NCBI RefSeq assembly: GCF_000011905.1
Contig: NC_002936.3
Span: 930,001-994,000 of the forward strand
DNA: 64,000 nt
Direction: 5' to 3'
Source of the DNA: Dehalococcoides mccartyi 195
GTDB lineage: Bacteria > Chloroflexota > Dehalococcoidia > Dehalococcoidales > Dehalococcoidaceae
Positions 1 to 64,000 of this stretch are shown piece after piece (position 1 is the stretch's first letter; each line of letters opens with the position of its first letter). The translations under genes and the position numbers were made by a program. Below the pieces are notes generated by a model. It made no database searches. It saw only the letters and a program-made list of their open reading frames with translations, and was not told the DNA's origin.

Positions 1-10
1 TTACTCTCTG

Positions 11-214
11 TCAAGGAAAAACCCCAGCCTGTTGAAGGCTTTTATGGAGTTGTTTACCGTGTAACCTGTCTTTTAAAGTGGCCGTTTTTATTCGGCAATC
101 AATTTCAACGTGGGAGAGTATATCATAGGGTTTAGGGGAAAGCAAATCCCTTTTTAGCTTTGGAGGGGGGTATTTTTTAAAATATTTGGCATATTTTTTG
201 TTATTTTTGCCCAT
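11..214 (-). CDS. Small basic hypothetical protein (67 aa)
   Basis: An open frame for a Lys-rich, strongly basic 67-residue protein with no membrane segment and no motif I recognise. Upstream of the ATG there is only a weak AGG about 12 bases away, so translation is uncertain. It lies downstream of the tRNA-Glu/tRNA-Gln pair on the same strand, separated from them by a hairpin terminator. It could be the remnant of a longer gene or a chance open frame. Confidence 0.3.
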   Translation of the reverse strand: MGKNNKKYAKYFKKYPPPKLKRDLLSPKPYDILSHVEIDCRIKTATLKDRLHGKQLHKSLQQAGVFP

Positions 215-440
215 CTGTCATATAACCTGGCATACATATGCTGGTCACGCAGTGCACCCTTAAAGATTTCTTTGGTGTGACGTGGCTTGTTTAAACCCCA
301 AAATTTATAAAAGTTATTTTTTGACTGATTTAAAAAATAAGCTCGGGCTGCACTTATTAAATAAGAAACTCAAAAAGGCAGAAAGTTACTTTTATTCCGG
401 CACCTTACCTTGGCTTTAAATACTAAATAAAAGCAAACAG
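215..440. other. AT-rich intergenic stretch
   Basis: AT-rich spacer between the small basic open frame and the terminator of the tRNA pair. I see no open frame with a ribosome binding site and no convincing promoter. Confidence 0.5.
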
Positions 441-489
441 GTAAAAATAAAGCCCTCTTCAAAACTTTTCAGCTTTGCAAAAGGGCTTT
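441..489 (-). terminator. Intrinsic terminator downstream of tRNA-Glu
   Basis: The arms AAAGCCCT (449-456) and AGGGCTTT (482-489) can form a hairpin. On the minus strand it is followed by ATTTTTACC, a U-rich tail, just past the 3' end of tRNA-Glu. It most likely ends the tRNA transcript. Confidence 0.7.
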
Positions 490-499
490 AAATACCTAT

Positions 500-576
500 T
501 GGTAGCGCATACCGGATTCGAACCGGTGATCTCGTCCTTGAGAGGGACGCGTCCTGGGCCGCTAGACGAATGCGCC
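500..576 (-). tRNA. tRNA-Glu (anticodon CTC)
   Basis: A cloverleaf is visible on the minus strand. The acceptor strands GGCGCAT and ATGCGCT pair, the T-arm is GGTTCGAATCC, and the anticodon stem CGTCC/GGACG closes the loop CTCTCAA, giving anticodon CTC, which reads GAG for glutamate. The 3' CCA is encoded. It lies 13 bases from tRNA-Gln on the same strand and was probably cotranscribed with it. Confidence 0.95.
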
Positions 577-589
577 GTAAAGAACGAAA

Positions 590-663
590 TGGCTGGGGAA
601 GAAGGATTCGAACCTTCCCATACGGATTCAGAGTCCGCTGTCCTACCGCTAGACGATTCCCCA
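590..663 (-). tRNA. tRNA-Gln (anticodon CTG)
   Basis: A minus-strand cloverleaf with acceptor strands TGGGGAA and TTCCCCA, T-arm GGTTCGAATCC, and anticodon loop CTCTGAA, giving anticodon CTG, which reads CAG for glutamine. CCA is encoded. It is the first gene of a two-tRNA unit with tRNA-Glu. Confidence 0.95.
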
Positions 664-695
664 ACATGCACACGGATTATACAGTGAACCAAGCT

Positions 696-741
696 GCAAA
701 ACAATGCCGCATCAATATTAAAAGGTGCGGCATTGTTTTGC
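696..741 (-). terminator. 16-bp inverted repeat, intrinsic terminator
   Basis: Perfect 16-base arms at 696-711 and 726-741 with a 14-base loop. The GC-rich core (GCCGCA/TGCGGC) is followed on either strand by ATTGTTTT, so it can act in both directions. It lies just past the stop of the 43-residue membrane peptide and upstream of the tRNA pair, so it would insulate the two units. Confidence 0.7.
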
Positions 742-751
742 AAAAACTATC

Positions 752-883
752 TTATGAAATAGGGGTAATTGCAGGAGGCATATAAAGGAAGCCATAGAAA
801 ATAACTAAACTTATGCCAAAGCAACAAAACAGGAAGGCTAAGATGAAAGCTATGACGCCGGCATTCTCTAATAGTTTACTCAT
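752..883 (-). CDS. Small single-pass membrane peptide (43 aa)
   Basis: A 43-codon frame on the minus strand starting ATG at 883. After a short polar N-terminus (MSKLLENAG) nearly all of residues 10-35 are hydrophobic (I, A, F, L, V, C, Y), as expected for one transmembrane helix. A GGAG sequence about 10 bases upstream of the ATG serves as ribosome binding site, and the gene is followed by a perfect hairpin terminator. Signal, frame and terminator together favour a real gene. I do not recognise the family and assign no function. Confidence 0.5.
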   Translation of the reverse strand: MSKLLENAGVIAFILAFLFCCFGISLVIFYGFLYMPPAITPIS

Positions 884-975
884 TCCGTTTCCTATCTCCT
901 ATATACATTTTTATATCAGGACTATCATAAATGCTTTTTAATTTTAAGTCAAGAAAACCCTGCATTTGTTCCTGC

Positions 976-1003
976 TTGACATGTATTTGCCGAATGGCAT
1001 AAT
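976..1003 (+). promoter_or_regulatory. Sigma-70-type promoter of rnc
   Basis: TTGACA (976-981), a 16-base spacer and CATAAT (998-1003). The expected transcription start is near 1010, only a few bases before the ATG at 1014, so the message would be almost leaderless. Confidence 0.65.
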
Positions 1004-1013
1004 CTTATCTGAA

Positions 1014-1727
1014 ATGTTAGATTTAACTGAACTTGAAAAATCCCTGGGAGTAAAGTTTGAAAATCTGTCCCTTTTGGAGCAGGCGCTCATACATACTTCA
1101 TGGGTAAACGAAAACCCAAACCACTTAAGCGGCTCTAACGAAAGAATGGAATTTCTGGGTGATGCCGTACTGGGTGTAATATTTGCAGACCGGCTTTACC
1201 ATGATTTCCCTGATATTCAGGAAGGTGACCTGACCCGTTTCCGTTCCCTGCTGGTGCGGCGGGAAAGTCTGGTAAGAGTAGCTTTGGGCATCAATCTTGG
1301 CAAATACCTCTATCTGGGGCGGGGTGAAGATGCCTCCAAGGGGCGTTTTAAGCCGGCCAATCTGGCGGGTGCATTTGAAGCCGTGCTGGCAGCCATATAT
1401 CTGGATAAAGGGATAGATGCAACCAGGGAAGTTATCTTCCGCCTTTTTAAGACCGAAATGGAACGGGTGCAAACCCTGAGTTCCAACATTGATTACAAAT
1501 CACGCCTGCAGGAGCTTGTGCAAGCCCAATTTCAGCTTACACCCCGCTACCGTATTATAGATTTCAGCGGGCCGGAACATAACCATCTGTTTATAGCCGA
1601 AGTCTATACCGAAGACAAAGTGCTGGCGGAAGGTTCGGGGCGCAGCAAAAAAGAAGCCGAAACCAGCGCCGCTAAAGAAGCCTTGCAGCAGTTTGAAAAC
1701 AGCTTTACAGCCGAAGATAACATTTGA
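1014..1727 (+). CDS. rnc: Ribonuclease III
   Basis: Double-strand-specific endoribonuclease that matures rRNA precursors and cuts structured mRNAs. The RNase III signature NERMEFLGD falls at residues 42-50 of the 237-residue protein started here, which is the usual bacterial length. The catalytic domain is followed by a C-terminal double-stranded-RNA-binding domain (about residues 165-232, ending SGRSKKEAE then an Ala-rich helix). An in-frame ATG at 966 would add 16 residues, but it lies upstream of a good TTGACA/CATAAT promoter, so I choose ATG 1014. No Shine-Dalgarno precedes this ATG. A small basic protein gene and acylphosphatase follow closely on the same strand. Confidence 0.95.
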   Translation: MLDLTELEKSLGVKFENLSLLEQALIHTSWVNENPNHLSGSNERMEFLGDAVLGVIFADRLYHDFPDIQEGDLTRFRSLLVRRESLVRVALGINLGKYLYLGRGEDASKGRFKPANLAGAFEAVLAAIYLDKGIDATREVIFRLFKTEMERVQTLSSNIDYKSRLQELVQAQFQLTPRYRIIDFSGPEHNHLFIAEVYTEDKVLAEGSGRSKKEAETSAAKEALQQFENSFTAEDNI

Positions 1728-1756
1728 TAAACTTTTAGCATTGTAGGAGGACACGT

Positions 1757-1897
1757 ATGGGTGGCAGAGATTTTCAATCACGCGAGACCAAAAAACAGAA
1801 GAAAGATTCCAAAAAACCGGCAGTTTCGGGTGAGTTTTTCCAGCCGAATGTAGAACCGGAAGTAGTCCGCAAAAAGAAGAAAAACAAGGATATATAA
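1757..1897 (+). CDS. Small lysine-rich protein (46 aa)
   Basis: A 46-codon frame with a perfect AGGAGG seven bases before the ATG. The protein is highly charged (clusters such as KKQKKDSKK and KKKKNK), has no membrane segment, and is likely soluble and nucleic-acid associated on composition alone. It sits 29 bases after rnc and 21 bases before the acylphosphatase start, so it is probably the middle gene of an rnc operon. I recognise no family. Confidence 0.6.
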   Translation: MGGRDFQSRETKKQKKDSKKPAVSGEFFQPNVEPEVVRKKKKNKDI

Positions 1898-1918
1898 CTT
1901 GGGATACGGGGTTCAGGC

Positions 1919-2194
1919 GTGCATTGTCTGAAAGCGGTTGTCAAAGGGAAAGTTCAGGGAGTTTACTTCAGGGATTTTACCCGGACACAAGCCATACGTC
2001 TGGGGCTTTGCGGATACGCCCAAAACCTTGAGAGCGGCACTGACGTGGAAGTGATAGCCGAAGGAGACAAAGATATTCTGCTTGAATTTCTAAAACTGCT
2101 CCGCTCCGGCCCTCCCCATGCTGAGGTTCAAGAAGTGGAAGTAAGCTGGTCAAGCACAAATGGCAACTACGGTGATTTCCACATCAAATACTAA
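1919..2194 (+). CDS. acyP: Acylphosphatase
   Basis: Small cytosolic enzyme that hydrolyses carboxyl-phosphate bonds such as acetyl phosphate and 1,3-bisphosphoglycerate. The 91-residue length is typical. The signature is clear: a KGKVQGVYFRDF block carrying the phosphate-binding Arg, then a GYAQNLESG block carrying the catalytic Asn. The start is GTG at 1919, with only a weak G-rich ribosome site before it. The gene follows rnc and the small basic protein, and its transcript probably ends at the hairpin inside the convergent DUF362-like gene. Confidence 0.92.
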   Translation: MHCLKAVVKGKVQGVYFRDFTRTQAIRLGLCGYAQNLESGTDVEVIAEGDKDILLEFLKLLRSGPPHAEVQEVEVSWSSTNGNYGDFHIKY

Positions 2195-2219
2195 GCCGAA
2201 TAAATGAAAACCAAGGGTT

Positions 2220-2954
2220 TTAAGTCCAGCGTTCCAGTTCAACGCTGGACGTTTTTATTAACTCCAGATAATCTGTTTTTATATTCAGAGTACGTGAAAC
2301 TTCGGTATCAACTTCATAAGGTTCACCCGCAAATATCTTGCCCACGTGCTCAATCTCGCCCTTAGTGGGGTCACCGTGACTGGTAAATTTCTGGGTGGCC
2401 TCTATGATACCCATATCAAAGGGCAACGTAAAGTAAAGGTCAGATAAAACCTTTTCAATACCCTGATTATAAAGCGCGTCCCAGCCTGTTTTGCCGCTGC
2501 CATATTTGCTGGAAGGCAGTACCGGCAGCAGATTTGAGATTGAGAAGTTGCCCTTGCCGTTTATCACCTGCAACGGGGTAACACTTATCAGAAAATCACT
2601 GGACAAGATAACATTGGGCACCCAAAAGGTAGGTATAACCAGAGGCTTGTTAAGCGGGTTATCCACCTCAACCCAGGTGCAATCATTTACGTCCAGCAGG
2701 ACCACCCTTTGAAAATCATACGAAAGAGATTTATAAATACTCTTCATGGGCGCACCACCAGGTGCTCCCTCCAGTATGATAATATCCGCATCACTCAGTT
2801 TGCGTATTCCGGCTATGATTTTGGATATGAGCTCACGGCTGGTACTCACCGGATACTGCACCGGATAATGGGCACAAGGCTTTATCAGGACTCTTCTGGC
2901 ACGGGAAAGTATTTCCGGTGCTTTAAAATTATATTCGGAAGCATTGTATATCAA
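2220..2954 (-). CDS. DUF362-like protein
   Basis: A 244-residue soluble protein resembling the DUF362 family: an early LIKPCAHYP strand, a helix after STSRELISKII, and an IIILEG strand. DUF362 proteins often accompany ferredoxin-like domains, but no Cys cluster for an iron-sulfur centre is visible here, and the biochemical role is unknown. The start is TTG at 2954, chosen because AGGAG lies seven bases upstream; no nearby in-frame ATG has such a site. The last codons overlap the terminator hairpin of the convergent acyP unit. The family call is moderate. Confidence 0.7.
   Translation of the reverse strand: MIYNASEYNFKAPEILSRARRVLIKPCAHYPVQYPVSTSRELISKIIAGIRKLSDADIIILEGAPGGAPMKSIYKSLSYDFQRVVLLDVNDCTWVEVDNPLNKPLVIPTFWVPNVILSSDFLISVTPLQVINGKGNFSISNLLPVLPSSKYGSGKTGWDALYNQGIEKVLSDLYFTLPFDMGIIEATQKFTSHGDPTKGEIEHVGKIFAGEPYEVDTEVSRTLNIKTDYLELIKTSSVELERWT
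2224..2256 (+). terminator. Terminator of the rnc-acyP unit, inside a convergent CDS
   Basis: Perfect 10-bp stem (GTCCAGCGTT at 2224-2233, AACGCTGGAC at 2241-2250) with a 7-base loop, followed on the plus strand by GTTTTTATT. It lies 30 bases past the acyP stop and within the C-terminal codons of the DUF362-like gene on the other strand. Confidence 0.8.
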
Positions 2955-3491
2955 GAATGTACTCCTGGTTTATCATAATAAGTAAAATGGCATCTTAATA
3001 TTTGGTTATCTTGGGTTAAACTGCGGCCGATATTCGGCAGGTGAATGGAGCAGGTCAAAATGCCCCCCACCTGAAGAACACCCCCGACTTGCCGGCTTGG
3101 TAAGTCACAAATCGGATGCCCCTATTCAGCCCGATACTAAAGCATAAAACCGATGCCATTATCCCGGCTAAAAAATACTCCACCAGAGTTTTTACCCGGT
3201 TAAGCATCGGCTGTCAGCTTAGCCATATTGCAGCTTTTTCACAGATATTAAAACCCCCGGCCTATGTAATAGCAGCCCAATAACAAATAATCTGCCTCCA
3301 ACCACAAAAACAACTTTGGCAAAACCAAAATTGCAGAATCTTGAGGCATATTATTCACCCTGGGCTAAACCCGGCCAGGATAATCTGTCCTGATGCAAGA
3401 GAAGGCAGTACATTGCTTGCAAAAACCAACCCTCATTTGCAACCCATTCATTTTAGCACAAAAGTCAAGGTTTTCAGCCATATATTTATAA
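2955..3491. other. 537-base intergenic region, possible 50-aa frame
   Basis: A long gap between two minus-strand genes. I see one minus-strand frame of 50 codons (3207 down to 3055) starting MLNRVKTLVEYFLAG, with a hydrophobic N-terminal stretch but no Shine-Dalgarno, so I do not call it a gene. No tRNA, clear promoter or strong hairpin is evident. The stretch may be decayed coding sequence. Confidence 0.4.
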
Positions 3492-4979
3492 TTATTTTGC
3501 AGTATTTACTGCCAAACGTATCAGAGTAGCTACAGATGCTCCTGAACCGCCCTTGATCCGGTAACCGCTGTCCTTATCAAGATAGGCCGTGCCGGCAATA
3601 TCCAAATGCACCCAGGGTGTATCTTGCACAAATTCTTCCAGAAACAAAGCCGCCGTGCTGGCACCGGCAACCGCACCGCCCACATTTTTTATATCAGCCA
3701 CATCGCTCTTTATCATTTCTCTATACTCTTCAAAAGTGGGCAGCTGCCAGATGCATTCGCCCGCCTGTTTGGCAGCAGATACAACCCCGGCATAAAAGTC
3801 GTCATTATTGGTAAAACCGCCGCTGCAGGCACTGCCGAATACGCGTGAGCAGGCACCGGTAAGGGTGGCAATATCTACTATTTGTTTAGCCCCCTGCCGG
3901 CAGGCATAATCAAGGGCATCAGCCAGTATCAGCCGCCCCTCAGCGTCAGTAGAATGGATTTCTACCGTCTTTCCGCTGGCCATGCGCAGAACATCACCCG
4001 GCTTGATAGCACAGCCGCTGGGCATGTTTTCAGTAGCCGGCACAATACCCATAATATTTACCGCCGGTTTCAGCTTAGCAATAGCCCCCATAGATGTAAT
4101 CACGGCCGCCCCGCCGGACATATCCGACTTCATTTCCCACATTTTATCCGAGGGTTTCAAGGATATGCCGCCTGAATCAAACGTAATAGCTTTACCCACG
4201 TAAGCCAAATCAATTTCATCACTATCACGCCCGGTATATTTGAGGACAATAAATTTGGGTGCCTGACATGAGCCTTGCCCCACTCCCAGCACGCCACCCA
4301 TGCCTTTTTCAAGCAGTTGGGATTCATTAAATATCTGGCAGCCAAGGCCTGTAGATTCGGCCAAACGCTGTGCAAAATCTGCCAAATCAGTAGGGGTCAT
4401 GTTGCTGGAAGGTTCGTTTATAAGGTCACGGGCAGAACAGACCGCTTCGGCTATAATCTGCCCCCTGATAAGCCCTTGTGAGGCGCTGGACAGGTCAGCA
4501 TTGTCCCCCAGTGCCAGTTTAACTTCATCAATCACCCCGTTTTCATTGCCGCTGGTAAAATACTTGCGGAAACGGTAACTGCCCATAAGTGCGCCGCCAA
4601 CCGCTGTTTCAGCCAGCACATCTGCCGCAAGCGGAAGCTCGCCTAACCAGATAGCCATATTCTTGAAAGCCTTTTTGGATAAAGCCCTTGCAAGCTCACC
4701 CACAGACTTACGGAGTTCGTCAGGCCCGAATTTATCAGCTTTTCCCAAACCGAATACGGCCAAATAGCGGACAGGTAGATTGCCCAGCGTATTTATCAGA
4801 TCAAGCTCTCCTGTTTTGCCCTTGAGCTCGGTTTTATCCTTCATTTCAGCCAGGCTGCCCCCCAGCTTGGCATCCAGTTCTTTAAGTTCAAAACTCAAAT
4901 CCTGCCCTTCAAAAACAGGCATTGCCAAAACATCAGCCGTAATTGACCGGGGGTTTTGCTGAATGACTTTTATTTCCAT
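3492..4979 (-). CDS. pepA: Leucyl aminopeptidase (M17 family)
   Basis: Cytosolic two-metal aminopeptidase that removes N-terminal residues during peptide turnover. The family block appears as STDAEGRLILADAL (canonical NTDAEGRL), with the KAITFDSGGISLKP block carrying metal- and substrate-binding Lys and Asp. At 495 residues the length is normal. I start at ATG 4979 rather than the GTG nine bases upstream: GAGGAG is spaced eight bases from this ATG, whereas it touches the GTG. The ATG overlaps the stop of the upstream P-loop kinase by one base (TAATG), so the two are translationally coupled. Confidence 0.93.
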   Translation of the reverse strand: MEIKVIQQNPRSITADVLAMPVFEGQDLSFELKELDAKLGGSLAEMKDKTELKGKTGELDLINTLGNLPVRYLAVFGLGKADKFGPDELRKSVGELARALSKKAFKNMAIWLGELPLAADVLAETAVGGALMGSYRFRKYFTSGNENGVIDEVKLALGDNADLSSASQGLIRGQIIAEAVCSARDLINEPSSNMTPTDLADFAQRLAESTGLGCQIFNESQLLEKGMGGVLGVGQGSCQAPKFIVLKYTGRDSDEIDLAYVGKAITFDSGGISLKPSDKMWEMKSDMSGGAAVITSMGAIAKLKPAVNIMGIVPATENMPSGCAIKPGDVLRMASGKTVEIHSTDAEGRLILADALDYACRQGAKQIVDIATLTGACSRVFGSACSGGFTNNDDFYAGVVSAAKQAGECIWQLPTFEEYREMIKSDVADIKNVGGAVAGASTAALFLEEFVQDTPWVHLDIAGTAYLDKDSGYRIKGGSGASVATLIRLAVNTAK

Positions 4980-5581
4980 TATCTGCACTCCTCTTGTGAA
5001 ATATAGTTTTTTACATCTTTTATTAGATACTCCAGCACCGGCTGAAAGTCAGACTCACTCTTTATACGATAACATTTACCGGAAACAGGCTCAAACTTCG
5101 GCCTCAGCTGCAGGTAAATCTCCCAATCCGCATCAGAGCGGGATGTACCCTGCTGTATCCGCTCGTTCAGGTGTTTTTTGATAATCTCCGGAGGCAAATC
5201 AATCTCTACAACAAAATTTCTGACTCCCGCCCCGGAGGCAATCTTATATAAAGGTTCGCGGTCTTTAGCAGTCAGGCTGGTAGCATCCAGCACCAGAGAT
5301 ACTTTCTGCTTTAGCAGTTTGGCCATAAGCGTATGCACTGCCGTAAAAACTCTGGTATGCTCAGTATCAGTATAAACCGGTTGTGTTACCAGGGTTTTAC
5401 GCAAAGCGTCACTCTCCAGTACCACAGCCGGTATGTGTTCTACAAAATGCTTTGCAAAGGTACTTTTACCTGTTCCCGGCAGCCCGACAAGTATAAGCAG
5501 AAACGGGCATTTCTCCGGCGGAGGCAACTTCCCCAAACTGGACAGCAATAATCCGGTATCATTTTCAGACGCAAGCAGCAT
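4979..5581 (-). CDS. AAA-type P-loop kinase
   Basis: A 200-residue protein with a Walker A motif GLPGTGKS near residue 34 and a following LVLDATSLTAKDR block typical of AAA_33 kinases, a family of small-molecule or nucleic-acid kinases of mixed specificity. The substrate cannot be read from sequence. The ATG at 5581 has no Shine-Dalgarno, but a TATAAT (minus strand, 5598-5593) lies 11 bases before it, suggesting a nearly leaderless transcript. Its stop codon overlaps the pepA start, so the genes form a two-gene operon. Confidence 0.8.
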   Translation of the reverse strand: MLLASENDTGLLLSSLGKLPPPEKCPFLLILVGLPGTGKSTFAKHFVEHIPAVVLESDALRKTLVTQPVYTDTEHTRVFTAVHTLMAKLLKQKVSLVLDATSLTAKDREPLYKIASGAGVRNFVVEIDLPPEIIKKHLNERIQQGTSRSDADWEIYLQLRPKFEPVSGKCYRIKSESDFQPVLEYLIKDVKNYISQEECR

Positions 5582-5629
5582 AATAACTAAACATTATATT
5601 CCAAAAAAACTAAAAAACCCAGACAGTTT

Positions 5630-6484
5630 TCAAGCCTCGTAAAAAGCTATTCCGACTACCCCAGGACCGGTATGCACCCCCATCACCGGGGTAAATTCCA
5701 TCAGCAAAATTTCTGCCTGAGGATATTTTTCCTTTATGCTCTGTTCAAGGCCGTGTGCCCGTTCCAGGGCATCAGCGTGCATTACCGCCGCTGTGAGTTT
5801 CCCTTTGCCCTTTACGTGTTCGGTCATCAAGTCCAGTATATTCTGCAAAGCTTTTTCAGCAGTCCGCGGCAGAGCTATAGTCTGGGCATCCCCGTTCCGC
5901 AGCGTAAAAACCGGCTTTATCTGAAGGACAGAATCTGCCAGAGCCGCTATTTTAGGAATACGCCCGCCTCTAATTAAATAATCAAAGGTATCCAAAGTGG
6001 CATACAGATATACCCTCTGCATCAGGGTATTTACCTGGGCAACCAGATTATTCAGGCTTTTGCCGGATTCAGCCTGGCGGGCGGCTTCCATAACTACCAG
6101 CCCCAAACCGGCAGCCGCTGTTTCGCAGGGAATTACTTTTATACAAAGGTTTTTCTGCTTTTCCAGTACCTGCATGGCCGCCAGCTGGACGGCATTGAAC
6201 ATACCCGAAAACCGCACCGGCTCGGTAATGCACAATATCTGGTCAGTTCTGGACGCCAAACGGCTGAAGGCTTCAATATAAGGACCCGGCACCGAACCAA
6301 TAGTTTTAGCGGTCAGGGGAGATTCTTTTAGCATCCGGTAAAAGCGGCCCAGCTTTAGTTCGTTATCGGGATAAACCTTGCCGTCTATCACAACGTCTAT
6401 CGGAATAACTTCTATCTGGTATTTCCGGACAAGTTCGGAGGGTATACAGGCAGTGGTATCGGTTACTATGGCTACGTTAGCCAT
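5630..6484 (-). CDS. DegV family fatty-acid-binding protein
   Basis: A 284-residue DegV-family protein. The N-terminus VAIVTDTTACIP, the IEVIPIDVVIDG block and the RGGRIPK block are family hallmarks. DegV proteins bind a fatty acid, and in Firmicutes the related FakB proteins hand it to the kinase FakA. No FakA partner is visible here. A GAGAGGTG ribosome site precedes the ATG. The gene stands alone between the acyl-adenylate synthetase-like gene upstream and the kinase-pepA pair downstream, all on the minus strand, so a link to acyl metabolism is possible but inferred. Confidence 0.88.
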   Translation of the reverse strand: MANVAIVTDTTACIPSELVRKYQIEVIPIDVVIDGKVYPDNELKLGRFYRMLKESPLTAKTIGSVPGPYIEAFSRLASRTDQILCITEPVRFSGMFNAVQLAAMQVLEKQKNLCIKVIPCETAAAGLGLVVMEAARQAESGKSLNNLVAQVNTLMQRVYLYATLDTFDYLIRGGRIPKIAALADSVLQIKPVFTLRNGDAQTIALPRTAEKALQNILDLMTEHVKGKGKLTAAVMHADALERAHGLEQSIKEKYPQAEILLMEFTPVMGVHTGPGVVGIAFYEA

Positions 6485-6559
6485 ATTTCACCTCTCATCA
6501 GCTACAGTATGTAACTTATTATACACATAGCTATGAGTTTGGCAATATATACATTCCGC

Positions 6560-8083
6560 TCATTTTTGCATCTGCCTTAGAGTTTCCCGGCAGGGCAAAC
6601 CCAGCAAATCACAGGGCAGTTCTTTTAAAATAAAGATTTCCCGGGGGGTTTTATACTGCGCCAGATTATCCAGACAGTATTTCTTAATACCGGCAGGGGT
6701 TTGCTCAAACCCGTCCCGAAGTACCACCGCCACCCGAACCACTTCACCCCGCATACCATCAGGATCAGGTATCCCCACTGCCAGTACTTCTTTCACCCCC
6801 GGGCATGAAAGAAGCAAATCTTCAAGGTCAGAAAAATATATATTCTGACCTTTGGTAATAAGCATGGGCTTAATAAAACTCTTTATGTAAACAAATCCCT
6901 CGTTATCCTTATAGCCGATATCCCCGGTATAAAGCCAGCCGTTACGCAACATCTGGCTGGTTCTTTCAGGCTGACGGTATATCCCCTGCATAACCGGCCC
7001 GCGGATAATGACCTCCCCCGCCTGAAACGGCAGTAATAAATGCCCTGCCCCATCCACCACCTCCAGTTCAAACCCGTTAAGTGTTTTACCCACTGAACCG
7101 GGTTTACCGCTTCGGTCTAACGGCTGGCAGGTTACATGGGAAGTAGATTCAGTCAGGCCGTAAAAATCCACCAAGTCCCTATCCAGCAAAATCCTGTAGG
7201 CCAGCACCAGTTCCGGGGGCAGGGGCGCACCGGCACTGCCGCATAACCTGAGTGAAGTCAGATTGTATTCAGAAGAATTTTCACGCAAATGGCGAACCAG
7301 CATGGCATGAATAAAAGGAACGCCCAGAAATACGGTAATGCTTTCCCTTTCAATAGTTTTTAGCAGGCAGTCTATAGAAACACCGGAAAGAAGTATCACA
7401 CTCCCGCCGCAAAAAAGAGTACCCAGCATTACCACCACCAGCCCGATGACGTGATGAAGCGGCAGGGCAAAGAGTATTACCCTGTCTTCGGCCGTTTGTT
7501 CAAACCCGCAGGCGGAAATAGCGGCTGTCTTTACCAGATTTTCATGGCTTATCATGACGCCTTGCGGGCGTAACTGGGCAGCCGATGTATAAGCGATATG
7601 GGCTACCTGAGTTTCAGGCACATCAATTTCAAAAGGCAACTCCGATATGTTAGCCAAAAAGTCTTTAAGTACAGCTACACCCGGATAAACGGTATCTTCC
7701 AGACTGATATAATGCTGGATATAACCCAGTTCAGAGCGGTGCGGGTGCAATACATTTAGCCCCTCGGTTTGGCAAACCAAGGCTACAGGCTGGCAGTCAT
7801 CCAGCAAAGCTTTCAGTTCAGGCCATTTGTATTTGGGGTCAAGCGGTACGGCCACAGCCCCTATTTTGACTATACCGAAATAAAAAAACACAAATTCAAA
7901 ACAGTTTGGCATCAGAAGCGCCACCCGTTCGCCCGCAACCACTCCCCGGCGGGTAAGCGCCCAGGCATAACAGTCGGAAATACTGTCCAATTCATTATAA
8001 GTAACCTGTTTATTTTCAGATTTCAAAGCGACAGCCTCAGGCCGGGCTGCCACTATTTCTGAAAGCCTGTCAGCAAGATTCAA
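6560..8083 (-). CDS. Acyl-CoA synthetase-like protein with degenerate active site
   Basis: A 507-residue member of the ANL superfamily (acyl-CoA synthetases and adenylation domains). The overall fold is recognisable: an early YNELDSISDCYAWAL block, YGLTEST near residue 318 and YTGDIG further on. The ATP-binding loop, normally TSGTTGxPKG, reads TSAAQLRPQG at residues 166-175, losing the Gly-Thr-rich turn and the Lys. The GRxKD hinge reads SFIKPML, and the C-terminal catalytic Lys motif (GKxxR) reads LGLPCRETLR with no Lys. Conventional adenylation is therefore doubtful and a binding or structural role is possible. The start is TTG with GGTGAG upstream. Confidence 0.8.
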   Translation of the reverse strand: MNLADRLSEIVAARPEAVALKSENKQVTYNELDSISDCYAWALTRRGVVAGERVALLMPNCFEFVFFYFGIVKIGAVAVPLDPKYKWPELKALLDDCQPVALVCQTEGLNVLHPHRSELGYIQHYISLEDTVYPGVAVLKDFLANISELPFEIDVPETQVAHIAYTSAAQLRPQGVMISHENLVKTAAISACGFEQTAEDRVILFALPLHHVIGLVVVMLGTLFCGGSVILLSGVSIDCLLKTIERESITVFLGVPFIHAMLVRHLRENSSEYNLTSLRLCGSAGAPLPPELVLAYRILLDRDLVDFYGLTESTSHVTCQPLDRSGKPGSVGKTLNGFELEVVDGAGHLLLPFQAGEVIIRGPVMQGIYRQPERTSQMLRNGWLYTGDIGYKDNEGFVYIKSFIKPMLITKGQNIYFSDLEDLLLSCPGVKEVLAVGIPDPDGMRGEVVRVAVVLRDGFEQTPAGIKKYCLDNLAQYKTPREIFILKELPCDLLGLPCRETLRQMQK

Positions 8084-8198
8084 ATCTCACCATCCGGAAA
8101 TATATTGTCTGAAGCATTAGATGAGCCAGTGTACCAGATTTTATATTTTGTATCAATTTTTTAATATCATTCATTTTGTTTGTTTAACGGAAACCAGC

Positions 8199-8227
8199 TT
8201 GACAAGCAGACACCCAGTGATTAATAT
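8199..8227 (+). promoter_or_regulatory. Promoter of the trpB2 T-box transcript
   Basis: TTGACA (8199-8204), a 17-base spacer and TAATAT (8222-8227). This is a near-consensus sigma-70 promoter placed directly upstream of the T-box leader. Confidence 0.8.
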
Positions 8228-8233
8228 GTAGCT

Positions 8234-8524
8234 AACTGAATATTCAAAGGCTGTGAACAAGACTAGTAATTTTCAAGCGAGGCTGAGAGAGCCGGGCAAG
8301 GTGTGAGCCGGTGCTGACGCAGAGGGTGAATGGACTTGGGAGCCGCAAACCGAACGGAGTTATCCAAGTAGGCCTTGCCGCAGGGGAAGCGTTAACGTAT
8401 CCTAAGGCATAAAGGGTTCGCCCCAAGTGCCTGTTAAAGATGGCCGGTAGCTTTAGGGTTACGGCTAATTAGGGTGGTACCGCGGAAGTGAACCTTCTGC
8501 CCCTTTCAGGGCAGAGGGTTTTTT
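8234..8524 (+). promoter_or_regulatory. T-box riboswitch, tryptophan specifier (UGG)
   Basis: The hallmark AGGGTGGTACCGCGG antiterminator sequence lies at 8471-8485, followed by a terminator hairpin (8493-8518) and a T-run. Stem I carries GTGAATGGACTTGGGAG, whose specifier codon TGG is at 8331-8333, in the usual GAA-NNN-AC context. It should read uncharged tRNA-Trp and allow transcription of the tryptophan synthase beta gene when tryptophan is short. T-boxes are classical in Firmicutes and also known in Chloroflexota and Actinobacteria. Confidence 0.93.
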
Positions 8525-8526
8525 AT
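8493..8526 (+). terminator. T-box terminator hairpin
   Basis: The stem CCTTCTGCCC with GGGCAGAGGG (one G-U pair) encloses a short loop and is followed by TTTTTTTATT. It is the OFF-state terminator of the trpB2 T-box. Confidence 0.85.
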
Positions 8527-8569
8527 TATCCCTGCCCGGACAAACCTGATACGGCTAAGGAGGCTTTAG

Positions 8570-8584
8570 ATGGACTGGGGCTGA
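8570..8584 (+). CDS. Four-codon upstream ORF with a Trp codon (MDWG)
   Basis: A perfect AAGGAGG at 8557-8563 is spaced six bases from ATG GAC TGG GGC TGA. The frame encodes only Met-Asp-Trp-Gly. It sits between the T-box terminator and the trpB2 start. The strong ribosome site in front of a tiny frame containing Trp suggests a leader peptide, but a chance ATG after a SD-like sequence is not excluded. Confidence 0.35.
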   Translation: MDWG

Positions 8585-8653
8585 CTGGCAACAGGGAAGT
8601 AAATACTAAACCAAGGCAAAACGGATACTAAAATAATCTCAAGGAGAACAGCC

Positions 8654-10018
8654 ATGGCTCAAACCAAGTTTCTACTGCAAGAAAAGGATATGCCCCAGGT
8701 CTGGTACAATATCCAGCCTGATTTACCCGTACCGCTGCCCCCGGTTCTGCACCCGGGTACCGGCCAGCCGGTAACTCCGGCTGATATGGAAGCCATATTC
8801 CCCATGAGCCTTATCATGCAGGAGTTCAGCCCCGAAAGGCATATACCCATCCCCGAAGAACTGCTGGAAATATATAAAATCTGGCGGCCTACCCCCCTTT
8901 ACCGCGCCCACAGGCTGGAAAAGGCCTTGCAGACCCCGGCCAAAATCTTTTACAAACTGGAAGATGTCAGCCCGGCCGGTTCTCACAAACCCAATACTGC
9001 TCTGGCTCAGGCCTATTACAATAAAAAAGCCGGCATAAAGAGGATTTCCACCGAAACCGGCGCCGGACAGTGGGGCTCTTCGCTGGCCATGGCCTGCAAA
9101 TTTTTTGATATAGAGTGCAAGGTCTATATGGTAAAGGTAAGCTACAATATGAAGCCTTACCGCCGGGTCATGATGGAAACCTGGGGTGCGTCAGTTGTAC
9201 CCAGCCCCAGCCCGGATACCAAGATAGGCCGTGAAATACTGGAACGTGACCCCGAATGCCCCGGCAGCCTGGGTATTGCTATAAGCGAAGCGGTGGAAGA
9301 CGCCGTAACCCATCCCGGCACCAAGTATGCTTTGGGCAGCGTACTTAACCATGTTCTGCTGCATCAGACTATTATCGGTCAGGAAGCCAAAAAACAGATG
9401 GCTATGGCAGACTGCTACCCGGATATAGTTATTGGCTGCGTAGGCGGCGGCTCTAACTTCGGCGGTATTGCCCTGCCCTTTGTAGAAGACAAGCTCAATG
9501 GCACTCACAAGGATACCCGCATTATGGCTGTTGAACCTGCCAGCTGCCCTTCACTGACCAAGGGGCTGGATGCCTATGACTTCGGTGACGAAGCCGGCAT
9601 GACCCCCATGATGAAAATGTTTACTCTGGGACATCAGTTTATGCCGCCTCCGGTACATGCCGGCGGTCTGCGCTATCACGGTATGTCTCCTTTGCTGTCT
9701 CACCTCAGCCGCCTGAACCTGATTGAGGCCACAGCGGTCAACCAGATAGAGACCTTTGAGGCAGGCATACAGTTTGCCCAGACCGAAGGTTTCATAAGCG
9801 CACCCGAAACCAACCATGCCATAAGGGCGACTATTGATGAAGCCCTGAAATGCCGCGAAACCGGCGAAGCCAAGACTATACTCTTCTGCCACAGCGGCCA
9901 TGGCCACGTAGACATGGCTTCCTATGACCTGTACCTGCGGGGCAAGCTGAGCAATTATGAATACCCTGCCGAACTGGTTAAAGAAGCCCAGAAAGGTTTG
10001 CCCAAAGTAAGCGCTTAG
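8654..10018 (+). CDS. trpB: Tryptophan synthase beta chain, TrpB2 type
   Basis: PLP enzyme that condenses indole with serine to form tryptophan. The 454-residue length and the N-terminal extension before the RPTPLYRA block mark the TrpB2 branch, found in many archaea and some bacteria, rather than the roughly 400-residue TrpB1 that pairs with TrpA. The PLP Lys lies in GSHKPNTA, the phosphate-binding glycines in [16 protein letters not shown] precedes the ATG. The Trp-specific T-box upstream independently supports a tryptophan role. No trpA is adjacent, consistent with TrpB2 acting as an indole-salvage or stand-alone enzyme. Confidence 0.93.
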
Positions 10019-10043
10019 GCAAATACCTCAAAACTGTTTTCAC

Positions 10044-10073
10044 AAGGGAGGGGCAAAAAACCCCTCCCTTTAG
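10044..10073 (+). terminator. Terminator of trpB2
   Basis: Perfect 10-bp stem AAGGGAGGGG (10044-10053) and CCCCTCCCTT (10061-10070) with an all-purine loop, followed by TAGTTTAT. It lies shortly after the trpB2 stop. Confidence 0.75.
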
Positions 10074-10100
10074 TTTATAAATAATTTCTACACAATTTCC

Positions 10101-10109
10101 TGCTATAAT
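10101..10109 (+). promoter_or_regulatory. Extended -10 promoter of the HtrA-like pair
   Basis: TGCTATAAT is an extended -10 element without an obvious -35. It lies 30 bases before the ATG of the first HtrA-like gene, which has AGGAAGAGG as ribosome site. Confidence 0.55.
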
Positions 10110-10139
10110 AAAACCAATAACTCCATACAGGAAGAGGCT

Positions 10140-10955
10140 ATGAAAAAATTTTCCAAGAATTTCTTCGGTCTGTTTATTTCAATCAGCTTGGTGGTATCCA
10201 TGCTGTTGGCTCAGGGCTGTGACCTGCTTCAGGAGTTCAGCAATTCTCCTGAAGATGACACCCAAAACCAGAGTAATAACCAAAATCTGTCTGACGGCAG
10301 TGATGAGCTGGGCAGTGTGCCCAGCCCGGTTAATTTCGTAAATGCCGTAAAAGCGGTAAAACCTTCAGTAGTGGCTATAAATGTAGAGCTGGTCACCCGT
10401 GATATTTTCGGGCGGACAGTAGTAGAACAGGCTGCCGGCTCCGGCTGGATTATAGATTCAAACGGGATTATCGTAACTAATAACCACGTGGTGGAGGACG
10501 CCACCAGCATAACAGTAACCCTGGATGACGGGCGCACTTTCAATGCGGTAGCGGTACGCACTTATCCGGCCAACGACCTGGCGGTGATAAAGATAGATGC
10601 CACCAATCTGCCCGCAGTCAAGCTAGGTGATGCATCTAAACTGGCGGTAGGAGAACCGGTGGCCGCTATAGGTAATGCGCTGGGTATGGGTATTTCCATG
10701 ACCGGCGGCTGGATAAGCCGGTTAAATACCACTGTTCAGTTCAGCGATACCGAAAGCCTGACCGGGCTGATAGAAACCGATGCCGCCATAAATCCGGGTA
10801 ACTCCGGCGGACCGCTGGTAAACTATCAGGGTGAAGTTATCGGCATAACCAGCGCCAAAATACAGGAGGTAGGGGTGGAGGGCATCGGCTATGCTATCAG
10901 CCTGTATATAGCTTTGCCCATTATCAATAACCTTATCTCCCAGCTGCCGGCTTGA
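10140..10955 (+). CDS. HtrA/DegP-like serine protease lipoprotein lacking a PDZ domain
   Basis: Trypsin-fold surface protease of 271 residues. A signal peptide ends in LLAQGC, so Cys27 is a likely lipidation site. A polar Asn/Ser/Asp-rich linker (about residues 31-60) follows. The catalytic triad is intact: His116 in TNNHVVED, Asp146 in PANDLAVI and Ser222 in NPGNSGGPL. The protein stops right after the protease domain, whereas HtrA proteins usually carry one or two PDZ domains. The next gene is a close paralogue that has a PDZ domain, so the pair looks like a tandem duplication with divergence. Role inferred: quality control of exported proteins. Confidence 0.88.
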   Translation: MKKFSKNFFGLFISISLVVSMLLAQGCDLLQEFSNSPEDDTQNQSNNQNLSDGSDELGSVPSPVNFVNAVKAVKPSVVAINVELVTRDIFGRTVVEQAAGSGWIIDSNGIIVTNNHVVEDATSITVTLDDGRTFNAVAVRTYPANDLAVIKIDATNLPAVKLGDASKLAVGEPVAAIGNALGMGISMTGGWISRLNTTVQFSDTESLTGLIETDAAINPGNSGGPLVNYQGEVIGITSAKIQEVGVEGIGYAISLYIALPIINNLISQLPA

Positions 10956-10963
10956 GCAAAACT

Positions 10964-12085
10964 ATGAAAAAGAAACAAAAATTATTAAGTCTGTTTCTGG
11001 GCATAGTACTTGTTGTTAGTGTTCTCAGCGGAGGCTGTGATTACTTATCCCAGCCTATAAACTCTGACAATACCGACAGCACTTCTACCCCTATTGATGC
11101 AGACTGGACATTCCCCACTCCCCAGCAGAATCTGCCGGAACTGGCCAACTATGCCATGGTGGTTGCCATGGTAAAACCAGCCGTGGTAGCGGTAGATGTG
11201 GAATACATAACCCAGGATATATTCGGCCGCCAAACGGTTGCCGTAGCCTCAGGTTCGGGTTTCATAATAGACCCCAGCGGCTATATTATTACCAACAACC
11301 ACGTAGTTGAAGGCGGAAGCACTGTCACCGTCACCCTTTCAGACGGCCGTACCTTTACCGCCAGCCAGGTGGTAACAGATTCACGCACAGACCTGGCGGT
11401 AATCAAGGTGGATACACTGGGTGAAGACCTGCCGTTTGTATATATAGGTGATTCGTCAGCTTTGGAAGTAGGCGAACCGGTGGCGGCTATCGGCAATGCA
11501 TTGGGGCTGGGGATAACCATGAAAGGCGGCTGGATAAGCCGTCTGGATGCCCAGATAACCGTTGACCAGAGTGTAACCCTGTACGGTTTGATAGGTACAG
11601 ATGTAGCCATAAACGAAGGCAATTCCGGCGGCCCGCTGGTAAATATGGCCGGTGAGGTTATCGGCATTACCTCTGCCAAAATAGCGGAAGTGGGGGTGGA
11701 AGGGGTAGGCTACGCTATAAATATAAACTCCGCCCGCACCTTCATTGAAGAGCTGGTCAAAAAAGGCTATATTACCCGGCCTTTTATGGGAGTGGCCGGC
11801 ATACTGACCGTAGACAGTTCAATCCAGTCATACTTCAGGCTGGGCATAGACAGAGGGGTGCTTATCCGGGGCGTGTCTGAAGGCGGACCCGCCGAAAAAG
11901 CAGGTCTAATGGCAAATGATGTTATTCTGGCCATAAACGGCCAGCCAGTGCTGACTGATGAAGAACTGATACTAGCTATCCACGGCAAAAAGATAGGCGA
12001 TAAAATAGAGGTCAGCTATTTCCGGGACGGAGTAACCGCTACTGTCACTCTGACACTGGCAGAGACCCCGCCGCCGGAAAGCTAG
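10964..12085 (+). CDS. HtrA/DegP-like serine protease lipoprotein with PDZ domain
   Basis: A 373-residue paralogue of the preceding gene. The signal peptide ends LSGGC (lipid Cys25), followed by a polar linker, then the trypsin fold with His113 (TNNHVVEG), Asp143 (SRTDLAVI) and Ser221 (NEGNSGGPL). One PDZ domain occupies about residues 270-370 (GVLIRGVSEGGPAEKAGL block). Expected role: sensing and degrading misfolded exported proteins at the cell surface. I start at ATG 10964, although an in-frame TTG at 10952 overlaps the upstream stop. No strong Shine-Dalgarno is seen, so translation is probably coupled to the first gene. Confidence 0.9.
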   Translation: MKKKQKLLSLFLGIVLVVSVLSGGCDYLSQPINSDNTDSTSTPIDADWTFPTPQQNLPELANYAMVVAMVKPAVVAVDVEYITQDIFGRQTVAVASGSGFIIDPSGYIITNNHVVEGGSTVTVTLSDGRTFTASQVVTDSRTDLAVIKVDTLGEDLPFVYIGDSSALEVGEPVAAIGNALGLGITMKGGWISRLDAQITVDQSVTLYGLIGTDVAINEGNSGGPLVNMAGEVIGITSAKIAEVGVEGVGYAININSARTFIEELVKKGYITRPFMGVAGILTVDSSIQSYFRLGIDRGVLIRGVSEGGPAEKAGLMANDVILAINGQPVLTDEELILAIHGKKIGDKIEVSYFRDGVTATVTLTLAETPPPES

Positions 12086-12097
12086 TTTTTTAGTTTT

Positions 12098-15000
12098 TTA
12101 GCGTGCCACCCACAGGCTTAGGGAGTGGCCGTCAATATCCAGACTTTCAGCATACGCCCCTTCGGGGGCGTTTCCCTTTATAAGCTGGTTGGAGAGTGTT
12201 TCTTTCTTTATATACTCGCTATGCATCCGGATAACACTATCCAGATATTCATCAGCCTGATAATGAGTATTTATATAATCTGCAATCTCAAATCCGGCAG
12301 ATTTCCGCATAGTCTGCAAACGGTGGACAATCTCGCGGGCAGTGCCTTCAGCCAGCAGTTCGGGTGAAAGTCCGGTATAGACGGCTACTGTATAAGCCCC
12401 TTCGGTACTTGCGGCATAGTTTTTCTCCGGTATAACTGTGCCCGGCTCTTCCACTGCCAAAGCCTTTACATTCAGCTCTTCCAGCACCTGCTCGGCCAGA
12501 CGCATAAGTCCTGTTCTTTCACCGGCGGAAGCCAGTACCACCCGCACCTCAGCCAGAGGCTGGCGGACTTTGAGAGCCGCTTTGCTTCGGGCAGAACGCC
12601 CCATACTGGAAACCTTCATCACCAGCCGTATTTCGTTATCCAGCTGTTCGTCTATAAGCGCTGTGTCCGCCACCGGAAAATCCGTCAGGTGGACACTTTC
12701 CAAAGCAGACGGGTCTGCCGAAAGCACCAGGTTCTGGTAGAGTTCTTCGGCTACAAACGGGGTAAAGGGAGCCAGCAGTCTGGAAAGAGTAACCAGACAG
12801 GTATACAAAGCCTGATAGGCTGAAAGTTTGTCAGCATCATTTTCGCTCTTCCAAAAACGGCGGCGGCTGCGGCGGACATACCAGTTGGAAAGGTATCCCA
12901 CAAAATCTTCAATCCGCCGTCCGGCCTGAGTGGGGTCATAATTATCCAACCCCTTATCTACATCCAGCACCAGCTGGTTAAGCTCGGATAAAATCCACCT
13001 GTCCAGTTCGGGCACTTCGCCTTCCAGATACTTTTCCGAAGGGGTAAAGCTGTCTATATTGGCGTAGGTAACGAAAAATGAATATACGTTCCAGAGCATC
13101 AGCAGGAACTGGCGGGTTACCTCACCCACCAGTTTTTCGGAAAAGCGTCTGGCATTTCCGGGAGGGGCCGCAGTATAGAAATACCAGCGGACAGCGTCTG
13201 CCCCGTATTTATCCAGCACCGTAGCCGGCTGAATAACATTATTTCTGGACTTGCTCATTTTTTCGCCGCGCTCATCCAGTATATGCCCCAGACAGATTAC
13301 ATTCTGATAACAGGGGCGGTTGAATATCAGGGTAGAAATAGCATGCAAACTGTAAAACCAGCCGCGTGTTTGGTCTACAGCCTCACAGATATAGTCAGCA
13401 GGGAAACGCCCGTCTTTGGCAATAGACCTGCTTTCGGGCTCAAAGGGGTAATGGTACTGGGCAACCGGCATAGCCCCGGAGTCATACCAGCAGTCCATAA
13501 CCTCGGTAACCCGTTTCATATTCCCGCCGCATTTATCACAGTCATAAGTCCACTCGTCTACATATGGGCGGTGGATATCCAGTTTTTCCTGCATGCCTTT
13601 AAAATTCGGCTTGGCTTTGAGTTCGTCAATGCCGCCGACACACTCCGTCCGGCCGCACTTTTCACACCGCCAGATGGGTACAGGCGTTCCCCAGTAACGC
13701 TCGCGGGAAAAAGCCCAGTCAATATTATTTTCCAGCCAGTCTCCAAAGCGGCCGTCTTTTATATGTTCGGGATACCAGTTTATCTGCTGGTTGCCCTTTA
13801 TCAGTTCGTCTCTGACCGCGGTAGTCCGTATATACCAGCTTTGCTTGGCGTAATAAATAAGCGGGGAATCACACCGCCAGCAGAACGGATAGGTATGGTG
13901 CATACGTTCATTACGGAACATCAGCCCCCGCTCTTTCAGGTTGCGGGAGATATCCTTGTCAGCTTCTTTAACAAATTTGCCGGCAAACGGGTAACTGCCG
14001 GTTATCCTGCCCTGCAAATCCACGTGGTGGACAAATTTCAGCCCGTACTTCACCCCGGATTCATAGTCCAGTTCGCCGTAAGCCGGGGCGGTATGGACTA
14101 TACCCGTACCGTCATCCATAGATACATAGCTGGTGGTGATTACCGGATAAAGCAGTTCTTCAGAAACACCTGTCTCAGAGTTATCCTGCATATTTCTTAC
14201 AGGAATACCGAATTCCCGCGGGTCAAACAGCGGCTTATAAAAAAGCCCGCTAAGGTCACTGCCCAGGCATTCCCCCGCTACGGGGTTTTCCGCCAGTTTG
14301 AGGGCTGACAGACGGGGTTTGGCCAGTATCATATAATAGTCCGTCATATCCAGTATGGCATACTGGTCCGCAGCGGATACTGCCAGCGCGGTATTGGCAG
14401 GTAAAGTCCAGGGGGTAGTAGTCCAGGCCAGCAGGTAAAGCGGCTTGTCAGCCGGGTAAGCCCATTTCTTTGCCAAACCTGCCTTGGCCAGACTTTCTTT
14501 GGCTATTTCAAACTTTACAAATACGGAAGGGTCTTCGGTATTATCCTTATATCCCTGCGCCACCTCATGAGAGCTTAGCGAAGTGCCGCAGCGCGGGCAA
14601 TGGGGGGTAACCCTATGCCCCTGATACACTAATCCCTTGTCCCACATTTGCTTAAGCGCCCACCAGCCGCTCTCTATATAGTTGTTATCCATAGTTATAT
14701 AGGCATTGTCCAAATCCACCCAGTAGGCAATCCGTTCAGTCAGCTTGTTCCACTCGGACACATATTTAAAAACGCTGGAACGGCAACGGGCATTGAACTC
14801 GGCAATGCCGTACTTTTCAATATCATTTTTGCTGGTAAAGCCCAGCTCTTTTTCCACCTCAAGCTCAACCGGCAGGCCATGGGTATCCCAACCGCCAATC
14901 CTGGGGGCATAATAACCCTTCATAACCTTGTAGCGGGGTATTACGTCCTTAAAAACCCGTGAAAGAACATGATGAATACCGGGACGGCCGTTGGCAGTGG

Positions 15001-15142
15001 GCGGCCCTTCGTACAGGGTAAAACGCTTGCCGTCACGGCGGTTTTCAATGCTCTTTTTGAATACGCCCTTGTCCTGCCAAAGTTTCAGGATATCTTCTTC
15101 CATCTGGGGGAAGTTTTGTCTGGGATTCACAGCCTTAAACAT
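12098..15142 (-). CDS. ileS: Isoleucyl-tRNA synthetase, long archaeal/eukaryotic-like type
   Basis: Class I synthetase charging tRNA-Ile, 1014 residues. The HIGH-like motif is GIHHV at residues 55-59 and the KMSKS motif is intact in DERGEKMSKSRN. Editing-domain sequence and paired Cys (CPRCG, CEKCG, CDKCG) for zinc lie between. Length and the C-terminal region resemble the IleRS2 group, often linked to mupirocin tolerance; that link is family knowledge, not tested. AGAGGTGATGA precedes the ATG. An Ile-specific T-box lies directly upstream, so expression should rise when charged tRNA-Ile falls. Confidence 0.95.
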   Translation of the reverse strand: MFKAVNPRQNFPQMEEDILKLWQDKGVFKKSIENRRDGKRFTLYEGPPTANGRPGIHHVLSRVFKDVIPRYKVMKGYYAPRIGGWDTHGLPVELEVEKELGFTSKNDIEKYGIAEFNARCRSSVFKYVSEWNKLTERIAYWVDLDNAYITMDNNYIESGWWALKQMWDKGLVYQGHRVTPHCPRCGTSLSSHEVAQGYKDNTEDPSVFVKFEIAKESLAKAGLAKKWAYPADKPLYLLAWTTTPWTLPANTALAVSAADQYAILDMTDYYMILAKPRLSALKLAENPVAGECLGSDLSGLFYKPLFDPREFGIPVRNMQDNSETGVSEELLYPVITTSYVSMDDGTGIVHTAPAYGELDYESGVKYGLKFVHHVDLQGRITGSYPFAGKFVKEADKDISRNLKERGLMFRNERMHHTYPFCWRCDSPLIYYAKQSWYIRTTAVRDELIKGNQQINWYPEHIKDGRFGDWLENNIDWAFSRERYWGTPVPIWRCEKCGRTECVGGIDELKAKPNFKGMQEKLDIHRPYVDEWTYDCDKCGGNMKRVTEVMDCWYDSGAMPVAQYHYPFEPESRSIAKDGRFPADYICEAVDQTRGWFYSLHAISTLIFNRPCYQNVICLGHILDERGEKMSKSRNNVIQPATVLDKYGADAVRWYFYTAAPPGNARRFSEKLVGEVTRQFLLMLWNVYSFFVTYANIDSFTPSEKYLEGEVPELDRWILSELNQLVLDVDKGLDNYDPTQAGRRIEDFVGYLSNWYVRRSRRRFWKSENDADKLSAYQALYTCLVTLSRLLAPFTPFVAEELYQNLVLSADPSALESVHLTDFPVADTALIDEQLDNEIRLVMKVSSMGRSARSKAALKVRQPLAEVRVVLASAGERTGLMRLAEQVLEELNVKALAVEEPGTVIPEKNYAASTEGAYTVAVYTGLSPELLAEGTAREIVHRLQTMRKSAGFEIADYINTHYQADEYLDSVIRMHSEYIKKETLSNQLIKGNAPEGAYAESLDIDGHSLSLWVAR

Positions 15143-15154
15143 TCATCACCTCTT

Positions 15155-15188
15155 AAAAAAGAAAATCCCGTCCTTATCAGGGACGGGA
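15155..15188 (-). terminator. Terminator of the ileS T-box
   Basis: On the minus strand TCCCGTCC and GGACGGGA form an 8-bp stem followed by TTTTCTTTTTT. It is the OFF-state hairpin of the T-box. Confidence 0.85.
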
Positions 15189-15431
15189 CAAATAAGCCCG
15201 CGGTACCACCCCGCTTCCCCTGCCCTAAAGCAGAGGCTCTCATAAGGGCACTAACATGCCCCGCCCATTATAACGGGTGGCGAACCCGGCCAGGTCTACT
15301 TGGCCTAAAGGCTTTTTGGCTGGCGGCTCAGGAGTGATTTTCGGGATAACCGCGGGAAGGTCTGCTTTCACCGTACCAGACTCGCTGCTGCACCGCAGGT
15401 AACCTACTCTTCTCCGTCAAGGCCTTTTGTA
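15155..15431 (-). promoter_or_regulatory. T-box riboswitch, isoleucine specifier (AUC)
   Basis: On the minus strand GGTGGTACCGCGG (forward 15198-15210) is the T-box antiterminator sequence. Upstream, CCCGAAAATCACTCC holds the specifier ATC (forward 15336-15338), matching the ileS gene it precedes. A terminator hairpin follows (15166-15188). Confidence 0.93.
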
Positions 15432-15437
15432 AGGTTT

Positions 15438-15466
15438 ATTGTACTATTCTTTTAAGACTACCACAA
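15438..15466 (-). promoter_or_regulatory. Promoter of the ileS T-box transcript
   Basis: On the minus strand TTGTGG (forward 15461-15466), a 17-base spacer and TACAAT (forward 15438-15443). The -35 lies inside the last codons of jag, so ileS has its own promoter despite the same-strand gene upstream. Confidence 0.65.
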
Positions 15467-16124
15467 CTTTTCTTGATTCACCAAAGCCAACGCTCTGGGT
15501 AGTTACTTCGTCATCACCAGCCAGCGCCAGGTGGATAATCCGCCTCTCATAAGCTGGCATGGGTTCCAGTGAAAAAGGCATATGCCTAAGCTTAACCTGT
15601 TCAGCAGTCCTCCAGGCCAGAGACTGAAGGGAGCTAAGCCGCCGCTGCCGGTAACCGTTTACGTCAACCACCACCGGTTCAAACCTGCCCAGCTGGTGAG
15701 ACAGCATCAGCCTGATTATCTGCTGTAAGCTTATCAGGGTTTGCCCCTTGCGCCCGATAAGTATACCCAGGTCTTCGCCCACAATGTTCAAAACAGTACT
15801 CGGCTGGGATTCTTCATCGGTAACCATTTTTTCCGGCAGGATATCTACATAGGCCTCAATATCCATCTTGTCCAGCAGAGTTTCAAGGATACTCTGAGCC
15901 AGGTCACCGGCATCCATCTGGTTGCCCGGCGCAATATCGTCATCATATTCATTTTCAAGAAGATGCAGGCATACCCTGGCATCTTCGCCCCGCAAGCCCA
16001 GCAAACCATGCCGGCCTTCAGACAGAACCTCTACCTCAACCTCGTCTCGGCTTACGTTTAGCTGATTTAGACCCAGCTTTATTGCTTCCTCCACCGTCTT
16101 GGCGCTCGTCTCGACCTTTTTCAT
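15444..16124 (-). CDS. jag: Jag/KhpB RNA-binding protein
   Basis: Cytosolic RNA-binding protein of 226 residues with the family's three parts: a Jag-N domain at the N-terminus (SAKTVEEAIKLGL, later GLLGLRGEDARV), a KH domain near residue 120-140 (GEDLGILIGRKGQT), and a C-terminal R3H domain (MPAYERRIIHLAL). Jag/KhpB often works with KhpA and is almost always next to yidC, as here. The start codon is preceded by GGAAGG and lies 89 bases inside the yidC coding region in another frame, so expression is probably coupled to yidC. Confidence 0.93.
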   Translation of the reverse strand: MKKVETSAKTVEEAIKLGLNQLNVSRDEVEVEVLSEGRHGLLGLRGEDARVCLHLLENEYDDDIAPGNQMDAGDLAQSILETLLDKMDIEAYVDILPEKMVTDEESQPSTVLNIVGEDLGILIGRKGQTLISLQQIIRLMLSHQLGRFEPVVVDVNGYRQRRLSSLQSLAWRTAEQVKLRHMPFSLEPMPAYERRIIHLALAGDDEVTTQSVGFGESRKVVVVLKE

Positions 16125-16983
16125 CTATACTACCTTCCATCTGCTTACCTTTGGCCGAAGAATCAATCAACTGACCAGACGGAGTTGCAGTTCTTTTTTC
16201 AGTTTTATATGTATTTCCTGTCCGCACCTGGCGGCCGCCCCGGAAATAAGAGATTACCTTTTCGGCCATAGGCTCAAGCTGCCCCCAGCCGGTAATGAAG
16301 TACTGCATTATGATACCCACTATGGCGGAAACGAACCAGTAGAAAGCCAGACCGCTGGGGAAAGAGAGCGAGAAGAAGAAGAACATGAACGGCATCATGA
16401 AACTCATCATCTGCCCCTGAGCCGCCTGCTGCTGGTTAATAGCTTTGGGAGTAGACATTTTCTGCTGGACATACATGCTGACACCTACCAGCACAGCTAA
16501 GGCAAAGTCCGGAAGGGAAAGGTCCATCCAGAGGAAATGATTGCTGAGCGGCAGGGTTTGGTAAACTACCGGCCATGAATAAAGATGATCAGCCAGATTC
16601 ATGAAATCTTCCGGCGTAACAGCCAGTACCCGCACTATTGCCTGGTACAAGGCTATCCAGATGGGAAACTGGATAAGCATGGGAACCAGACAGCCGGTAG
16701 GTGAAACCCCGGACTCTTTGTAGAGCTTCATTTGCTCTTCAGCCAGTTTCTGGCGGTCATTACCGTGCTTTTTCTTCAAAGCCTCCATGTGGACGGTAAT
16801 TTCCTGCATCTTCTTGGTGGCAGTAAGCTGTTTGCGGTTAAGCGGCCAGAGTGCCAGCCTTATAACCACAGTCAGAACAATAACTGTCAGCCCGAAGCTC
16901 CCCCATAGATTGTGGGAAAGCCAGACCATGCCGTTTATCATCGGCGAAAGTATTACTAAATCCCAAATAGCACCAATATCCAA
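16036..16983 (-). CDS. yidC: Membrane protein insertase YidC/Oxa1
   Basis: Inner-membrane insertase that helps integral proteins enter the bilayer, with or without SecYEG. At 315 residues it is the short Gram-positive/Chloroflexota form without the large periplasmic domain. Hydrophobic segments are visible at about residues 25-45, 95-115, 155-175 and 200-235, with the family loop MQEITVHMEALKKKHG after the first. The last ~45 residues are a polar Lys/Arg/Gly-rich tail, as expected for ribosome-facing YidC tails; most of this tail is encoded where jag overlaps. The PQQ-propeller lipoprotein gene lies just upstream. Confidence 0.95.
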   Translation of the reverse strand: MDIGAIWDLVILSPMINGMVWLSHNLWGSFGLTVIVLTVVIRLALWPLNRKQLTATKKMQEITVHMEALKKKHGNDRQKLAEEQMKLYKESGVSPTGCLVPMLIQFPIWIALYQAIVRVLAVTPEDFMNLADHLYSWPVVYQTLPLSNHFLWMDLSLPDFALAVLVGVSMYVQQKMSTPKAINQQQAAQGQMMSFMMPFMFFFFSLSFPSGLAFYWFVSAIVGIIMQYFITGWGQLEPMAEKVISYFRGGRQVRTGNTYKTEKRTATPSGQLIDSSAKGKQMEGSIDEKGRDERQDGGGSNKAGSKSAKRKPRRG

Positions 16984-16994
16984 CGACTACCTCG

Positions 16995-18110
16995 CTAACT
17001 TACTACAAAAGTCCAGATTATAGTCCGGCTCTCCGGATTTATAGCATAGACAGTTTCATCTTCCTGGGTATGTATGTATACAACTTCACCTGACACCGTA
17101 ACCGGTGCAATCACTTTCAAGGCAAGGTCGGTAACAGCCTTCATTTCCATTGAAGATACATTTATGGAAAAAATCTTGCCGGTCTTAGTGGCTACAATCA
17201 CATTGTCACCCAGCAGGGCCGGGGAAGAAGCCACCTCGTCAGTCATATCAATTACTTTAATCTGAGAACCAGTCAAAGCATCAAGTACATAGGTGTTGCC
17301 GTCCAGATTGGGGGCAAAAACTTTGCCGTCAGCCACAACCGGGGTCGCCCAGAACCAGTTGGGTGATTCAAAGACCCATTTCTGGCTGCCATCTTCCAAA
17401 TCCAGGGCGTACAGATTGCGGTCAAAACAGCCCACATAAACAACGCCGTTATCAACTACCGGGGCGCTGGCAAAGGGGCTTTGGGTTTCAAAAGTCCAAA
17501 CAGGGCTGCCGGTGTTGATATCCAGGGCATATACTTTCTTGTCAAACCCGGGGACTATTACCAGATCTCCGGCAACAGCCGGTGAAGCCCAAATCTTGGC
17601 ACCGGTCTGATATTCCCAAACCTTTTGACCGTCTGCCTTGCTCAGGGCGTAAACAACCCCGTTAGTATCCGCAAAAAAGATTTTATCTCCGTTAGGAGCA
17701 ATACCGCTGACAATGGCAGATACTGACCCGGTTCCGGGGTAAACCCATTTCAGACTGCCGTCAGCCTGATTGTAGGCATAAACTTTGCCGCCGTAGGTTG
17801 AAACGTAAATAACCCCGTCAGAGACTACCGGTGTACCGTATATACCTACAGTAGTAACAGCACCGGCACAGCCGCCGCCATTGGTAGTGGTCTCAAGTGA
17901 TATTTGATACCGGGGAGTGCTGGCATCCTTGTTAAGAGCTATAAGTTTGCCAGTCATAGAACCAAAAATGGCATCATTATCAGAGATAAGTATGCCTGAC
18001 CAGCCTAAAGGTTTCTGTCCGGAACCTATACAGCCGCTTAAAACAACTAGAATGCCGATAAGGCTAAACAGCAAAATAACTTTTTTGGGTATGCGATTGG
18101 TTTTGAACAA
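16995..18110 (-). CDS. PQQ-type beta-propeller lipoprotein (BamB-like fold)
   Basis: A 371-residue surface lipoprotein. The signal peptide ends VLSGC, giving a likely lipidated Cys near residue 27. The rest is made of repeated blades of the form GxVYALDxxxGxxxWxF, for example KVYALDINTGSPVWTF and NLYALDLEDGSQKWVF, typical of PQQ-like propellers such as BamB. No PQQ-enzyme residues are evident, so a scaffold role is more likely than dehydrogenase activity. It is inserted between yidD and yidC, which are usually adjacent, so it may assist protein insertion or assembly (inference). The start appears to be TTG after GGACGG. Confidence 0.85.
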   Translation of the reverse strand: MFKTNRIPKKVILLFSLIGILVVLSGCIGSGQKPLGWSGILISDNDAIFGSMTGKLIALNKDASTPRYQISLETTTNGGGCAGAVTTVGIYGTPVVSDGVIYVSTYGGKVYAYNQADGSLKWVYPGTGSVSAIVSGIAPNGDKIFFADTNGVVYALSKADGQKVWEYQTGAKIWASPAVAGDLVIVPGFDKKVYALDINTGSPVWTFETQSPFASAPVVDNGVVYVGCFDRNLYALDLEDGSQKWVFESPNWFWATPVVADGKVFAPNLDGNTYVLDALTGSQIKVIDMTDEVASSPALLGDNVIVATKTGKIFSINVSSMEMKAVTDLALKVIAPVTVSGEVVYIHTQEDETVYAINPESRTIIWTFVVS

Positions 18111-18119
18111 TTTTCCGTC

Positions 18120-18332
18120 CTATTCTGGCACTGGGTCGTAGCCACCCTTGTTCAAGGGGTGGCAGCGGCTAAGCCGTTTCACACCCAACCAAATTCCCTT
18201 AAATATTCCAAATCTTTCAATAGCTTCGTAAGTATACTGGGAGCAAGTGGGAATAAACCTGCATGAGGGAGGTGCAGTTTTAGAGTAGGTATTCTGGTAT
18301 AATCTAATCAGCTTTAGAGCTAGTTTTTTCAT
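18120..18332 (-). CDS. yidD: Membrane protein insertion efficiency factor YidD
   Basis: A 70-residue member of the YidD family, with the characteristic [16 protein letters not shown] block and C-terminal [13 protein letters not shown]. YidD aids YidC-dependent insertion. The start lies within rnpA (29-base overlap) and the gene ends 10 bases before the propeller lipoprotein gene, so it sits in a tightly packed operon. Confidence 0.93.
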
Positions 18333-18666
18333 TTGCTTTTGATAGTATCTGCGCCTTGCCCAGCAAGTGCTTAACTACCCTCTCCATTTCGGCACATTTC
18401 ACTGTAGCCGCTTTTGCCCTAGCTATAAATACTATGTCCCAGCCCTGTTTGAGGCCGGTAGTCCGCAGGCTCTCCCGCAGTATCCGTTTAGCCCGGTTAC
18501 GCTCTACAGCCCCGCCTACTTTTTTGCTTACAATGAAGCCCACCCGGCTCAATTCAAGGCTGTTAGGCACAGCTTTCATCACAGCCAGCTGCCCTATATA
18601 AGTACCGCCGCTGGCAAGCACCCGGGAATATTCCTCCCGTCTGGTAAGCCTGTTTGAGTGTTTCAT
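18304..18666 (-). CDS. rnpA: Ribonuclease P protein component
   Basis: Protein subunit of RNase P, which trims tRNA 5' leaders. The family core is clear: [22 protein letters not shown] then LRESLR. I place the start at the ATG at 18666 ([14 protein letters not shown]), which matches family N-termini, giving 120 residues; an in-frame start at 18684 would add six. No good Shine-Dalgarno separates the two. The 3' end overlaps yidD, and rpmH lies just upstream, as in most bacteria. Confidence 0.93.
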
Positions 18667-18725
18667 TGTAAATAGTGTAACCATACTCCGGATATATAAT
18701 CAACCCGGAGTATGCCAATCACACT

Positions 18726-18866
18726 CTAGACTACAATCAGTTTCTTGCGCCCCTTAGCCCGGCGGGCGCTGAGTACGCCGCGTCCTCCGCGGGTGCTCAT
18801 CCTTGACAGGAACCCATGAACCCTCATGCGGGGGATACGTTTCGGTTGATATGTCCTCTTAGGCAC
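18726..18866 (-). CDS. rpmH: Ribosomal protein bL34
   Basis: A 46-residue, Arg/Lys-rich protein. The sequence begins [10 protein letters not shown] and continues [16 protein letters not shown] and KGRKKL, the standard bL34 pattern. The start is GTG at 18866, with AAGGAG five bases upstream; the overlapping ATG one base earlier is in a different frame. It heads the rnpA-yidD-yidC-jag cluster. Confidence 0.95.
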
Positions 18867-18902
18867 ATTAACTCCTTAAATGGCAAGAAATAGTTTATTA
18901 TT

Positions 18903-19346
18903 TTAGGCAGATTCTGCAGATTCGGAAGTTTCGGCTGCAGGAGCAACCTCAGCCTTTACTTCAGGTACCGCAGCTTCAGCCTTGGCCTCTACTTTAGGCT
19001 CAACCTTAGGTTCAGCCACTTTGGGTTCAGGCCTTAGCTCACGCATAGGCGAAAAAGTAGCCACATTACCCTGGCGGCGTACATGTTCGGACACAAAGGG
19101 CATCAGGGCAATAAAACGAGCCCGTTTAATGGCATTAGCCAAAGCCCTCTGGTGCCGGGCACAGGTACCGGTGCGGCGGCGGGGTTCAATTTTGCCGCGG
19201 TCAGATATGTATCTGGCCAGTTTAGCCGAATCCTTGTAATCAATACGGCTAACCTTTTCAGCGCAGAAAGAACATATCTTGCGCTTGGGGGTATAGCGGC
19301 CGCGCCCACCCCTGGCTGGTCTGTTAGGTCTTTCCTGGATACTCAC
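18903..19346 (-). CDS. rpsR: Ribosomal protein bS18 with long acidic tail
   Basis: Small-subunit protein bS18. The core lies at residues 15-95: KICSFCAEK with a CxxC pair, [18 protein letters not shown] and a [20 protein letters not shown] block with a third Cys, so it is the zinc-ligand form. At 147 residues it is much longer than usual (about 75-95). Residues ~105-147 are a low-complexity tail of Glu, Lys, Pro, Val and Ala with EPKVE-like repeats. The tail is in frame and ends at a single stop. It is the last gene of rpsF-ssb-rpsR. The start is GTG with GGAG upstream. Confidence 0.93.
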
Positions 19347-19380
19347 TCAAGCAAACTCCTATCAAGAGATTTAATATTCA

Positions 19381-19788
19381 CTAAAACGGAATGTCTTCCG
19401 GTTCTAATTCACCGCCGCCATTGTCATCATCACGGGCATCCATACCGCTGCCTGCACTGGCTTTCTCAAGGAAGGTAACCCGTGAAGCAATTACCTCAGT
19501 ACGGTAATGCTTGACGCTATCCTGTCCTTCCCAGCTGCGGGTGCGAAGCCGCCCCTCCACATACACCAGCCGCCCCTTGGAAAGAAACTGGTTGCACTGC
19601 TCGGCAAGCTTGTTCCAAGCAACCACCGTAAACCATTCGGTTTCCTGCTTGCGCTCACCTTCAGGGGTATTATAAACCCAATTGGTAGCAACTTTAAAGG
19701 AGGTAACGGGATGCCCGCTGGGGGTATACCGCATCTCCGGTTCACCGCCAACATTGCCAATTATCATAACCTTATTCAAACTCACCAT
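19381..19788 (-). CDS. ssb: Single-stranded DNA-binding protein
   Basis: OB-fold protein that coats single-stranded DNA during replication and repair. The N-terminus (LNKVMIIGNVGGEPEMRYTPSG) and EWFTVVAWNKLAEQC block are typical. At 135 residues the linker between fold and tail is short, and the C-terminus ends EPEDIPF, close to the canonical DDDIPF partner-binding tip. It lies between rpsF and rpsR, the common bacterial order. Confidence 0.96.
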   Translation of the reverse strand: MVSLNKVMIIGNVGGEPEMRYTPSGHPVTSFKVATNWVYNTPEGERKQETEWFTVVAWNKLAEQCNQFLSKGRLVYVEGRLRTRSWEGQDSVKHYRTEVIASRVTFLEKASAGSGMDARDDDNGGGELEPEDIPF

Positions 19789-19836
19789 CTCTCGTGTCTC
19801 CTCTCTGGCAAAATGCCCGGCAGCATCAAGCAGATA

Positions 19837-20166
19837 TTACTCTTCGTCCATATTAATGGCCATATGGCGGATAACCTGCTCTGAAATACGCAAATCAGCG
19901 TTTATCTTGCGTATGGAAGAAGGCTTGGCCTTCATCTTGATAAACACGTAATAACCCTCGCCATATCTGCCGATAAGATAAGCCAGCTTACGTTTACCCC
20001 AGTGATTCACTTCGGTAAAGCTGCCATCTTTTTCAGCTATGGTCTTACTAATGCCTTCCAGAATGGCCTCAACCTTTTCTTTGGGGGTGTCAGTGGTTAA
20101 AATAACCACCAGTTCGTAATCACGCAGGTTTTCAACTCTGGATTTAAGTAGCTCGCTTGCGGCCAT
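19837..20166 (-). CDS. rpsF: Ribosomal protein bS6
   Basis: Small-subunit protein bS6, 109 residues, recognised from LRDYELVVILTTD near the N-terminus, the NHWGKRKLAYLI block and GYYVFIKMKA. It is the first gene of the rpsF-ssb-rpsR operon. GAGAGG lies five bases before the ATG, and a good promoter precedes it. Confidence 0.95.
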   Translation of the reverse strand: MAASELLKSRVENLRDYELVVILTTDTPKEKVEAILEGISKTIAEKDGSFTEVNHWGKRKLAYLIGRYGEGYYVFIKMKAKPSSIRKINADLRISEQVIRHMAINMDEE

Positions 20167-20218
20167 GTTTTCCTCTCTAAGTTAAAGGCAATATATTCCC
20201 TTAAAAAATCTGACGGTC

Positions 20219-20247
20219 ATTATAGCATATAGCGAAGAAGCAAACAA
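20219..20247 (-). promoter_or_regulatory. Promoter of rpsF-ssb-rpsR
   Basis: On the minus strand TTGTTT (forward 20242-20247), a 17-base spacer and a perfect TATAAT (forward 20219-20224), about 50 bases before the rpsF start. Confidence 0.75.
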
Positions 20248-20286
20248 TATTGGCCGAAATGAACCTGCCCGGACACCAAATTATAT

Positions 20287-20315
20287 TTGACAGATTGCTT
20301 CAAATACTCTAAACT
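20287..20315 (+). promoter_or_regulatory. Promoter of tRNA-Asp
   Basis: A perfect TTGACA (20287-20292), 17-base spacer and TAAACT (20310-20315), ending 14 bases before the mature tRNA 5' end. Confidence 0.7.
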
Positions 20316-20329
20316 GTTTTCCGCTTCTA

Positions 20330-20406
20330 GGCCCCATGGTGTAGCGGTCTAACATGCCACCCTGTCACGGTGGAGATCGGGGGTTCGAATCCCCCTGGGG
20401 TCGCCA
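20330..20406 (+). tRNA. tRNA-Asp (anticodon GTC)
   Basis: A cloverleaf with acceptor strands GGCCCCA and TGGGGTC, T-arm GGTTCGAATCC and anticodon stem CCACC/GGTGG closing loop CTGTCAC, which gives anticodon GTC for aspartate. CCA is encoded. Confidence 0.96.
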
Positions 20407-20647
20407 ATAACAGGCTACGTTTTGTTCGTCAGATACTGCATAATTTATATTAGCTATGTTTCCGTCAAGCTCTATTTTCTCTATAAACTGAGGCAAAAAA
20501 GCCTTTTTTCTTCGGAAAACACCGCAGGTATTTCAGAATTTTTATTTTGTAAAAACGCCCGCCTTGGCATCAGTTATGTCAGGTATTTTCAAGATTTATT
20601 TTGCCCTGACTGCCTATTTAGGCCAAACTTGTTATAAGAATATTTTA

Positions 20648-21643
20648 CTAGCAGATTGTGCCTGAATAAAAAAGGTCTAAAAACAAGTTACCGAATTCCG
20701 GGCAGAACTGACTGCCCAGGTTCTTCTTAATTTCTTCAGCCGCCTCTTCGCAAGACAGGGCCTTTCTGTATGGGCGGTCAGAGGTCATAGCATCATACGT
20801 ATCCGCAATAGCCAGTATTCTGGACCCCTCCGGTATAGCCTCGCCCTTAAGACCGTCGGGATAGCCCTGCCCGTCAAATCTTTCGTGATGATGGCGGATA
20901 ATGCTTATTATCGGTTTAAACTTTTCAGCCGATGCCAGAATATTTCCGGCAATAATAGTATGGGTTTTGATATGGTTATACTCGTCAACAGACAGTTTAT
21001 CAGCTTTGTGGAGCACTTCCTCCCGGATACCGATTTTGCCTATATCATGCAGCTGGGCGGCTAATTCCACCTGGTCTTTTATGGGGGAAAGACCCCATTT
21101 ATATTCAGCCATTTTAGAAGCCAAACCGCAAACCCTCATAGAATGGCCTTTGGTATAGGGGTCTTTGGCTTCCAGGGTGTTGATAAGGGAGAAAATTAAA
21201 GATATAAACATCTGGGAAAGCTTCTCTTTTAACTCGGAGACCTTTTCCTCCATCTCCTTTAAGTTATTTGAGCGGGCCATTTCCAGTTGGCGGCTGTCAG
21301 TTATATCCCGGCTGATAACCATTGAGCCTATATATTTATTATTCTCATCCCGGACAGGGTTATAGGTGTTTTCATAATACTTGCCGTTTTCGTGGTCAGT
21401 TATCATACGGACAAAGGTTTTAGTGTCTTCTTTCTGGAGGTACTGGAGAGCCCGGTCAACTGATTTCTGGGAATTAGGCGGATGGCACATGAAAATGTGC
21501 TTGCCCACCCGGTCTTCTGCCGAAATATGCCGGATTTTTTCGGCAGATTTGTTCACAAAAACAATCCTGCCATCGGCGTCCACCACGATTACACCTTCCG
21601 GCAACTGTTCCAACACCCTGGTTATAAGCTCAGCATCAACCAA
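20648..21643 (-). CDS. PAS-HD-GYP signalling protein
   Basis: A 331-residue cytosolic protein. A PAS sensor domain occupies about residues 5-118 (GVIVVDADGRIVFVNKSAEKI), then a short coiled coil (EEKVSELKEKLSQ), then an HD-GYP domain with HDIGKIGI and RHHHERFDGQGYPDGLKG. HD-GYP proteins hydrolyse cyclic-di-GMP; the key HD and GYP residues are present, so activity is plausible. No transmembrane segment is seen, so the signal is probably intracellular (redox, small molecule). No cyclic-di-GMP synthase lies in this window. The gene is monocistronic. Confidence 0.9.
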   Translation of the reverse strand: MVDAELITRVLEQLPEGVIVVDADGRIVFVNKSAEKIRHISAEDRVGKHIFMCHPPNSQKSVDRALQYLQKEDTKTFVRMITDHENGKYYENTYNPVRDENNKYIGSMVISRDITDSRQLEMARSNNLKEMEEKVSELKEKLSQMFISLIFSLINTLEAKDPYTKGHSMRVCGLASKMAEYKWGLSPIKDQVELAAQLHDIGKIGIREEVLHKADKLSVDEYNHIKTHTIIAGNILASAEKFKPIISIIRHHHERFDGQGYPDGLKGEAIPEGSRILAIADTYDAMTSDRPYRKALSCEEAAEEIKKNLGSQFCPEFGNLFLDLFYSGTIC

Positions 21644-21917
21644 TTTCTTTACCTCTTATCAGGTCAAGATAAACAGGTCTGCTTACCCTCTATAAATTCA
21701 TTCGAAGAACGGGCACGCTTAAACACATTTTTAGCACACCTTAAGTCAACAATCAATACCTTAATACTTTTATCCGAATTTTGGCCGAATTTTTTATACC
21801 CCCTCACGCCCTATTTTACAGTGGGTGGCGGCCACCAAAGAATATATTTGGCACATACCTTTCTTATACAGCAAATATAGGTTAAAATATCTCCAGAGTA
21901 TCCTTAAGGAGCGGCCG

Positions 21918-22160
21918 ATGGAAACTGAAAAATTTGAAATAGTGATTACCAGCCCCAATGCCAAAGAAATAAAAACCGTAACTATGGAAGGCACTCTTGA
22001 TGAGGCTAAGGCCAAAACTGACCATATTGCCAGAGAGAATATCGGCAGTATTGTCTCCGCTTTTGCCACCAACGGCTTTAAATCTGTTTACCAGAAACAC
22101 TACCTATCCGCTATAAAGTGCCCCAAATGCGGGGAGATTATCCCCATAGAACACCTGTAA
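21918..22160 (+). CDS. Small zinc-ribbon protein (80 aa), unknown
   Basis: The start ATG 21918 has AAGGAG seven bases upstream; a longer frame from 21825 lacks one. The N-terminal two-thirds is a small alpha/beta sequence (FEIVITSPNAKEIKTV). The C-terminus has a single CPKCGEIIP knuckle, half of a zinc ribbon, so metal binding would need dimerisation. I do not recognise the family. A terminator shared with convergent ridA follows. Confidence 0.6.
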   Translation: METEKFEIVITSPNAKEIKTVTMEGTLDEAKAKTDHIARENIGSIVSAFATNGFKSVYQKHYLSAIKCPKCGEIIPIEHL

Positions 22161-22182
22161 TCCTGAAATATTTTTAAATAAA

Positions 22183-22215
22183 AAAGCCGCTCACAGCTTA
22201 ACTGGAGGCGGCTTT
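22183..22215. terminator. Bidirectional terminator
   Basis: AAAGCCGC (22183-22190) and GCGGCTTT (22208-22215), flanked by an A-run on the left and T-rich sequence on the right, can terminate both the zinc-ribbon gene (plus) and ridA (minus). Confidence 0.75.
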
Positions 22216-22235
22216 GTGTTTTCCAATTGGCAGAG

Positions 22236-22613
22236 TTATACCCCAGGCAGATAGGCAACTGCTTCTATTTCCACCACTATTTCCGGAAAAACCATACCGG
22301 CAATGACAGTTGAGCGGGCAGGTTTGGGCGCACTGAAAAAGGTCGTGTAAACACTGTTCATCTTGGCAAAGTCTTCCTGGCTCTTCAAAAATACGGTAGT
22401 CTTTACCACATCATCAAAAGAAGCACCCGCCTCTTTAAGTAGCTCAGCCATCTTTTCCAGACAGCGTTTGGTCTGGGCTTCCACCCCAGCCAGAGGTTTG
22501 CCCTCTATATCTGTGTGGCCTATCTGGCCGGAAATATACAGGTAATCTCCCGCCCTTACCGCCAGTGAATAGGGACCCTGGGCACCGGGTGCTGAAAAAT
22601 ATTTTTTAGTCAT
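22236..22613 (-). CDS. ridA: RidA family enamine/imine deaminase
   Basis: A 125-residue Rid-family protein that hydrolyses reactive 2-aminoacrylate-type enamines made by PLP enzymes. The family signature is visible: GPYSLAVRAGDYLYISGQIG, and PARSTVIAGM with the conserved substrate-binding Arg. Length is exactly typical. It stands alone on the minus strand. Confidence 0.92.
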   Translation of the reverse strand: MTKKYFSAPGAQGPYSLAVRAGDYLYISGQIGHTDIEGKPLAGVEAQTKRCLEKMAELLKEAGASFDDVVKTTVFLKSQEDFAKMNSVYTTFFSAPKPARSTVIAGMVFPEIVVEIEAVAYLPGV

Positions 22614-22743
22614 TTCCCCGTTCTTTCTTTATTATTTTTACAAACTGCCTGCCGTCTCAGAGCGGCCTTTTAAAGCGTTGCTATAGCGGATTTTTAATTG
22701 TAGAATAACTTGTCTGAAATTACCAAATTAAATGAGGTGGAAT

Positions 22744-24069
22744 ATGACCGATGAAACCGGCAAATCAGCCAAAGAATCCGCTGAAGAATATTTAAAAGTT
22801 ACCCGCATAGCCTTAAAACAAGCTGAAGACCAGGCCAGAGCAGCCAAAAAAGCGGCTGAAAATGCGGCCAAAGACTCTCAGTCTGCTATAGACAAGGCCG
22901 ATGCCGCTGCCAAACAGTATCAGGATAGTATGGAAAAATATACTGTCCTGTATGCTCAAAAAGCCGAGGAGGCCAGCCGCCGTTCTGAGGAAATGATAGC
23001 CAAATATACCGACCTGTTTGAAAAAGCCATAAAACGGGCAGACGACACCAGCCGCTGGGCAAAGGATAACTGCGAAGAGGCAGTTCGCCAGACCAAGGAA
23101 GCCATGCTTCGGATAGAAGATGCCACCCGCTCTGCCAAACAGTCTGCTTTAGACAGCACCCGCACCGCCAAGGAAATGAGTGAGGAATGCATACGTGCCT
23201 CCCGTGATGCCGTTTCCCAGTCTGATGAAACTATAGATATGCTGAAAAAGACGGCTGATGTGTCGGTAAGGGCTTCCGAATCTGCCCTGCTAAAAATGCA
23301 GGAAAACGGTGCCCGGATACGTGAAAATGTAGATACCAATGTAAAAAATGCCACCAAAGCTATAGCCGAAATGAACCAGCTCAGCCAGAACTCTTCGGCA
23401 GAAGTTTCAGCGCTCATAAACAGGCTTCAAGAGGAAATCCGCAAAGCCGAGGCCATGAATGCCCAGATGAAAAATCTGGTAGATTCCTCCAACGCTCATC
23501 TTAAAGAAACTGTAACCAGGGTTGAGGAAGTCCAGCAAAACACCGTCCAGGCCGTAAAGCAGATACAGGAAACTTCCCGCAAGGCCGCCGATGATGCCAA
23601 AGCAGCTTCTGCCAAGGCTATTGAAGCCAGCTGCAAAGCTGCCCAGGAAGTCTCCCAAACCTGGATTGGGGTATTTAAAGAGTTTATCGGCAGTGTGGAT
23701 ACCTCAAAACAGATTATTGCCGCAGTTACCAAGCAGACAGCCGAAAAGCTGGATGCGGTAGCCAACGAACCGCCTGCCACCCGCCCGGCAATCTCACCCC
23801 GCCCCCCCCGCCAGATACAGGCCGTAACACCTGAAGCCGTAAAAGACGATGGCACAGCTGATGATACTGATGAACAAACCGAAGCTTCATCAGAGGAAAA
23901 CCCCTATTACTCCGAACCGGAAGAAAAGAACAACCGGGCAGACTTCCCGGCCAAAGAAGTAAACGAGGCCACCCAGAACCGTCTGGAGTATCTGGCCAAA
24001 ATGTATGCTGCCAATAAGGCCCGCCGTGATAATGAGCCGGGCTCTAAAAACGCAGAAGCTGACGATTAA
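22744..24069 (+). CDS. Long alanine/lysine-rich coiled-coil protein
   Basis: A 441-residue protein that is almost wholly helical. Residues ~1-320 are rich in Ala, Glu, Lys, Asp, Ser and Thr with heptad-like spacing and repeated DAxxxAK-type segments, predicting an extended coiled coil similar to apolipoprotein or chemoreceptor helices. The C-terminal part is Pro-rich, then acidic, then a short helix. No signal peptide or membrane segment is evident. I start at the second ATG, with GGTGG upstream. It converges on the tubulin-like GTPase gene across a shared terminator. A cytoskeletal or surface-spacer role is only a guess. Confidence 0.7.
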   Translation: MTDETGKSAKESAEEYLKVTRIALKQAEDQARAAKKAAENAAKDSQSAIDKADAAAKQYQDSMEKYTVLYAQKAEEASRRSEEMIAKYTDLFEKAIKRADDTSRWAKDNCEEAVRQTKEAMLRIEDATRSAKQSALDSTRTAKEMSEECIRASRDAVSQSDETIDMLKKTADVSVRASESALLKMQENGARIRENVDTNVKNATKAIAEMNQLSQNSSAEVSALINRLQEEIRKAEAMNAQMKNLVDSSNAHLKETVTRVEEVQQNTVQAVKQIQETSRKAADDAKAASAKAIEASCKAAQEVSQTWIGVFKEFIGSVDTSKQIIAAVTKQTAEKLDAVANEPPATRPAISPRPPRQIQAVTPEAVKDDGTADDTDEQTEASSEENPYYSEPEEKNNRADFPAKEVNEATQNRLEYLAKMYAANKARRDNEPGSKNAEADD

Positions 24070-24098
24070 ACTTCCGGCTTAAAATAAACCTGTATGCC

Positions 24099-24132
24099 AA
24101 GAGCCGTACTTTTGAAAGTACGGCTCTTTTTT
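24099..24132. terminator. Bidirectional terminator
   Basis: A near-perfect 14-base inverted repeat (24099-24112 and 24115-24128, core GAGCCGTAC/GTACGGCTC), followed by TTTTTT. It separates the convergent coiled-coil and tubulin-like genes. Confidence 0.85.
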
Positions 24133-24161
24133 ATCAGAAATATAAGAGGGAATAAACCCTA

Positions 24162-25310
24162 TCAGTCCAGCAGGGAGGGTATGCTCCCGAAAGCATCTTC
24201 TACATTGAACCCCTGTGACAGACGCTTGTCCAGGGAAATAAAGCGGATAGTGCGGTCAAAATAATCCATAACCTTTTTGGGGCTGGAAATCTCGGACATA
24301 ATCACCGTCACACCCATATTGTCTCCCCGCGGGTAATCGCCGCTGCGGATAATGGCATGTTTGGCGTTATCCCTCAGGGTGGCTGAAAGCTCCTTGATAA
24401 TATCTATACTCATCTTGTTGGGGTGAGCCGACAGCAGGTACAAAGCCCGTCTGGCGTCTTCGGGGCGGCATTTCAAAGAAAGCTCGGCAATGGCGTCTTC
24501 CATAGCCTGAGCCCCCTTTTGGGTTTCGGCATGTTTGCCTCTGAAATCCAGCCGGAAGGGCAGAAAGGAACTGGCAATCTTGCTGTGGCCGATAACCGTC
24601 CAGCCGGACAGGGTCTGGATAATATCACCGGCATCCAGCACCTTTGAGCCGATATAACGGGGGTTAGTTTCCTCACCGGCGGAGAGTATATTGTAAAAAG
24701 GCTCTACGAAACGGTAGTTTATCTTGCTGAAATTATCACTTATAGAAGAGGCATCACGCACATAACGCTGATTATCCGCCAGTATTACGGCATCCGCCAC
24801 CCCGTAGGCAGACTTTAAACAGGTGCCTACATTATAAATAGTCCGCTCTTCGGTAGTTTCCTCGTAGTTAAAGGGCAGAACAATCATATTGTAAACAGGT
24901 TTATCTACAAACCGTTCTTTTATCATCTTGGTCAGCACCGCAATCGCCCCTGAGCCGGTACCGCCGGATGCACCTGCTATCAGTAAAAAGGCATCGGTAT
25001 CCTGCAGCAGGCGGGTTTCGCGGATACTGTCCAGTATTTTATCCCCGTCTTCACGTGCCAGCTGGGCTCCCAGCTCATTCAGTTTACCCACACCATGCCC
25101 GCTGGTCTTGCGGCTGCCGATAAGAATACGGTGTTTATAATCTGCCTTTATATGCACCAAACCGGACAGGTCAGCGATGTCGGTATTTACCGCCAGGACA
25201 TTTGAAACTATGCTGATGCCGCGCTGACGTCTGGCGTTTTTACCTAACAGGGCAAACTGGTCAGCAATACGCCCGCCGCACTGGCCACAGCCTATGACCA
25301 TTAATTTCAC
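24162..25310 (-). CDS. Tubulin/FtsZ-superfamily GTPase, not FtsZ
   Basis: A 382-residue tubulin-fold protein. The N-terminal nucleotide strand reads VIGCGQCGGRIADQF and the tubulin signature loop appears as AGASGGTGSGAI (canonical GGGTGTG/S) at about residue 113. The length is normal. It differs from FtsZ: no FtsZ C-terminal tail and divergent T7-loop region. It resembles the CetZ-like or uncharacterised bacterial tubulin-like groups. Expected role: GTP-dependent filament, perhaps for shape or positioning. The start is GTG with GGGTG upstream. The convergent neighbour encodes a long coiled coil. Confidence 0.85.
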   Translation of the reverse strand: MKLMVIGCGQCGGRIADQFALLGKNARRQRGISIVSNVLAVNTDIADLSGLVHIKADYKHRILIGSRKTSGHGVGKLNELGAQLAREDGDKILDSIRETRLLQDTDAFLLIAGASGGTGSGAIAVLTKMIKERFVDKPVYNMIVLPFNYEETTEERTIYNVGTCLKSAYGVADAVILADNQRYVRDASSISDNFSKINYRFVEPFYNILSAGEETNPRYIGSKVLDAGDIIQTLSGWTVIGHSKIASSFLPFRLDFRGKHAETQKGAQAMEDAIAELSLKCRPEDARRALYLLSAHPNKMSIDIIKELSATLRDNAKHAIIRSGDYPRGDNMGVTVIMSEISSPKKVMDYFDRTIRFISLDKRLSQGFNVEDAFGSIPSLLD

Positions 25311-25484
25311 TTTTTCACCCGCTTTTCAGCAAAAAATCCAAAAACCTTTAAAAGTTTAACTGCTAAGATAGCAATAGTCAATCCAAAGCCTGCCGGTTTA
25401 TGACATCTCAAGCTGTTTTCTTGATTTTTCAGCCTCAAAACCAGATAATGTTTTTAATATAAAAAGCTGGGCTGATACGATTTT

Positions 25485-27251
25485 ATGCTAGTTGAGCTTC
25501 GGGTAAAAAATTTCGGCATTATTGAGGATATCACCTGGTCACCCGGTGAAGGTCTTAATGTCATTACGGGTGAAACCGGAGCCGGAAAGTCACTGGTCAT
25601 AGATGCGGTGGAAAGCCTGCTTTCGGGGCGTATTGGTGACGAACAAATCCGCCACCAGGCCAGTGAAGCCAATCTGGAGGGAGTGTTTTATTTAAACCCC
25701 GCCAGCCGCCTGAAAATAGCCGCCATACTGGCTGAAAACGGGCTGGAACTGGAAGATGACAGCCTTATTATCCGCCTTGAGTCAAAACTGGCCGGCCGCA
25801 GTGTGCTAAGGTTAAACGGCAGCGCCATAAGCCGCTCGGTCTTAAGCCGCCTCTGCCCCTATCTTATTGATATACACGGCCAAAGTGAACACCTTTCCCT
25901 GCTTAATAAATCTTTCCATCTGGATATGCTGGACGGTTATGCCCATACTGCCGGTGAACGCACCGAGTTTGCCCGTCTGGCAGGTGAGCTTACCTGCCTG
26001 CAAAGGCAGCTGTCCGAACTGGAAAAGACCAACCGCGAAGCCATCCGCCAGCAGGAGTTTCTGCGTTTTCAGGCAGATGAAATAGAAGCGGCCAATCTTG
26101 CCGAAGGCGAAGAGGAAAACCTGCTTTCCAAACGGCAGGTCATGGCTTCCGCCGAAAAACTGAAAAACCTGACCCACCAGTCACTGGAGTATCTGTGCAG
26201 CGGCCAAAGCGGAGGGGTACTGGCAGATTTAAACCAGGCTATGCAATCCCTCAGAAAAATTTCCGAAATAGACGCCTCACTAAAGGAAACGGCAGACGAG
26301 GTGGAAAACGCTTATTTCAGCCTTGAGGAAAACTGCCGCTCAGTCCAGAACTATAACCGGGGGCTTGATTTTAACCCCGCGGAACTGGAAGATATTGAAA
26401 ACCGTCTGGCACTTATCCACAGTCTGGAAAGGAAATACGGGCGGGATATCCCCCAGATACTGGCTTTTCTGGCTAAAACCAAAGCCGAACTGGATAGCAT
26501 AATCGGCTATGCCGAAAAAACAGATAAACTAAGCGGGGCTATCACCGAATTAAAAAGCCGCCTCGGAGATATGGCATCAGGATTAAGCAAACACCGCAAA
26601 GAAGCCGCCCTTAGTCTTGAAAAAGCAGTACAAGCCGAACTGGCGGACCTTAACATGGGGCAGGTAATATTTAAAGTAAATTTCCAAACCCAGTCTGATG
26701 AAAACGGGCTGCCGGTTGGCGGGCAGATGCTTGGCTTTACCTCAAGCGGCACAGACATTGTGGAATTTTTTGTAAGCACCAACCCCGGCGAGCCTCTCCG
26801 CCCGCTTAACAAAATAGCCTCTACCGGTGAAATATCACGCATTACTCTGGCTTTAAAAAGCGCTGCTTCACGGCTGGACGATATACCGGTGATGATATTT
26901 GATGAAATTGATATAGGGGTGGGCGGACGCTCCGGAGACATGCTGGGGCGGAAGCTCTGGAAGCTGTCACAAGGGCATCAGCTGATAAGCGTTTCCCACC
27001 TGCCCCAGATAGCCGCATATGCCGACCATCACTTTTATGTATCAAAAACCGAACTTAATGGCCGGATAAACAGCCGGATTGCACGCCTGGATAGTGAAGA
27101 ACATCTTGCCGAACTTTCGGTAATGCTATCAGGCAACCAAACAGGCGAAAAATCACTGGAAAACGCCCGCGAACTCCTGAAAAAAGCTTCTTTATTCAAG
27201 GAAACCAGCCCCGGACAACCCGAACTGAATATGCCCCCAAGCGGAAAGTAG
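25485..27251 (+). CDS. recN: DNA repair protein RecN
   Basis: SMC-like ATPase acting at double-strand breaks. At 588 residues it has the full family layout: Walker A GETGAGKS near residue 30, a coiled coil (about residues 160-365), an ABC-type signature region (STGEISRITLAL) and Walker B IFDEIDIGVGG near residue 475. No Shine-Dalgarno is visible before the ATG; the preceding bases are TGATACGATTTT. An EamA transporter gene follows after two bases and is likely cotranscribed. Confidence 0.95.
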   Translation: MLVELRVKNFGIIEDITWSPGEGLNVITGETGAGKSLVIDAVESLLSGRIGDEQIRHQASEANLEGVFYLNPASRLKIAAILAENGLELEDDSLIIRLESKLAGRSVLRLNGSAISRSVLSRLCPYLIDIHGQSEHLSLLNKSFHLDMLDGYAHTAGERTEFARLAGELTCLQRQLSELEKTNREAIRQQEFLRFQADEIEAANLAEGEEENLLSKRQVMASAEKLKNLTHQSLEYLCSGQSGGVLADLNQAMQSLRKISEIDASLKETADEVENAYFSLEENCRSVQNYNRGLDFNPAELEDIENRLALIHSLERKYGRDIPQILAFLAKTKAELDSIIGYAEKTDKLSGAITELKSRLGDMASGLSKHRKEAALSLEKAVQAELADLNMGQVIFKVNFQTQSDENGLPVGGQMLGFTSSGTDIVEFFVSTNPGEPLRPLNKIASTGEISRITLALKSAASRLDDIPVMIFDEIDIGVGGRSGDMLGRKLWKLSQGHQLISVSHLPQIAAYADHHFYVSKTELNGRINSRIARLDSEEHLAELSVMLSGNQTGEKSLENARELLKKASLFKETSPGQPELNMPPSGK

Positions 27252-27253
27252 CC

Positions 27254-28117
27254 ATGCCCAGGCATATCTTAATAGCACTTATTTTTACCATTCTATTCTG
27301 GTCATCAGCCTTTGCCGCCATACGGGTAAGCCTGGCAGACTACAGCCCGTCCCACCTGGCACTCCTGCGTTTCCTGGTGGCATCTTTGGCTTTGGTCATA
27401 TACGCCCTGATAACCCGGATGCGCCTGCCGGACAAACGGGATTTACCGGCAATATTTCTGCTGGGGCTGATAGGCATAAGCCTGTATCACTTTGCCCTCA
27501 ACTACGGCGAAAAAACCGTAACCGCCGGCGCCGCCAGCCTCATTATTGCATCTGCCCCAATCTTCAGTGTTTTGCTGGCCAGATTTTTCTACAAAGATAA
27601 ACTCACTCCGGCCGGCTGGCTGGGCATACTCCTCAGCTTCGGGGGAATTGCAGTAATCACTCTGGGCGAAGGCCAAACCCTCAGCTTTGAACCCCACGCC
27701 TTCTGGGTACTGCTGGCTGCCCTCTTTACCAGCATTTACATAGTATTTCAAAGACCCCTGCTCAAAAAATACAGCGGGTTTGAGTTTTCCACCTATGCCA
27801 TCTGGGCGGGAACCCTGCTGCTTATGGTAGGCGCACCCGGTCTTTTAAAGGAAATATCCGAAGCCCCTGCCTCATCTACCTTGGCGGTAGTTTATCTGGG
27901 TATATTCCCTACCGCCATATCTTACCTTTTATACAGCTACGCCCTGTCCAAAGCCCGCATCTCACAGGTAATCAGCTTTTTATACCTGAACCCTGTTTTT
28001 GCCATAGGTATAGCCTTTTTGTGGCTGGGGGAAATACCTGCCCCAATCAGCCTGCTGGGCGGTCTTCTGGCACTGGCGGGGGTAATACTGGTCAACCGTT
28101 ACGGCCACTACCGCTGA
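27254..28117 (+). CDS. EamA/DMT-family transporter
   Basis: A 287-residue membrane protein with about ten hydrophobic helices in two EamA repeats, each starting with a segment like FTILFWSSAFAAIRV or FWVLLAALFTSIYIVFQ and ending with an LGE block (FLWLGEIPAP). DMT-family members export amino acids, drugs or metabolites; the substrate is not predictable. It starts two bases after the recN stop, so it is probably translated from the same message, though a functional link is unlikely. Confidence 0.9.
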   Translation: MPRHILIALIFTILFWSSAFAAIRVSLADYSPSHLALLRFLVASLALVIYALITRMRLPDKRDLPAIFLLGLIGISLYHFALNYGEKTVTAGAASLIIASAPIFSVLLARFFYKDKLTPAGWLGILLSFGGIAVITLGEGQTLSFEPHAFWVLLAALFTSIYIVFQRPLLKKYSGFEFSTYAIWAGTLLLMVGAPGLLKEISEAPASSTLAVVYLGIFPTAISYLLYSYALSKARISQVISFLYLNPVFAIGIAFLWLGEIPAPISLLGGLLALAGVILVNRYGHYR

Positions 28118-28220
28118 TATTTTTAAATCAATTTTGACATACCATTTACATACCTCCTCCATAATATCTCCACACCTGGCCTGTATAGTTAATACATAAC
28201 AACTCAAGGAGGTTAGAGAA

Positions 28221-28778
28221 ATGAAAAAAGGTCTAAAAGTCTTAATCATTGTGGGGGTAGTAGCTGCCCTCTCCGCCCTGTTCCTGTTTTCCACTGTTTC
28301 AGCTGCCGGTCAGAACCGCAGCTTTGCCGGTGATTGTAACGGAACAGTGCTTAGTCTGCTCAACATGACCCAGGCAGAGCTACAGGCGGAACGCCAAAGC
28401 GGTAAAACCCTGGCGGAAATCGCCGCCGGACAGGGCATCACTACCGATGCGCTGGTAAATGCCCTGATGGAACAGCACAGGGCCTCAGTGCAGGCTATGG
28501 TAAATGCGGGTCAAATCACCCAGGAGCAGGCTGCTTACCGCCTGCAGATAATGGAGCAGAATGTTCTCCGCATGGTCAACCAGACTGGCGGTGCCGGAAA
28601 TGGTGTCTGTGACGGAACCGGTATCGGCAGCGGTGCAGGCTTGGGCAACGGCGCCTGTGACGGCAGCGGCCCTATAAGCGGTGCCGGTGATGGAACCGGG
28701 ATTGGCGCCGGCAGCAGCAACGGCATCTGTGACGGAACCGGGATTGGTAGCGGTGCCGGACAAAGAGGCGGCAGATAA
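28221..28778 (+). CDS. Secreted glycine-rich repeat protein
   Basis: A 185-residue exported protein with an N-terminal signal or anchor helix (about residues 5-28, cleavage likely after SAA). Residues ~40-120 are a helical domain (MTQAELQAERQSGKTLAEIA, ITTDALVNALM). The C-terminal ~65 residues are a Gly-rich tail built on CDGTGIGSGAG-type units repeated about four times, with three CDG tripeptides. AAGGAGG precedes the ATG. The next genes are an OmpR-type regulator and a sensor kinase. The tail could bind metal through Cys/Asp or act as surface polymer; neither is shown. Confidence 0.75.
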   Translation: MKKGLKVLIIVGVVAALSALFLFSTVSAAGQNRSFAGDCNGTVLSLLNMTQAELQAERQSGKTLAEIAAGQGITTDALVNALMEQHRASVQAMVNAGQITQEQAAYRLQIMEQNVLRMVNQTGGAGNGVCDGTGIGSGAGLGNGACDGSGPISGAGDGTGIGAGSSNGICDGTGIGSGAGQRGGR

Positions 28779-28817
28779 GTCTGCCGGGGCTGTGCAATAT
28801 TATAGCCGGTAAAGATG

Positions 28818-28842
28818 GGGGCAGGCCCTAAAAGCCTGCCCC
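28818..28842 (+). terminator. Hairpin between the Gly-rich gene and the regulator gene
   Basis: Perfect 9-bp stem GGGGCAGGC (28818-28826) and GCCTGCCCC (28834-28842), but only a weak T-tract follows (TTGCCGTTT). It may attenuate read-through into the two-component genes. Confidence 0.55.
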
Positions 28843-28880
28843 TTGCCGTTTGGCAGTTTACATTATAATATGAGAAGAAT

Positions 28881-29564
28881 ATGTCTAAGAAAATACTGAT
28901 AGCCGATGATGAGAATAAAATAGCCGAAATCCTTAAAGCCTATCTTGAACGCGAAGGCTTTAAGGTGAGCGTTACCTATAATGGCAAAGAGGCCCTGGCA
29001 AAATTCCGTGAAGAGAACCCCGACCTGATAATACTTGACCTGATGCTGCCCGAAATATCCGGCTGGGATGTCTGCCGCGAAATCCGCAAGGAAAGCCGCG
29101 TGCCTATAATCATGCTTACCGCCCGGGATGAACTTACCGACAAGCTGATAGGGCTGGAAATAGGGGCGGATGACTATATGACCAAACCCTTTGAGGCTAA
29201 AGAACTGGTAGCCCGCGCCAAAGTCCAGCTGAGGCGGTCTGAACACACCCCTGCTTCCGAGCCGGTACTGGTTATTGACCGCCTGGAAATAGATACGGAA
29301 CGGCGTTTGGTAAAAATGGACGGGGAGAATATAGACCTGACCGCTACCGAATTTGATATACTGGCAAATCTGGCCGCAAGCCCGGGGCGGGTTTTCTCCC
29401 GTATGCAAATACTGGACAAACTGGGTGAGGCTTACGAAGGCTATGAACGCACTATAGACAGCCACATTAAAAATCTGCGTAAAAAAATAGAGCCCGACCC
29501 CGAATCCCCAGCCTATATCCTGACCGTACACGGGGTAGGTTACAAGATGAAAGACAAAGGGTAA
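28881..29564 (+). CDS. OmpR/PhoB-type response regulator
   Basis: A 227-residue regulator. The receiver domain has the acidic pair in IADDENKIAE, the phospho-acceptor Asp in LIILDLMLPEISGWD, Thr in MLTARDE and Lys in MTKPFEAKEL. The C-terminal winged-helix DNA-binding domain ends with SHIKNLRKKIEPDPESPAYI and VHGVGYKM. It is followed after six bases by its sensor kinase. The signal is unknown; the upstream Gly-rich gene is a candidate target or ligand. Confidence 0.94.
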   Translation: MSKKILIADDENKIAEILKAYLEREGFKVSVTYNGKEALAKFREENPDLIILDLMLPEISGWDVCREIRKESRVPIIMLTARDELTDKLIGLEIGADDYMTKPFEAKELVARAKVQLRRSEHTPASEPVLVIDRLEIDTERRLVKMDGENIDLTATEFDILANLAASPGRVFSRMQILDKLGEAYEGYERTIDSHIKNLRKKIEPDPESPAYILTVHGVGYKMKDKG

Positions 29565-29570
29565 AAGAGC

Positions 29571-30992
29571 GTGTCCCGCTTAAGCTATAAAATTTTCGGT
29601 GCCCTGCTGCTGACTGTTTTGCTGTCGGTGGGTCTTACTTCGTTTGCCGCCAACCAGCTGACCGCCAGCCAGTTCCGCCAGTATATTATCCGGGGGAATA
29701 CCGAATTTATAACCAGCGTGGAAAGTGCACTGGGTACATATTATGCCCAATATCAAGGCTGGGATAACGTAAATGGTGTCCTTATCCAGCTGCTGGGCAG
29801 TAACGGCGGGCGTTTAGTATTAAGCGATGCCAGCGGGCTGATAGTAGCTGACACCCAAAACAAATGGATAGGCTACCAGACAGACGAATACAGCCTGTCA
29901 AACGGTACTTTGATAAGCATTTCGGGTACAGATGCAGGCTATCTCTACTGGATTGGCAGCCAGGGCAGCGGCTCCGGCAGCGGTTACGGTAAAGGGATGC
30001 AGAGCGGGCAGAACAATAGCGGTAATGCCGCTGCTGGCATAATCAGCGAATCCCAGCAGCAACTGCTGGATGAAATGAACAGGTCTATCTGGCTGTCCGG
30101 GGGCTTAGCCGGTCTGGCGGCCCTGGGTCTGGGGCTGCTGCTGGCCAGCCAGATTATCCGTCCGCTTAAAGCCCTCAGCCGGAGTGCCAGACGGATTGCC
30201 GGGGGAGAGCTTTCCCAGCGGGTAAAGGTAGACTCCCGTGACGAACTGGGCGAACTGGCTGAAAGCTTCAACCACATGGCCCAAAGCCTGGAAACCAACG
30301 AACAGTCACGCCAGAGACTGCTGGCTGATATTGCCCATGAACTTCGTACCCCACTTACAGTTATTGAGGGGACCGTAGACGGAATACTGGACGGGGTATT
30401 TGAGGCTGATGCCCAGCACCTTACCACTATCAAAGAAGAATCCGCCACCCTTACCCGCCTTATAAAGGACCTCCGGGATATATCTCTGGCTGAATCCGGC
30501 AAACTCAAGCTGGAAATGACCCAGCTGGATATCGCAGACATTATCCGCCGTCAGGCCAAACAGGCATCTATACTGGCCAAAGACAAATCTATTGCCCTAT
30601 TAAGTGATATTCCCGCTAATCTATCTACCGTTACGGGTGATGCCACCCGCTTAAACCAGATAACAGCCAACCTGCTCAGTAATGCCCTGCGGCACACACC
30701 TGCCGGCGGGCAAATCAGCCTCAGCCTGAAAAATATGCTTTACCGGGATAAACCCGGGATTATGGTATCCGTAACTGACAACGGAGAGGGGATACCACCG
30801 GCAGACTTACCCCATATTTTTGACCGCTTTTACCGGGTAAATACGTCCAGAGCCCGAAGCGAAGGCGGCAGCGGGCTTGGTCTGGCTATTGTAAAAGAGA
30901 TGGCAGAAGCCCACGGCGGTTATGTCTGGGCCGAAAGCTTACTTGGGAAAGGCAGCACCTTTAACTACTGGCTGCCTGCCAGCCATACCTGA
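29571..30992 (+). CDS. HAMP-domain sensor histidine kinase
   Basis: A 473-residue membrane kinase paired with the preceding regulator. TM1 spans about residues 9-28; the extracytoplasmic part (about 30-165) contains a Gly/Ser-rich segment (GSQGSGSGSGYGKG); TM2 is about 172-193. A HAMP linker follows, then HisKA with the phospho-His in DIAHELRTPLTV near residue 258, and the ATPase domain with LSNALRHT, DNGEGIPPADL and GGSGLGLAIVKEM. All boxes are intact. The start is GTG. The Gly/Ser-rich outer loop resembles the tail of the secreted neighbour, hinting at contact (inference). Confidence 0.93.
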   Translation: MSRLSYKIFGALLLTVLLSVGLTSFAANQLTASQFRQYIIRGNTEFITSVESALGTYYAQYQGWDNVNGVLIQLLGSNGGRLVLSDASGLIVADTQNKWIGYQTDEYSLSNGTLISISGTDAGYLYWIGSQGSGSGSGYGKGMQSGQNNSGNAAAGIISESQQQLLDEMNRSIWLSGGLAGLAALGLGLLLASQIIRPLKALSRSARRIAGGELSQRVKVDSRDELGELAESFNHMAQSLETNEQSRQRLLADIAHELRTPLTVIEGTVDGILDGVFEADAQHLTTIKEESATLTRLIKDLRDISLAESGKLKLEMTQLDIADIIRRQAKQASILAKDKSIALLSDIPANLSTVTGDATRLNQITANLLSNALRHTPAGGQISLSLKNMLYRDKPGIMVSVTDNGEGIPPADLPHIFDRFYRVNTSRARSEGGSGLGLAIVKEMAEAHGGYVWAESLLGKGSTFNYWLPASHT

Positions 30993-31165
30993 TATCCCAA
31001 CTTGAAAAAACCGCCTGATAATCTGAAAACTACCCCTTTCCCCCGGCAGCTATGTAAACTGCAAATACTGTTAAATACAACCTGGTGTGCAGCTGTCTGC
31101 CGGACTAACATCTATATACTCAACTTTATTTACCCCATTTATCCCCCTATTTTTAGTAATTAGGG

Positions 31166-31171
31166 TATAAT
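31166..31171 (+). promoter_or_regulatory. -10 element of the MBL nuclease gene
   Basis: A perfect TATAAT with no clear -35. It overlaps the in-frame ATG at 31170, so translation more likely starts at 31200. Confidence 0.55.
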
Positions 31172-31199
31172 GGGAAAAATTAAGTGGGAGCATATCTGG

Positions 31200-32606
31200 A
31201 TGAGTATAGAAATACAGTTTTTAGGGGCAGCCCGAAATGTTACCGGCTCAAGATACCTGATTAAAACAGACCATACCCAGTTGCTGGTGGATTGCGGGCT
31301 TTATCAGGAACGGCGGCTGCAAGACCGGAACTGGCAGCCTTTTGAGATACCCCCCCAAAGCTTAAGTGCTGTAATCATCAGCCATGCCCATATTGACCAC
31401 TGCGGGTTGCTGCCAAAGCTGGTAAAGGAAGGTTTTGCCGGGCCGGTTTTTGCAACAGAAGCCACCGCAGAAATTGCCCGTATCTCCCTGACAGATGCCG
31501 GTAAACTTCAGGAAGAAGATGCCGCTTTTAAAAAGAAACGCCATGAACGCGAAGGCCGAAAAACCAAGTATCCCGAAATACCCCTTTACACCGCCGAAGA
31601 CGCCAGAGCCGTATCTCCCCTTTTTAAAACAGTGGAATACAGCCGGGAAATAGCCGTAACAGAAGATATCACTGCCACATTTCATAATGCCGGGCATGTT
31701 TTCGGTTCGGCCAGCATAGAGCTGAAAATACAGGAAAACCACCGGCAGAAAGTGATAGTTTTTTCAGGTGATTTGGGAAACTGGGACAGACCGATTTTGA
31801 AAAACCCTGACCTTGTAAATCAGGCAGATTACGTGGTCATAGAGTCCACTTACGGAGACCGCACCCACCAGGACATAAATGAGGCTTCCCTGAAACTGGC
31901 CGAGATAATAAACCAGACTGTTAAACTGGGCGGGAATATCGTTATTCCCAGTTTCGCTCTGGAACGCACTCAGGACCTGCTGTTTTTCCTTAACCGCTTT
32001 ATGTCAGAGGGCAAAATACCCAGCTTGAAAGTTTTTGTAGACAGCCCCATGGCTATCAGCATTACTAAAATATTTAAAGAACACCCGGAACTGTATGACC
32101 GCGAAACCAGCGGCTGGGTGAACAACGGAAGCTCCCCGTTTGAATTTGAAGGTCTTCACTTTACCAACAAAGCGGCGGATTCTAAAGCCATTCTGGCTGA
32201 AAAAGACCCCTGCATAATTATAGCCGGTTCGGGTATGTGTACCGGCGGCAGGATAAAACACCATCTGGTAAATAACATTAGCCGCCCCGAATCAACTATC
32301 CTGTTTGTGGGCTTTCAGGCAACCGGGACTCTGGGCAGGCTGATAACTGACGGAGCAAAAGAAGTACGGATACTTGGCCAGCACTATCCGGTACAAGCCC
32401 GCATAGAGGAACTCAGGGCTTTTTCGGCACACGCAGATCAGCCTACCCTGCTGCGCTGGCTAAAGGGGTTTAAAAATAAACCTGAAATGGTATTTGTAAC
32501 CCATGGCGAGCCGGAAACAAGCGCCCGGTTTACAGAAACTATAAAAAATACTTTGGGCTGGCAGGCAAAAGCACCCGAATACCAAGAAAAATTTATTTTA
32601 GATTAA
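31200..32606 (+). CDS. Beta-CASP metallo-beta-lactamase RNase-like protein
   Basis: A 468-residue two-metal hydrolase. The metal site HAHIDH lies in IISHAHIDHCG, followed by NAGHVFGSAS and GDLGNWDRP; the beta-CASP insertion shows ESTYGDR and FALERTQDL, and a late motif reads FSAHADQPTL. This layout matches the YSH1/CPSF-related bacterial and archaeal nucleases, so RNA processing is the likely role. The start at 31200 is favoured by GGAG ten bases upstream and because the earlier ATG lies in the TATAAT. The gene stands alone. Confidence 0.9.
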   Translation: MSIEIQFLGAARNVTGSRYLIKTDHTQLLVDCGLYQERRLQDRNWQPFEIPPQSLSAVIISHAHIDHCGLLPKLVKEGFAGPVFATEATAEIARISLTDAGKLQEEDAAFKKKRHEREGRKTKYPEIPLYTAEDARAVSPLFKTVEYSREIAVTEDITATFHNAGHVFGSASIELKIQENHRQKVIVFSGDLGNWDRPILKNPDLVNQADYVVIESTYGDRTHQDINEASLKLAEIINQTVKLGGNIVIPSFALERTQDLLFFLNRFMSEGKIPSLKVFVDSPMAISITKIFKEHPELYDRETSGWVNNGSSPFEFEGLHFTNKAADSKAILAEKDPCIIIAGSGMCTGGRIKHHLVNNISRPESTILFVGFQATGTLGRLITDGAKEVRILGQHYPVQARIEELRAFSAHADQPTLLRWLKGFKNKPEMVFVTHGEPETSARFTETIKNTLGWQAKAPEYQEKFILD

Positions 32607-32610
32607 AGGC

Positions 32611-32635
32611 AAATAAAAAACCGCTCTGAGAGCGG
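32611..32635 (-). terminator. Terminator of the small membrane peptide unit
   Basis: The stem CCGCTC/GAGCGG (32621-32635) is followed on the minus strand by TTTTTTATTT. It lies 45 bases past the stop of the 28-residue peptide gene. On the plus strand the same hairpin lies just past the MBL gene but lacks a T-run. Confidence 0.7.
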
Positions 32636-32679
32636 CAAGCTTTATAAATATACCCGAACTTGGGGGGGTAGCCATAAAT

Positions 32680-32766
32680 CTAGGCTTTATTTTCTTCTGC
32701 CCCGCCCGGATTGCCAATGCTCAGTATAAGGGCTATTAAGATAAGCCACAAACCCAGCCCTGACAT
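32680..32766 (-). CDS. 28-aa single-pass membrane peptide
   Basis: A minus-strand frame of 28 codons (MSGLGLWLILIALILSIG then a polar tail GNPGGAEENKA). The first 18 residues form one hydrophobic helix; the tail is acidic. AGGGG lies six bases before the ATG. It is preceded within 25 bases by a compact pseudoknotted RNA and followed by an intrinsic terminator, forming an isolated transcription unit between convergent genes. The size resembles small regulatory membrane peptides such as KdpF-like subunits, but no partner operon is near, so I assign no function. Confidence 0.5.
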   Translation of the reverse strand: MSGLGLWLILIALILSIGNPGGAEENKA

Positions 32767-32788
32767 ATCAAACCCCTAAAAAAGTTTT

Positions 32789-32910
32789 GGCAGACCCTTC
32801 CGATAACCGATTACGCCTAGGGCTCAGCACACGGCAGGGGACCTGGATGAAATTTAAGCTTTAGCTGCCTCAAACTAAAGCACCCTAGTTTCCCCCGAAA
32901 GAGTCTGCCC
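32789..32910 (-). ncRNA. Candidate structured RNA, riboswitch-like leader
   Basis: Nested helices enclose about 120 bases. P1 pairs GGCAGAC (32789-32795) with GTCTGCC (32903-32909); P2 pairs CTAGGG (32817-32822) with CCCTAG (32883-32888); P3 pairs GCTTTAG (32858-32864) with CTAAAGC (32875-32881). The P3 loop holds CTGCC (32865-32869), which can pair with GGCAG at 32833-32837 to form a pseudoknot. The minus strand is favoured because a small frame with a ribosome site and a terminator follow. It matches no riboswitch consensus I can recall (TPP, cobalamin, SAM, glycine, ykkC, cyclic-di-GMP were considered). Confidence 0.45.
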
Positions 32911-32945
32911 GAAACTAATATAAACTATAAGCGCACTGATAGATA

Positions 32946-32961
32946 TACGTACGTTTACGTA
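32946..32961. promoter_or_regulatory. Paired TACGTA palindromes upstream of the structured RNA
   Basis: Two TACGTA palindromes (32946-32951 and 32956-32961) with start points ten bases apart, about one helical turn. They lie upstream of a TATATT (-10-like, minus strand, 32922-32917) whose predicted start coincides with the P1 helix. They may be a dimeric operator. Confidence 0.35.
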
Positions 32962-32974
32962 ATTACAGAATAAA

Positions 32975-33673
32975 TTATCCCGTAGTTTCCTCAGGCATAC
33001 TTTTTTCAGATACATCATACATATTTTCCGGGGGGATGATACCCCTTTGCAGGGCGTAACGTAAGAGCTGGGTCTGGTTACGCAAATCCAGTTTACGCAT
33101 CATATTAGCGCGGTGAACCTCTACGGTGCGGGGTGAGATAAACAGCCTCTCGGCTATTTCGGCACAGGTATGCCCCTGTGCTACCAGATGAAGCACTTCC
33201 CGTTCCCGTATGGTTAAAGTTTCATAAGGGTCTAGTGATGTAGCTTCGGCAGATTTTTCCATATAGGCTTCAATAGCTTTTTCAGACAAGGGGGAGCTAA
33301 GATACCTATGCCCCTGCACAGCTTCGCGGACAGACCTTACCAGTTCCTCTGAAGTGGAGTCCTTAAGTACATAAGCCCTTGCCCCGGCCCGTAAGGCTTC
33401 ATGGACATAGGCCTCATTGCCGTACATAGACAGGATAACCACCGCAGTTTTAGGTGAACGCTTGACCACCTGATACGTAACCTCAATACCGCTCATGCCG
33501 CCCATCATAAGGTCAGTTACCAGCACCCCCGGCTGCAGGCTTTCAACCAGATTTACCGCTTCAATACCATCTGAGGCTTCTCCCACAACCTCAAAATCAG
33601 CTTCCGCCTCAAGCAAAGCTTTCAGCCCGTGCCTCACAATCTGGTGGTCATCTGCCAGTACTATACTTATCAT
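32975..33673 (-). CDS. NarL/LuxR-type response regulator
   Basis: A 232-residue regulator with a receiver domain (acidic pair in LADDHQIVRHG, phospho-Asp in VLVTDLMMGGMSG, Lys in AYVLKDSTSEEL) and a C-terminal LuxR helix-turn-helix (LTIREREVLHLVAQGHTCAE, VEVHRANMMRKL). Its ATG overlaps the stop of the upstream 1101-residue kinase by four bases, so the two form a translationally coupled pair. Confidence 0.94.
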   Translation of the reverse strand: MISIVLADDHQIVRHGLKALLEAEADFEVVGEASDGIEAVNLVESLQPGVLVTDLMMGGMSGIEVTYQVVKRSPKTAVVILSMYGNEAYVHEALRAGARAYVLKDSTSEELVRSVREAVQGHRYLSSPLSEKAIEAYMEKSAEATSLDPYETLTIREREVLHLVAQGHTCAEIAERLFISPRTVEVHRANMMRKLDLRNQTQLLRYALQRGIIPPENMYDVSEKSMPEETTG

Positions 33674-36600
33674 GGTTCGCCTCCGTTAATCCTGTCCCGT
33701 TCTTCATTCAAAGGAAGTTCAACTATGATATGAGTTCCCTCACCCGGTTTGGATTCTATATCCAGCTTACCGCCGAGAAAACGCACCCGTTCCTTCATAC
33801 CTTTCAGCCCGCTGGACATACCTGTAGCCCGCTGGGCAGGGTTAAACCCCTTGCCCTTGTCCTGGATTACCAGCGCCAGCTGGTTTTTATCCGCCTTGGC
33901 CCGTACCAGCACATTATCAACCCCCGCATAGCGCACAACATTAGTCAGGGCTTCCTGAATAATACGGTATACAGCCGTACCCAGCTGGGGAGAAAACTTG
34001 CGTTTGAGACCGGCATGCTGGAAATTTACGTTTATTCCTGTTTGGCTGGTAAAGCGGTCAAAATACCAGAGCAAAGCCGGCAAAAGCCCCAGGTCATCTA
34101 ACATCCGCGGGCGCAAATCAAGTGACATATTTCTGACACTGCTGATAAGTTCGCTAACCAGCGGCTGGGCTTCAGCCAGCAGTTCTTCGGTCTTATCCGG
34201 CGGACTATCTTTTGCCTTGTCCAGCATAAGCTTCAAAACCGTAAGGGACTGCCCTATCTGATCGTGCAGTTCCCGGGCGATAATAGACCGCTCTTCTTCC
34301 TGCAGCTCAACCAGCCGCTGGGAAAGAGTATGCAGTTCGTATTCGGCAGCCTTGCGTTCGCTTATGTCACGTGAAACCCCAAGTATACCTAAAAAGTGGT
34401 GATTTTCATCATACAGGGGACGCATCAGTGTCTCGGTCAAGATTACTTTGCCGTCCTGGCGTTTTACATCCAGTTCCAGCGGGTTCACAATAAGCTCCGA
34501 ACCGCTTTTGCGTACCTGCTGGTACACATACAGCAGTTTCTCATAAGATTCGGGGGTGAATACCATGGAAATATGTTTGCCCAGTATATCTTCAGGATAA
34601 TAGTTGAGCAGGCGGATAGTAGACGGGGAAAGGTAACTGATATTCAAGTGCCCATCAATAGTCCAGACAAATGCCACCATATTATCAGCCAGCAGACGAT
34701 ACCGCCTTTCGCTGTCCCGCAGGGCTTCCTCGGCCATTTTATGCTCGGTAATATCCTGAATAGTTCCCAGCACCCTCTGCGGAACCCCGGTATCACTCAG
34801 GGTGATTTCCGCCAGTTCATGCACATACCGCAAGTGTCCGTCAGGGCGTATTATCCGGTGCTGGATATTTAGTCTTGAACCGGAAACTACCGCCTTTTGG
34901 GCCTCACTGCGCAGCATATCCCTATCCTCAGGGTGGACTATTTCCATAATCTGCTTAAAACCGGGAAGCCCGTCTTCAGAGCGTAACCCCAGTATATTGT
35001 AAACCTCGTCTGAAAGTATCATGCTATGCCCCAAAAGGTCATAATCCCAGTTGCCTATATGGGCAATCCTCTCCGCCTGCGCCAGTAAACCAGCCTGATA
35101 ACGCAAAATAATCCGCTGCATATGGCTGCGCTCGGTGACATCATGGAAAATAGTCAGTTTGGAAGTAGTGCCATCAGGATTTTTTATAGGCGTGGCCATA
35201 AGCTCATAATCACGCTGGTTATGGGAGGAATGCCAAGCCCACCGGACAGTCTGGCCGTTTAGCACCTCTTTACTTTTGCAATAGCTGCAAGGAATCTGGC
35301 GCTCATGAAAATAGTCGTAGCATTTCCTGCCGGATATAGGTCCGAACTGAGCCATAAGCGGCGGATTAATATACTCTATCTCATAATCAGCGTCTACAAT
35401 GTAAACACCGTCCTCCATAGCATCCAGTATCCCCCGCAGTTTATCCCTCTCCAGTTTCAGGGCAGCTTCAGCCTTTTTACGCTCGGTAATATCACGGGCT
35501 ACCGAAATAACCACAAACCGGTCTCCCAGTTCAAACCGCTGGATATTAAGTTCAACAGGTACAAATGTACCGTCACGGCGCAGATGCCGCTGCTCAAAGA
35601 TAGCCCGTTCTTCTTCATTCAGTTTCTTAACAGCTTCCGCCACCGATGCATCAAAAGCCGGGTCATCTATCTGGCTGGGAGACATACTAAGCAGTTCTTT
35701 ACGGCTATACCCAAGCCGCTTGCAAGCCACTTCGTTCACTTCAATAAAGTTACTTTTTTCACCATCCGGAGTTATGTAGTGAACAAACACCGCATCTCCG
35801 GAACTATTAAACAAAAAGCGGTAACGCTTTTCACTCTCCTCCAGCATCTGGCGGGTCCGGCTGCTCCGAAATGCGATAGCCGCCAAAGACCGAAATGACG
35901 AAGCCACCCGGATATCGGATACGTCAAACCCGCCGGGTTTATCAAAAAGAGCCAGCAGCCCCACACTCCGCCCGCCAAGACGCACCGGCGTAAAAAGGGC
36001 ATTTTTTAAATCCCGGCAACTGTCTTTGAATAACTCATTATCTTCATCCAGGGTTAAATCATTTTCCAGTACAGACTTCCCGCTTAAACTGGCCTGCAAA
36101 GCCAGACCTCTAAGCAGTATAGATGAAGGGAATTGAAAGTGCTTATTAGTGCTATCCGCATAAATAATACGGCAGACATCACCCTCTATTTGCCCTATAA
36201 AACCGCTCTGGCAGGAGGTGATTTTTTTGCAAGAAGAATAAATTGCAATAGCAGCTTCCTGAAGACCGGGGCGCTCCAGTATGGCACGTGATGCCTCCAG
36301 CAAAACCGCTGTTTCGTGGATACGCCGCCGGGTTTCCTCAAGCGAATTTTTCAGAGCTATTTCCATATGCTTACGGACAGTGGTTTCCAGCAGGGAAAAT
36401 ACCAGCCCCTGCACCCGCCCGTCAGAACTTTTGATTGGCACTAAACTCCAATCCCAGTATGTAATACCCCTCCACGGCTGGTCAGCATACTCAAAGGGTT
36501 TGTCATGGAATTCTACTGATTCGCCGGTTTCAACCGCTTTTCTAAAAATAGCTTCGTTTTCAGCATTGGGAAAGAGAACGAAATGATTGAAACCTATCAA

Positions 36601-36975
36601 TTCTTCTTCCGTATGCCCGCAATTTTTTACATAAGCCCGGTTAACTTTTATAAAATTAAAATCCCGATCCAAAAAAGCCAGCTGGATAGTGGTATTATCC
36701 ATGATAGATTGCAAAGCATAACTGTTAGACATCATTGCAAAGGCAAGCTCTTTATCCTCTAAAGCGGACTGACCGGGCAGCCTCTCTTGGGCTAAACTTA
36801 TATTTTTATATTTGCTTATGTCTGAAACAGTTTTGGAAACTTCTGAAGATGCAGGCAGAGGCTTACTTTCCGGAAAGACCGGAGATGCCGTAACTGAAAG
36901 TAACTGCTCATAACGGCACTGCAATTCCTCAAGTTCGGCTGCCAGCTGGGCTTTGGTCTTGCTAATCTTGGGCAT
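33670..36975 (-). CDS. Multi-PAS/GAF NarL-family sensor histidine kinase
   Basis: A large soluble kinase of 1101 residues without obvious transmembrane segments. After a short N-terminal coiled coil (KAQLAAELEELQC) it carries a PAS domain (about residues 95-210), a GAF-like domain (about 225-370), then about four more PAS domains (about 375-890; blocks such as FVVISVARDITERKKAE and FLGILGVSRDISERKAAE). The HisKA_3 dimerisation helix has the phospho-His in IIARELHDQIGQSL near residue 905, and the HATPase domain ends with GKGFNPAQR and GMKERVRFLGGKL. Multiple sensor domains suggest redox or small-ligand integration. Confidence 0.92.
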   Translation of the reverse strand: MPKISKTKAQLAAELEELQCRYEQLLSVTASPVFPESKPLPASSEVSKTVSDISKYKNISLAQERLPGQSALEDKELAFAMMSNSYALQSIMDNTTIQLAFLDRDFNFIKVNRAYVKNCGHTEEELIGFNHFVLFPNAENEAIFRKAVETGESVEFHDKPFEYADQPWRGITYWDWSLVPIKSSDGRVQGLVFSLLETTVRKHMEIALKNSLEETRRRIHETAVLLEASRAILERPGLQEAAIAIYSSCKKITSCQSGFIGQIEGDVCRIIYADSTNKHFQFPSSILLRGLALQASLSGKSVLENDLTLDEDNELFKDSCRDLKNALFTPVRLGGRSVGLLALFDKPGGFDVSDIRVASSFRSLAAIAFRSSRTRQMLEESEKRYRFLFNSSGDAVFVHYITPDGEKSNFIEVNEVACKRLGYSRKELLSMSPSQIDDPAFDASVAEAVKKLNEEERAIFEQRHLRRDGTFVPVELNIQRFELGDRFVVISVARDITERKKAEAALKLERDKLRGILDAMEDGVYIVDADYEIEYINPPLMAQFGPISGRKCYDYFHERQIPCSYCKSKEVLNGQTVRWAWHSSHNQRDYELMATPIKNPDGTTSKLTIFHDVTERSHMQRIILRYQAGLLAQAERIAHIGNWDYDLLGHSMILSDEVYNILGLRSEDGLPGFKQIMEIVHPEDRDMLRSEAQKAVVSGSRLNIQHRIIRPDGHLRYVHELAEITLSDTGVPQRVLGTIQDITEHKMAEEALRDSERRYRLLADNMVAFVWTIDGHLNISYLSPSTIRLLNYYPEDILGKHISMVFTPESYEKLLYVYQQVRKSGSELIVNPLELDVKRQDGKVILTETLMRPLYDENHHFLGILGVSRDISERKAAEYELHTLSQRLVELQEEERSIIARELHDQIGQSLTVLKLMLDKAKDSPPDKTEELLAEAQPLVSELISSVRNMSLDLRPRMLDDLGLLPALLWYFDRFTSQTGINVNFQHAGLKRKFSPQLGTAVYRIIQEALTNVVRYAGVDNVLVRAKADKNQLALVIQDKGKGFNPAQRATGMSSGLKGMKERVRFLGGKLDIESKPGEGTHIIVELPLNEERDRINGGEP

Positions 36976-37109
36976 AATCCCCCCAGAAAACCGATTATCC
37001 TAATTTTAGGCTATAAGTAAACGGGTAACAAGACATTTTTTAAGCTGATGAATGCACCCGCCCCGGACTGAACGCCAAATCTTCATTTATGATACAATTC
37101 CCTCTGCAT

Positions 37110-38297
37110 ATGAACGAAATTACACCTGAAATCATTGAAAATGTCTGCCTGGAAAAAGGCGCTAACTCCGGGCTTACCAAAGTAACCCTGACTGACCGTA
37201 CCCTGGAAATTTTCGGGGGTATTCCGGGAGAAACGGCAGATATCCGCCTTTTTACCCATAAAGCCGGACGCGGCTATGCTCAGGTAATAAAAGTGCATAA
37301 CCCCTCTGCCGAAAGGGTCCCTCCTGCCTGCCCGTATTTTGGTGATTGTACCGGCTGCACCTTCCAGCATATAAGCTATCCCCACCAGCTGAAACTAAAG
37401 CACCAGATTATCTTGGCCGAATTTGAAAAAGCAGGGCTGGACAGCACTTATATCTCAGAGGTAATACCCTCAGCAGCCGAATATGGCTACCGCAATCATG
37501 CCCGTTTTTCCATATATCACGCCAAGCTGGGTTTTGTAAACCGGTTTTCACGCCGCCATGTACAGGTAGACCACTGCCGTATAATGAACTCCGGCATAAA
37601 TAAAGTCCTGGCAGAACTGCAAGATAAATGCGGAGAGACCCGCCAGCTTTCCATCCGCCACGCAAGCAATAAAGACAGTTATCTTATCCAGCCTAAACTG
37701 ACAAAAGCCGATATAAGCATTGAAAGCGGGCAGAAAGAGTACCATGACCTGCTGCTGGGGCATGATTTTTGCATATCTGCCGCTTCGTTTTTTCAGGTAA
37801 ACAACCCCCAGGCCGAAAAAATGGCCGGACTCATAAAAAAACACCTGAACCTTAGCGGCGGGGAAACGCTGGTAGATGCCTATGCCGGAGTGGGTACATT
37901 TGCAGTCCTGCTCAGCCCTGACTGCAACAGGGTAATAGCCATTGAGGAATCTGCCGCCGCCATCAAGGATGCCCGCCTGAATATTGCAGGCATAGATAAT
38001 ATTGAACTTATCCAGTCTAAAACAGAGGACGTTATCAGCCAGTTTCAGGGGCAAATGGACGCACTTATACTTGACCCGTCACGTAGCGGAGCCCACCCGT
38101 CTGTCTTAGCCAGCATATGCCAAAACCCGCCCCGTAACCTGGTATATGTGGCTTGTGACCCGTCTTCACTGGCCAGAGACCTCAAAATACTGCTTGGCGG
38201 CCCGTTTGAACTTTCACAGGTAATACCGGTGGATATGTTCCCCCAGACTTACCATGTCGAGACGGTCTGCTTGATGTCAAGGGTCGAAGGAAAATAG
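37110..38297 (+). CDS. 23S rRNA (uracil-5-)-methyltransferase, RumA-like; phage integration site
   Basis: SAM-dependent enzyme that makes 5-methyluridine in 23S rRNA (RlmD/RumA/RlmCD group). The iron-sulfur Cys set is seen: Cys74, Cys80 and Cys83 in CPYFGDCTGC, and Cys156 in VDHCRIM. The SAM motif is DAYAGVGTFAVLL; the catalytic Cys lies in YVACDPSSLARD. I start at ATG 37110, because the ATG at 37089 lies upstream of or in a TACAAT -10 element (37093-37098). The last codons (HVETVCLMSRVEGK) fall within the att region: the phage enters after about base 38253 and supplies a replacement 3' end, so the protein stays intact. Confidence 0.9.
   Translation: MNEITPEIIENVCLEKGANSGLTKVTLTDRTLEIFGGIPGETADIRLFTHKAGRGYAQVIKVHNPSAERVPPACPYFGDCTGCTFQHISYPHQLKLKHQIILAEFEKAGLDSTYISEVIPSAAEYGYRNHARFSIYHAKLGFVNRFSRRHVQVDHCRIMNSGINKVLAELQDKCGETRQLSIRHASNKDSYLIQPKLTKADISIESGQKEYHDLLLGHDFCISAASFFQVNNPQAEKMAGLIKKHLNLSGGETLVDAYAGVGTFAVLLSPDCNRVIAIEESAAAIKDARLNIAGIDNIELIQSKTEDVISQFQGQMDALILDPSRSGAHPSVLASICQNPPRNLVYVACDPSSLARDLKILLGGPFELSQVIPVDMFPQTYHVETVCLMSRVEGK
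38253..38266. repeat. Putative attL core in the methyltransferase 3' end
   Basis: The sequence CATGTCGAGACGGT encodes the HVETV of the methyltransferase C-terminus. Serine-recombinase elements of Firmicutes are known to insert at this rumA position. A near copy (12 of 14 bases) lies at 38348-38361. The exact crossover cannot be fixed without attR, which is outside the window. Confidence 0.6.
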
Positions 38298-38347
38298 GCG
38301 CGAAAGCCCTTGATTTCAGGCACTTTTCGACTTTAGGTAGCTTCGAG

Positions 38348-38377
38348 CAGGTGGAGACGGTAATAGTTCTGTGGTAA
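38348..38377 (+). pseudogene. Second methyltransferase C-terminal tail remnant / att-like site
   Basis: CAGGTGGAGACGGT matches the attL core at 12 of 14 bases and reads on in frame as Gln-Val-Glu-Thr-Val-Ile-Val-Leu-Trp-stop, the same type of C-terminus as the methyltransferase. It may be the displaced original or an older element's gene end, or a secondary attachment site. Confidence 0.5.
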
Positions 38378-38423
38378 CTTATCTATGGTGGCTTGGCTCA
38401 AAAAGTGTGAGAGTTGAGTTGCC

Positions 38424-38493
38424 GGATTAGATGTCACATAGTTGAAGCTGTGGATTAGATGTCAGGGGTGTTGAGTGTTCGAGATAGATGTCA
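38424..38493. repeat. Three direct repeats, 28-29 base period
   Basis: GGATTAGATGTCA occurs at 38424-38436 and 38452-38464, and GAGATAGATGTCA at 38481-38493. The spacing is close to three helical turns. Possible binding sites for the recombinases or a directionality factor, or an operator of the cargo gene. Confidence 0.6.
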
Positions 38494-38508
38494 GAGGAGG
38501 TTTTGTAT

Positions 38509-39315
38509 TTGTTTAATACTTATGATATACGATCTTCTGCAAATGCCTGTAAAACATTAGTAGGACTAAGCGGAGTCGACATTTCAACTTGGGAAAAATT
38601 TGTAGGGCATGAAAGTGAATACAGATATACAGATGATTTAGTGGAAGAGGTAATAAAAAGATTCGGACATCTTCCGAGAACATATCTTGATTTTAATTTT
38701 GTGTATTTTCACGTAACCACGAGTGCAAACGAGTGTGAAGCTATAAAGAAATATGGGATCTTAGATTTAAAGCAAGCATATCTTTGTGTCGAATCAGAAC
38801 TGAGAGTTTTTTTAGATCGGCACGGGATAATAATAAATATAGAGGACGCATTATTGACATATAAAGGGAAAGCCTTTGATATTTCTTATAATGCTGGCAA
38901 TTGTCCCAGAACAGGTACACAGGAATATTTATGTTGGTCGATTGGAAGAAAGTTCTATTATGATTTTACAACTTGCGGATTTTTATCGGTATGGGAAAGA
39001 AGTCCTTATGGGGGTCAGGTTCATTGCCGCCCGGAAATACTATGGGATATTGACAACCTATTAAGATTAAAATTATCTGAGGAATGGGAGCAGTCGCATT
39101 TCCCATATGAAATAGTAGCTCAAGTAAATGGTTTCGATATTGTTTTTGACGGGGACGATGATCAGAGCGATAAGGACAAAGTATTGATGTATTTAACGAT
39201 GGCTTACGATACCGCCTTTGGAGAGCCATTTGAGCATATTCTTCTGATGAAAAACGGTATTCAGATTTCTCCAGATCGAATAATTGAAATAAAACCTTTA
39301 ACATGTTGGAGGTAA
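38509..39315 (+). CDS. AT-rich cargo protein at the prophage edge, unknown
   Basis: A 268-residue soluble protein on the strand opposite to the phage genes and clearly more AT-rich than both host and phage. I choose the TTG at 38509 because AGGAGG lies eight bases before it; an in-frame ATG at 38488 adds seven residues but has no ribosome site. The only suggestive motif is FHVTTSANECEAIKKYGI (about residues 64-81), which resembles the H-x-T plus helix pattern of some ADP-ribosyltransferase-like toxins such as DarT; this is weak. Position between attL and the recombinases is a usual slot for defence or moron genes. Confidence 0.6.
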   Translation: MFNTYDIRSSANACKTLVGLSGVDISTWEKFVGHESEYRYTDDLVEEVIKRFGHLPRTYLDFNFVYFHVTTSANECEAIKKYGILDLKQAYLCVESELRVFLDRHGIIINIEDALLTYKGKAFDISYNAGNCPRTGTQEYLCWSIGRKFYYDFTTCGFLSVWERSPYGGQVHCRPEILWDIDNLLRLKLSEEWEQSHFPYEIVAQVNGFDIVFDGDDDQSDKDKVLMYLTMAYDTAFGEPFEHILLMKNGIQISPDRIIEIKPLTCWR

Positions 39316-39321
39316 AGCAAA

Positions 39322-39359
39322 CAAGCATCTCAGATAATAAGTCTGTGATGCTTGCTCTT
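39322..39359. terminator. Bidirectional terminator between cargo gene and recombinase
   Basis: CAAGCATC (39322-39329) and GATGCTTG (39347-39354) form a stem followed by CTCTTTTT on the plus strand. It lies past the cargo gene stop and at the end of the convergent recombinase gene. Confidence 0.75.
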
Positions 39360-39360
39360 T

Positions 39361-40929
39361 TTATGCCTCTATATCAATTGTGATCCCGGACTTGAATTCC
39401 ACAGTGAAGTGGTCGGCAAAGACGGTGATCTTCTCGATGAGCTTTTTTACCAGAGCTTCGTCGAACTCTGTGATGTCTGTTTTCTGCTTGAAGATAAAGT
39501 CCTGCAGTTCCTTGATCCGGTTCATGGCTTCTTCCCGGTGGTGGCTGTCGACCTCGGACTGTTCCTTCTGTTCCCTGAGTCTGAGGATTTCGTCAGCGAT
39601 GGCATCGTAATCCTGTTTGTTGTTTGCCTTCTTGATGAGCTCTTTTTGCAGTTCTTCCAGCCGAGCTTGAATGCCATCCGGCGATAGGGTATCGGCGCTG
39701 ACTACGGCCTTGGCGATATTGGCCTGCAACTGTTTTAGAAAGGTGCCGCGCTCTGTCAGAATCTGATTGATGACTGTGACCGTGACTTCCTGCAGCAGGA
39801 GCTCGTTAACCGTCCGGTTGGTGCAGTTTGTGTCTGCGGAGCCCGGCTCCAATCGGCTGATGCAGCGCCAGACGATGGACTTGCAGCCGTGGTTATTCCA
39901 GTGAACGCGCCGGTAAAGCTCGCCGCAGTCTCCGCAGAAAACCATCTGTGCAAAACAGTGATTGCAGGAGAAGCTGCGTTTCTTGCCTGTCGGGCTGACG
40001 TGGACTACTCGGCGACGGACAAGCTCCGCCTGCACCTGCATGAAGAGGTCTTTTGGAATGATCGCTTCGTGGTCGCCTTCAACGTAGTATTGAGGTACGG
40101 TGCCGTTGTTCTTGATGCGCTTCTTCGTCAGGAAGTCTGTGGTGTAGGTCTTTTGAAGCAGCGCGTCACCCATATACTTCTCGTTTCGGAGAATCTTGTT
40201 GATGGTGCTTGTGTGCCATTTTTCTTTTCCTGCACCGGTTAAAATGCCGTCAGCCATAAGACCGGAAGCAATCTTGTCCATGCTGGAGCCTTCGAGGTAT
40301 TCCCGGTAGATGCGTTTTACGATCTCGGCCTGTTCCGGATCAATGACAAGGTTGCCGTTCTCATCCTTGGTATAGCCGAGGAAGCGGTTGTGGTTAACCT
40401 GAACCTTGCCCTGCTGATAGCGGTATTGAAGGCCGAGCTTTATGTTCTCGCTCATTGATTGGCTTTCCTGCTGAGCAAGGCTCGCCATGATCGTAAGGAG
40501 CACCTCGCCTTTGGCATCCAGCGTGTTTATGGATTCCTTCTCGAAATAGACCGGAATGTTCTTGTCCTTGAGCTGCCGGATGTATTGGAGGCAGTCGAGA
40601 GTGTTTCGGGCAAATCGGCTGATGGACTTGGTGATGATCATGTCAATGTTTCCGGACATGCACTCGTCAATCATGCGGTTGAACTCGTCACGCTTTTTGG
40701 TGTTGGTACCGGATATGCCATCGTCCGCAAATATGCCTGCCAGTTCCCAGTCGGGATTCTTCTGGATGTACTCCGTGTAATGCGTGACCTGCGCCTCATA
40801 GCTGCTTTCCTGTTCGTCGGAATCCGTGCTGACTCGGCAATAGGCTGCGACGCGGAGCTTTTTCTGCTCGGATTGTTTTACCGTGTTCCCGACCTGCCTT
40901 TTGGCCGGGATGACCATAACATTTCCCAT
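39361..40929 (-). CDS. Large serine recombinase (integrase 1)
   Basis: A 522-residue site-specific recombinase. The resolvase domain carries the nucleophile Ser34 in [11 protein letters not shown] and the SISRFARNT block. Then come the recombinase domain ([28 protein letters not shown]), a zinc-ribbon domain ([11 protein letters not shown], with another Cys downstream) and a C-terminal coiled coil. Such enzymes integrate phages and ICEs at short att sites, and the nearby methyltransferase 3' end is a known target. Last of three consecutive recombinase-family genes; its ATG overlaps the stop of the short one by one base. Confidence 0.93.
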
Positions 40930-41345
40930 TAGATCGCCTCGCTTTCAATGAGGCTGTACAGATACTCTGCCTGTAGCCTCGGATCTTCGTATTCTTTCTC
41001 CGCTTCTGCAAACCAGAAGTGTGTCGGAACCTTTATAGGCTTTGAGCTTTTCAGAAGGTTCAGCCTTCCGAGCTTACCGGCACGTTCCAGACGAATCGCT
41101 TCTGCCTTGTCGAAGGTCTCTTGATCGATGATTGCCGGGTAGAAATCATCGCCAAGGTAGTGCCTGTTTTGCATTAGGCGCTTGGCTGAGCTGTGGTAGG
41201 TCTCGATGCCTGCCTCGATGGCAGCTTTTGACTGTGCCATTCCGGCGATGTAATTCTCGTATAGGTTCCTGATTTTAGCGGCTTCTTCTTCGTTAATCAC
41301 AGCGCAACCGCTCTTAATTCTGTATCCGTATGGTGTATGTCCCAT
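40929..41345 (-). CDS. Short recombinase-domain protein without catalytic domain
   Basis: A 138-residue protein that corresponds only to the DNA-binding recombinase domain of large serine recombinases ([31 protein letters not shown], then [13 protein letters not shown]). It has no resolvase domain and no nucleophilic Ser. It lies between two full-length recombinases, with a one-base overlap on one side and four bases on the other, so it is not a random fragment. Triplets of serine recombinases with a short middle member are known in rumA-integrating elements of Firmicutes. It probably acts as an accessory DNA-binding subunit. Confidence 0.85.
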
Positions 41346-41349
41346 ATCC

Positions 41350-42909
41350 TCACTTCCTTTCCCTGAGCGTCAGGCCGCATTTCAGTTCAAACCGGATATC
41401 GTTTCTGGAATGAACGATGATGCGCTTTACATATCTGTCAAATAAGTCTTTGTCGAACTCCTGAAGCATGGCGCTCTTTTCTGCGAAATGAATCAGTGCT
41501 GTGGTTTCGGTGACTTTATTTACATCCCCGGAGACTTCATTCTTCAGGGCTTCAATCTCATCTCGGAAACTGTCTGCCTGTGAAAGCAGTTCGTTTGTTT
41601 CCTGACTGTAGAGTACGGGATCAATGATTCCCTGCGTCATGAGCATTGTAAGAGTCTCACGCTTTTCGGTATTCTGAGCCAGAAGGGTTTGAATCTGCTG
41701 AATACGATGAAGGGAATCATCTGACGATGAGGTTTTTAACGATTCTAAGTAAGGCTTCAGGATTTGCCGGTGTGAAAAAATCAGCTTGTTCAACATCGTG
41801 GTGAATGCCTGCTTCAGCGCATCGTCTTTTACAAATAGCATGTGGCACCTATCCTTGTCTTTGATATGGGTGTTGCAGCACCACGCGATGTATTTGTGAT
41901 CGGTGCAGCTATGAATCCGGCGCTTGAAGGTGTCGCCGCATTCACCGCAGATGATCTTGCCGGAGAAAGCATATCGGTTTTGGTATTTATCGGTACCTTT
42001 TGTCACGCCTTTTTCGGAAGCCCGCTGACTTATAAAAATCCTTGCAGCTTCAAAATCCTCACGACTGATGATCGGTTCGTGATGCTCCGTGACCATGTAT
42101 TGCGTCTGCTCACCGTGGTTGTTGTGTCGGACAAATTGTGAATCAGAATAGGTTTTCTGGAAAAGGCAGTCGCCGACGTATTTCTCATTTGAAAGCATGC
42201 CGCGTATAGTTGTGGCCGTCCAGCGTCCGCCTCGCTTGGAAGAAACGCCGCGACGGTTCAAGTCATCCGCGATGGCGTGTGTGCCTTTGCCGGAGAGCAG
42301 AGCTGCGAAGATTTCTTTTACCACAGCTGCCTGCTCAGGGTTGATTACCATCTGTTCGCCGTCCCAATCATATCCGTAGGGTGGGTAGCTGCATTTGAAG
42401 GTTCCGTTTTCGAAGCGTTTCTGAATTGACCACTTGCTGTTTTCTGATATGGAAACAGATTCACTTTCGGCCATGCCGGAGAGGATTGCCAGAAAAAGCT
42501 CGCTCTCCATCGATCCGGTGTTGATGTTCTCCTTCTCGAAGAAGATCGGAATGTTCAGATCAAGCAGCTTTCTGACCAACTCTAAGCAGTCCGTTGTATT
42601 TCTGCTGAAGCGGCTGATAGACTTCGTAACAATGAAATCTATCCTACCGGCTTTGCAGTCACCGATGAGCCGCATGAGCTCCGGACGCTTATCTTTCTTA
42701 GTACCGGTGATACCCTCGTCGTAGTAGAGGCCTGCGAACTCCCAGTCATCACGGGAAGTGATGTAGGTTTCGTAGTGCGTCTTCTGAGCCTCAAGGCTTT
42801 CAAGCTGTGCATCGGAATCTGTGGAGACGCGGCAGTAGGCGGCTACCCTGATCTTCTTGAGCTTGACTTTTGTGTTCGCTGCTTCCGCGATTTTTGTTAC
42901 TTTTTTCAA
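41350..42909 (-). CDS. Large serine recombinase (integrase 2)
   Basis: A 519-residue recombinase, paralogous to the one at 39361-40929. Nucleophile Ser29 lies in [21 protein letters not shown] follows. The recombinase domain reads YGYDWDGEQMVINPEQAAVVKEIF and the zinc ribbon is CGECGDTFKRRIHSC with CCNTH. A C-terminal coiled coil ends the protein. The start is TTG at 42909 with AAGGAGG eight bases upstream. The promoter-like 46-bp phage repeat ends at its ribosome site. Two active recombinases may be needed for integration and excision together. Confidence 0.93.
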   Translation of the reverse strand: MKKVTKIAEAANTKVKLKKIRVAAYCRVSTDSDAQLESLEAQKTHYETYITSRDDWEFAGLYYDEGITGTKKDKRPELMRLIGDCKAGRIDFIVTKSISRFSRNTTDCLELVRKLLDLNIPIFFEKENINTGSMESELFLAILSGMAESESVSISENSKWSIQKRFENGTFKCSYPPYGYDWDGEQMVINPEQAAVVKEIFAALLSGKGTHAIADDLNRRGVSSKRGGRWTATTIRGMLSNEKYVGDCLFQKTYSDSQFVRHNNHGEQTQYMVTEHHEPIISREDFEAARIFISQRASEKGVTKGTDKYQNRYAFSGKIICGECGDTFKRRIHSCTDHKYIAWCCNTHIKDKDRCHMLFVKDDALKQAFTTMLNKLIFSHRQILKPYLESLKTSSSDDSLHRIQQIQTLLAQNTEKRETLTMLMTQGIIDPVLYSQETNELLSQADSFRDEIEALKNEVSGDVNKVTETTALIHFAEKSAMLQEFDKDLFDRYVKRIIVHSRNDIRFELKCGLTLRERK

Positions 42910-42920
42910 GGGAAGTCCCT

Positions 42921-42966
42921 CCTTTCCGTACGTCTATACATCACTCTAAAGCCGCTACATATCAAG
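42921..42966 (-). repeat. 46-bp phage repeat, copy C
   Basis: Third copy of a 46-base sequence found also at 62280-62325 and 63515-63560, each directly upstream of a minus-strand phage gene. This copy is the most diverged. It keeps the forward core TATACATCACTCT and a minus-strand TTGATA. Confidence 0.7.
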
Positions 42967-43168
42967 GTATTTCTGGCATTATTTCCGCGAACAAGGGAGA
43001 GAAAGTTTCCCGATTGATGGCGGTTAATTTGTTGAATTCAGCCACAGAAATCAGGCCGTCATCGAGCATCTTTTTGGAGATATCCTGCGCCCGGCTATAG
43101 TCCAGATCGCCTTGAATCCGCTCCTGTGTAAAATATCCAGATTGAACATTTGTATTTTCGTTTGGCAT
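42962..43168 (-). CDS. Small SHOCT-like protein
   Basis: A 68-residue soluble protein starting MPNENTNVQ with GGAGGTGG upstream; earlier in-frame ATGs lack a ribosome site. The core EYAQ-like pattern here reads RAQDISKKMLDDGLISVAEFNKL, typical of SHOCT-like short oligomerisation helices (helix, loop with Gly, helix) in Firmicutes mobile elements. It precedes the recombinase operon on the same strand, with the 46-bp repeat between. It may regulate or assist the recombinases (inference from place). Confidence 0.65.
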   Translation of the reverse strand: MPNENTNVQSGYFTQERIQGDLDYSRAQDISKKMLDDGLISVAEFNKLTAINRETFSPLFAEIMPEIP

Positions 43169-43221
43169 AACATATCCACCTCCAGTTTCCACTGGAGATT
43201 GCAGGCTGTTTTGAGCGGAGG

Positions 43222-43264
43222 AAAATAAAAAAAACCTGCGGGTATTCCGAAGAACACTCGCAGG
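43222..43264 (-). terminator. Terminator of the phage late operon
   Basis: On the minus strand the long stem CCTGCGAGTGTTC with GAATACCCGCAGG closes a TTCG tetraloop and is followed by TTTTTTTTATTTT. It lies 22 bases after the endolysin stop. Confidence 0.9.
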
Positions 43265-43285
43265 CATAGCAGATGGGATATTCGG

Positions 43286-44764
43286 TTATTTCACTCTAAT
43301 CTTCCAGCCGGTCAGGATCAGGTTTACGTTTTTGATGAGCGTTGGATTGAGTTTTTGAATCGCAGAAACACTGGTGTCATACTTTTGGGCGATGGAAGAG
43401 AGGGTATCGCCGCTTTTCACGGTATAGAAAACAGCAGATTCACTCTTTGCTTTCACCAGAGCATTGACCTTTGCCTGCACAGCAGAATAATCATACCCGG
43501 CAGCGGTGAGGCGTTCTTTGCGGTCAGTTCCGTTTCCCCATTTGCCGTCCAGCACTTCCTTGGCGAGCTCGTCCACGGTCTTTCTCAGAGCAACCGGATC
43601 AGGAGTGACGGAGCCGGTATTGTACTTCGGTACGCCATAGCCACGGATGTATTTGCCGTTGACCTGCAGCGTTCGTCTGCTGACAGAATCGCTCTTATTT
43701 CCTTCGATGATGGTGATGGTCTTGCCGGAAACCTCCTCGACGATACCGACGTGATCTGGCCAGCCGGTGTTGTCTCCGGAACCAGAATCCTGCCAGTCAT
43801 AGAAGATAACATCGCCGGGAGAAGGGAGATAAGCATCATTTTCAATCCACTCACCGAGCTTTTGGAAAAGGGTGACCATCTGACCGCAGCCGCATTCGGT
43901 CGGAATGATATCGGTCAGGCCGCACTTGATGGCGAGGGCAGAAACAAAAGTTGCACACCATGCGTCTGTGTATTTCACGGCATATCCTCTGGCGAGGGGC
44001 TTGTGGCTGTTATAGACGTCAATAATTTCTCTATGGCTGCCGTCGGATTCCTTCTTTCCAAGCCATGCTCTTGCTTGTGCGATGATCTGGTCACGCTGGG
44101 AGTTTGTCGCTGGAGCAGGGGTGTTGTCGTCAAAGGCATCCTTCGTATAGCCGTTGAAGCCGCCGCTCTTGATGATGGCGGGATAATCCACATAGCCATA
44201 GTCCAGATCTACGTTGCCGCTGATGCCATCGACAGAGCCTTTGGAAGAATACTGCCAGATGCCGTAGTTGCCCTTATAGGAACACTTGCTGGCATATTGT
44301 GCTACCCAGTGAGCGTAAGGCGTGAGCTTCGTGTCGTCCATGCGCTCTTTGAAGCCAGAAACAGCGGAGCCGTAAATGCCGACGAAGTATCCGGCGGATT
44401 CCATTGTCTCGCAGAAAGCAATGGTGGCCTCCGTGATACCGACCTTGGCAGAAGCAGGTTGTGCTTCATTATCCATGTAGACCGGGTATTCAAGCTGTTT
44501 TCCCTTCAGGATTTTCAGAAAGCGCTCTGCATCAGCTTTTCCGGCGGCAGCGGTCACGCAGTCCTTACCGACAAAATAATATGCGCCGATAGGAATACCG
44601 GCTGCTTTCGCACCTTTGTAATTTGCTTCCCACTTACTATCCGTATAAAAACCGGCATCGGAGCCGCCAGCTTTGATGATGGCAAACTCGATACCGGCCT
44701 TTTTGACCTTGTTCCAGTCAATGTTTCCCTGCCAATGGGATACGTCAATTCCTTTATTCATCAT
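43286..44764 (-). CDS. Modular endolysin: GH25 muramidase, CHAP, CW_7, LysM
   Basis: A 492-residue phage lysin. An N-terminal GH25 lysozyme domain (GIDVSHWQGNIDW; catalytic DxE in YMDNEA) is followed by a CHAP-like amidase/endopeptidase domain (catalytic Cys in TDAWCATFV, His in WPDHVGIVE), a CW_7-type wall-binding repeat (VLDGKWGNGTDRKERLTAAGYD) and a C-terminal LysM (YTVKSGDTLSSIAQKYD). Both catalytic domains cut peptidoglycan. The start ATG 44764 is chosen by GGAGGAAC upstream. It overlaps the holin gene by 11 bases, forming a lysis cassette. The presumed host lineage lacks peptidoglycan, so it may have no target there. Confidence 0.93.
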   Translation of the reverse strand: MMNKGIDVSHWQGNIDWNKVKKAGIEFAIIKAGGSDAGFYTDSKWEANYKGAKAAGIPIGAYYFVGKDCVTAAAGKADAERFLKILKGKQLEYPVYMDNEAQPASAKVGITEATIAFCETMESAGYFVGIYGSAVSGFKERMDDTKLTPYAHWVAQYASKCSYKGNYGIWQYSSKGSVDGISGNVDLDYGYVDYPAIIKSGGFNGYTKDAFDDNTPAPATNSQRDQIIAQARAWLGKKESDGSHREIIDVYNSHKPLARGYAVKYTDAWCATFVSALAIKCGLTDIIPTECGCGQMVTLFQKLGEWIENDAYLPSPGDVIFYDWQDSGSGDNTGWPDHVGIVEEVSGKTITIIEGNKSDSVSRRTLQVNGKYIRGYGVPKYNTGSVTPDPVALRKTVDELAKEVLDGKWGNGTDRKERLTAAGYDYSAVQAKVNALVKAKSESAVFYTVKSGDTLSSIAQKYDTSVSAIQKLNPTLIKNVNLILTGWKIRVK

Positions 44765-45179
44765 GCTTGTGTTCCTCCTCACTGTCGCGGTCGTGGAGCT
44801 GCTCTAAAACCGCTTTCAATTTCTCAGGGATAGGTAGTCCGAGATGAGCGGAGTTTTCTGTCAGAGACAGACCCTCATTGGACAAATAGAAAAAGATGAT
44901 CGCCGTTCTGAGCACTCCCGGCTGGCCGAGCACCTGAACATCAACGACGTTTCCAATACCGACAAGCACGAAGATGAGCACTTTGCGGCAGATGCCTTTG
45001 AAGCCCACTTCGCTGGACAGCTTCTTATCGACGATGGCGCACATAACACCAGTGATATAGTCGCAGACAGCAAAGATAATCAGGGCAATCAGCAGCCCGT
45101 CACATCCTCCAAGGAAGTAGCCCAGCCATCCTCCGACAGCGGCAAAAGCTAATTGAATAGAGTTCCAGAATTCTTTCAT
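44754..45179 (-). CDS. Phage holin (phage_holin_4 / toxin-secretion type)
   Basis: A 141-residue membrane protein starting MKEFWNSIQLAF. Hydrophobic helices occur at about residues 15-45 and 75-95, with FAVCDYITGVMCAI and EGLSLTENSAHLGLPIP blocks typical of the family. It opens the membrane at the end of the lytic cycle. AAGGAGG before the ATG at 45179 fixes the start; a longer frame upstream is not supported. It overlaps the endolysin. Confidence 0.9.
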   Translation of the reverse strand: MKEFWNSIQLAFAAVGGWLGYFLGGCDGLLIALIIFAVCDYITGVMCAIVDKKLSSEVGFKGICRKVLIFVLVGIGNVVDVQVLGQPGVLRTAIIFFYLSNEGLSLTENSAHLGLPIPEKLKAVLEQLHDRDSEEEHKHDE

Positions 45180-45246
45180 GTTGTGATTCCTCCTTTTTCT
45201 TGGCATGAAAAAAGCAGCTGCCGCCTTGGCGCTGCCTAATTCCGAG

Positions 45247-46053
45247 TTACAGGTTATAGTATTCTTTTGGCTTCCCGCCGCTACCGATGCGTGCGGAGTA
45301 GGAATACAAATTGTTGAAAATGGTGTCCGTATCATCATAGCGGTCAACCAGCTTATAGCGCGAGACATACGGGTCAAAGTATCTCAGGTCTTCTGGCTCG
45401 ATATATGCTGACTGCTGTTTCCCTTTTGACAGAAGCGCTGTGCAGCTTGAACAGACGCGTTCAGATTCCTTGGCGTAGTTTTCCGGTGTATCGCCTTTAA
45501 GGAACCAGTGCTCGTCATGCCATTTGCAGTCATGGTAGCAGGCGCTGTTTGCAATCATGGTGTACTGATAGCCGGTCGGGAGCTGTTGCAGAGCTTCCAG
45601 ATGCCGGGCAAACCAGTGGAACAATACAATCCGGTCATACATGGAATAATCACCGGTTTGAAGCTCGGATAGGGTCAGCGCCCGCGTGATGGATAACGTA
45701 AGCCGCACTTCCGGATATTCCTGCTTGATCCTTGCCGCCAGCTTGTCATCATTCAGAATAAACTGGTGGATGCCAAGGGCGCGGTATTTTCGGATCATGG
45801 TGATGGTTGTCTTCTTCTGGGCGAGTATGCAGACAGGGATGCCGAGGGCGAGAAGGCTTTTGATGCGCTCGACATATTCCTCGTAGGTTTTCGGATAGTC
45901 GCTCCGGAAGGTAATGTCAAAGCGGGTATTATCGCAGTCATCCTTCCACGCAGCGGCATAGATGCAATCAATGTACGGAATCAGAGCAGGCCTCTGCAGG
46001 AGCTTTTCCGGATAGGCCGGATCAAGGTTATATGGGATTTCAAACTTTATCAT
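45247..46053 (-). CDS. Cys-rich TIM-barrel-like protein near the lysis genes, unknown
   Basis: A 268-residue soluble protein. It has alternating strands and helices (IPVCILAQKK, GIHQFILNDD, RLTLSITRAL, YDRIVLFHWFARHLEAL), and two Cys pairs, in ACYHDCKW and RVCSSCTAL. The arrangement recalls U32 peptidase-like barrels with a four-Cys iron-sulfur site (the UbiU/UbiV type), but the match is impressionistic. It starts within the 3' end of the tail-fibre gene and precedes the holin, so it is late-expressed. Its position is odd for a virion protein. Confidence 0.55.
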   Translation of the reverse strand: MIKFEIPYNLDPAYPEKLLQRPALIPYIDCIYAAAWKDDCDNTRFDITFRSDYPKTYEEYVERIKSLLALGIPVCILAQKKTTITMIRKYRALGIHQFILNDDKLAARIKQEYPEVRLTLSITRALTLSELQTGDYSMYDRIVLFHWFARHLEALQQLPTGYQYTMIANSACYHDCKWHDEHWFLKGDTPENYAKESERVCSSCTALLSKGKQQSAYIEPEDLRYFDPYVSRYKLVDRYDDTDTIFNNLYSYSARIGSGGKPKEYYNL

Positions 46054-47468
46054 GCTTCCTCCGTTTCTGTCAGCGTATAGGTGACTTTCATAGTTTTATC
46101 CGCCGTCTTGATAACGGGTGTGGAGAGATTGTTGATGGTGGCGAGGTACGGCGTATACAAATACAGCTCCTTACGGAAATGATATCCGTAGTAGCTGTAG
46201 AAAAATTCCTGATAGGCGTAGGTCTTATACATAGAGACCATACGATGTCCCCACTGCTCACCGTCCGTATAAGTGTCCTTATTTCTTACGTAGAGGGCAG
46301 GTCTGCCGTCGTAGTAGTACCAGCCATTGATGACAACTTCATCATCGATACAGAAGGTGTACTGCTGGTTATTGTTATAGCTGGCGTTTGCCACGACCTC
46401 TATGTTTGCCACATTCGTCGTATCGAGGCGATAGACGGTGCTTCCGATAGCAAACATCAGCCATTTGCCGCTCATGCCGATATTGGAAATGTCAGTAGTG
46501 TCGGAAGGCAGGATGATCCTTTGGGTCGTGCATCTGTCACCACTGATCTTATCCATATACCACTCAAAGCCGGTGCGGTCGTATACTTCAGAACCGTATC
46601 GCACGCCAGTGTAGGTGCGGATTTCTTTTCGGGCAATGCCGTACCAGTTGCCATCCGAAGCGTGGAAAAGATAATCCATTCGGTTTTCATCATTCCAGTA
46701 AGGAGCGTCGGTATCGTCTTTGCTCCCGCCTCCGGTGTAGTGCGTCCAATAAGGGTAGTGGTTCATTTCGATGTTTGTTTCCTCGATGGCCTCTGTCGCC
46801 ATCTGAGTATAAGTTCTGACCATCAGGCGTGCGTGGATGTAGTCCTCCGGAACCTTTCTAAGATTCACAGAAGTGCTGTTGCGGACAGCAATCATCTCCA
46901 GTCGGTATCCATCAGCAATAAAAGTCCGATGGTTATGCCGATAGCTGTTATTATCAATCTCTCCGCTGATAGGGGTGTCGCCTTTCAGACGAACAAAATA
47001 GTTTGCACCATACTTGCAGCCGCGTCCGGCGAGAACATTTGTCAGGCAAATGCAGGAGATGGTGCCATTGGCCTGCGAAGTGGCAAAGTCCCATACATAT
47101 TTGAAGCCGCCGTCCACAGCCTTGCTCTCTGTCAGGTTGCGGCTGCCGCGCTGGATATCCTCCGTATTGTTAGCATCATTTGAGGCATACCCGATCAGTG
47201 GATTATTGAGGGGAGCGTATATAACGGATGGATCTTCCTCAATCTCGTCCTGATAAAGAAGAATGCCGCCAGTGAGCCGCTGATATATAGGTAGAAGCCA
47301 TGCTTCACCGCTCTGGCTGTCAAAGCTGGGACTGTTATACATCGCGCCTTGAATATTTGTGTTGAGAATATCAAAGATGGCTTCCGTTACAAGGTTTTCA
47401 TCTTCATAGATTTCCTTTTTACCGGTATGGACATCTGTGAGCTCTATAATACTTTTTCCTTTGAGCAT
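46050..47468 (-). CDS. Phage tail-fibre or minor structural protein
   Basis: A 472-residue protein with no signal peptide, rich in Tyr, Asn, Thr and Gly, as receptor-binding tail proteins often are. It begins MLKGKSIIELTDVHTG and contains many short beta-like segments. No enzymatic motif is seen. Its stop overlaps the start of the Cys-rich protein, and it lies after two tail genes in the late operon, so host recognition or baseplate decoration is likely. Confidence 0.7.
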   Translation of the reverse strand: MLKGKSIIELTDVHTGKKEIYEDENLVTEAIFDILNTNIQGAMYNSPSFDSQSGEAWLLPIYQRLTGGILLYQDEIEEDPSVIYAPLNNPLIGYASNDANNTEDIQRGSRNLTESKAVDGGFKYVWDFATSQANGTISCICLTNVLAGRGCKYGANYFVRLKGDTPISGEIDNNSYRHNHRTFIADGYRLEMIAVRNSTSVNLRKVPEDYIHARLMVRTYTQMATEAIEETNIEMNHYPYWTHYTGGGSKDDTDAPYWNDENRMDYLFHASDGNWYGIARKEIRTYTGVRYGSEVYDRTGFEWYMDKISGDRCTTQRIILPSDTTDISNIGMSGKWLMFAIGSTVYRLDTTNVANIEVVANASYNNNQQYTFCIDDEVVINGWYYYDGRPALYVRNKDTYTDGEQWGHRMVSMYKTYAYQEFFYSYYGYHFRKELYLYTPYLATINNLSTPVIKTADKTMKVTYTLTETEEA

Positions 47469-47470
47469 AG

Positions 47471-48580
47471 TTATTCCTCCGTGTTCAGATAGTCTGTGGT
47501 GATTGAACGTACATATCCGTTCTCGCCGCTAATCACAAAGCGGTACATCAGCTGGCCGGTGATGGCTTTCTCTGCCCATGCATTTGTAGAGATAGCTTCC
47601 AGTGCGGCTTTCGACATACCGGATGCTTCCTCCGATAACCTTGCCCACGAGGAGCCGGTATAAGTCCACCAGCTTTCTCCGGCATCAAAGGAAACGGCAA
47701 AGAGCGCTGAATCATCGCAGTCTACTGTGACCTTCTCAATGCCAATAATAGATGAATCGGACATGTCGATATTTTCCGAGTAGATTACCTGCGGTTTCGG
47801 CACGCCGGTATAACTCGCTGTGAAGGGCGGGAACCTGTTCTCGGAATCGTGCCAGTAGAGGATGGTCGGATCTACGAGCGTAAGAAGCAGGGCTCCGTCC
47901 GGGATATCCTGCACGCCGTAAGTTTCAAACACTTCTGCGGTCAGCTCGGTTTCACTGAGCTTTAAAAGGCTTCCTTCCTCCACGGTATAAAGGGCTCCTG
48001 TGGCGTCTGTTATCAGATAGCGTCGGTTGTATGGATCGAGAAGCACCGGAAGCTCATCTGAACGGACGAAGGCTGTCCCACTGTCATTCTGGTGCAAAAA
48101 AGTCACACATCCTCCTGCAACAGGCGTGAAGGAAATATTCCCGGTACCGGTTACAAGGGTGCACTCGCCAAGGTAGGAAGGGTTTGTGGGTATCGTTTCA
48201 AAATGAAGAACGATATCGCCGGTATCCAAAAGCAGCAGATCCCAGACCAGCTTTACATCAGCACTCGTCATGCTGTACTGTGAGTATCCCTCCCAGCGGA
48301 CGCGCAAAAACCTATAGTAGTTGTAGATCGTCCCTTCCTCTCGACGGATTGTCCAGCTCATTGCGTCGCGCCGGTGGACTTTTACCTGTTCGCCATTGGT
48401 GCCAATCCCCATCCACGAGTTTCCATTTACATAGATATTCTCAGCGGTCACGGAATTGTAGGTAAACCAGCTGACACCGGGAACAATGTCCGTGCCACTG
48501 TCATTTCCGACGTTGTTTCGTATATAGGTCATGTTATCAGTGCTTTGAAGAAGCTCTGAGATAGAAAAGTAATCAGCCAC
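47471..48580 (-). CDS. Phage tail-associated protein
   Basis: A 369-residue beta-rich protein (many segments like GDIVLHFETIP and GGCVTFLHQND), starting MADYFSISELL. No enzyme motif is visible. It follows the tail hub gene with an 8-base overlap, so it is likely part of the tail tip or fibre. Confidence 0.7.
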   Translation of the reverse strand: MADYFSISELLQSTDNMTYIRNNVGNDSGTDIVPGVSWFTYNSVTAENIYVNGNSWMGIGTNGEQVKVHRRDAMSWTIRREEGTIYNYYRFLRVRWEGYSQYSMTSADVKLVWDLLLLDTGDIVLHFETIPTNPSYLGECTLVTGTGNISFTPVAGGCVTFLHQNDSGTAFVRSDELPVLLDPYNRRYLITDATGALYTVEEGSLLKLSETELTAEVFETYGVQDIPDGALLLTLVDPTILYWHDSENRFPPFTASYTGVPKPQVIYSENIDMSDSSIIGIEKVTVDCDDSALFAVSFDAGESWWTYTGSSWARLSEEASGMSKAALEAISTNAWAEKAITGQLMYRFVISGENGYVRSITTDYLNTEE

Positions 48581-50843
48581 TTTGCACCTCCAATTCTGTT
48601 ATCGATTCGAACGCGGTAAGTCCAAGCGGATAAACTGCAAGTCTGCCTCGGTCGATTTCTGCGGCCTCACCCTCGATGAGTTCCGCATACTCGGTCTTTA
48701 GCTTCAGGCTGCCATTTTCATGAATGGTATAGGCAGTGTCTGTGAGTACCCGTGCCGGGAGGATTCTTCCATTTATGAATGGTTCCGTAACAAACGGATT
48801 GATTACGATGCTTGTCAGTGAATCAAAATCTGCTGTTGAAATGGTCAGCGAATCCATACGGCCACGGTTCAGGTTTCGCTCAGTGCCACCAAAAATTGTG
48901 TAAGACTTCCGGAGAGAAAACTGTGTATCATCCTCTATATAGTCTCGGCTGTATGACATCTTCCGTTTGTCGCTTACATCCACGATGTCATGAACAATAG
49001 GCGCAAAGGTGCGCACGTTGTCGGAAAGGGCATAAAGTGCCATGCCGGATAGGAGCATCGGCGACACAGCATCAGAAGCTCCGGCTGGTTCCGGTGTATG
49101 GAGAATGGTCTCCATGGCTTCTTCAAAGGGGAGATGCTGAAGGCCAGAAAGCACGAGCGGAATATAATCGTCACTGGCATCAATGCGGCCATTCCATCTG
49201 TCCTGAGCACCCAAGCCTTGACCGGTGATGGAAGCAATGATGTTCTGAGCATTTATCGTTGCGCTGCCGGGAGCAATAGTGATCCATACGGCAAAGGTGT
49301 GCAGTGTCTTTTCTGTCATATCCAGAAGCGGATAAAACAGGTTCAGGATATGAGCACCGGTGTGCCAAGTCTCCATCGGATGGAATTCCTCCACCTCATG
49401 GCCGTCAACAACATACCCGACTCTGATGACAGACTGGCCGTCCTCCTGCCATTCCACAGGTACGGTAACAGTGGTTTCAAGTTCTCTGTCATTGGTGATG
49501 GGATTATCGTTCTCATTCGTGGTTTCTTCGGGGAGAATAGTGGTTCCTGTGCCCTCGGCAGTAACGGAACGATCCACTGGCGCTGCCGTCACATTTATAA
49601 GGACAGCAGCTTTGAACTCGCAGTCTGTTTCTTCCTGCGTGGCAAACTCCAAGCTGACGATGAATACTGGCTCCTCGCCAAGGGTGTAGGGCATGGCATT
49701 CATATAGGAATAGGTCGCCATTTTTGTGCTCTCAACAGAATTGATAAGGCCGGTGATGTCCTTATCATTCTTGCTTTTTGCTTCCGCAAGGCGAGGATTT
49801 TTGCCGACACATTTTAAAGAGCATTTCCCATTTATCTTTGTTGTGATGGAAGTAATCGCAGCCATCTGGGAGGAGTCCGCCTGCCCGCCGGTAAAAGTGA
49901 GCACATCGCCGGGTTCCAGAGCAGGATCACCTATGGTCTCGGAATCAAACGGAACATACCGAATGACCGAGATTGCATTCAGGATGTTGTTGAGAATACG
50001 GCTTCTGGTCTCATCAAGTCCAAACTGCAGCAGAGGATTTGTCTCAAGATTCATGGTGAGGCCGTCGTCGGGATCGAGAGAATAATATTCGGCGGTATTA
50101 GTACGTCGGTTTGTGGAGCTGATCGCAGTATACCTTGTCACGAAATCCGAGAAGCTGCTGGAATAGCGGTGGGTGTTATTTACCGTACATACTGGGCTTT
50201 CACCGTACTGAACCAGCTGCAGCTTTCCCTCGCGGTTGATAAAGGCAAACGAGCAGAGCGCCTGCGCGAGATAATGCAGGAAGTCACGCCAAGTTTCGAT
50301 ATCATTATCCGGATAAATACCAAGGAGCTCTGCGCCGTTTGGCAGGGCTTCGATTTCTTCCTGCGTATGAGCAAGCTCCACATGGCATGTCGTACACATT
50401 GCAGTGAGAAAATCATAAGGATACCCGCTGGATTGCGCCTCGCTATACGCCTTATCAAAATTCAGCATCGCGTCATAGGCTTTTATCTCAAGCGTTTTTA
50501 TTTTCCGGTTTGCCTCAGCGACATAGAAGATGCCCATCGGGACGTCCTCAACGGTGTCATCAGAGAGGTTCATATGAAAGATGAGCTCAACCTCTGCATT
50601 TTCCAAGGAATATCGGTCAATATCGGAAAACAGAGAAATTCCAAGCTCTGCCGCATAGACAGAGCCGAGCTCGATTTCAGAGGAACCGGAGCACTGCCGG
50701 GAAACATACCCGGAGCCCTTTACGATGTCCTCGTTTGTGAAAGGATATTCTCGTCCGGCGGTTGTGGTGATCTTCCCAGACCATGTGAAGGAGCGAGTGT
50801 TTTCCTGTATCGCAGTTTTATATGCGTCTGATACGCTGTACAT
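48573..50843 (-). CDS. Phage tail hub / tail-tip protein (Tal-like)
   Basis: A 756-residue structural protein placed right after the distal tail protein gene, the usual place of the tail hub. The N-terminal part (TWSGKITTTAGREYPF, DVPMGIFYVAEANRKIKTLEIKAYDAM) resembles the hub domains of siphovirus tail tips. The rest is beta-rich. No cell-wall hydrolase motif is obvious. I start at the ATG at 50843; the one at 50849 is only two bases from its GGAG. Confidence 0.78.
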   Translation of the reverse strand: MYSVSDAYKTAIQENTRSFTWSGKITTTAGREYPFTNEDIVKGSGYVSRQCSGSSEIELGSVYAAELGISLFSDIDRYSLENAEVELIFHMNLSDDTVEDVPMGIFYVAEANRKIKTLEIKAYDAMLNFDKAYSEAQSSGYPYDFLTAMCTTCHVELAHTQEEIEALPNGAELLGIYPDNDIETWRDFLHYLAQALCSFAFINREGKLQLVQYGESPVCTVNNTHRYSSSFSDFVTRYTAISSTNRRTNTAEYYSLDPDDGLTMNLETNPLLQFGLDETRSRILNNILNAISVIRYVPFDSETIGDPALEPGDVLTFTGGQADSSQMAAITSITTKINGKCSLKCVGKNPRLAEAKSKNDKDITGLINSVESTKMATYSYMNAMPYTLGEEPVFIVSLEFATQEETDCEFKAAVLINVTAAPVDRSVTAEGTGTTILPEETTNENDNPITNDRELETTVTVPVEWQEDGQSVIRVGYVVDGHEVEEFHPMETWHTGAHILNLFYPLLDMTEKTLHTFAVWITIAPGSATINAQNIIASITGQGLGAQDRWNGRIDASDDYIPLVLSGLQHLPFEEAMETILHTPEPAGASDAVSPMLLSGMALYALSDNVRTFAPIVHDIVDVSDKRKMSYSRDYIEDDTQFSLRKSYTIFGGTERNLNRGRMDSLTISTADFDSLTSIVINPFVTEPFINGRILPARVLTDTAYTIHENGSLKLKTEYAELIEGEAAEIDRGRLAVYPLGLTAFESITELEVQSG

Positions 50844-50862
50844 GAGCATCGCTCCTTCCCGT

Positions 50863-51225
50863 TTAATATTCCTTCAGCGTGAAGCTGACCTTCCATAAGC
50901 CTTTCTTGCTGGTGTCGTGGGCAAGGGAAACCTTGAAGCCGTCCATGTACATCTCACGGTTTTCCCTGACCATCGTCTCGGTATTGAAAAAGTCCACAGA
51001 GAGCCGAGGGAGGCTCCGCATTGCTGACAGGGTTTTAAGCCATGCGGGAGACACCTGAAAGGCCACAGATATTTCTGCCACGCCGGAGCGGACAATATCT
51101 CGCTGGGTGGTTCCGGCCTCCGTCTCTCCGGAGCTGTCCGCCTCCACATCAGAGAGGGACAGGTCATAGGAGGCTGGAAGCGGCATCTCTACGCCGTCAA
51201 TATTCAAATAGTGTGAAAAAGCCAT
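50863..51225 (-). CDS. Phage distal tail-like small protein
   Basis: A 120-residue protein (MAFSHYLNIDGVEMPLPASYDLS) with beta-like character, lying between the tape measure and the tail hub. The position, and the SPAWLKTLSAM and SKKGLWKVSF segments, fit a minor tail-tip component. The start codon overlaps the tape-measure stop, with GGAGG upstream. Confidence 0.7.
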   Translation of the reverse strand: MAFSHYLNIDGVEMPLPASYDLSLSDVEADSSGETEAGTTQRDIVRSGVAEISVAFQVSPAWLKTLSAMRSLPRLSVDFFNTETMVRENREMYMDGFKVSLAHDTSKKGLWKVSFTLKEY

Positions 51226-53948
51226 CATCTGCCTCCTGACCGGAGCGCCATTCGCTGCTGAGCTGTGACAATCGTCTCGTCAAGCAGCGTGCCTCCAAGA
51301 TAAACCGGGATGGTGATATCGCCTCCGCCGCCGACACCTGCAAGAGCAGTAACGATAGCCGAGGTCTGTCCGGCCACTGCATCCTGAATCATGCCGCGCA
51401 GGGAGTCAACACCGACAATAGCCTCCGCACCGGCTTCTCCTGCGCCAAGGAGCGTATTCCCGCTCATGCCGAAGATGGTCGGTGAATCGAGGATCATGCC
51501 GTTTCCCATCGCCTTCTTGTACCATTCCACAGAAAAATGCGGGATAGACGGCGGGTTTAGAGAGAAGCTCCCGGAGATGGAGAAGTGCGGCAGTTTGATC
51601 TTTGGCAGCTCCCAGTGGAAGTTGAATACGTTCTTCAGCTTGTTCACGATGCCGGAAATAAAGTTCCAGATCCCGTTGAACACATTAGAGACGGTATTCT
51701 TGATGCCGTTTAGGACATTCGATATCGTATTTTTTATGGCGTTGAAGGCTGTGGTGATGCCGTTTTTCACGGTATTTACCACAGTCATGATGGTGGTCTT
51801 TATCCCGTTCCAGACCGTAGATACCACAGTTTTTATGGCATTCATCACAGTAGTGACCGCTGTCTTTATGGCATTCCAAGCCGTGGTGATGAAGGTCTGG
51901 ATTGCCGTGACGACTGTTGTGACCACGGTTTTTATTGCGTTCCATACCGTCGTGACCACTGCCTTTATCACATTCAGGACGGTCTCGATGATCGTCTTGT
52001 AGATATTGAAGTAGGTGGTGACGATAGTTTTTATCACATTGAACACGGTCTCAAAAACAGTCTTTATGGCGTTCCAGATCGTTTCAAAGAAAGTCTTTAT
52101 GGCATTAAAAACCGTCTGCACCGTGGTCGTGATCGCCATCCATGCATTTGTGAGGAAGGTGCTGATGCCGTTCACCGCAGCTTCGAAGATTCCCTTGATG
52201 GTCTCCCAGACAGTGGAGAAGAAGCTCTTGATCGCCTCCCATGCCGTAACGACTGCCTGCTTGATGTTTTCCCACAGGTCGATCCAGAACTGCCTAAAGC
52301 CCTCGTTCGTGTTCCAAAGATAGATGAAGGCAGCCACCAGCGCCGCAATCGCAGCGATGATTAGGACGATAGGATTGGCCAGCATGGTCGCGTTCAGGGC
52401 TGCCATCGCGCCTTTTACCACACCGATTGCAGCAGAAACCTGCGGTATGATCGTCATAATCGTGCCGACCGCCGAGATGATCTTTCCGACCACCACCAGA
52501 ATCGGGCCGATAGCCGCAGCCACAAGGGCGATCTTTACAATCGTCTGCTGAACCGGAGCCGGAATCTTGCTCCACATTTCAGCAAATGCCTTCAGGGCTG
52601 CGGAGATGTCCTTTAAGACCGGAGCCAGAACGGTAGCGAGGGTGTTTCCGATTTCCGCGCCGGTTTCCTTCAGGGAGTTCATCGTCATCTTGAACTGGTC
52701 AATCGGGTCGAGGGTCTCGTTGAAGGTGTTCTCGACACTTCCCTCAAAGTCACCGAGGGAACCGGCAAGGTCATCAAGACTCAGTTTCCCGGTCTGGACG
52801 GCATTGTAAATCGACGCACCTGCCTTGCTTCCGAAAAGGTCATAGGCCGCCTGCAGCTTTTCCGTTTCAGAGCCGTTGCCTTTCATGGTCTGGGAGAAAT
52901 CAGCAAGCGCCTGATCCAGCGTTTTGCCGTCCTTCGTCGCATTCTTCATGGCGGTCTTAAGACCCATCATGGCAGATGAGGTATCAAGACCGGACATTTC
53001 CACCATGCCCATGAAACCGGCAGCCTGCTGGGCGGTCAGTCCCATTTCCTTTAGCTGGATGGCATTGGAGGAAAGAGCGCCCGCGAGGGTATCCATATCA
53101 ATGCCGGTCGCCTGACCGGTGGCGTTTAATGCATCAAGAAGGGAGTCTGCTTCAGATGCGTCCATACCGAAGGCGTTCATAACCGAGGACACGTTGTCGA
53201 TAGATGTCGAAACATCGGTGTCGTTGAGCTGGGCAAACTTTATGAATTTTGCAGAGAGATCATCAAGCGCCTGCCCGGTTAAGCCGAAGCGGGTGTTGAC
53301 CTCGCCGACAGCGGCACCGGCAGTTTCGAAGTCCGTCGGTATCTCTGTGGCGAGGTCTTTGACGATCTGGTTCATGTCTTCCAGAGCTTTTCCCGTAGCG
53401 CCGGTTTTCTGCGCCACGATATCAAGCCCTGCATCCACTTCATTAAAGGCAGCAAGGGAAGCTGCGCCGATGGCCATAATCGGAGCCGTGACATGCGTGG
53501 TCAGTCCTGTGCCCACACTGGATATCTTGCCGCCGACTTCCTGCAGCTTGCTTCCGGTCTGCTTTAAGGTAGCTGAGATATGGGAGTCTGTTTCTCTGCA
53601 CTGCTGTTCGAGGTTTCTAAGCTCGTTTTCTGTCTCTATGATCTCACGCTGCCATGCATCGTATTGCTGCTGGGTGACGGTACCGTTTTTGAGTCCAGCA
53701 TCCATCTGGTCTTGCACGGACTTCAGCTGTGTGAGCTTATCTTTCGTTTCGGAGACAGCCTGTTTAAGGAGCTTCTGTTTCTGCTCAAGCAGCGTGGTAT
53801 TCGTCGGGTCGAGCTTTAGGAGCTTATTGACGTCTTTAAGCTGCGACTGCGTGTTTTTGATTTCCTTGTTTACGTCGGAGAGCGCTTTGGAAAGGCCGGT
53901 CGTATCGCCGCCGATTTCCACGGTTATGCCTTTTATCCTGTCAGCCAT
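51225..53948 (-). CDS. Phage tail tape measure protein
   Basis: A 907-residue protein whose length sets the tail length. The N-terminal half is coiled coil (KEIKNTQSQLKDVNKLLKLD), followed by a typical tape-measure core (MNQIVKDLATEIPTDFETAGAAVGEV, GIDMDTLAGALSSNAIQLKEMGLT). A hydrophobic segment lies around residues 480-560. Residues ~600-740 consist of short repeats on the pattern VWNAIKTVVTTV. It lies between gpG/gpGT and the distal tail gene, as in HK97-like and lambda-like phages. Confidence 0.92.
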   Translation of the reverse strand: MADRIKGITVEIGGDTTGLSKALSDVNKEIKNTQSQLKDVNKLLKLDPTNTTLLEQKQKLLKQAVSETKDKLTQLKSVQDQMDAGLKNGTVTQQQYDAWQREIIETENELRNLEQQCRETDSHISATLKQTGSKLQEVGGKISSVGTGLTTHVTAPIMAIGAASLAAFNEVDAGLDIVAQKTGATGKALEDMNQIVKDLATEIPTDFETAGAAVGEVNTRFGLTGQALDDLSAKFIKFAQLNDTDVSTSIDNVSSVMNAFGMDASEADSLLDALNATGQATGIDMDTLAGALSSNAIQLKEMGLTAQQAAGFMGMVEMSGLDTSSAMMGLKTAMKNATKDGKTLDQALADFSQTMKGNGSETEKLQAAYDLFGSKAGASIYNAVQTGKLSLDDLAGSLGDFEGSVENTFNETLDPIDQFKMTMNSLKETGAEIGNTLATVLAPVLKDISAALKAFAEMWSKIPAPVQQTIVKIALVAAAIGPILVVVGKIISAVGTIMTIIPQVSAAIGVVKGAMAALNATMLANPIVLIIAAIAALVAAFIYLWNTNEGFRQFWIDLWENIKQAVVTAWEAIKSFFSTVWETIKGIFEAAVNGISTFLTNAWMAITTTVQTVFNAIKTFFETIWNAIKTVFETVFNVIKTIVTTYFNIYKTIIETVLNVIKAVVTTVWNAIKTVVTTVVTAIQTFITTAWNAIKTAVTTVMNAIKTVVSTVWNGIKTTIMTVVNTVKNGITTAFNAIKNTISNVLNGIKNTVSNVFNGIWNFISGIVNKLKNVFNFHWELPKIKLPHFSISGSFSLNPPSIPHFSVEWYKKAMGNGMILDSPTIFGMSGNTLLGAGEAGAEAIVGVDSLRGMIQDAVAGQTSAIVTALAGVGGGGDITIPVYLGGTLLDETIVTAQQRMALRSGGR
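51690..52150 (-). repeat. Intragenic short repeats in the tape measure gene
   Basis: DNA encoding the VWNAIKTVVTTV-type peptide units recurs about a dozen times in this stretch with 33-42 base period. Repeat number probably contributes to tail length. Confidence 0.65.
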
Positions 53949-53966
53949 GCGATGACCTCCTTCCTG

Positions 53967-54131
53967 TTAAAATCGATCCATCTGTGCCTGCGTTGCGACC
54001 TCGGCGAACGGATAATCGTCCATGTCCATTTCTGAATACATGTCGTTGACAGTCCCGATGGTGAGCAAATCGAGCTCCGAGATTTGAAGCCCGATCTGCA
54101 CGCATCGGAGTAAAAAGAGCGGGGTCGTCAT
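53967..54131 (-). CDS. gpT frame of the tail assembly chaperone
   Basis: A 54-codon frame (MTTPLFLLRCVQIGLQISELDLL) whose ATG overlaps the gpG stop. It lies in the -1 frame relative to gpG and is joined to it by the slippery run at 54152-54160, giving a predicted 179-residue gpGT fusion. The layout matches the conserved lambda gpG/gpGT pair between the major tail and tape measure genes. Confidence 0.75.
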   Translation of the reverse strand: MTTPLFLLRCVQIGLQISELDLLTIGTVNDMYSEMDMDDYPFAEVATQAQMDRF

Positions 54132-54505
54132 TTCCCGCTCAGTGTTGCGATGTTTTTTTTAGAGGTAACCTGCTGTTCCACGTTCAGTCCCCAAAGCTCT
54201 ATGATCTGCGGGAGAATCTCGTAAATCGAGAAGGTATTGAACTGGTCGAGCCAGTCCTCCGGAGTATCCGGGACATCCGGGTTCTGGTGCTTTGCCATGA
54301 GCCACGCGATGTTCTCGAAAAGCTCAAGGGAGAAGGTATCCAGATTAGAGTTTTCCGGATCGTTCTCGTCGATGCCTTTCTGCAGCTCATTCAAGTCCTT
54401 GTAGATATCCCGGTGAAACTTGTTTCTGTAAAGACGAGGGATGGCGGCAGAGGCACGGAAGGTGACCTCCTTGCCGTCAATCTCGACGGATTTTGTTACT
54501 GCCAT
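54128..54505 (-). CDS. Tail assembly chaperone gpG-like
   Basis: A 125-residue protein (MAVTKSVEIDGKEVTFRAS) between the major tail protein and the tape measure, the conserved place of gpG. It is not part of the virion and helps the tape measure assemble. Near its end the codons TCT AAA AAA AAC hold a run of eight A; -1 slippage there continues into the gpT frame (53967-54131). Confidence 0.85.
   Translation of the reverse strand: MAVTKSVEIDGKEVTFRASAAIPRLYRNKFHRDIYKDLNELQKGIDENDPENSNLDTFSLELFENIAWLMAKHQNPDVPDTPEDWLDQFNTFSIYEILPQIIELWGLNVEQQVTSKKNIATLSGK
54152..54160 (-). other. Programmed -1 frameshift site
   Basis: On the minus strand the run AAAAAAAAC contains the slippery heptamer A AAA AAC in the gpG frame. 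Slippage by -1 after residue 118 reads HRNTERE and then enters the gpT frame without a stop. Confidence 0.75.
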
Positions 54506-54516
54506 AGTGCGCCTCC

Positions 54517-55125
54517 TTACTCAGTCACATCTTCCGCAGGCGTCTCAGGGACATTCACAGCGGCCTGCGGCTGATAGACTGCGTTGTACCAGTTGTTGTA
54601 GGTCTCCTCACTGGTATTGGTGCCGGTCTTGACCTTCACGAGACCGGAAGGCAGAGGCGTTGCCGTAATGGAGAGCGTTTCCGTCTGCACCTCGGTGGAG
54701 TCCTCCTTTGTGCTGCCGGAGACAGAGGGACGGGTCGCGCTGCAGTAGTACATGCAGTGACGGATCTTCCTCTGGTCGCCGGAGAACTCAAAGAGCAGCG
54801 CAAAATGCTCAGGCTCCACGTCCTTGTTCTCAGCGATGACGCCGTTGGCATCCTCAACCTCGTGCATGACATCCGTAAGAAAGCTCTCCGGAATCAGCGC
54901 CAGCTCGAAGTCGCCGGAATAGCCGTTGTTGTTAGAGACCATGTAATATACGGAGTCGTCCGCATAGAACGGGTCGTTTTCACCCTCTGCATCAAGCGAA
55001 AGGGATACTGCGCCGGGCATCGCAACAGGTGTACCGAAGGTGACGGTGCCGTCCTCGGCCAGCGTTGCGATAGCGTAGTGGCAGTTTTTCAGGCCAAACT
55101 TGACCTTGTTTTTCTTATTAGCCAT
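54517..55125 (-). CDS. Phage major tail protein
   Basis: A 202-residue protein of the phi13/TP901-like major tail family (MANKKNKVKFGLKNCHYAI, FYADDSVYYMVSNNNGYSGDFELALIP). It forms the stacked tail-tube rings. It lies between the tail-completion gene and gpG. Confidence 0.88.
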   Translation of the reverse strand: MANKKNKVKFGLKNCHYAIATLAEDGTVTFGTPVAMPGAVSLSLDAEGENDPFYADDSVYYMVSNNNGYSGDFELALIPESFLTDVMHEVEDANGVIAENKDVEPEHFALLFEFSGDQRKIRHCMYYCSATRPSVSGSTKEDSTEVQTETLSITATPLPSGLVKVKTGTNTSEETYNNWYNAVYQPQAAVNVPETPAEDVTE

Positions 55126-55131
55126 AGTGGT

Positions 55132-55458
55132 TTATCCTCCTATCATCTGTGTTTGATAAAGAACCTCGTACATCTTTTCCGATTCGATCCAGACCTCCGA
55201 CTTCTCATAGGGAAGCTCATGGGAGAGGAGGATGTCCTCGATGGTGGTTTCTATCTCCGGGTCTTTCTTGTCCGTGTAAAGCTCGATGTTTAACTGGTCG
55301 ATTTTCTTATAGACCGTGTCATCAGCGAACACGTTATCCGTTCCCGGAAACAGAAAAACGAGGAAGGGCGGGTCTGGCGACTCACCTTCGGCAAAATGGT
55401 CGTAGGCAAGTGGGAGCCCGGCTTCCTCCAGCATTTCGATTACATTGTCGTATGTCAT
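55132..55458 (-). CDS. Phage tail terminator/completion-like protein
   Basis: A 108-residue acidic protein (MTYDNVIEMLEEAGLPLAYDHF) in the usual place of the tail terminator between the gp10-like protein and the major tail protein. The block TDKKDPEIETTIEDIL fits that family. Confidence 0.75.
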   Translation of the reverse strand: MTYDNVIEMLEEAGLPLAYDHFAEGESPDPPFLVFLFPGTDNVFADDTVYKKIDQLNIELYTDKKDPEIETTIEDILLSHELPYEKSEVWIESEKMYEVLYQTQMIGG

Positions 55459-55459
55459 A

Positions 55460-55843
55460 TCAGCCGCCTTTCAGTTTCTGCTCGATGGTCTGCATCAGCT
55501 TTTCATTTCCGCGCTGCTCGGCAGAGGCGATATGAGGCTTTGCAGCAACTCGGCCTCCTCCGCGCTTGGCGTGGCCATGTTCCAAGAGGTGCGCGATCTG
55601 GTAGCGGTTCCTCGAATGCACCACAAGCTTGATGCTCTCGGAATCCTCCCGGACGTTTTTGACCGACCAGCTTTTCTTGTACTTGCCGGTATCCACGGGA
55701 GCGCCTGACTGTATGTCCTTGCGGACGGAAGCTGCCGTTTCCTTGACCGCAGCTTTCAGCTCATCAGCGGCAAGGTCGGCATACTTTTCAAGCTCCTCCA
55801 TGATCGCGTTATCCATTTCGTCGATTGATACGGTTCTGCTCAT
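55460..55843 (-). CDS. HK97 gp10-like protein
   Basis: A 127-residue protein with the family's basic end: GHAKRGGGRVAAKPHI. HK97 gp10-family proteins act at the head-tail junction. It overlaps the head-closure gene by four bases. Confidence 0.88.
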   Translation of the reverse strand: MSRTVSIDEMDNAIMEELEKYADLAADELKAAVKETAASVRKDIQSGAPVDTGKYKKSWSVKNVREDSESIKLVVHSRNRYQIAHLLEHGHAKRGGGRVAAKPHIASAEQRGNEKLMQTIEQKLKGG

Positions 55844-56172
55844 TTCGGTTTCTCCAGCTTGCAGTTGAATTTGATGCTGTTTCGCTTGTAGCCCATCGGA
55901 TTTACATAGGTGATGTTGTAGGTCTTGCCCTCAGCTATGATCCGGTACTTCGTGGATTCCACGACAGACAGCTCGGAGCAGTAGCGGCAGGTAAAATCCA
56001 GCGATTCCTCTGGGTTTATCACGACGCCGGTGGACTCGGAACCGGTGCTTGTGCCTACGGTCGCCCAGCAGGAGAAGTAATCCGTCCAGCCGTTTTTGTG
56101 GTTTCCGTACTTATCAACCGTGACCGCATTCTTCTGAAAGGTGACGCGCACCCGCATTGCTGCAATATTCAT
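55840..56172 (-). CDS. Phage head closure protein
   Basis: A 110-residue protein (MRVRVTFQKNAVTVDKYGNHKNGW) of the head-closure (SPP1 gp16 / HK97 gp7-like) group, recognised by the early RVTFQK and WTDYFSCWATV segments. GGAGGG precedes the ATG, which overlaps the upstream stop. Confidence 0.82.
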   Translation of the reverse strand: MNIAAMRVRVTFQKNAVTVDKYGNHKNGWTDYFSCWATVGTSTGSESTGVVINPEESLDFTCRYCSELSVVESTKYRIIAEGKTYNITYVNPMGYKRNSIKFNCKLEKPK

Positions 56173-56459
56173 CAGAAGCCCTCCTTCCGGGTGCCAAAGA
56201 GAAGAGACCGAAGCGTCATATTGAGCGCATGGTGATCTGCTTCCTCCCGGTGCTCGTACAGGTAGCCTACGGTATAGAGCACGGCCACACGGATGCGGAT
56301 CAGGGCTTTTTCTTCATTTGCCATAAACTCCTCGTCGGACTGTCTTGTGATGTCCTGCACCTGCTTTGTCGCAGCAGAGATCAGGCTTTCAATCAGGCTG
56401 TCCTCGTCACCTGTAGAGACGCGGAGATAGGTCTTTGCTTCTTCCAGTGTTACTTCCAT
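56172..56459 (-). CDS. Phage head-tail connector (gp6-like)
   Basis: A 95-residue helical protein (VTLEEAKTYLRVSTGDEDSLIESLI) of the DNA-packaging connector family that forms a ring below the portal. It is the first gene after the major capsid gene, beyond a hairpin. Confidence 0.88.
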   Translation of the reverse strand: MEVTLEEAKTYLRVSTGDEDSLIESLISAATKQVQDITRQSDEEFMANEEKALIRIRVAVLYTVGYLYEHREEADHHALNMTLRSLLFGTRKEGF

Positions 56460-56480
56460 GTCCGCCTCCTTTAAATGAAA

Positions 56481-56513
56481 CCGCCCGCAGAGAGGGTGAT
56501 CCCTGCGGACGGC
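56481..56513 (-). terminator. Hairpin after the major capsid gene
   Basis: On the minus strand CCGTCCGCAGGGA pairs with TCTCTGCGGGCGG (few mismatches), followed by TTTCATTT. It may act as a partial terminator or a 3' stabiliser that raises capsid relative to connector expression. Confidence 0.55.
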
Positions 56514-56529
56514 TGGTTACAGTAGTTTC

Positions 56530-57747
56530 TTATCCTCTCGAAGAAGAGGCCGCCTTGACGGACAGACCCTTTACAGCCTCCGGAAGGATGAGCTTGCCGT
56601 CCACGCGCTCGGAAGCAAGGAAGCCAATCTGGCCGTTTGCCGCATAGAGCTCGGAGAGGCGCTTGAAGGAGCGTCCCTGACGGTCAGCGATCCAGTAGAA
56701 GCTGAAGTCGCCAAAGAGGATCGCGGTATTGCCCGCAGCAAGCTCCGGCGCGTAGATGCTGGTCTTGTAAGGACGGTTCAAGATGGTGTCGGGCTGGCCA
56801 GCCACAACAGAGGGCTGCCAGATGTAGTTCCCGTTGTTGTCCTTGATCTTCCTGAGCGCCTTGATGGTGGTATCGTTCAAGATCCAGATGGCCTTGTTCC
56901 TGTAGACGCTGCGGAGCGAATGGAACACGTCCATGATGTCGTCGAAGGACACCGTGGCATTGTTGATCTCTGTGGTCGCGCCGGTAGTGGCTGCCACCTT
57001 GGTGAACACGCCTTCGGGCTTTTTGTTGCCGTCGCCGATCAGGAAAGCCTCCTCCTCGGCAGCACCGATCCTGCGTGCAAACTCGGTGGAGATGTACTTT
57101 TCGAGGTCGAAAACGGAGTCGTTCATCAGCTCCTCGGAAACCTTGATCGCCGTGCCCAGCTTGTAAGCGGAAAGGCTGATCTGGTCGAAGGTATCGTCGG
57201 ATTCAGGGTACAGGCCGTTCTCATCCATCCAAGCGGCAGTGCCGTGAGAGGCGACGACCGGAATGGTGTGGGTGCCGGACTGGGTCTGAATGACCGTAGC
57301 GAGGGAACGGAAGAAGTTCTCCTCCTGAAGCGCGTCGATCAGCTGCTTTTCGTACTCGTCCGGGACGAGATATCCGCCGTTGGCATCGGTGCCGACCTCC
57401 AGCACGTTCTGGACATCGTAGTAGTTGCGCTTGCGGATGTTGTTCCAGAAGGCGGAGCGGTATGCCTTGGAAGCGATGCCGGGCTTATCCTCCGGCTCAT
57501 CCTTGGCACCGGGCTTTCCGGTAAGGGGAGCAGAGGTCGGTGCGCTCATCATCTTGTCGATCTGCTCCTGACGCTGCAGGCGCTCGATATCGTGGGTGAG
57601 GTCGGTGACTTCCTTCTCCATCTTGTCATAGGTTGCGGCATCCTCCGCAGAAACCATGCCGCCGTTCTGAGAGTGGGTGTTAAGAAAAGCCTTTGCAGCC
57701 TCCCATGCCTTCGCTCTCTTTTCCATGAGTTCCATAATCTGAGTCAT
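56530..57747 (-). CDS. HK97-family major capsid protein
   Basis: A 405-residue capsid precursor. The first ~100 residues are a coiled-coil delta domain (MELMEKRAKAWEAAKAFL, EKEVTDLTHDIERL) that serves as built-in scaffold and is cut by the adjacent protease. The HK97 fold follows (QTQSGTHTIPVVAS, FRRIGAAEEEAFLIGDGN-like and QPSVVAGQPDTILNRPYKTS regions). AGGAGG precedes the ATG. Confidence 0.95.
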   Translation of the reverse strand: MTQIMELMEKRAKAWEAAKAFLNTHSQNGGMVSAEDAATYDKMEKEVTDLTHDIERLQRQEQIDKMMSAPTSAPLTGKPGAKDEPEDKPGIASKAYRSAFWNNIRKRNYYDVQNVLEVGTDANGGYLVPDEYEKQLIDALQEENFFRSLATVIQTQSGTHTIPVVASHGTAAWMDENGLYPESDDTFDQISLSAYKLGTAIKVSEELMNDSVFDLEKYISTEFARRIGAAEEEAFLIGDGNKKPEGVFTKVAATTGATTEINNATVSFDDIMDVFHSLRSVYRNKAIWILNDTTIKALRKIKDNNGNYIWQPSVVAGQPDTILNRPYKTSIYAPELAAGNTAILFGDFSFYWIADRQGRSFKRLSELYAANGQIGFLASERVDGKLILPEAVKGLSVKAASSSRG

Positions 57748-57762
57748 AATAAAAATCCTCCT

Positions 57763-58491
57763 TTAATGTGTGAGAAGCGAAAGGCGCTTCTCAAGATCGG
57801 TTACTGGTACCATGTGTTTATTTGCCTCCGGCTTTTTCTTAGGGATAAGCCGCGATAGCAGTGAGTCAGTGACGGCCTTGCGGGAGAAAAGCATCTCCGT
57901 ATCGGCCTCATCGTCCGAGGCAGGTTCCTCGCCCGCCTTGAACAGAATCTCGTCAGCGAAGCCGAGCTTAACGGCCTCCTTGGCGTTCATCCATGTCTCG
58001 GCATCCATCAGCTGTGAAATCTTGTGGCGGGAAAGCCCGGACTTGATTTCGTAGGCGTTCATGATGGATTCCTTGACTTCGTTTAACATGTCGATGGCCT
58101 TCTGCATCTCCTCGGTATCACCGATGGCGATGGTCGCAGGATTGTGGATCATCATCATGGCCACAGGGCTCATGCAGACCTTGGTACCGGCCATAGCGAT
58201 GACGGATGCCGCCGAGGCAGCAAGGGCGTCGATCTTGACCGTTACGTCATGCGGGTAATCCATCAGCATGTTGTAAATCTGTGCAGCAGCAAAAACATCA
58301 CCGCCCGGACTGTTGATCCAGAGGGTGATGTTTCCGTCTCCGCTGCTTAATTCATCTTTGAATAACTGTGGTGTGACCTCGTCGCCGAACCATGTCTCAT
58401 CGGAGATTTCCCCGTCGAGGTAGAGCGTTCGGTCTGAGCCAAAGCTGTCCGGTTCCTCGTTTCGCACCCAGTTCCAAAACTTTCTGGTCAT
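57763..58491 (-). CDS. Phage head maturation protease (ClpP-like)
   Basis: A 242-residue serine protease of the ClpP/S14-like prohead type. The catalytic Ser lies in ALAASAASVIAMAG and the His in MMIHNPATIAIG. SPGGDVFAAAQIYNML is the ClpP-like nucleotide-independent core. It removes the delta domain of the capsid protein. The ATG overlaps the portal stop by four bases, with AAGGAGG upstream. Confidence 0.93.
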   Translation of the reverse strand: MTRKFWNWVRNEEPDSFGSDRTLYLDGEISDETWFGDEVTPQLFKDELSSGDGNITLWINSPGGDVFAAAQIYNMLMDYPHDVTVKIDALAASAASVIAMAGTKVCMSPVAMMMIHNPATIAIGDTEEMQKAIDMLNEVKESIMNAYEIKSGLSRHKISQLMDAETWMNAKEAVKLGFADEILFKAGEEPASDDEADTEMLFSRKAVTDSLLSRLIPKKKPEANKHMVPVTDLEKRLSLLTH

Positions 58492-59822
58492 AGTGCCTCC
58501 TTCTTTCGTGGCCGGGTGCGCTCACTTTGCTGTGGCTGTTCCGGCTCTTGTTTTGATTCTTCTGTTTCATCTGGCTCCTCCTGTCCCTGAGACGAGGCTG
58601 CAAAAATGCCTGCGTCCTTGAGCTTGGTCATGTTGCCGTTTATAAGATACAGGTCGCCGCCTTCCTCCTCCGGGATACGGTCGAGATTTTCCAGCTCCCT
58701 GATATCGTTAGCGCTCATCCAGCCGTTCTGGCGTCCGGTCGCATAGCCGTTCATGCGGCTCTGGTAATCTCCGCGAAGCAGGCCGTCCACATTGAACTTG
58801 AAGAAGTATTCCTTCTTCTCGTCCATAGACAAAAGCGCCCGCTGCATGGACTGTTCCCAGCGGCAGACCCACGGGTCGAGCGTGTATTTCACGAACTCCA
58901 GCGACTGCTGCTCGATGTTGGAAAAGCTCGATTTCTCAAGGTCGCCGATCATATGAGGCGGGATGCGGAAGATACGAGCGATCTCATTGATCTGGAACTT
59001 CCGCGTCTCCAAGAACTGCGCCTGCTCCGGTGAAATGGAGATGGGCGTGTATTTCATGCCCTCCTCAAGAACCGCCACCTTGTTTGCATTGGCGCTGCCG
59101 CCGAAGGCTGAGTTCCAGCTTTCCCTGACACGCTCCGGGTCTTTTATCACACCGGGATGCTCCAAGATGCCGCCGGGCGTCGCGCCGTTAGCGAAGAACT
59201 TAGCTCCGTATTCCTCACAGGCAATCGCCATGCCGATAGCGTTCTTTGCCATCGCAATCGGGCTGTAGCCCATCAGGCCGTCAAAGCCAAGGCCGGGAAT
59301 ATGGAGCACATCGCTTGGAGAGAGCCTGACGCGGCTGCCATCCATCGTGTGCGCCTCATCCTGCGAGGTCTGATATTCGTAGTAGAGGTGACCGTCTGCG
59401 TCGCGGTCAACCGTCATGCGGTTTGGCATAAGCGGATAGAGAGCCACGACCTCGCCCTTGCCATTTCGGATGATCTGCGCGTAGGCGTTTCCCCACAGCA
59501 AAAGGTGCGTCATCAGCGTTTCCCGAAAGACAAAGGATGTCATTTCCGGGTTTGGCTCATCATGCAATAGGAAGTAGAGCGGATGAGTGGTCGCTTTTTC
59601 CTTGCCGCCGCTGCCGTCGTACCGGTACAGGTGAACGGGCAGGCCAGCAATCGCCTCGGATAGAATCCGAACGCAGGAGTAGACCGCCGTCATCTGCATG
59701 GCGGAGCGTTCCGTTACAGCTTTGCCGGAGGTCGTGCCGCCGAAGAAGAAGCGGTAGGAGCTTCCGCTGGTCGCGTCCTTGGGCTTATCCCGGCTCCGAA
59801 ATAATCCTGAAAATATACTCAT
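58488..59822 (-). CDS. HK97-family portal protein
   Basis: A 444-residue portal protein (TERSAMQMTAVYSCVRILSEAIAGLPVHLYR, IPPHMIGDLEKSSFSNIEQQS) forming the dodecameric vertex through which DNA is packaged. The acidic/Gln-rich C-terminus is usual. I start at ATG 59822, seven bases after GGAGG; the ATG at 59828 is too close to it. Confidence 0.95.
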   Translation of the reverse strand: MSIFSGLFRSRDKPKDATSGSSYRFFFGGTTSGKAVTERSAMQMTAVYSCVRILSEAIAGLPVHLYRYDGSGGKEKATTHPLYFLLHDEPNPEMTSFVFRETLMTHLLLWGNAYAQIIRNGKGEVVALYPLMPNRMTVDRDADGHLYYEYQTSQDEAHTMDGSRVRLSPSDVLHIPGLGFDGLMGYSPIAMAKNAIGMAIACEEYGAKFFANGATPGGILEHPGVIKDPERVRESWNSAFGGSANANKVAVLEEGMKYTPISISPEQAQFLETRKFQINEIARIFRIPPHMIGDLEKSSFSNIEQQSLEFVKYTLDPWVCRWEQSMQRALLSMDEKKEYFFKFNVDGLLRGDYQSRMNGYATGRQNGWMSANDIRELENLDRIPEEEGGDLYLINGNMTKLKDAGIFAASSQGQEEPDETEESKQEPEQPQQSERTRPRKKEAL

Positions 59823-59890
59823 AGCCATCCCTCCAATCCGTTAAGGGCTTCCCGGATCACCAGAAAGCCAATCAGTGAAAGTATCAACAT
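59819..59890 (-). CDS. 23-aa membrane peptide between terminase and portal
   Basis: MLILSLIGFLVIREALNGLEGWL is a short hydrophobic helix with an amphipathic end. AGGGAC lies upstream of the ATG, and the stop overlaps the portal start. Small hydrophobic frames at this position occur in related Clostridia phages, but I cannot assign a function; translational coupling to the portal is plausible. Confidence 0.45.
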   Translation of the reverse strand: MLILSLIGFLVIREALNGLEGWL

Positions 59891-59901
59891 TGTTTTTGTC
59901 C

Positions 59902-61509
59902 CTATATGAAAAGGATGCCTCTGCCGTCATACACAGAAGCACCGTTGTCGTTGCCGCAGCGGATCGCCCGGTCAAGTGCCATGATGGTTGCGATGGCACC
60001 GTCGATCTTCTCCGTGGACTTCTCCTTGTCGGCCTTGATGTTTCCGGCAGGATCAGTACGGATGAAGATGTTGTCCATATTCCAGCGGAGCACCGGGTGG
60101 CCGCCGTGGGCGAGTTTCTTTTCCAGTGTCAGCTTCATCAGCTCTTTCGTGGGCGGGCTCATATCCTTGAAGCCCTGACCGAAGGGAACGACAGTGAAGC
60201 CCATGTTCTCAAGGTTTTGTACCATCTGGACGGCTCCCCAGCGGTCGAAGGCAATCTCACGGATGTTGAACCGCTCGCCCAGCCGCTCGATGAATTTCTC
60301 GATGTAGCCGTAGTGGATGACGTTGCCCTCCGTGGTTTCGAGGTATCCTTCCTTTTCCCAAGTGTCGTAAGGCACATGGTCACGCCGGACACGCTGATCC
60401 AGCGTATCCTCCGGCACCCAGAAGTACGGAAGGATCACATACTTGTCATCCTCATCCCTTGGCGGGAAGACCAGCACAAAGGAAGTGATATCTGTGGTGG
60501 AGGAGAGGTCAAGGCCGCCGTAACAGACACGGCCTTCGAGGTCGTCCTCATTTACCGGGAAAGCACAGGCGTCCCATTTCTCCATTGGCATCCAGCGAAT
60601 CGCCTGCTTTACCCATTGATTTAAGCGGAGCTGTCTAAAGGAGTTCTCCTCGCCGGGATTTTGTTTTGCCGACTCGCAGGCGGCTTCCACCTTGTCGATG
60701 CCGACCGTGATACCGAGCGAGGGATTTGCCTTCTTCCAGACCTCCGGGTCTGTCCAGTCCTCGGAAGTGTCCGCACCGTAGATGACCGGATAGAAGGTCG
60801 GATCAACCTTTCTGCCGTCAAGGATGTCCTGCGCTTTCTGGTGGACTTCGTAGCAGATGGTGTTCGTATCGTTTCCGGCAGTCGTGATCAGGAAGTAGAG
60901 CGGCTGCATTCTGGCGTCGCCGGAGCCCTTGGTCATAACATCAAAGAGCTTTCGGTTGGGCTGGGTATGCAGCTCATCAAAGACCACGCCGTGGATATTG
61001 AAACCGTGCTTCGAATAGGCCTCGGCGGACAGCACCTGATAGAAGCTGTTCGTCGGCTCGTAGATGATCCGCTTCTGGGAGGCCAGTATCTTCACGCGTC
61101 GGTTTAAGGCAGGGCACATCCTGACCATATCCGCAGCCACATCAAAAACGATGGTGGCCTGCTGGCGGTCGGCAGCGCAGCCGTAGACCTCGGCGCGTTC
61201 CTCTCCGTCGCCGCAGCAAAGAAGCAGGGCGACCGCAGCGGCAAGCTCTGACTTGCCCATCTTCTTTGGTATCTCGATGTAGGCCGTGTTGAACTGGCGG
61301 TAGCCGTTTGGTTTCAGCGTTCCGAACAGGTCGCGGATGATTCTTTCCTGCCAGTCGATAAGCTCGAAGGGCTTTCCCGCCCATGTGCCTTTGGTATGGC
61401 AGAGCTGCTCGATGAACATCACAGCGAAATCCGCCATCTGCTTGCTGTAGTGAGAGGACTCGGCCATGAAGCGGGTCGGCTTGTAGTTTTTCAGTTTTCG
61501 CATTGGCAT
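59902..61509 (-). CDS. Phage terminase large subunit
   Basis: DNA-packaging motor with nuclease, 535 residues. The ATPase Walker A is IPKKMGKSE near residue 85, Walker B region is VVFDELHTQPN, and the nuclease domain has the metal-binding Asp in YGGLDLSSTTDITSF. It is the first gene of the head module; no small terminase gene is recognisable upstream in this window. Confidence 0.95.
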   Translation of the reverse strand: MPMRKLKNYKPTRFMAESSHYSKQMADFAVMFIEQLCHTKGTWAGKPFELIDWQERIIRDLFGTLKPNGYRQFNTAYIEIPKKMGKSELAAAVALLLCCGDGEERAEVYGCAADRQQATIVFDVAADMVRMCPALNRRVKILASQKRIIYEPTNSFYQVLSAEAYSKHGFNIHGVVFDELHTQPNRKLFDVMTKGSGDARMQPLYFLITTAGNDTNTICYEVHQKAQDILDGRKVDPTFYPVIYGADTSEDWTDPEVWKKANPSLGITVGIDKVEAACESAKQNPGEENSFRQLRLNQWVKQAIRWMPMEKWDACAFPVNEDDLEGRVCYGGLDLSSTTDITSFVLVFPPRDEDDKYVILPYFWVPEDTLDQRVRRDHVPYDTWEKEGYLETTEGNVIHYGYIEKFIERLGERFNIREIAFDRWGAVQMVQNLENMGFTVVPFGQGFKDMSPPTKELMKLTLEKKLAHGGHPVLRWNMDNIFIRTDPAGNIKADKEKSTEKIDGAIATIMALDRAIRCGNDNGASVYDGRGILFI

Positions 61510-61636
61510 GAAAGCCGCCTCCTTCCGGGCAAAATAAAAGACCGCCAGCCGACGTGTTCGGCATGCGATTCTTGGTATCAGTACGAGAGAAAGAGCCCTG
61601 CGGCTCAGTCTCCCGGAATATTCATTCTCAGGGGTT

Positions 61637-61885
61637 TTAGTTGTAGTTTTGCAGGAGGATCATGTAGGCGAGCTGCGTCGGCTCATCCTCCGGCTCGATG
61701 TCCCAGCCTCTGTCGTAGTTGGCTGTGACGGTTCCGTTGATCTTGATCATCAGCTTTGAAATCTTCCCGCCGTTGATCCCATATTCCTCGCTGGGCTCCT
61801 CGTAGTGCTTTACCCAGTAGTGGCAAACCGTGTATTTTCCTTTGTCCTTTGCATCCGGTATTCCGATTGTTCCTTCGCTCCACAT
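61637..61885 (-). CDS. Small conserved phage protein (82 aa)
   Basis: An 82-residue acidic protein (MWSEGTIGIPDAKDKGKYTVCHYWVKHYEEPSEEYG). It resembles a widespread Firmicutes mobile-element family of unknown role (DUF7678-like). It lies upstream of the terminase, three bases after a similar small gene. Confidence 0.65.
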   Translation of the reverse strand: MWSEGTIGIPDAKDKGKYTVCHYWVKHYEEPSEEYGINGGKISKLMIKINGTVTANYDRGWDIEPEDEPTQLAYMILLQNYN

Positions 61886-61888
61886 GGT

Positions 61889-62254
61889 TTACGCCTCCTT
61901 TACCGTCATCTTGAAAGCCGGGATCAGGGCGCGGTCGTCGCTTCCGAAGTGGGTGTAGCGCTCCTTGACTCTGACGATGCCGTCCAAGGTGCAGCCGAGC
62001 TCCTCGAAGCGGGCGATGGTCTCGATCAGGCTGGAGAAGGTGGAGCTTATCGTGAATTCCTTCACTCCCAGCTTCCTGCAGTCGGAAAGGATCGTCTCGA
62101 TGTCGTCGTCCCAAATGACCTCGGCGAAGTTCGGCAGGTCGTTTCCGGCTTCCTTGCTGTAAAGGTAGGCCTGTCCGAGTGTCCAGTGGCATCCGATCTC
62201 GTCCCATTTCATTCCGGGCTTTGCGTTCTCAATGGCTTCGATTGTGTACTTCAT
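61889..62254 (-). CDS. Small conserved phage protein (121 aa)
   Basis: A 121-residue protein starting MKYTIEAIENAKPGMKW, with AGGAGG eight bases before the ATG; a longer frame upstream lacks a ribosome site. Segments such as TISSTFSSLIETIARFEELGC suggest an alpha/beta fold. It occurs in Firmicutes prophages and ICEs; the function is unknown. The 46-bp repeat (copy B) lies directly upstream. Confidence 0.65.
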   Translation of the reverse strand: MKYTIEAIENAKPGMKWDEIGCHWTLGQAYLYSKEAGNDLPNFAEVIWDDDIETILSDCRKLGVKEFTISSTFSSLIETIARFEELGCTLDGIVRVKERYTHFGSDDRALIPAFKMTVKEA

Positions 62255-62279
62255 GGTGGTTTCCTCCTTGTTCTGTGTT

Positions 62280-62325
62280 CCTTTTGGTATGTACATATAT
62301 CACTCTGAACGCCTGTAATAGCAAG
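62280..62325 (-). repeat. 46-bp phage repeat, copy B
   Basis: Copy of the 46-base element found at 63515-63560 (39 of 46 identical) and, more diverged, at 42921-42966. On the minus strand it holds TTGCTA and, after AGAGTGAT, a TATATGTACATA palindromic region ahead of an AAGGAGG ribosome site. Confidence 0.75.
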
Positions 62326-62385
62326 TTAATTCGGAGAATATATGTGACAATCCTGCGGGAATATCCGAGGCCGTAATTGTGTAGT

Positions 62386-62562
62386 TTACGCCTCGCCGGT
62401 CAGGATAAATTTTGCGTATTCTGACCGGTGATCCTCAAGGTAGAGAACCAGCTCGTAGAAGTCTCTCTCGTAGGCCAGCCGCTGGACGGCGGTGACATCA
62501 AACATATTCGTGAGGCCGGTGTCCCGGATGGCGAGGATCTGCTCTTTTACTTTTTCATCCAT
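62386..62562 (-). CDS. DUF5049-like small protein
   Basis: A 58-residue protein starting MDEKVKEQILAIRDTGLTNMFD, the pattern of DUF5049 found in Firmicutes prophages. A longer frame starts eight codons upstream without support. The role is unknown. It overlaps neighbours closely in an early or middle gene block. Confidence 0.7.
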   Translation of the reverse strand: MDEKVKEQILAIRDTGLTNMFDVTAVQRLAYERDFYELVLYLEDHRSEYAKFILTGEA

Positions 62563-62563
62563 C

Positions 62564-62788
62564 TTAGTCCACCACCTTCCTGACAAAGTCGATGCCGTAG
62601 ATCACGTTCAGGCCGCAGCCGTTATCCCAGTTCACCATAAGGCTTCCGGTATCATCGACACCCGTAACCGTTCCTTTGGTGCCAATGGGTGGAGCATGCA
62701 CATCGTCCATCTGAAGAAGCTCCACGCGGGTGCCTGCCGGGTAGCGCAGGCGGAGCGCTTCAAGCTCGTGCTGCTTTATCATTCGCAT
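62564..62788 (-). CDS. DUF4314 protein
   Basis: A 74-residue protein with the DUF4314 core RVELLQMDDVHAPPIGTKGTV and a small beta-barrel-like pattern ending WDNGCGLNVIYGIDFV. It is common in Firmicutes mobile elements, with unknown function. It overlaps the next upstream gene by ten bases. Confidence 0.78.
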   Translation of the reverse strand: MRMIKQHELEALRLRYPAGTRVELLQMDDVHAPPIGTKGTVTGVDDTGSLMVNWDNGCGLNVIYGIDFVRKVVD

Positions 62789-63474
62789 GCCGCCACCTCC
62801 TTTTCCGGTGCGCCGTTCTTCCAGCTGGAGTTGCCGGAAAGGTTCTGAAGGAGAATCTTGCGCTCGGCCTTGTACTCGTTTCCGATGAAGCCAAGCCGCA
62901 GGAGGAAGCAGCGGAAGGCGTATTTCTCGTTGTCGACTTCCTTCTCGGTGGCGCTTACCCGCTTCAAATCCTTACTCATCTTGCAAAGGGCTGCGATGAA
63001 GTGGGTGTAAGCCTTGACTGCTTCCGGCTCCGGCAGTTCGGAAAACCAAGGGAAGGTGACCTTATCCTCTGTGATCTCGATGCCGAGATCGTCAATGCCG
63101 AGTGCCTTCTTGATGAGGCTTTCCTTGGCGGTTAGGAGGTTGGTGAGGTTTCCGACCGCAGCCTTCTCCAGCGGGAGGCTGACCGTGAGGCCGGTGCCTT
63201 CGTCCGCTTCCGGTTCCTCTGCGGTGGCTTCCTCGTCGGTGCTTTCGATTTCCTCAGCCGGAGTGAAGCCGTCCGCGATGAGGTTGTGGATCAGGCGCTC
63301 CAGCTTGTCCGCGTCCTCGCAGGTGACGCCGCCTTCCTTGTCGACCGTGATGTCGCCGATCTCGAAGGCGCAGGTGGGCATGAACTTGTAGACTGCCTTG
63401 TCGCCGGTGAGCTCTGCGATGGCTGCGACCAGTGCTTTTCTTTCTTTTCCGGTTACGTTGTAGTTTGCTTTCAT
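62779..63474 (-). CDS. Phage protein of the so-called virulence-related family
   Basis: A 231-residue protein starting MKANYNVTGKERKALVAAIAEL, a start typical of a Firmicutes phage family often labelled virulence protein without experimental support. The centre is acidic and low-complexity (EESTDEEATAEEPEADEG-like). GGAGG lies before the ATG, and the 46-bp repeat (copy A) lies upstream, so it probably begins an operon. Confidence 0.7.
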   Translation of the reverse strand: MKANYNVTGKERKALVAAIAELTGDKAVYKFMPTCAFEIGDITVDKEGGVTCEDADKLERLIHNLIADGFTPAEEIESTDEEATAEEPEADEGTGLTVSLPLEKAAVGNLTNLLTAKESLIKKALGIDDLGIEITEDKVTFPWFSELPEPEAVKAYTHFIAALCKMSKDLKRVSATEKEVDNEKYAFRCFLLRLGFIGNEYKAERKILLQNLSGNSSWKNGAPEKEVAACE

Positions 63475-63514
63475 TGTGTGTACCTCCGTTTTTCAAATGT
63501 GGTTTTTGGCTGTG

Positions 63515-63560
63515 CCTTTTGGCATGTATATACATCACTCTGAAAGCCTTATATAGCAAG
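63515..63560 (-). repeat. 46-bp phage repeat, copy A
   Basis: Identical at 39 of 46 bases to copy B. On the minus strand it reads TTGCTATATAAGGC, then AGAGTGATGTATATACAT, with a perfect 12-base palindrome ATGTATATACAT at 63524-63535 or within a base of it, followed by CCAAAAGG. Confidence 0.75.
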
Positions 63561-63619
63561 CGTTTTCTCGATATTTCAAAGGAATATAATCGACAAATAT
63601 ACAGGGCAGAAATTGTGTA

Positions 63620-64000
63620 CTATACACCCGCCGTCGGAGAGGTCTCGACCTCTTTTGCCAGAGCGGAGTAGTAGAGCTTTTCGCCGTTTCTTACTACATA
63701 CACATTTTCCGTATCGCCAGTATCCTCCACATAGCGCCGGAGGATGACAGAGGCGTATTTCGGATCAAGCTCCATCATGCAGCAGATACGGTTGAGCTGT
63801 TCGCAGGCCATGAGCGTGGAGCCGGAGCCGCCAAATGTATCAATGACCACAGAATTCTCCTGAGAGGAGTTCTTTATAGGATAGCCCAGAAGATCCAGCG
63901 GTTTGCTGGTCGGGTGATCCTTATTACGCTTTGGTTTGTCATAGTTCCAGATGGTCGTCTGCTTTCTGTCGGAATACCACGGGTGTTTGCCGTTTTGCAA
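63620..64000 (-). CDS. DNA methyltransferase, C-terminal part (runs off the window)
   Basis: The last ~126 residues of a DNA N4/N6-type methyltransferase. HPTSKPLDLLGYPI and DTFGGSGSTL (SAM-binding motif I) are seen, an arrangement with the catalytic motif first (beta-type), whose D/NPPY box must lie beyond base 64000. In Firmicutes prophages such genes are often fused to a ParB-like domain, which cannot be checked here. Likely role: protection of phage DNA from restriction. Confidence 0.88.
   Translation of the reverse strand: MQNGKHPWYSDRKQTTIWNYDKPKRNKDHPTSKPLDLLGYPIKNSSQENSVVIDTFGGSGSTLMACEQLNRICCMMELDPKYASVILRRYVEDTGDTENVYVVRNGEKLYYSALAKEVETSPTAGV

Follow-up and report, generated by a model that had tools for sequence, protein, structure and literature searches.

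What is encoded in the short interval between a two-component gene pair and a convergent gene of Dehalococcoides, and does it form a transcription unit of its own? The window, that is the whole stretch of DNA analysed (64,000 nucleotides), covers bases 930001-994000 of a 1,469,720-bp Dehalococcoides genome. The unit is flanked by a histidine kinase (33670-36975, minus strand) and a response regulator of the LuxR type (32975-33673, minus strand) on one side, and by the convergent gene of a beta-CASP metallo-beta-lactamase (31170-32606, plus strand) on the other. It comprises the following elements:

32946-32962, minus strand: double TACGTA palindrome TTACGTAAACRTACGTA, likely the operator/promoter element of the unit
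32788-32911, minus strand: structured RNA, whole element from P1 to P1 (covariance-model match of 149.5 bits, E 1e-30, the model having been built from the window copy itself)
32680-32766, minus strand: gene of a 28-aa membrane peptide (MSGLGLWLILIALILSIGNPGGAEENKA) with an ATG start and the ribosome site AGGGG at 32773-32777
32614-32636, minus strand: intrinsic terminator GCCGCTC TCA GAGCGGT, a 7-bp hairpin, followed by TTTTTT

The upstream TACGTA palindromes and the T-run terminator described in an earlier note on this DNA were both located, at 32946-32962 and 32636-32614 respectively, and a hairpin with T run is likewise present in the loci L066 and L067. The proposal of the same note that the unit is isolated and has dedicated transcription can be upheld only in part. 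The RNA unit begins 64 nt downstream of the regulator gene on the same strand, so transcription could read through from the kinase/regulator operon, and since the 64 nt upstream of the window RNA showed no sigma-70 consensus promoter, this source of transcript is still to be reckoned with. On the other hand, all three Dehalococcoides genomes have an exact TTACGTAAACRTACGTA at this locus, and elsewhere in these genomes a search allowing up to two mismatches gave a single near-match (two mismatches, in G002). A palindrome perfectly kept in three species and almost unique in each genome argues against pure read-through.

The 28-aa frame is a genuine coding gene under purifying selection, with a dN/dS of 0.06-0.15 over 19 codons in the three Dehalococcoides species and an N-terminal hydrophobic helix kept in all of them, which bears out the earlier description of a small frame with an AGGGG ribosome site and one membrane helix.

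In a DNA search the locus was found in two other Dehalococcoides species, together with a paralogous second copy of the RNA in each of the three genomes. The first covariance model, made from these six sequences, found copies in Dehalogenimonas-type genomes and in two further families (E 1e-17 to 1e-5), and a broader model built from relatives gave 70 copies in 27 of 393 Dehalococcoidia genomes. Among 301 Chloroflexota genomes sampled across the phylum, 10 had matches, all within the window's own order, and no genome outside Dehalococcoidia had one. When a degenerate pattern was searched for in about 85,000 species genomes, 35 stretches came back, essentially all labelled Dehalococcoidia or Chloroflexota. 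About 100 copies were located in total, with 2-6 per genome in many genomes. One record titled Deltaproteobacteria (L101) has an RNA sequence matching L137 (JAUVYB010000011.1; genome G272, from the window's own order); judging by the sequence, it is probably a mislabelled metagenome-assembled genome holding the same contig as G272. Another copy lies on a contig classed as viral (L103, IMGVR_UViG_3300033150_002262), and a viral origin of the RNA was rejected, this being the only predicted viral contig.

The family forms a class of RNAs of about 95-135 nt, in which a long closing helix P1 encloses an inner helix P2 bearing a variable hairpin, and a hairpin P3 whose loop forms a pseudoknot with a strand just inside P2. 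In the window copy the parts are placed as follows:

32896-32909, minus strand: 5' strand of P1, pairing with 32789-32802
32789-32802, minus strand: 3' strand of P1, pairing with 32896-32909
32891-32895, minus strand: 5' strand of P2, GGGGA, pairing with 32837-32841
32837-32841, minus strand: 3' strand of P2, TCCCC, pairing with 32891-32895
32883-32888, minus strand: pseudoknot strand 1, CTAGGG, pairing with 32817-32822
32858-32881, minus strand: hairpin inside P2, GCTTTAG/CTAAAGC, 7 bp, of variable length and sequence across the family
32806-32835, minus strand: P3 hairpin GCCG...CGGT (32835-32832 with 32809-32806), its loop carrying conserved GUG and GUAAU
32817-32822, minus strand: pseudoknot strand 2, CCCTAG, in the P3 loop, pairing with 32883-32888

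The window sequence folds at -60.7 kcal/mol against -49.3 kcal/mol in dinucleotide shuffles; this z of -2.76 is modest alone, and the fold owes its certainty to comparative evidence. Covariation was tested on 71 distinct sequences and 34 proposed pairs against shuffles and slid-partner controls. With an alignment fitted to the non-pseudoknotted structure, so that the pair counts lean towards that part, 95.1% of cells were paired (76.8% in shuffles), the covariation score reached 0.519 (0.180 in shuffles, at most 0.132 in slid controls), and compensatory changes on both sides were seen at 25 of the 34 pairs. Sliding the pair partners thus destroys the signal, and the covariation that the earlier note had named as a check on its helices is present. 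All 14 pairs of P1 show compensatory changes across the family, with 95% of cells paired, as do all six counted pairs of the inner hairpin (helices 4 and 5 of the covariation count). P2 alone is weakly informative because its GGGG/CCCC is nearly invariant, CGGG/CCCG being found in L042 and L138. P3 is likewise nearly invariant in the 79-copy anchor set; most copies have CCCG/CGGG, and the variants CCAG/CTGG in L138 and CCGG/CCGG in L145 came from later copies.

The 6-bp pseudoknot, which lies outside the covariance model, has 99.1% of cells paired and compensatory changes at four of its six pairs. An independent count based on sequence anchors found it complementary at all six positions in 76 of 79 copies, in the forms CCAGGG/CCCTGG, CTGAGG/CCTCAG, CTAGGG/CCCTAG (that of the window), TCAGGG/CCCTGA, TCATGG/CCATGA and CCAAGG/CCTTGG. 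Unpaired bases are also conserved: AAA after P2, GUG and GUAAU in P3, and a UUAA linker. The three helices of 7, 6 and 7 bp first proposed for the window are present as the outer helix, the inner helix and the 7-bp hairpin, but the outer one is longer, about 14 bp, and the fourth helix, GCCG/CGGT, had been missed. The pseudoknot first proposed, GGCAG/CTGCC, had to be abandoned, as two of its five pairs break in the paralogue and none covaries; the covarying one is CTAGGG/CCCTAG. A pairing GGGTG/CATCC in the Dehalococcoides copies was discarded as well, for it shares bases with the pseudoknot strand and most other copies lack it.

The position of the RNA relative to genes was examined in the 88 copies with enough flanking sequence, by looking for a frame of at least 80 aa, preceded by a Shine-Dalgarno sequence and starting no more than 250 nt downstream on the RNA strand, with a mirror-image control. 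Such a frame follows 41 of the 88 copies and 1 of 88 in the control, and its start codon often lies 25-45 nt after P1. The copies thus look like leaders on the coding strand; exceptions include the second Dehalococcoides copy, and several other copies also have no close gene on the same strand.

The genes led by the RNA differ between lineages. In Dehalogenimonas, NrdJ, radical-SAM or RdhA genes of rdhA operons lie behind nearly all of the 27 copies. One operon type begins with the AdoCbl-dependent ribonucleotide reductase NrdJ (TIGR02504), often followed by a short protein and RdhA; in others a radical-SAM protein, a B12-binding radical-SAM protein and RdhA follow, or RdhA directly. Within one NrdJ clade, taken at 70% identity or more, 14 of the 18 genes carry the RNA. 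The NrdJ-like genes found in operons with reductive dehalogenase genes in this genus are short (L049, L050, L051, L053, L054, L130, L132 and others). Radical-SAM activase-like and B12-binding radical-SAM genes, followed by rdhA, stand behind the RNA at L049:2144-4443, L052, L055, L059 and L062; the two are possibly a maturation pair. In two other Dehalococcoidales families (f2/f16; genomes G011, G288, G025, G294 and G353), 9 of 14 copies are followed by molybdenum-hydroxylase operons or modA/modB, these five genomes having 5-9 molybdenum-hydroxylase matches each; aldehyde:ferredoxin oxidoreductase is also among the RNA-led targets. Elsewhere the RNA precedes family-5 peptide-binding proteins, TRAP and TAXI binding proteins, CoA transferase, MarR regulators and others, and in this transporter-associated group some copies closely follow a gene and have no further gene on their strand behind them. 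Tandem copies stand before opp operons (L042, L092), an arrangement that may be likened to tandem riboswitches. Other tiny membrane-peptide frames with ribosome sites lie directly behind the RNA in L043 (after 17739, 44 aa) and L085 (after 5372, 40 aa), and their sequences are unrelated to the 28-aa peptide of the window.

Both Dehalococcoides copies are present in the three species, the window copy with the same neighbours. The second one is located as follows:

G000:C1:1198772-1198897 (about 3998-4123 of L063), minus strand: paralogous copy, a promoter-RNA-terminator unit

It has a sigma-70-like promoter, TTGCCA-17-CATAAT, and a terminator, with no gene between the RNA and the terminator, and its downstream neighbour differs between species. 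It most plausibly represents a form of the RNA that acts in trans or as a decoy. The promoter spacer holds the palindrome ACAGAATAATTCTGT in two of the three species.

Is such an RNA already known? Rfam 15 (4227 families) gave no gathering match at the window locus, and when about 30 copies, among them that of the window and its paralogue, were scanned permissively (E up to 1 or 10), no credible match over the element appeared; the Rfam hit that would have refuted the earlier note was thus not found. The only Rfam T-box in the window is a leader at 8244-8507 (RF00230, 94 bits, just above the gathering score); it is unrelated, and a T-box identity of the RNA was dismissed. The EAR and put antiterminator RNAs are structured leaders of roughly 100 nt in front of operons; the present RNA differs in having no sequence match to them in the Rfam scans and no enrichment of terminators downstream. 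The downstream-peptide (glutamine-II) motif is a pseudoknotted RNA before a very short frame, but it has another sequence and structure and belongs to another phylum, and the present RNA has no Rfam match. The Moco/Tuco riboswitch candidate (RF01055) shares modA, modB, molybdenum hydroxylases and aldehyde:ferredoxin oxidoreductase as targets, but permissive scans (E up to 1) of the copies beside modA, modB and molybdenum hydroxylases gave no match to it, and in other lineages the targets of the present RNA are dehalogenases, NrdJ and transporters. The regulon of Mo/W type is seen in f2/f16 (the 9 of 14 copies mentioned above) and not in Dehalogenimonas or the transporter-associated lineages; a Moco riboswitch has been separately reported upstream of moaA in Dehalogenimonas (PMC13390414). 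The closest published case is the rdhA motif (WRC-34-1; Narunsky et al. 2024, PMC11109978), described there as a candidate structured RNA with 18 representatives, mostly from Dehalococcoides, immediately upstream of rdhA. The present RNA resembles it in leading rdhA operons in Dehalogenimonas, and differs in that both its Dehalococcoides copies lie more than 100 kb from any rdhA listed in those genomes; the comparison draws on the published description, and the two are treated as distinct by position only. No description of the RNA was found in the literature, a 2017 survey of 224 candidate RNAs being covered only through the lack of an Rfam match. These sequences form a genuine RNA family, undescribed as far as searched, whose novelty is that of an orphan class of regulatory RNA.

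The window RNA belongs to a new class of structured RNAs restricted to Dehalococcoidia, and it probably serves as a 5' leader that regulates in cis in the manner of a riboswitch. Such a role is favoured by the conserved placement ahead of start codons, by unpaired bases that stay invariant around the covarying pseudoknot and by the tandem copies. The unpaired bases around the pseudoknot would form a putative site where a small molecule or a protein binds, and the state of this site would set the expression of the gene or genes just downstream, in the window the 28-aa membrane peptide. Control would probably be exerted at translation initiation: terminators were counted downstream of 6 of 98 copies and upstream of 11 of 98, with no downstream enrichment and no consistent expression platform found, and these few terminators point to translation initiation, or another step, rather than to attenuation, which was rejected as a general mechanism. 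An anti-Shine-Dalgarno role of the conserved CCCCUCCCG block is not supported either, as L138 and L145 lose CCUCCC yet keep the helices. The earlier conclusion that a small membrane peptide is controlled by a new cis-regulatory RNA is likely for the window copy, where Rfam has no match, the helices covary and the peptide is under purifying selection, but it defines the target too narrowly. The peptide is not the defining partner, because the RNA precedes other genes in other Dehalococcoidia and the second Dehalococcoides copy is geneless.

Several findings count against a riboswitch-like leader: its targets share no single pathway, unlike those of most metabolite riboswitches, the length and GC content of P1 are higher than in a typical switching helix, no consistent expression platform was seen, and the geneless copy and several others lack a close gene on their strand. 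Target diversity, the long P1 and the geneless copy would also be compatible with a protein partner for which a decoy RNA exists. The RNA would then be a recognition element for a global regulator, a processive antiterminator of the EAR/put kind or an RNA-binding repressor, and the geneless copy a sponge or an independent sRNA, in the manner in which EutX, CrcZ and RsmZ act for their proteins. This would suit the presence of one conserved RNA on heterogeneous catabolic and respiratory genes, the stand-alone copy, with its promoter-like sequence and terminator, that is kept in three species, and a P1 that is near-constant within one genome while the inner hairpins differ completely (L091/L100), as if it were read in trans. 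It is nevertheless rather unlikely: there is no candidate protein, the conserved internal loops look pocket-like, and behind several copies there is neither a long operon nor a terminator on which antitermination could act.

Occurrence in several copies per genome, some of them tandemly arranged or close to a transposase or resolvase (L072, L079) and one on the predicted viral contig, could also be expected of a structured mobile repeat spread among intergenic sites without regulatory role. Such a repeat is improbable in view of the strong strand bias towards downstream genes (41 against 1 of 88), inconsistent orientation not being found, the repeated association with the same operon types, the conserved pseudoknot and the persistence of both Dehalococcoides copies in three species, the window copy among the same neighbours. 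Moreover, the copies of one genome are not recent duplicates, since their inner hairpins are completely different. A compact pseudoknotted fold with invariant unpaired bases, found both before and after genes, would fit a new self-cleaving ribozyme, but the mostly leader-like position, the long intact P1 and the lack of resemblance to any known ribozyme family in Rfam make this highly improbable.

The leader reading may be carried further, though only tentatively and with more doubt than confidence: the RNA could be a metabolite riboswitch of a new class confined to Dehalococcoidia. It would respond to a cofactor or to a signal of the energy state and thereby gate the operons of organohalide respiration, of molybdenum hydroxylases and of substrate uptake, and in Dehalococcoides it would have been reduced to a membrane-peptide gene and a free-standing decoy. 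Dehalococcoidia perform reductive dechlorination of major groundwater pollutants, and to our knowledge little has been learnt of how their dehalogenase operons are controlled, apart from two-component and MarR regulators. Many rdhA operons of Dehalogenimonas have a structured RNA in front of them, and a 2026 survey of rdhA regulation in this genus mentions no leader RNA (PMC13390414). A complex, covarying and clade-restricted RNA is open to direct tests and offers a way into the regulation of organisms with poor genetic tools.
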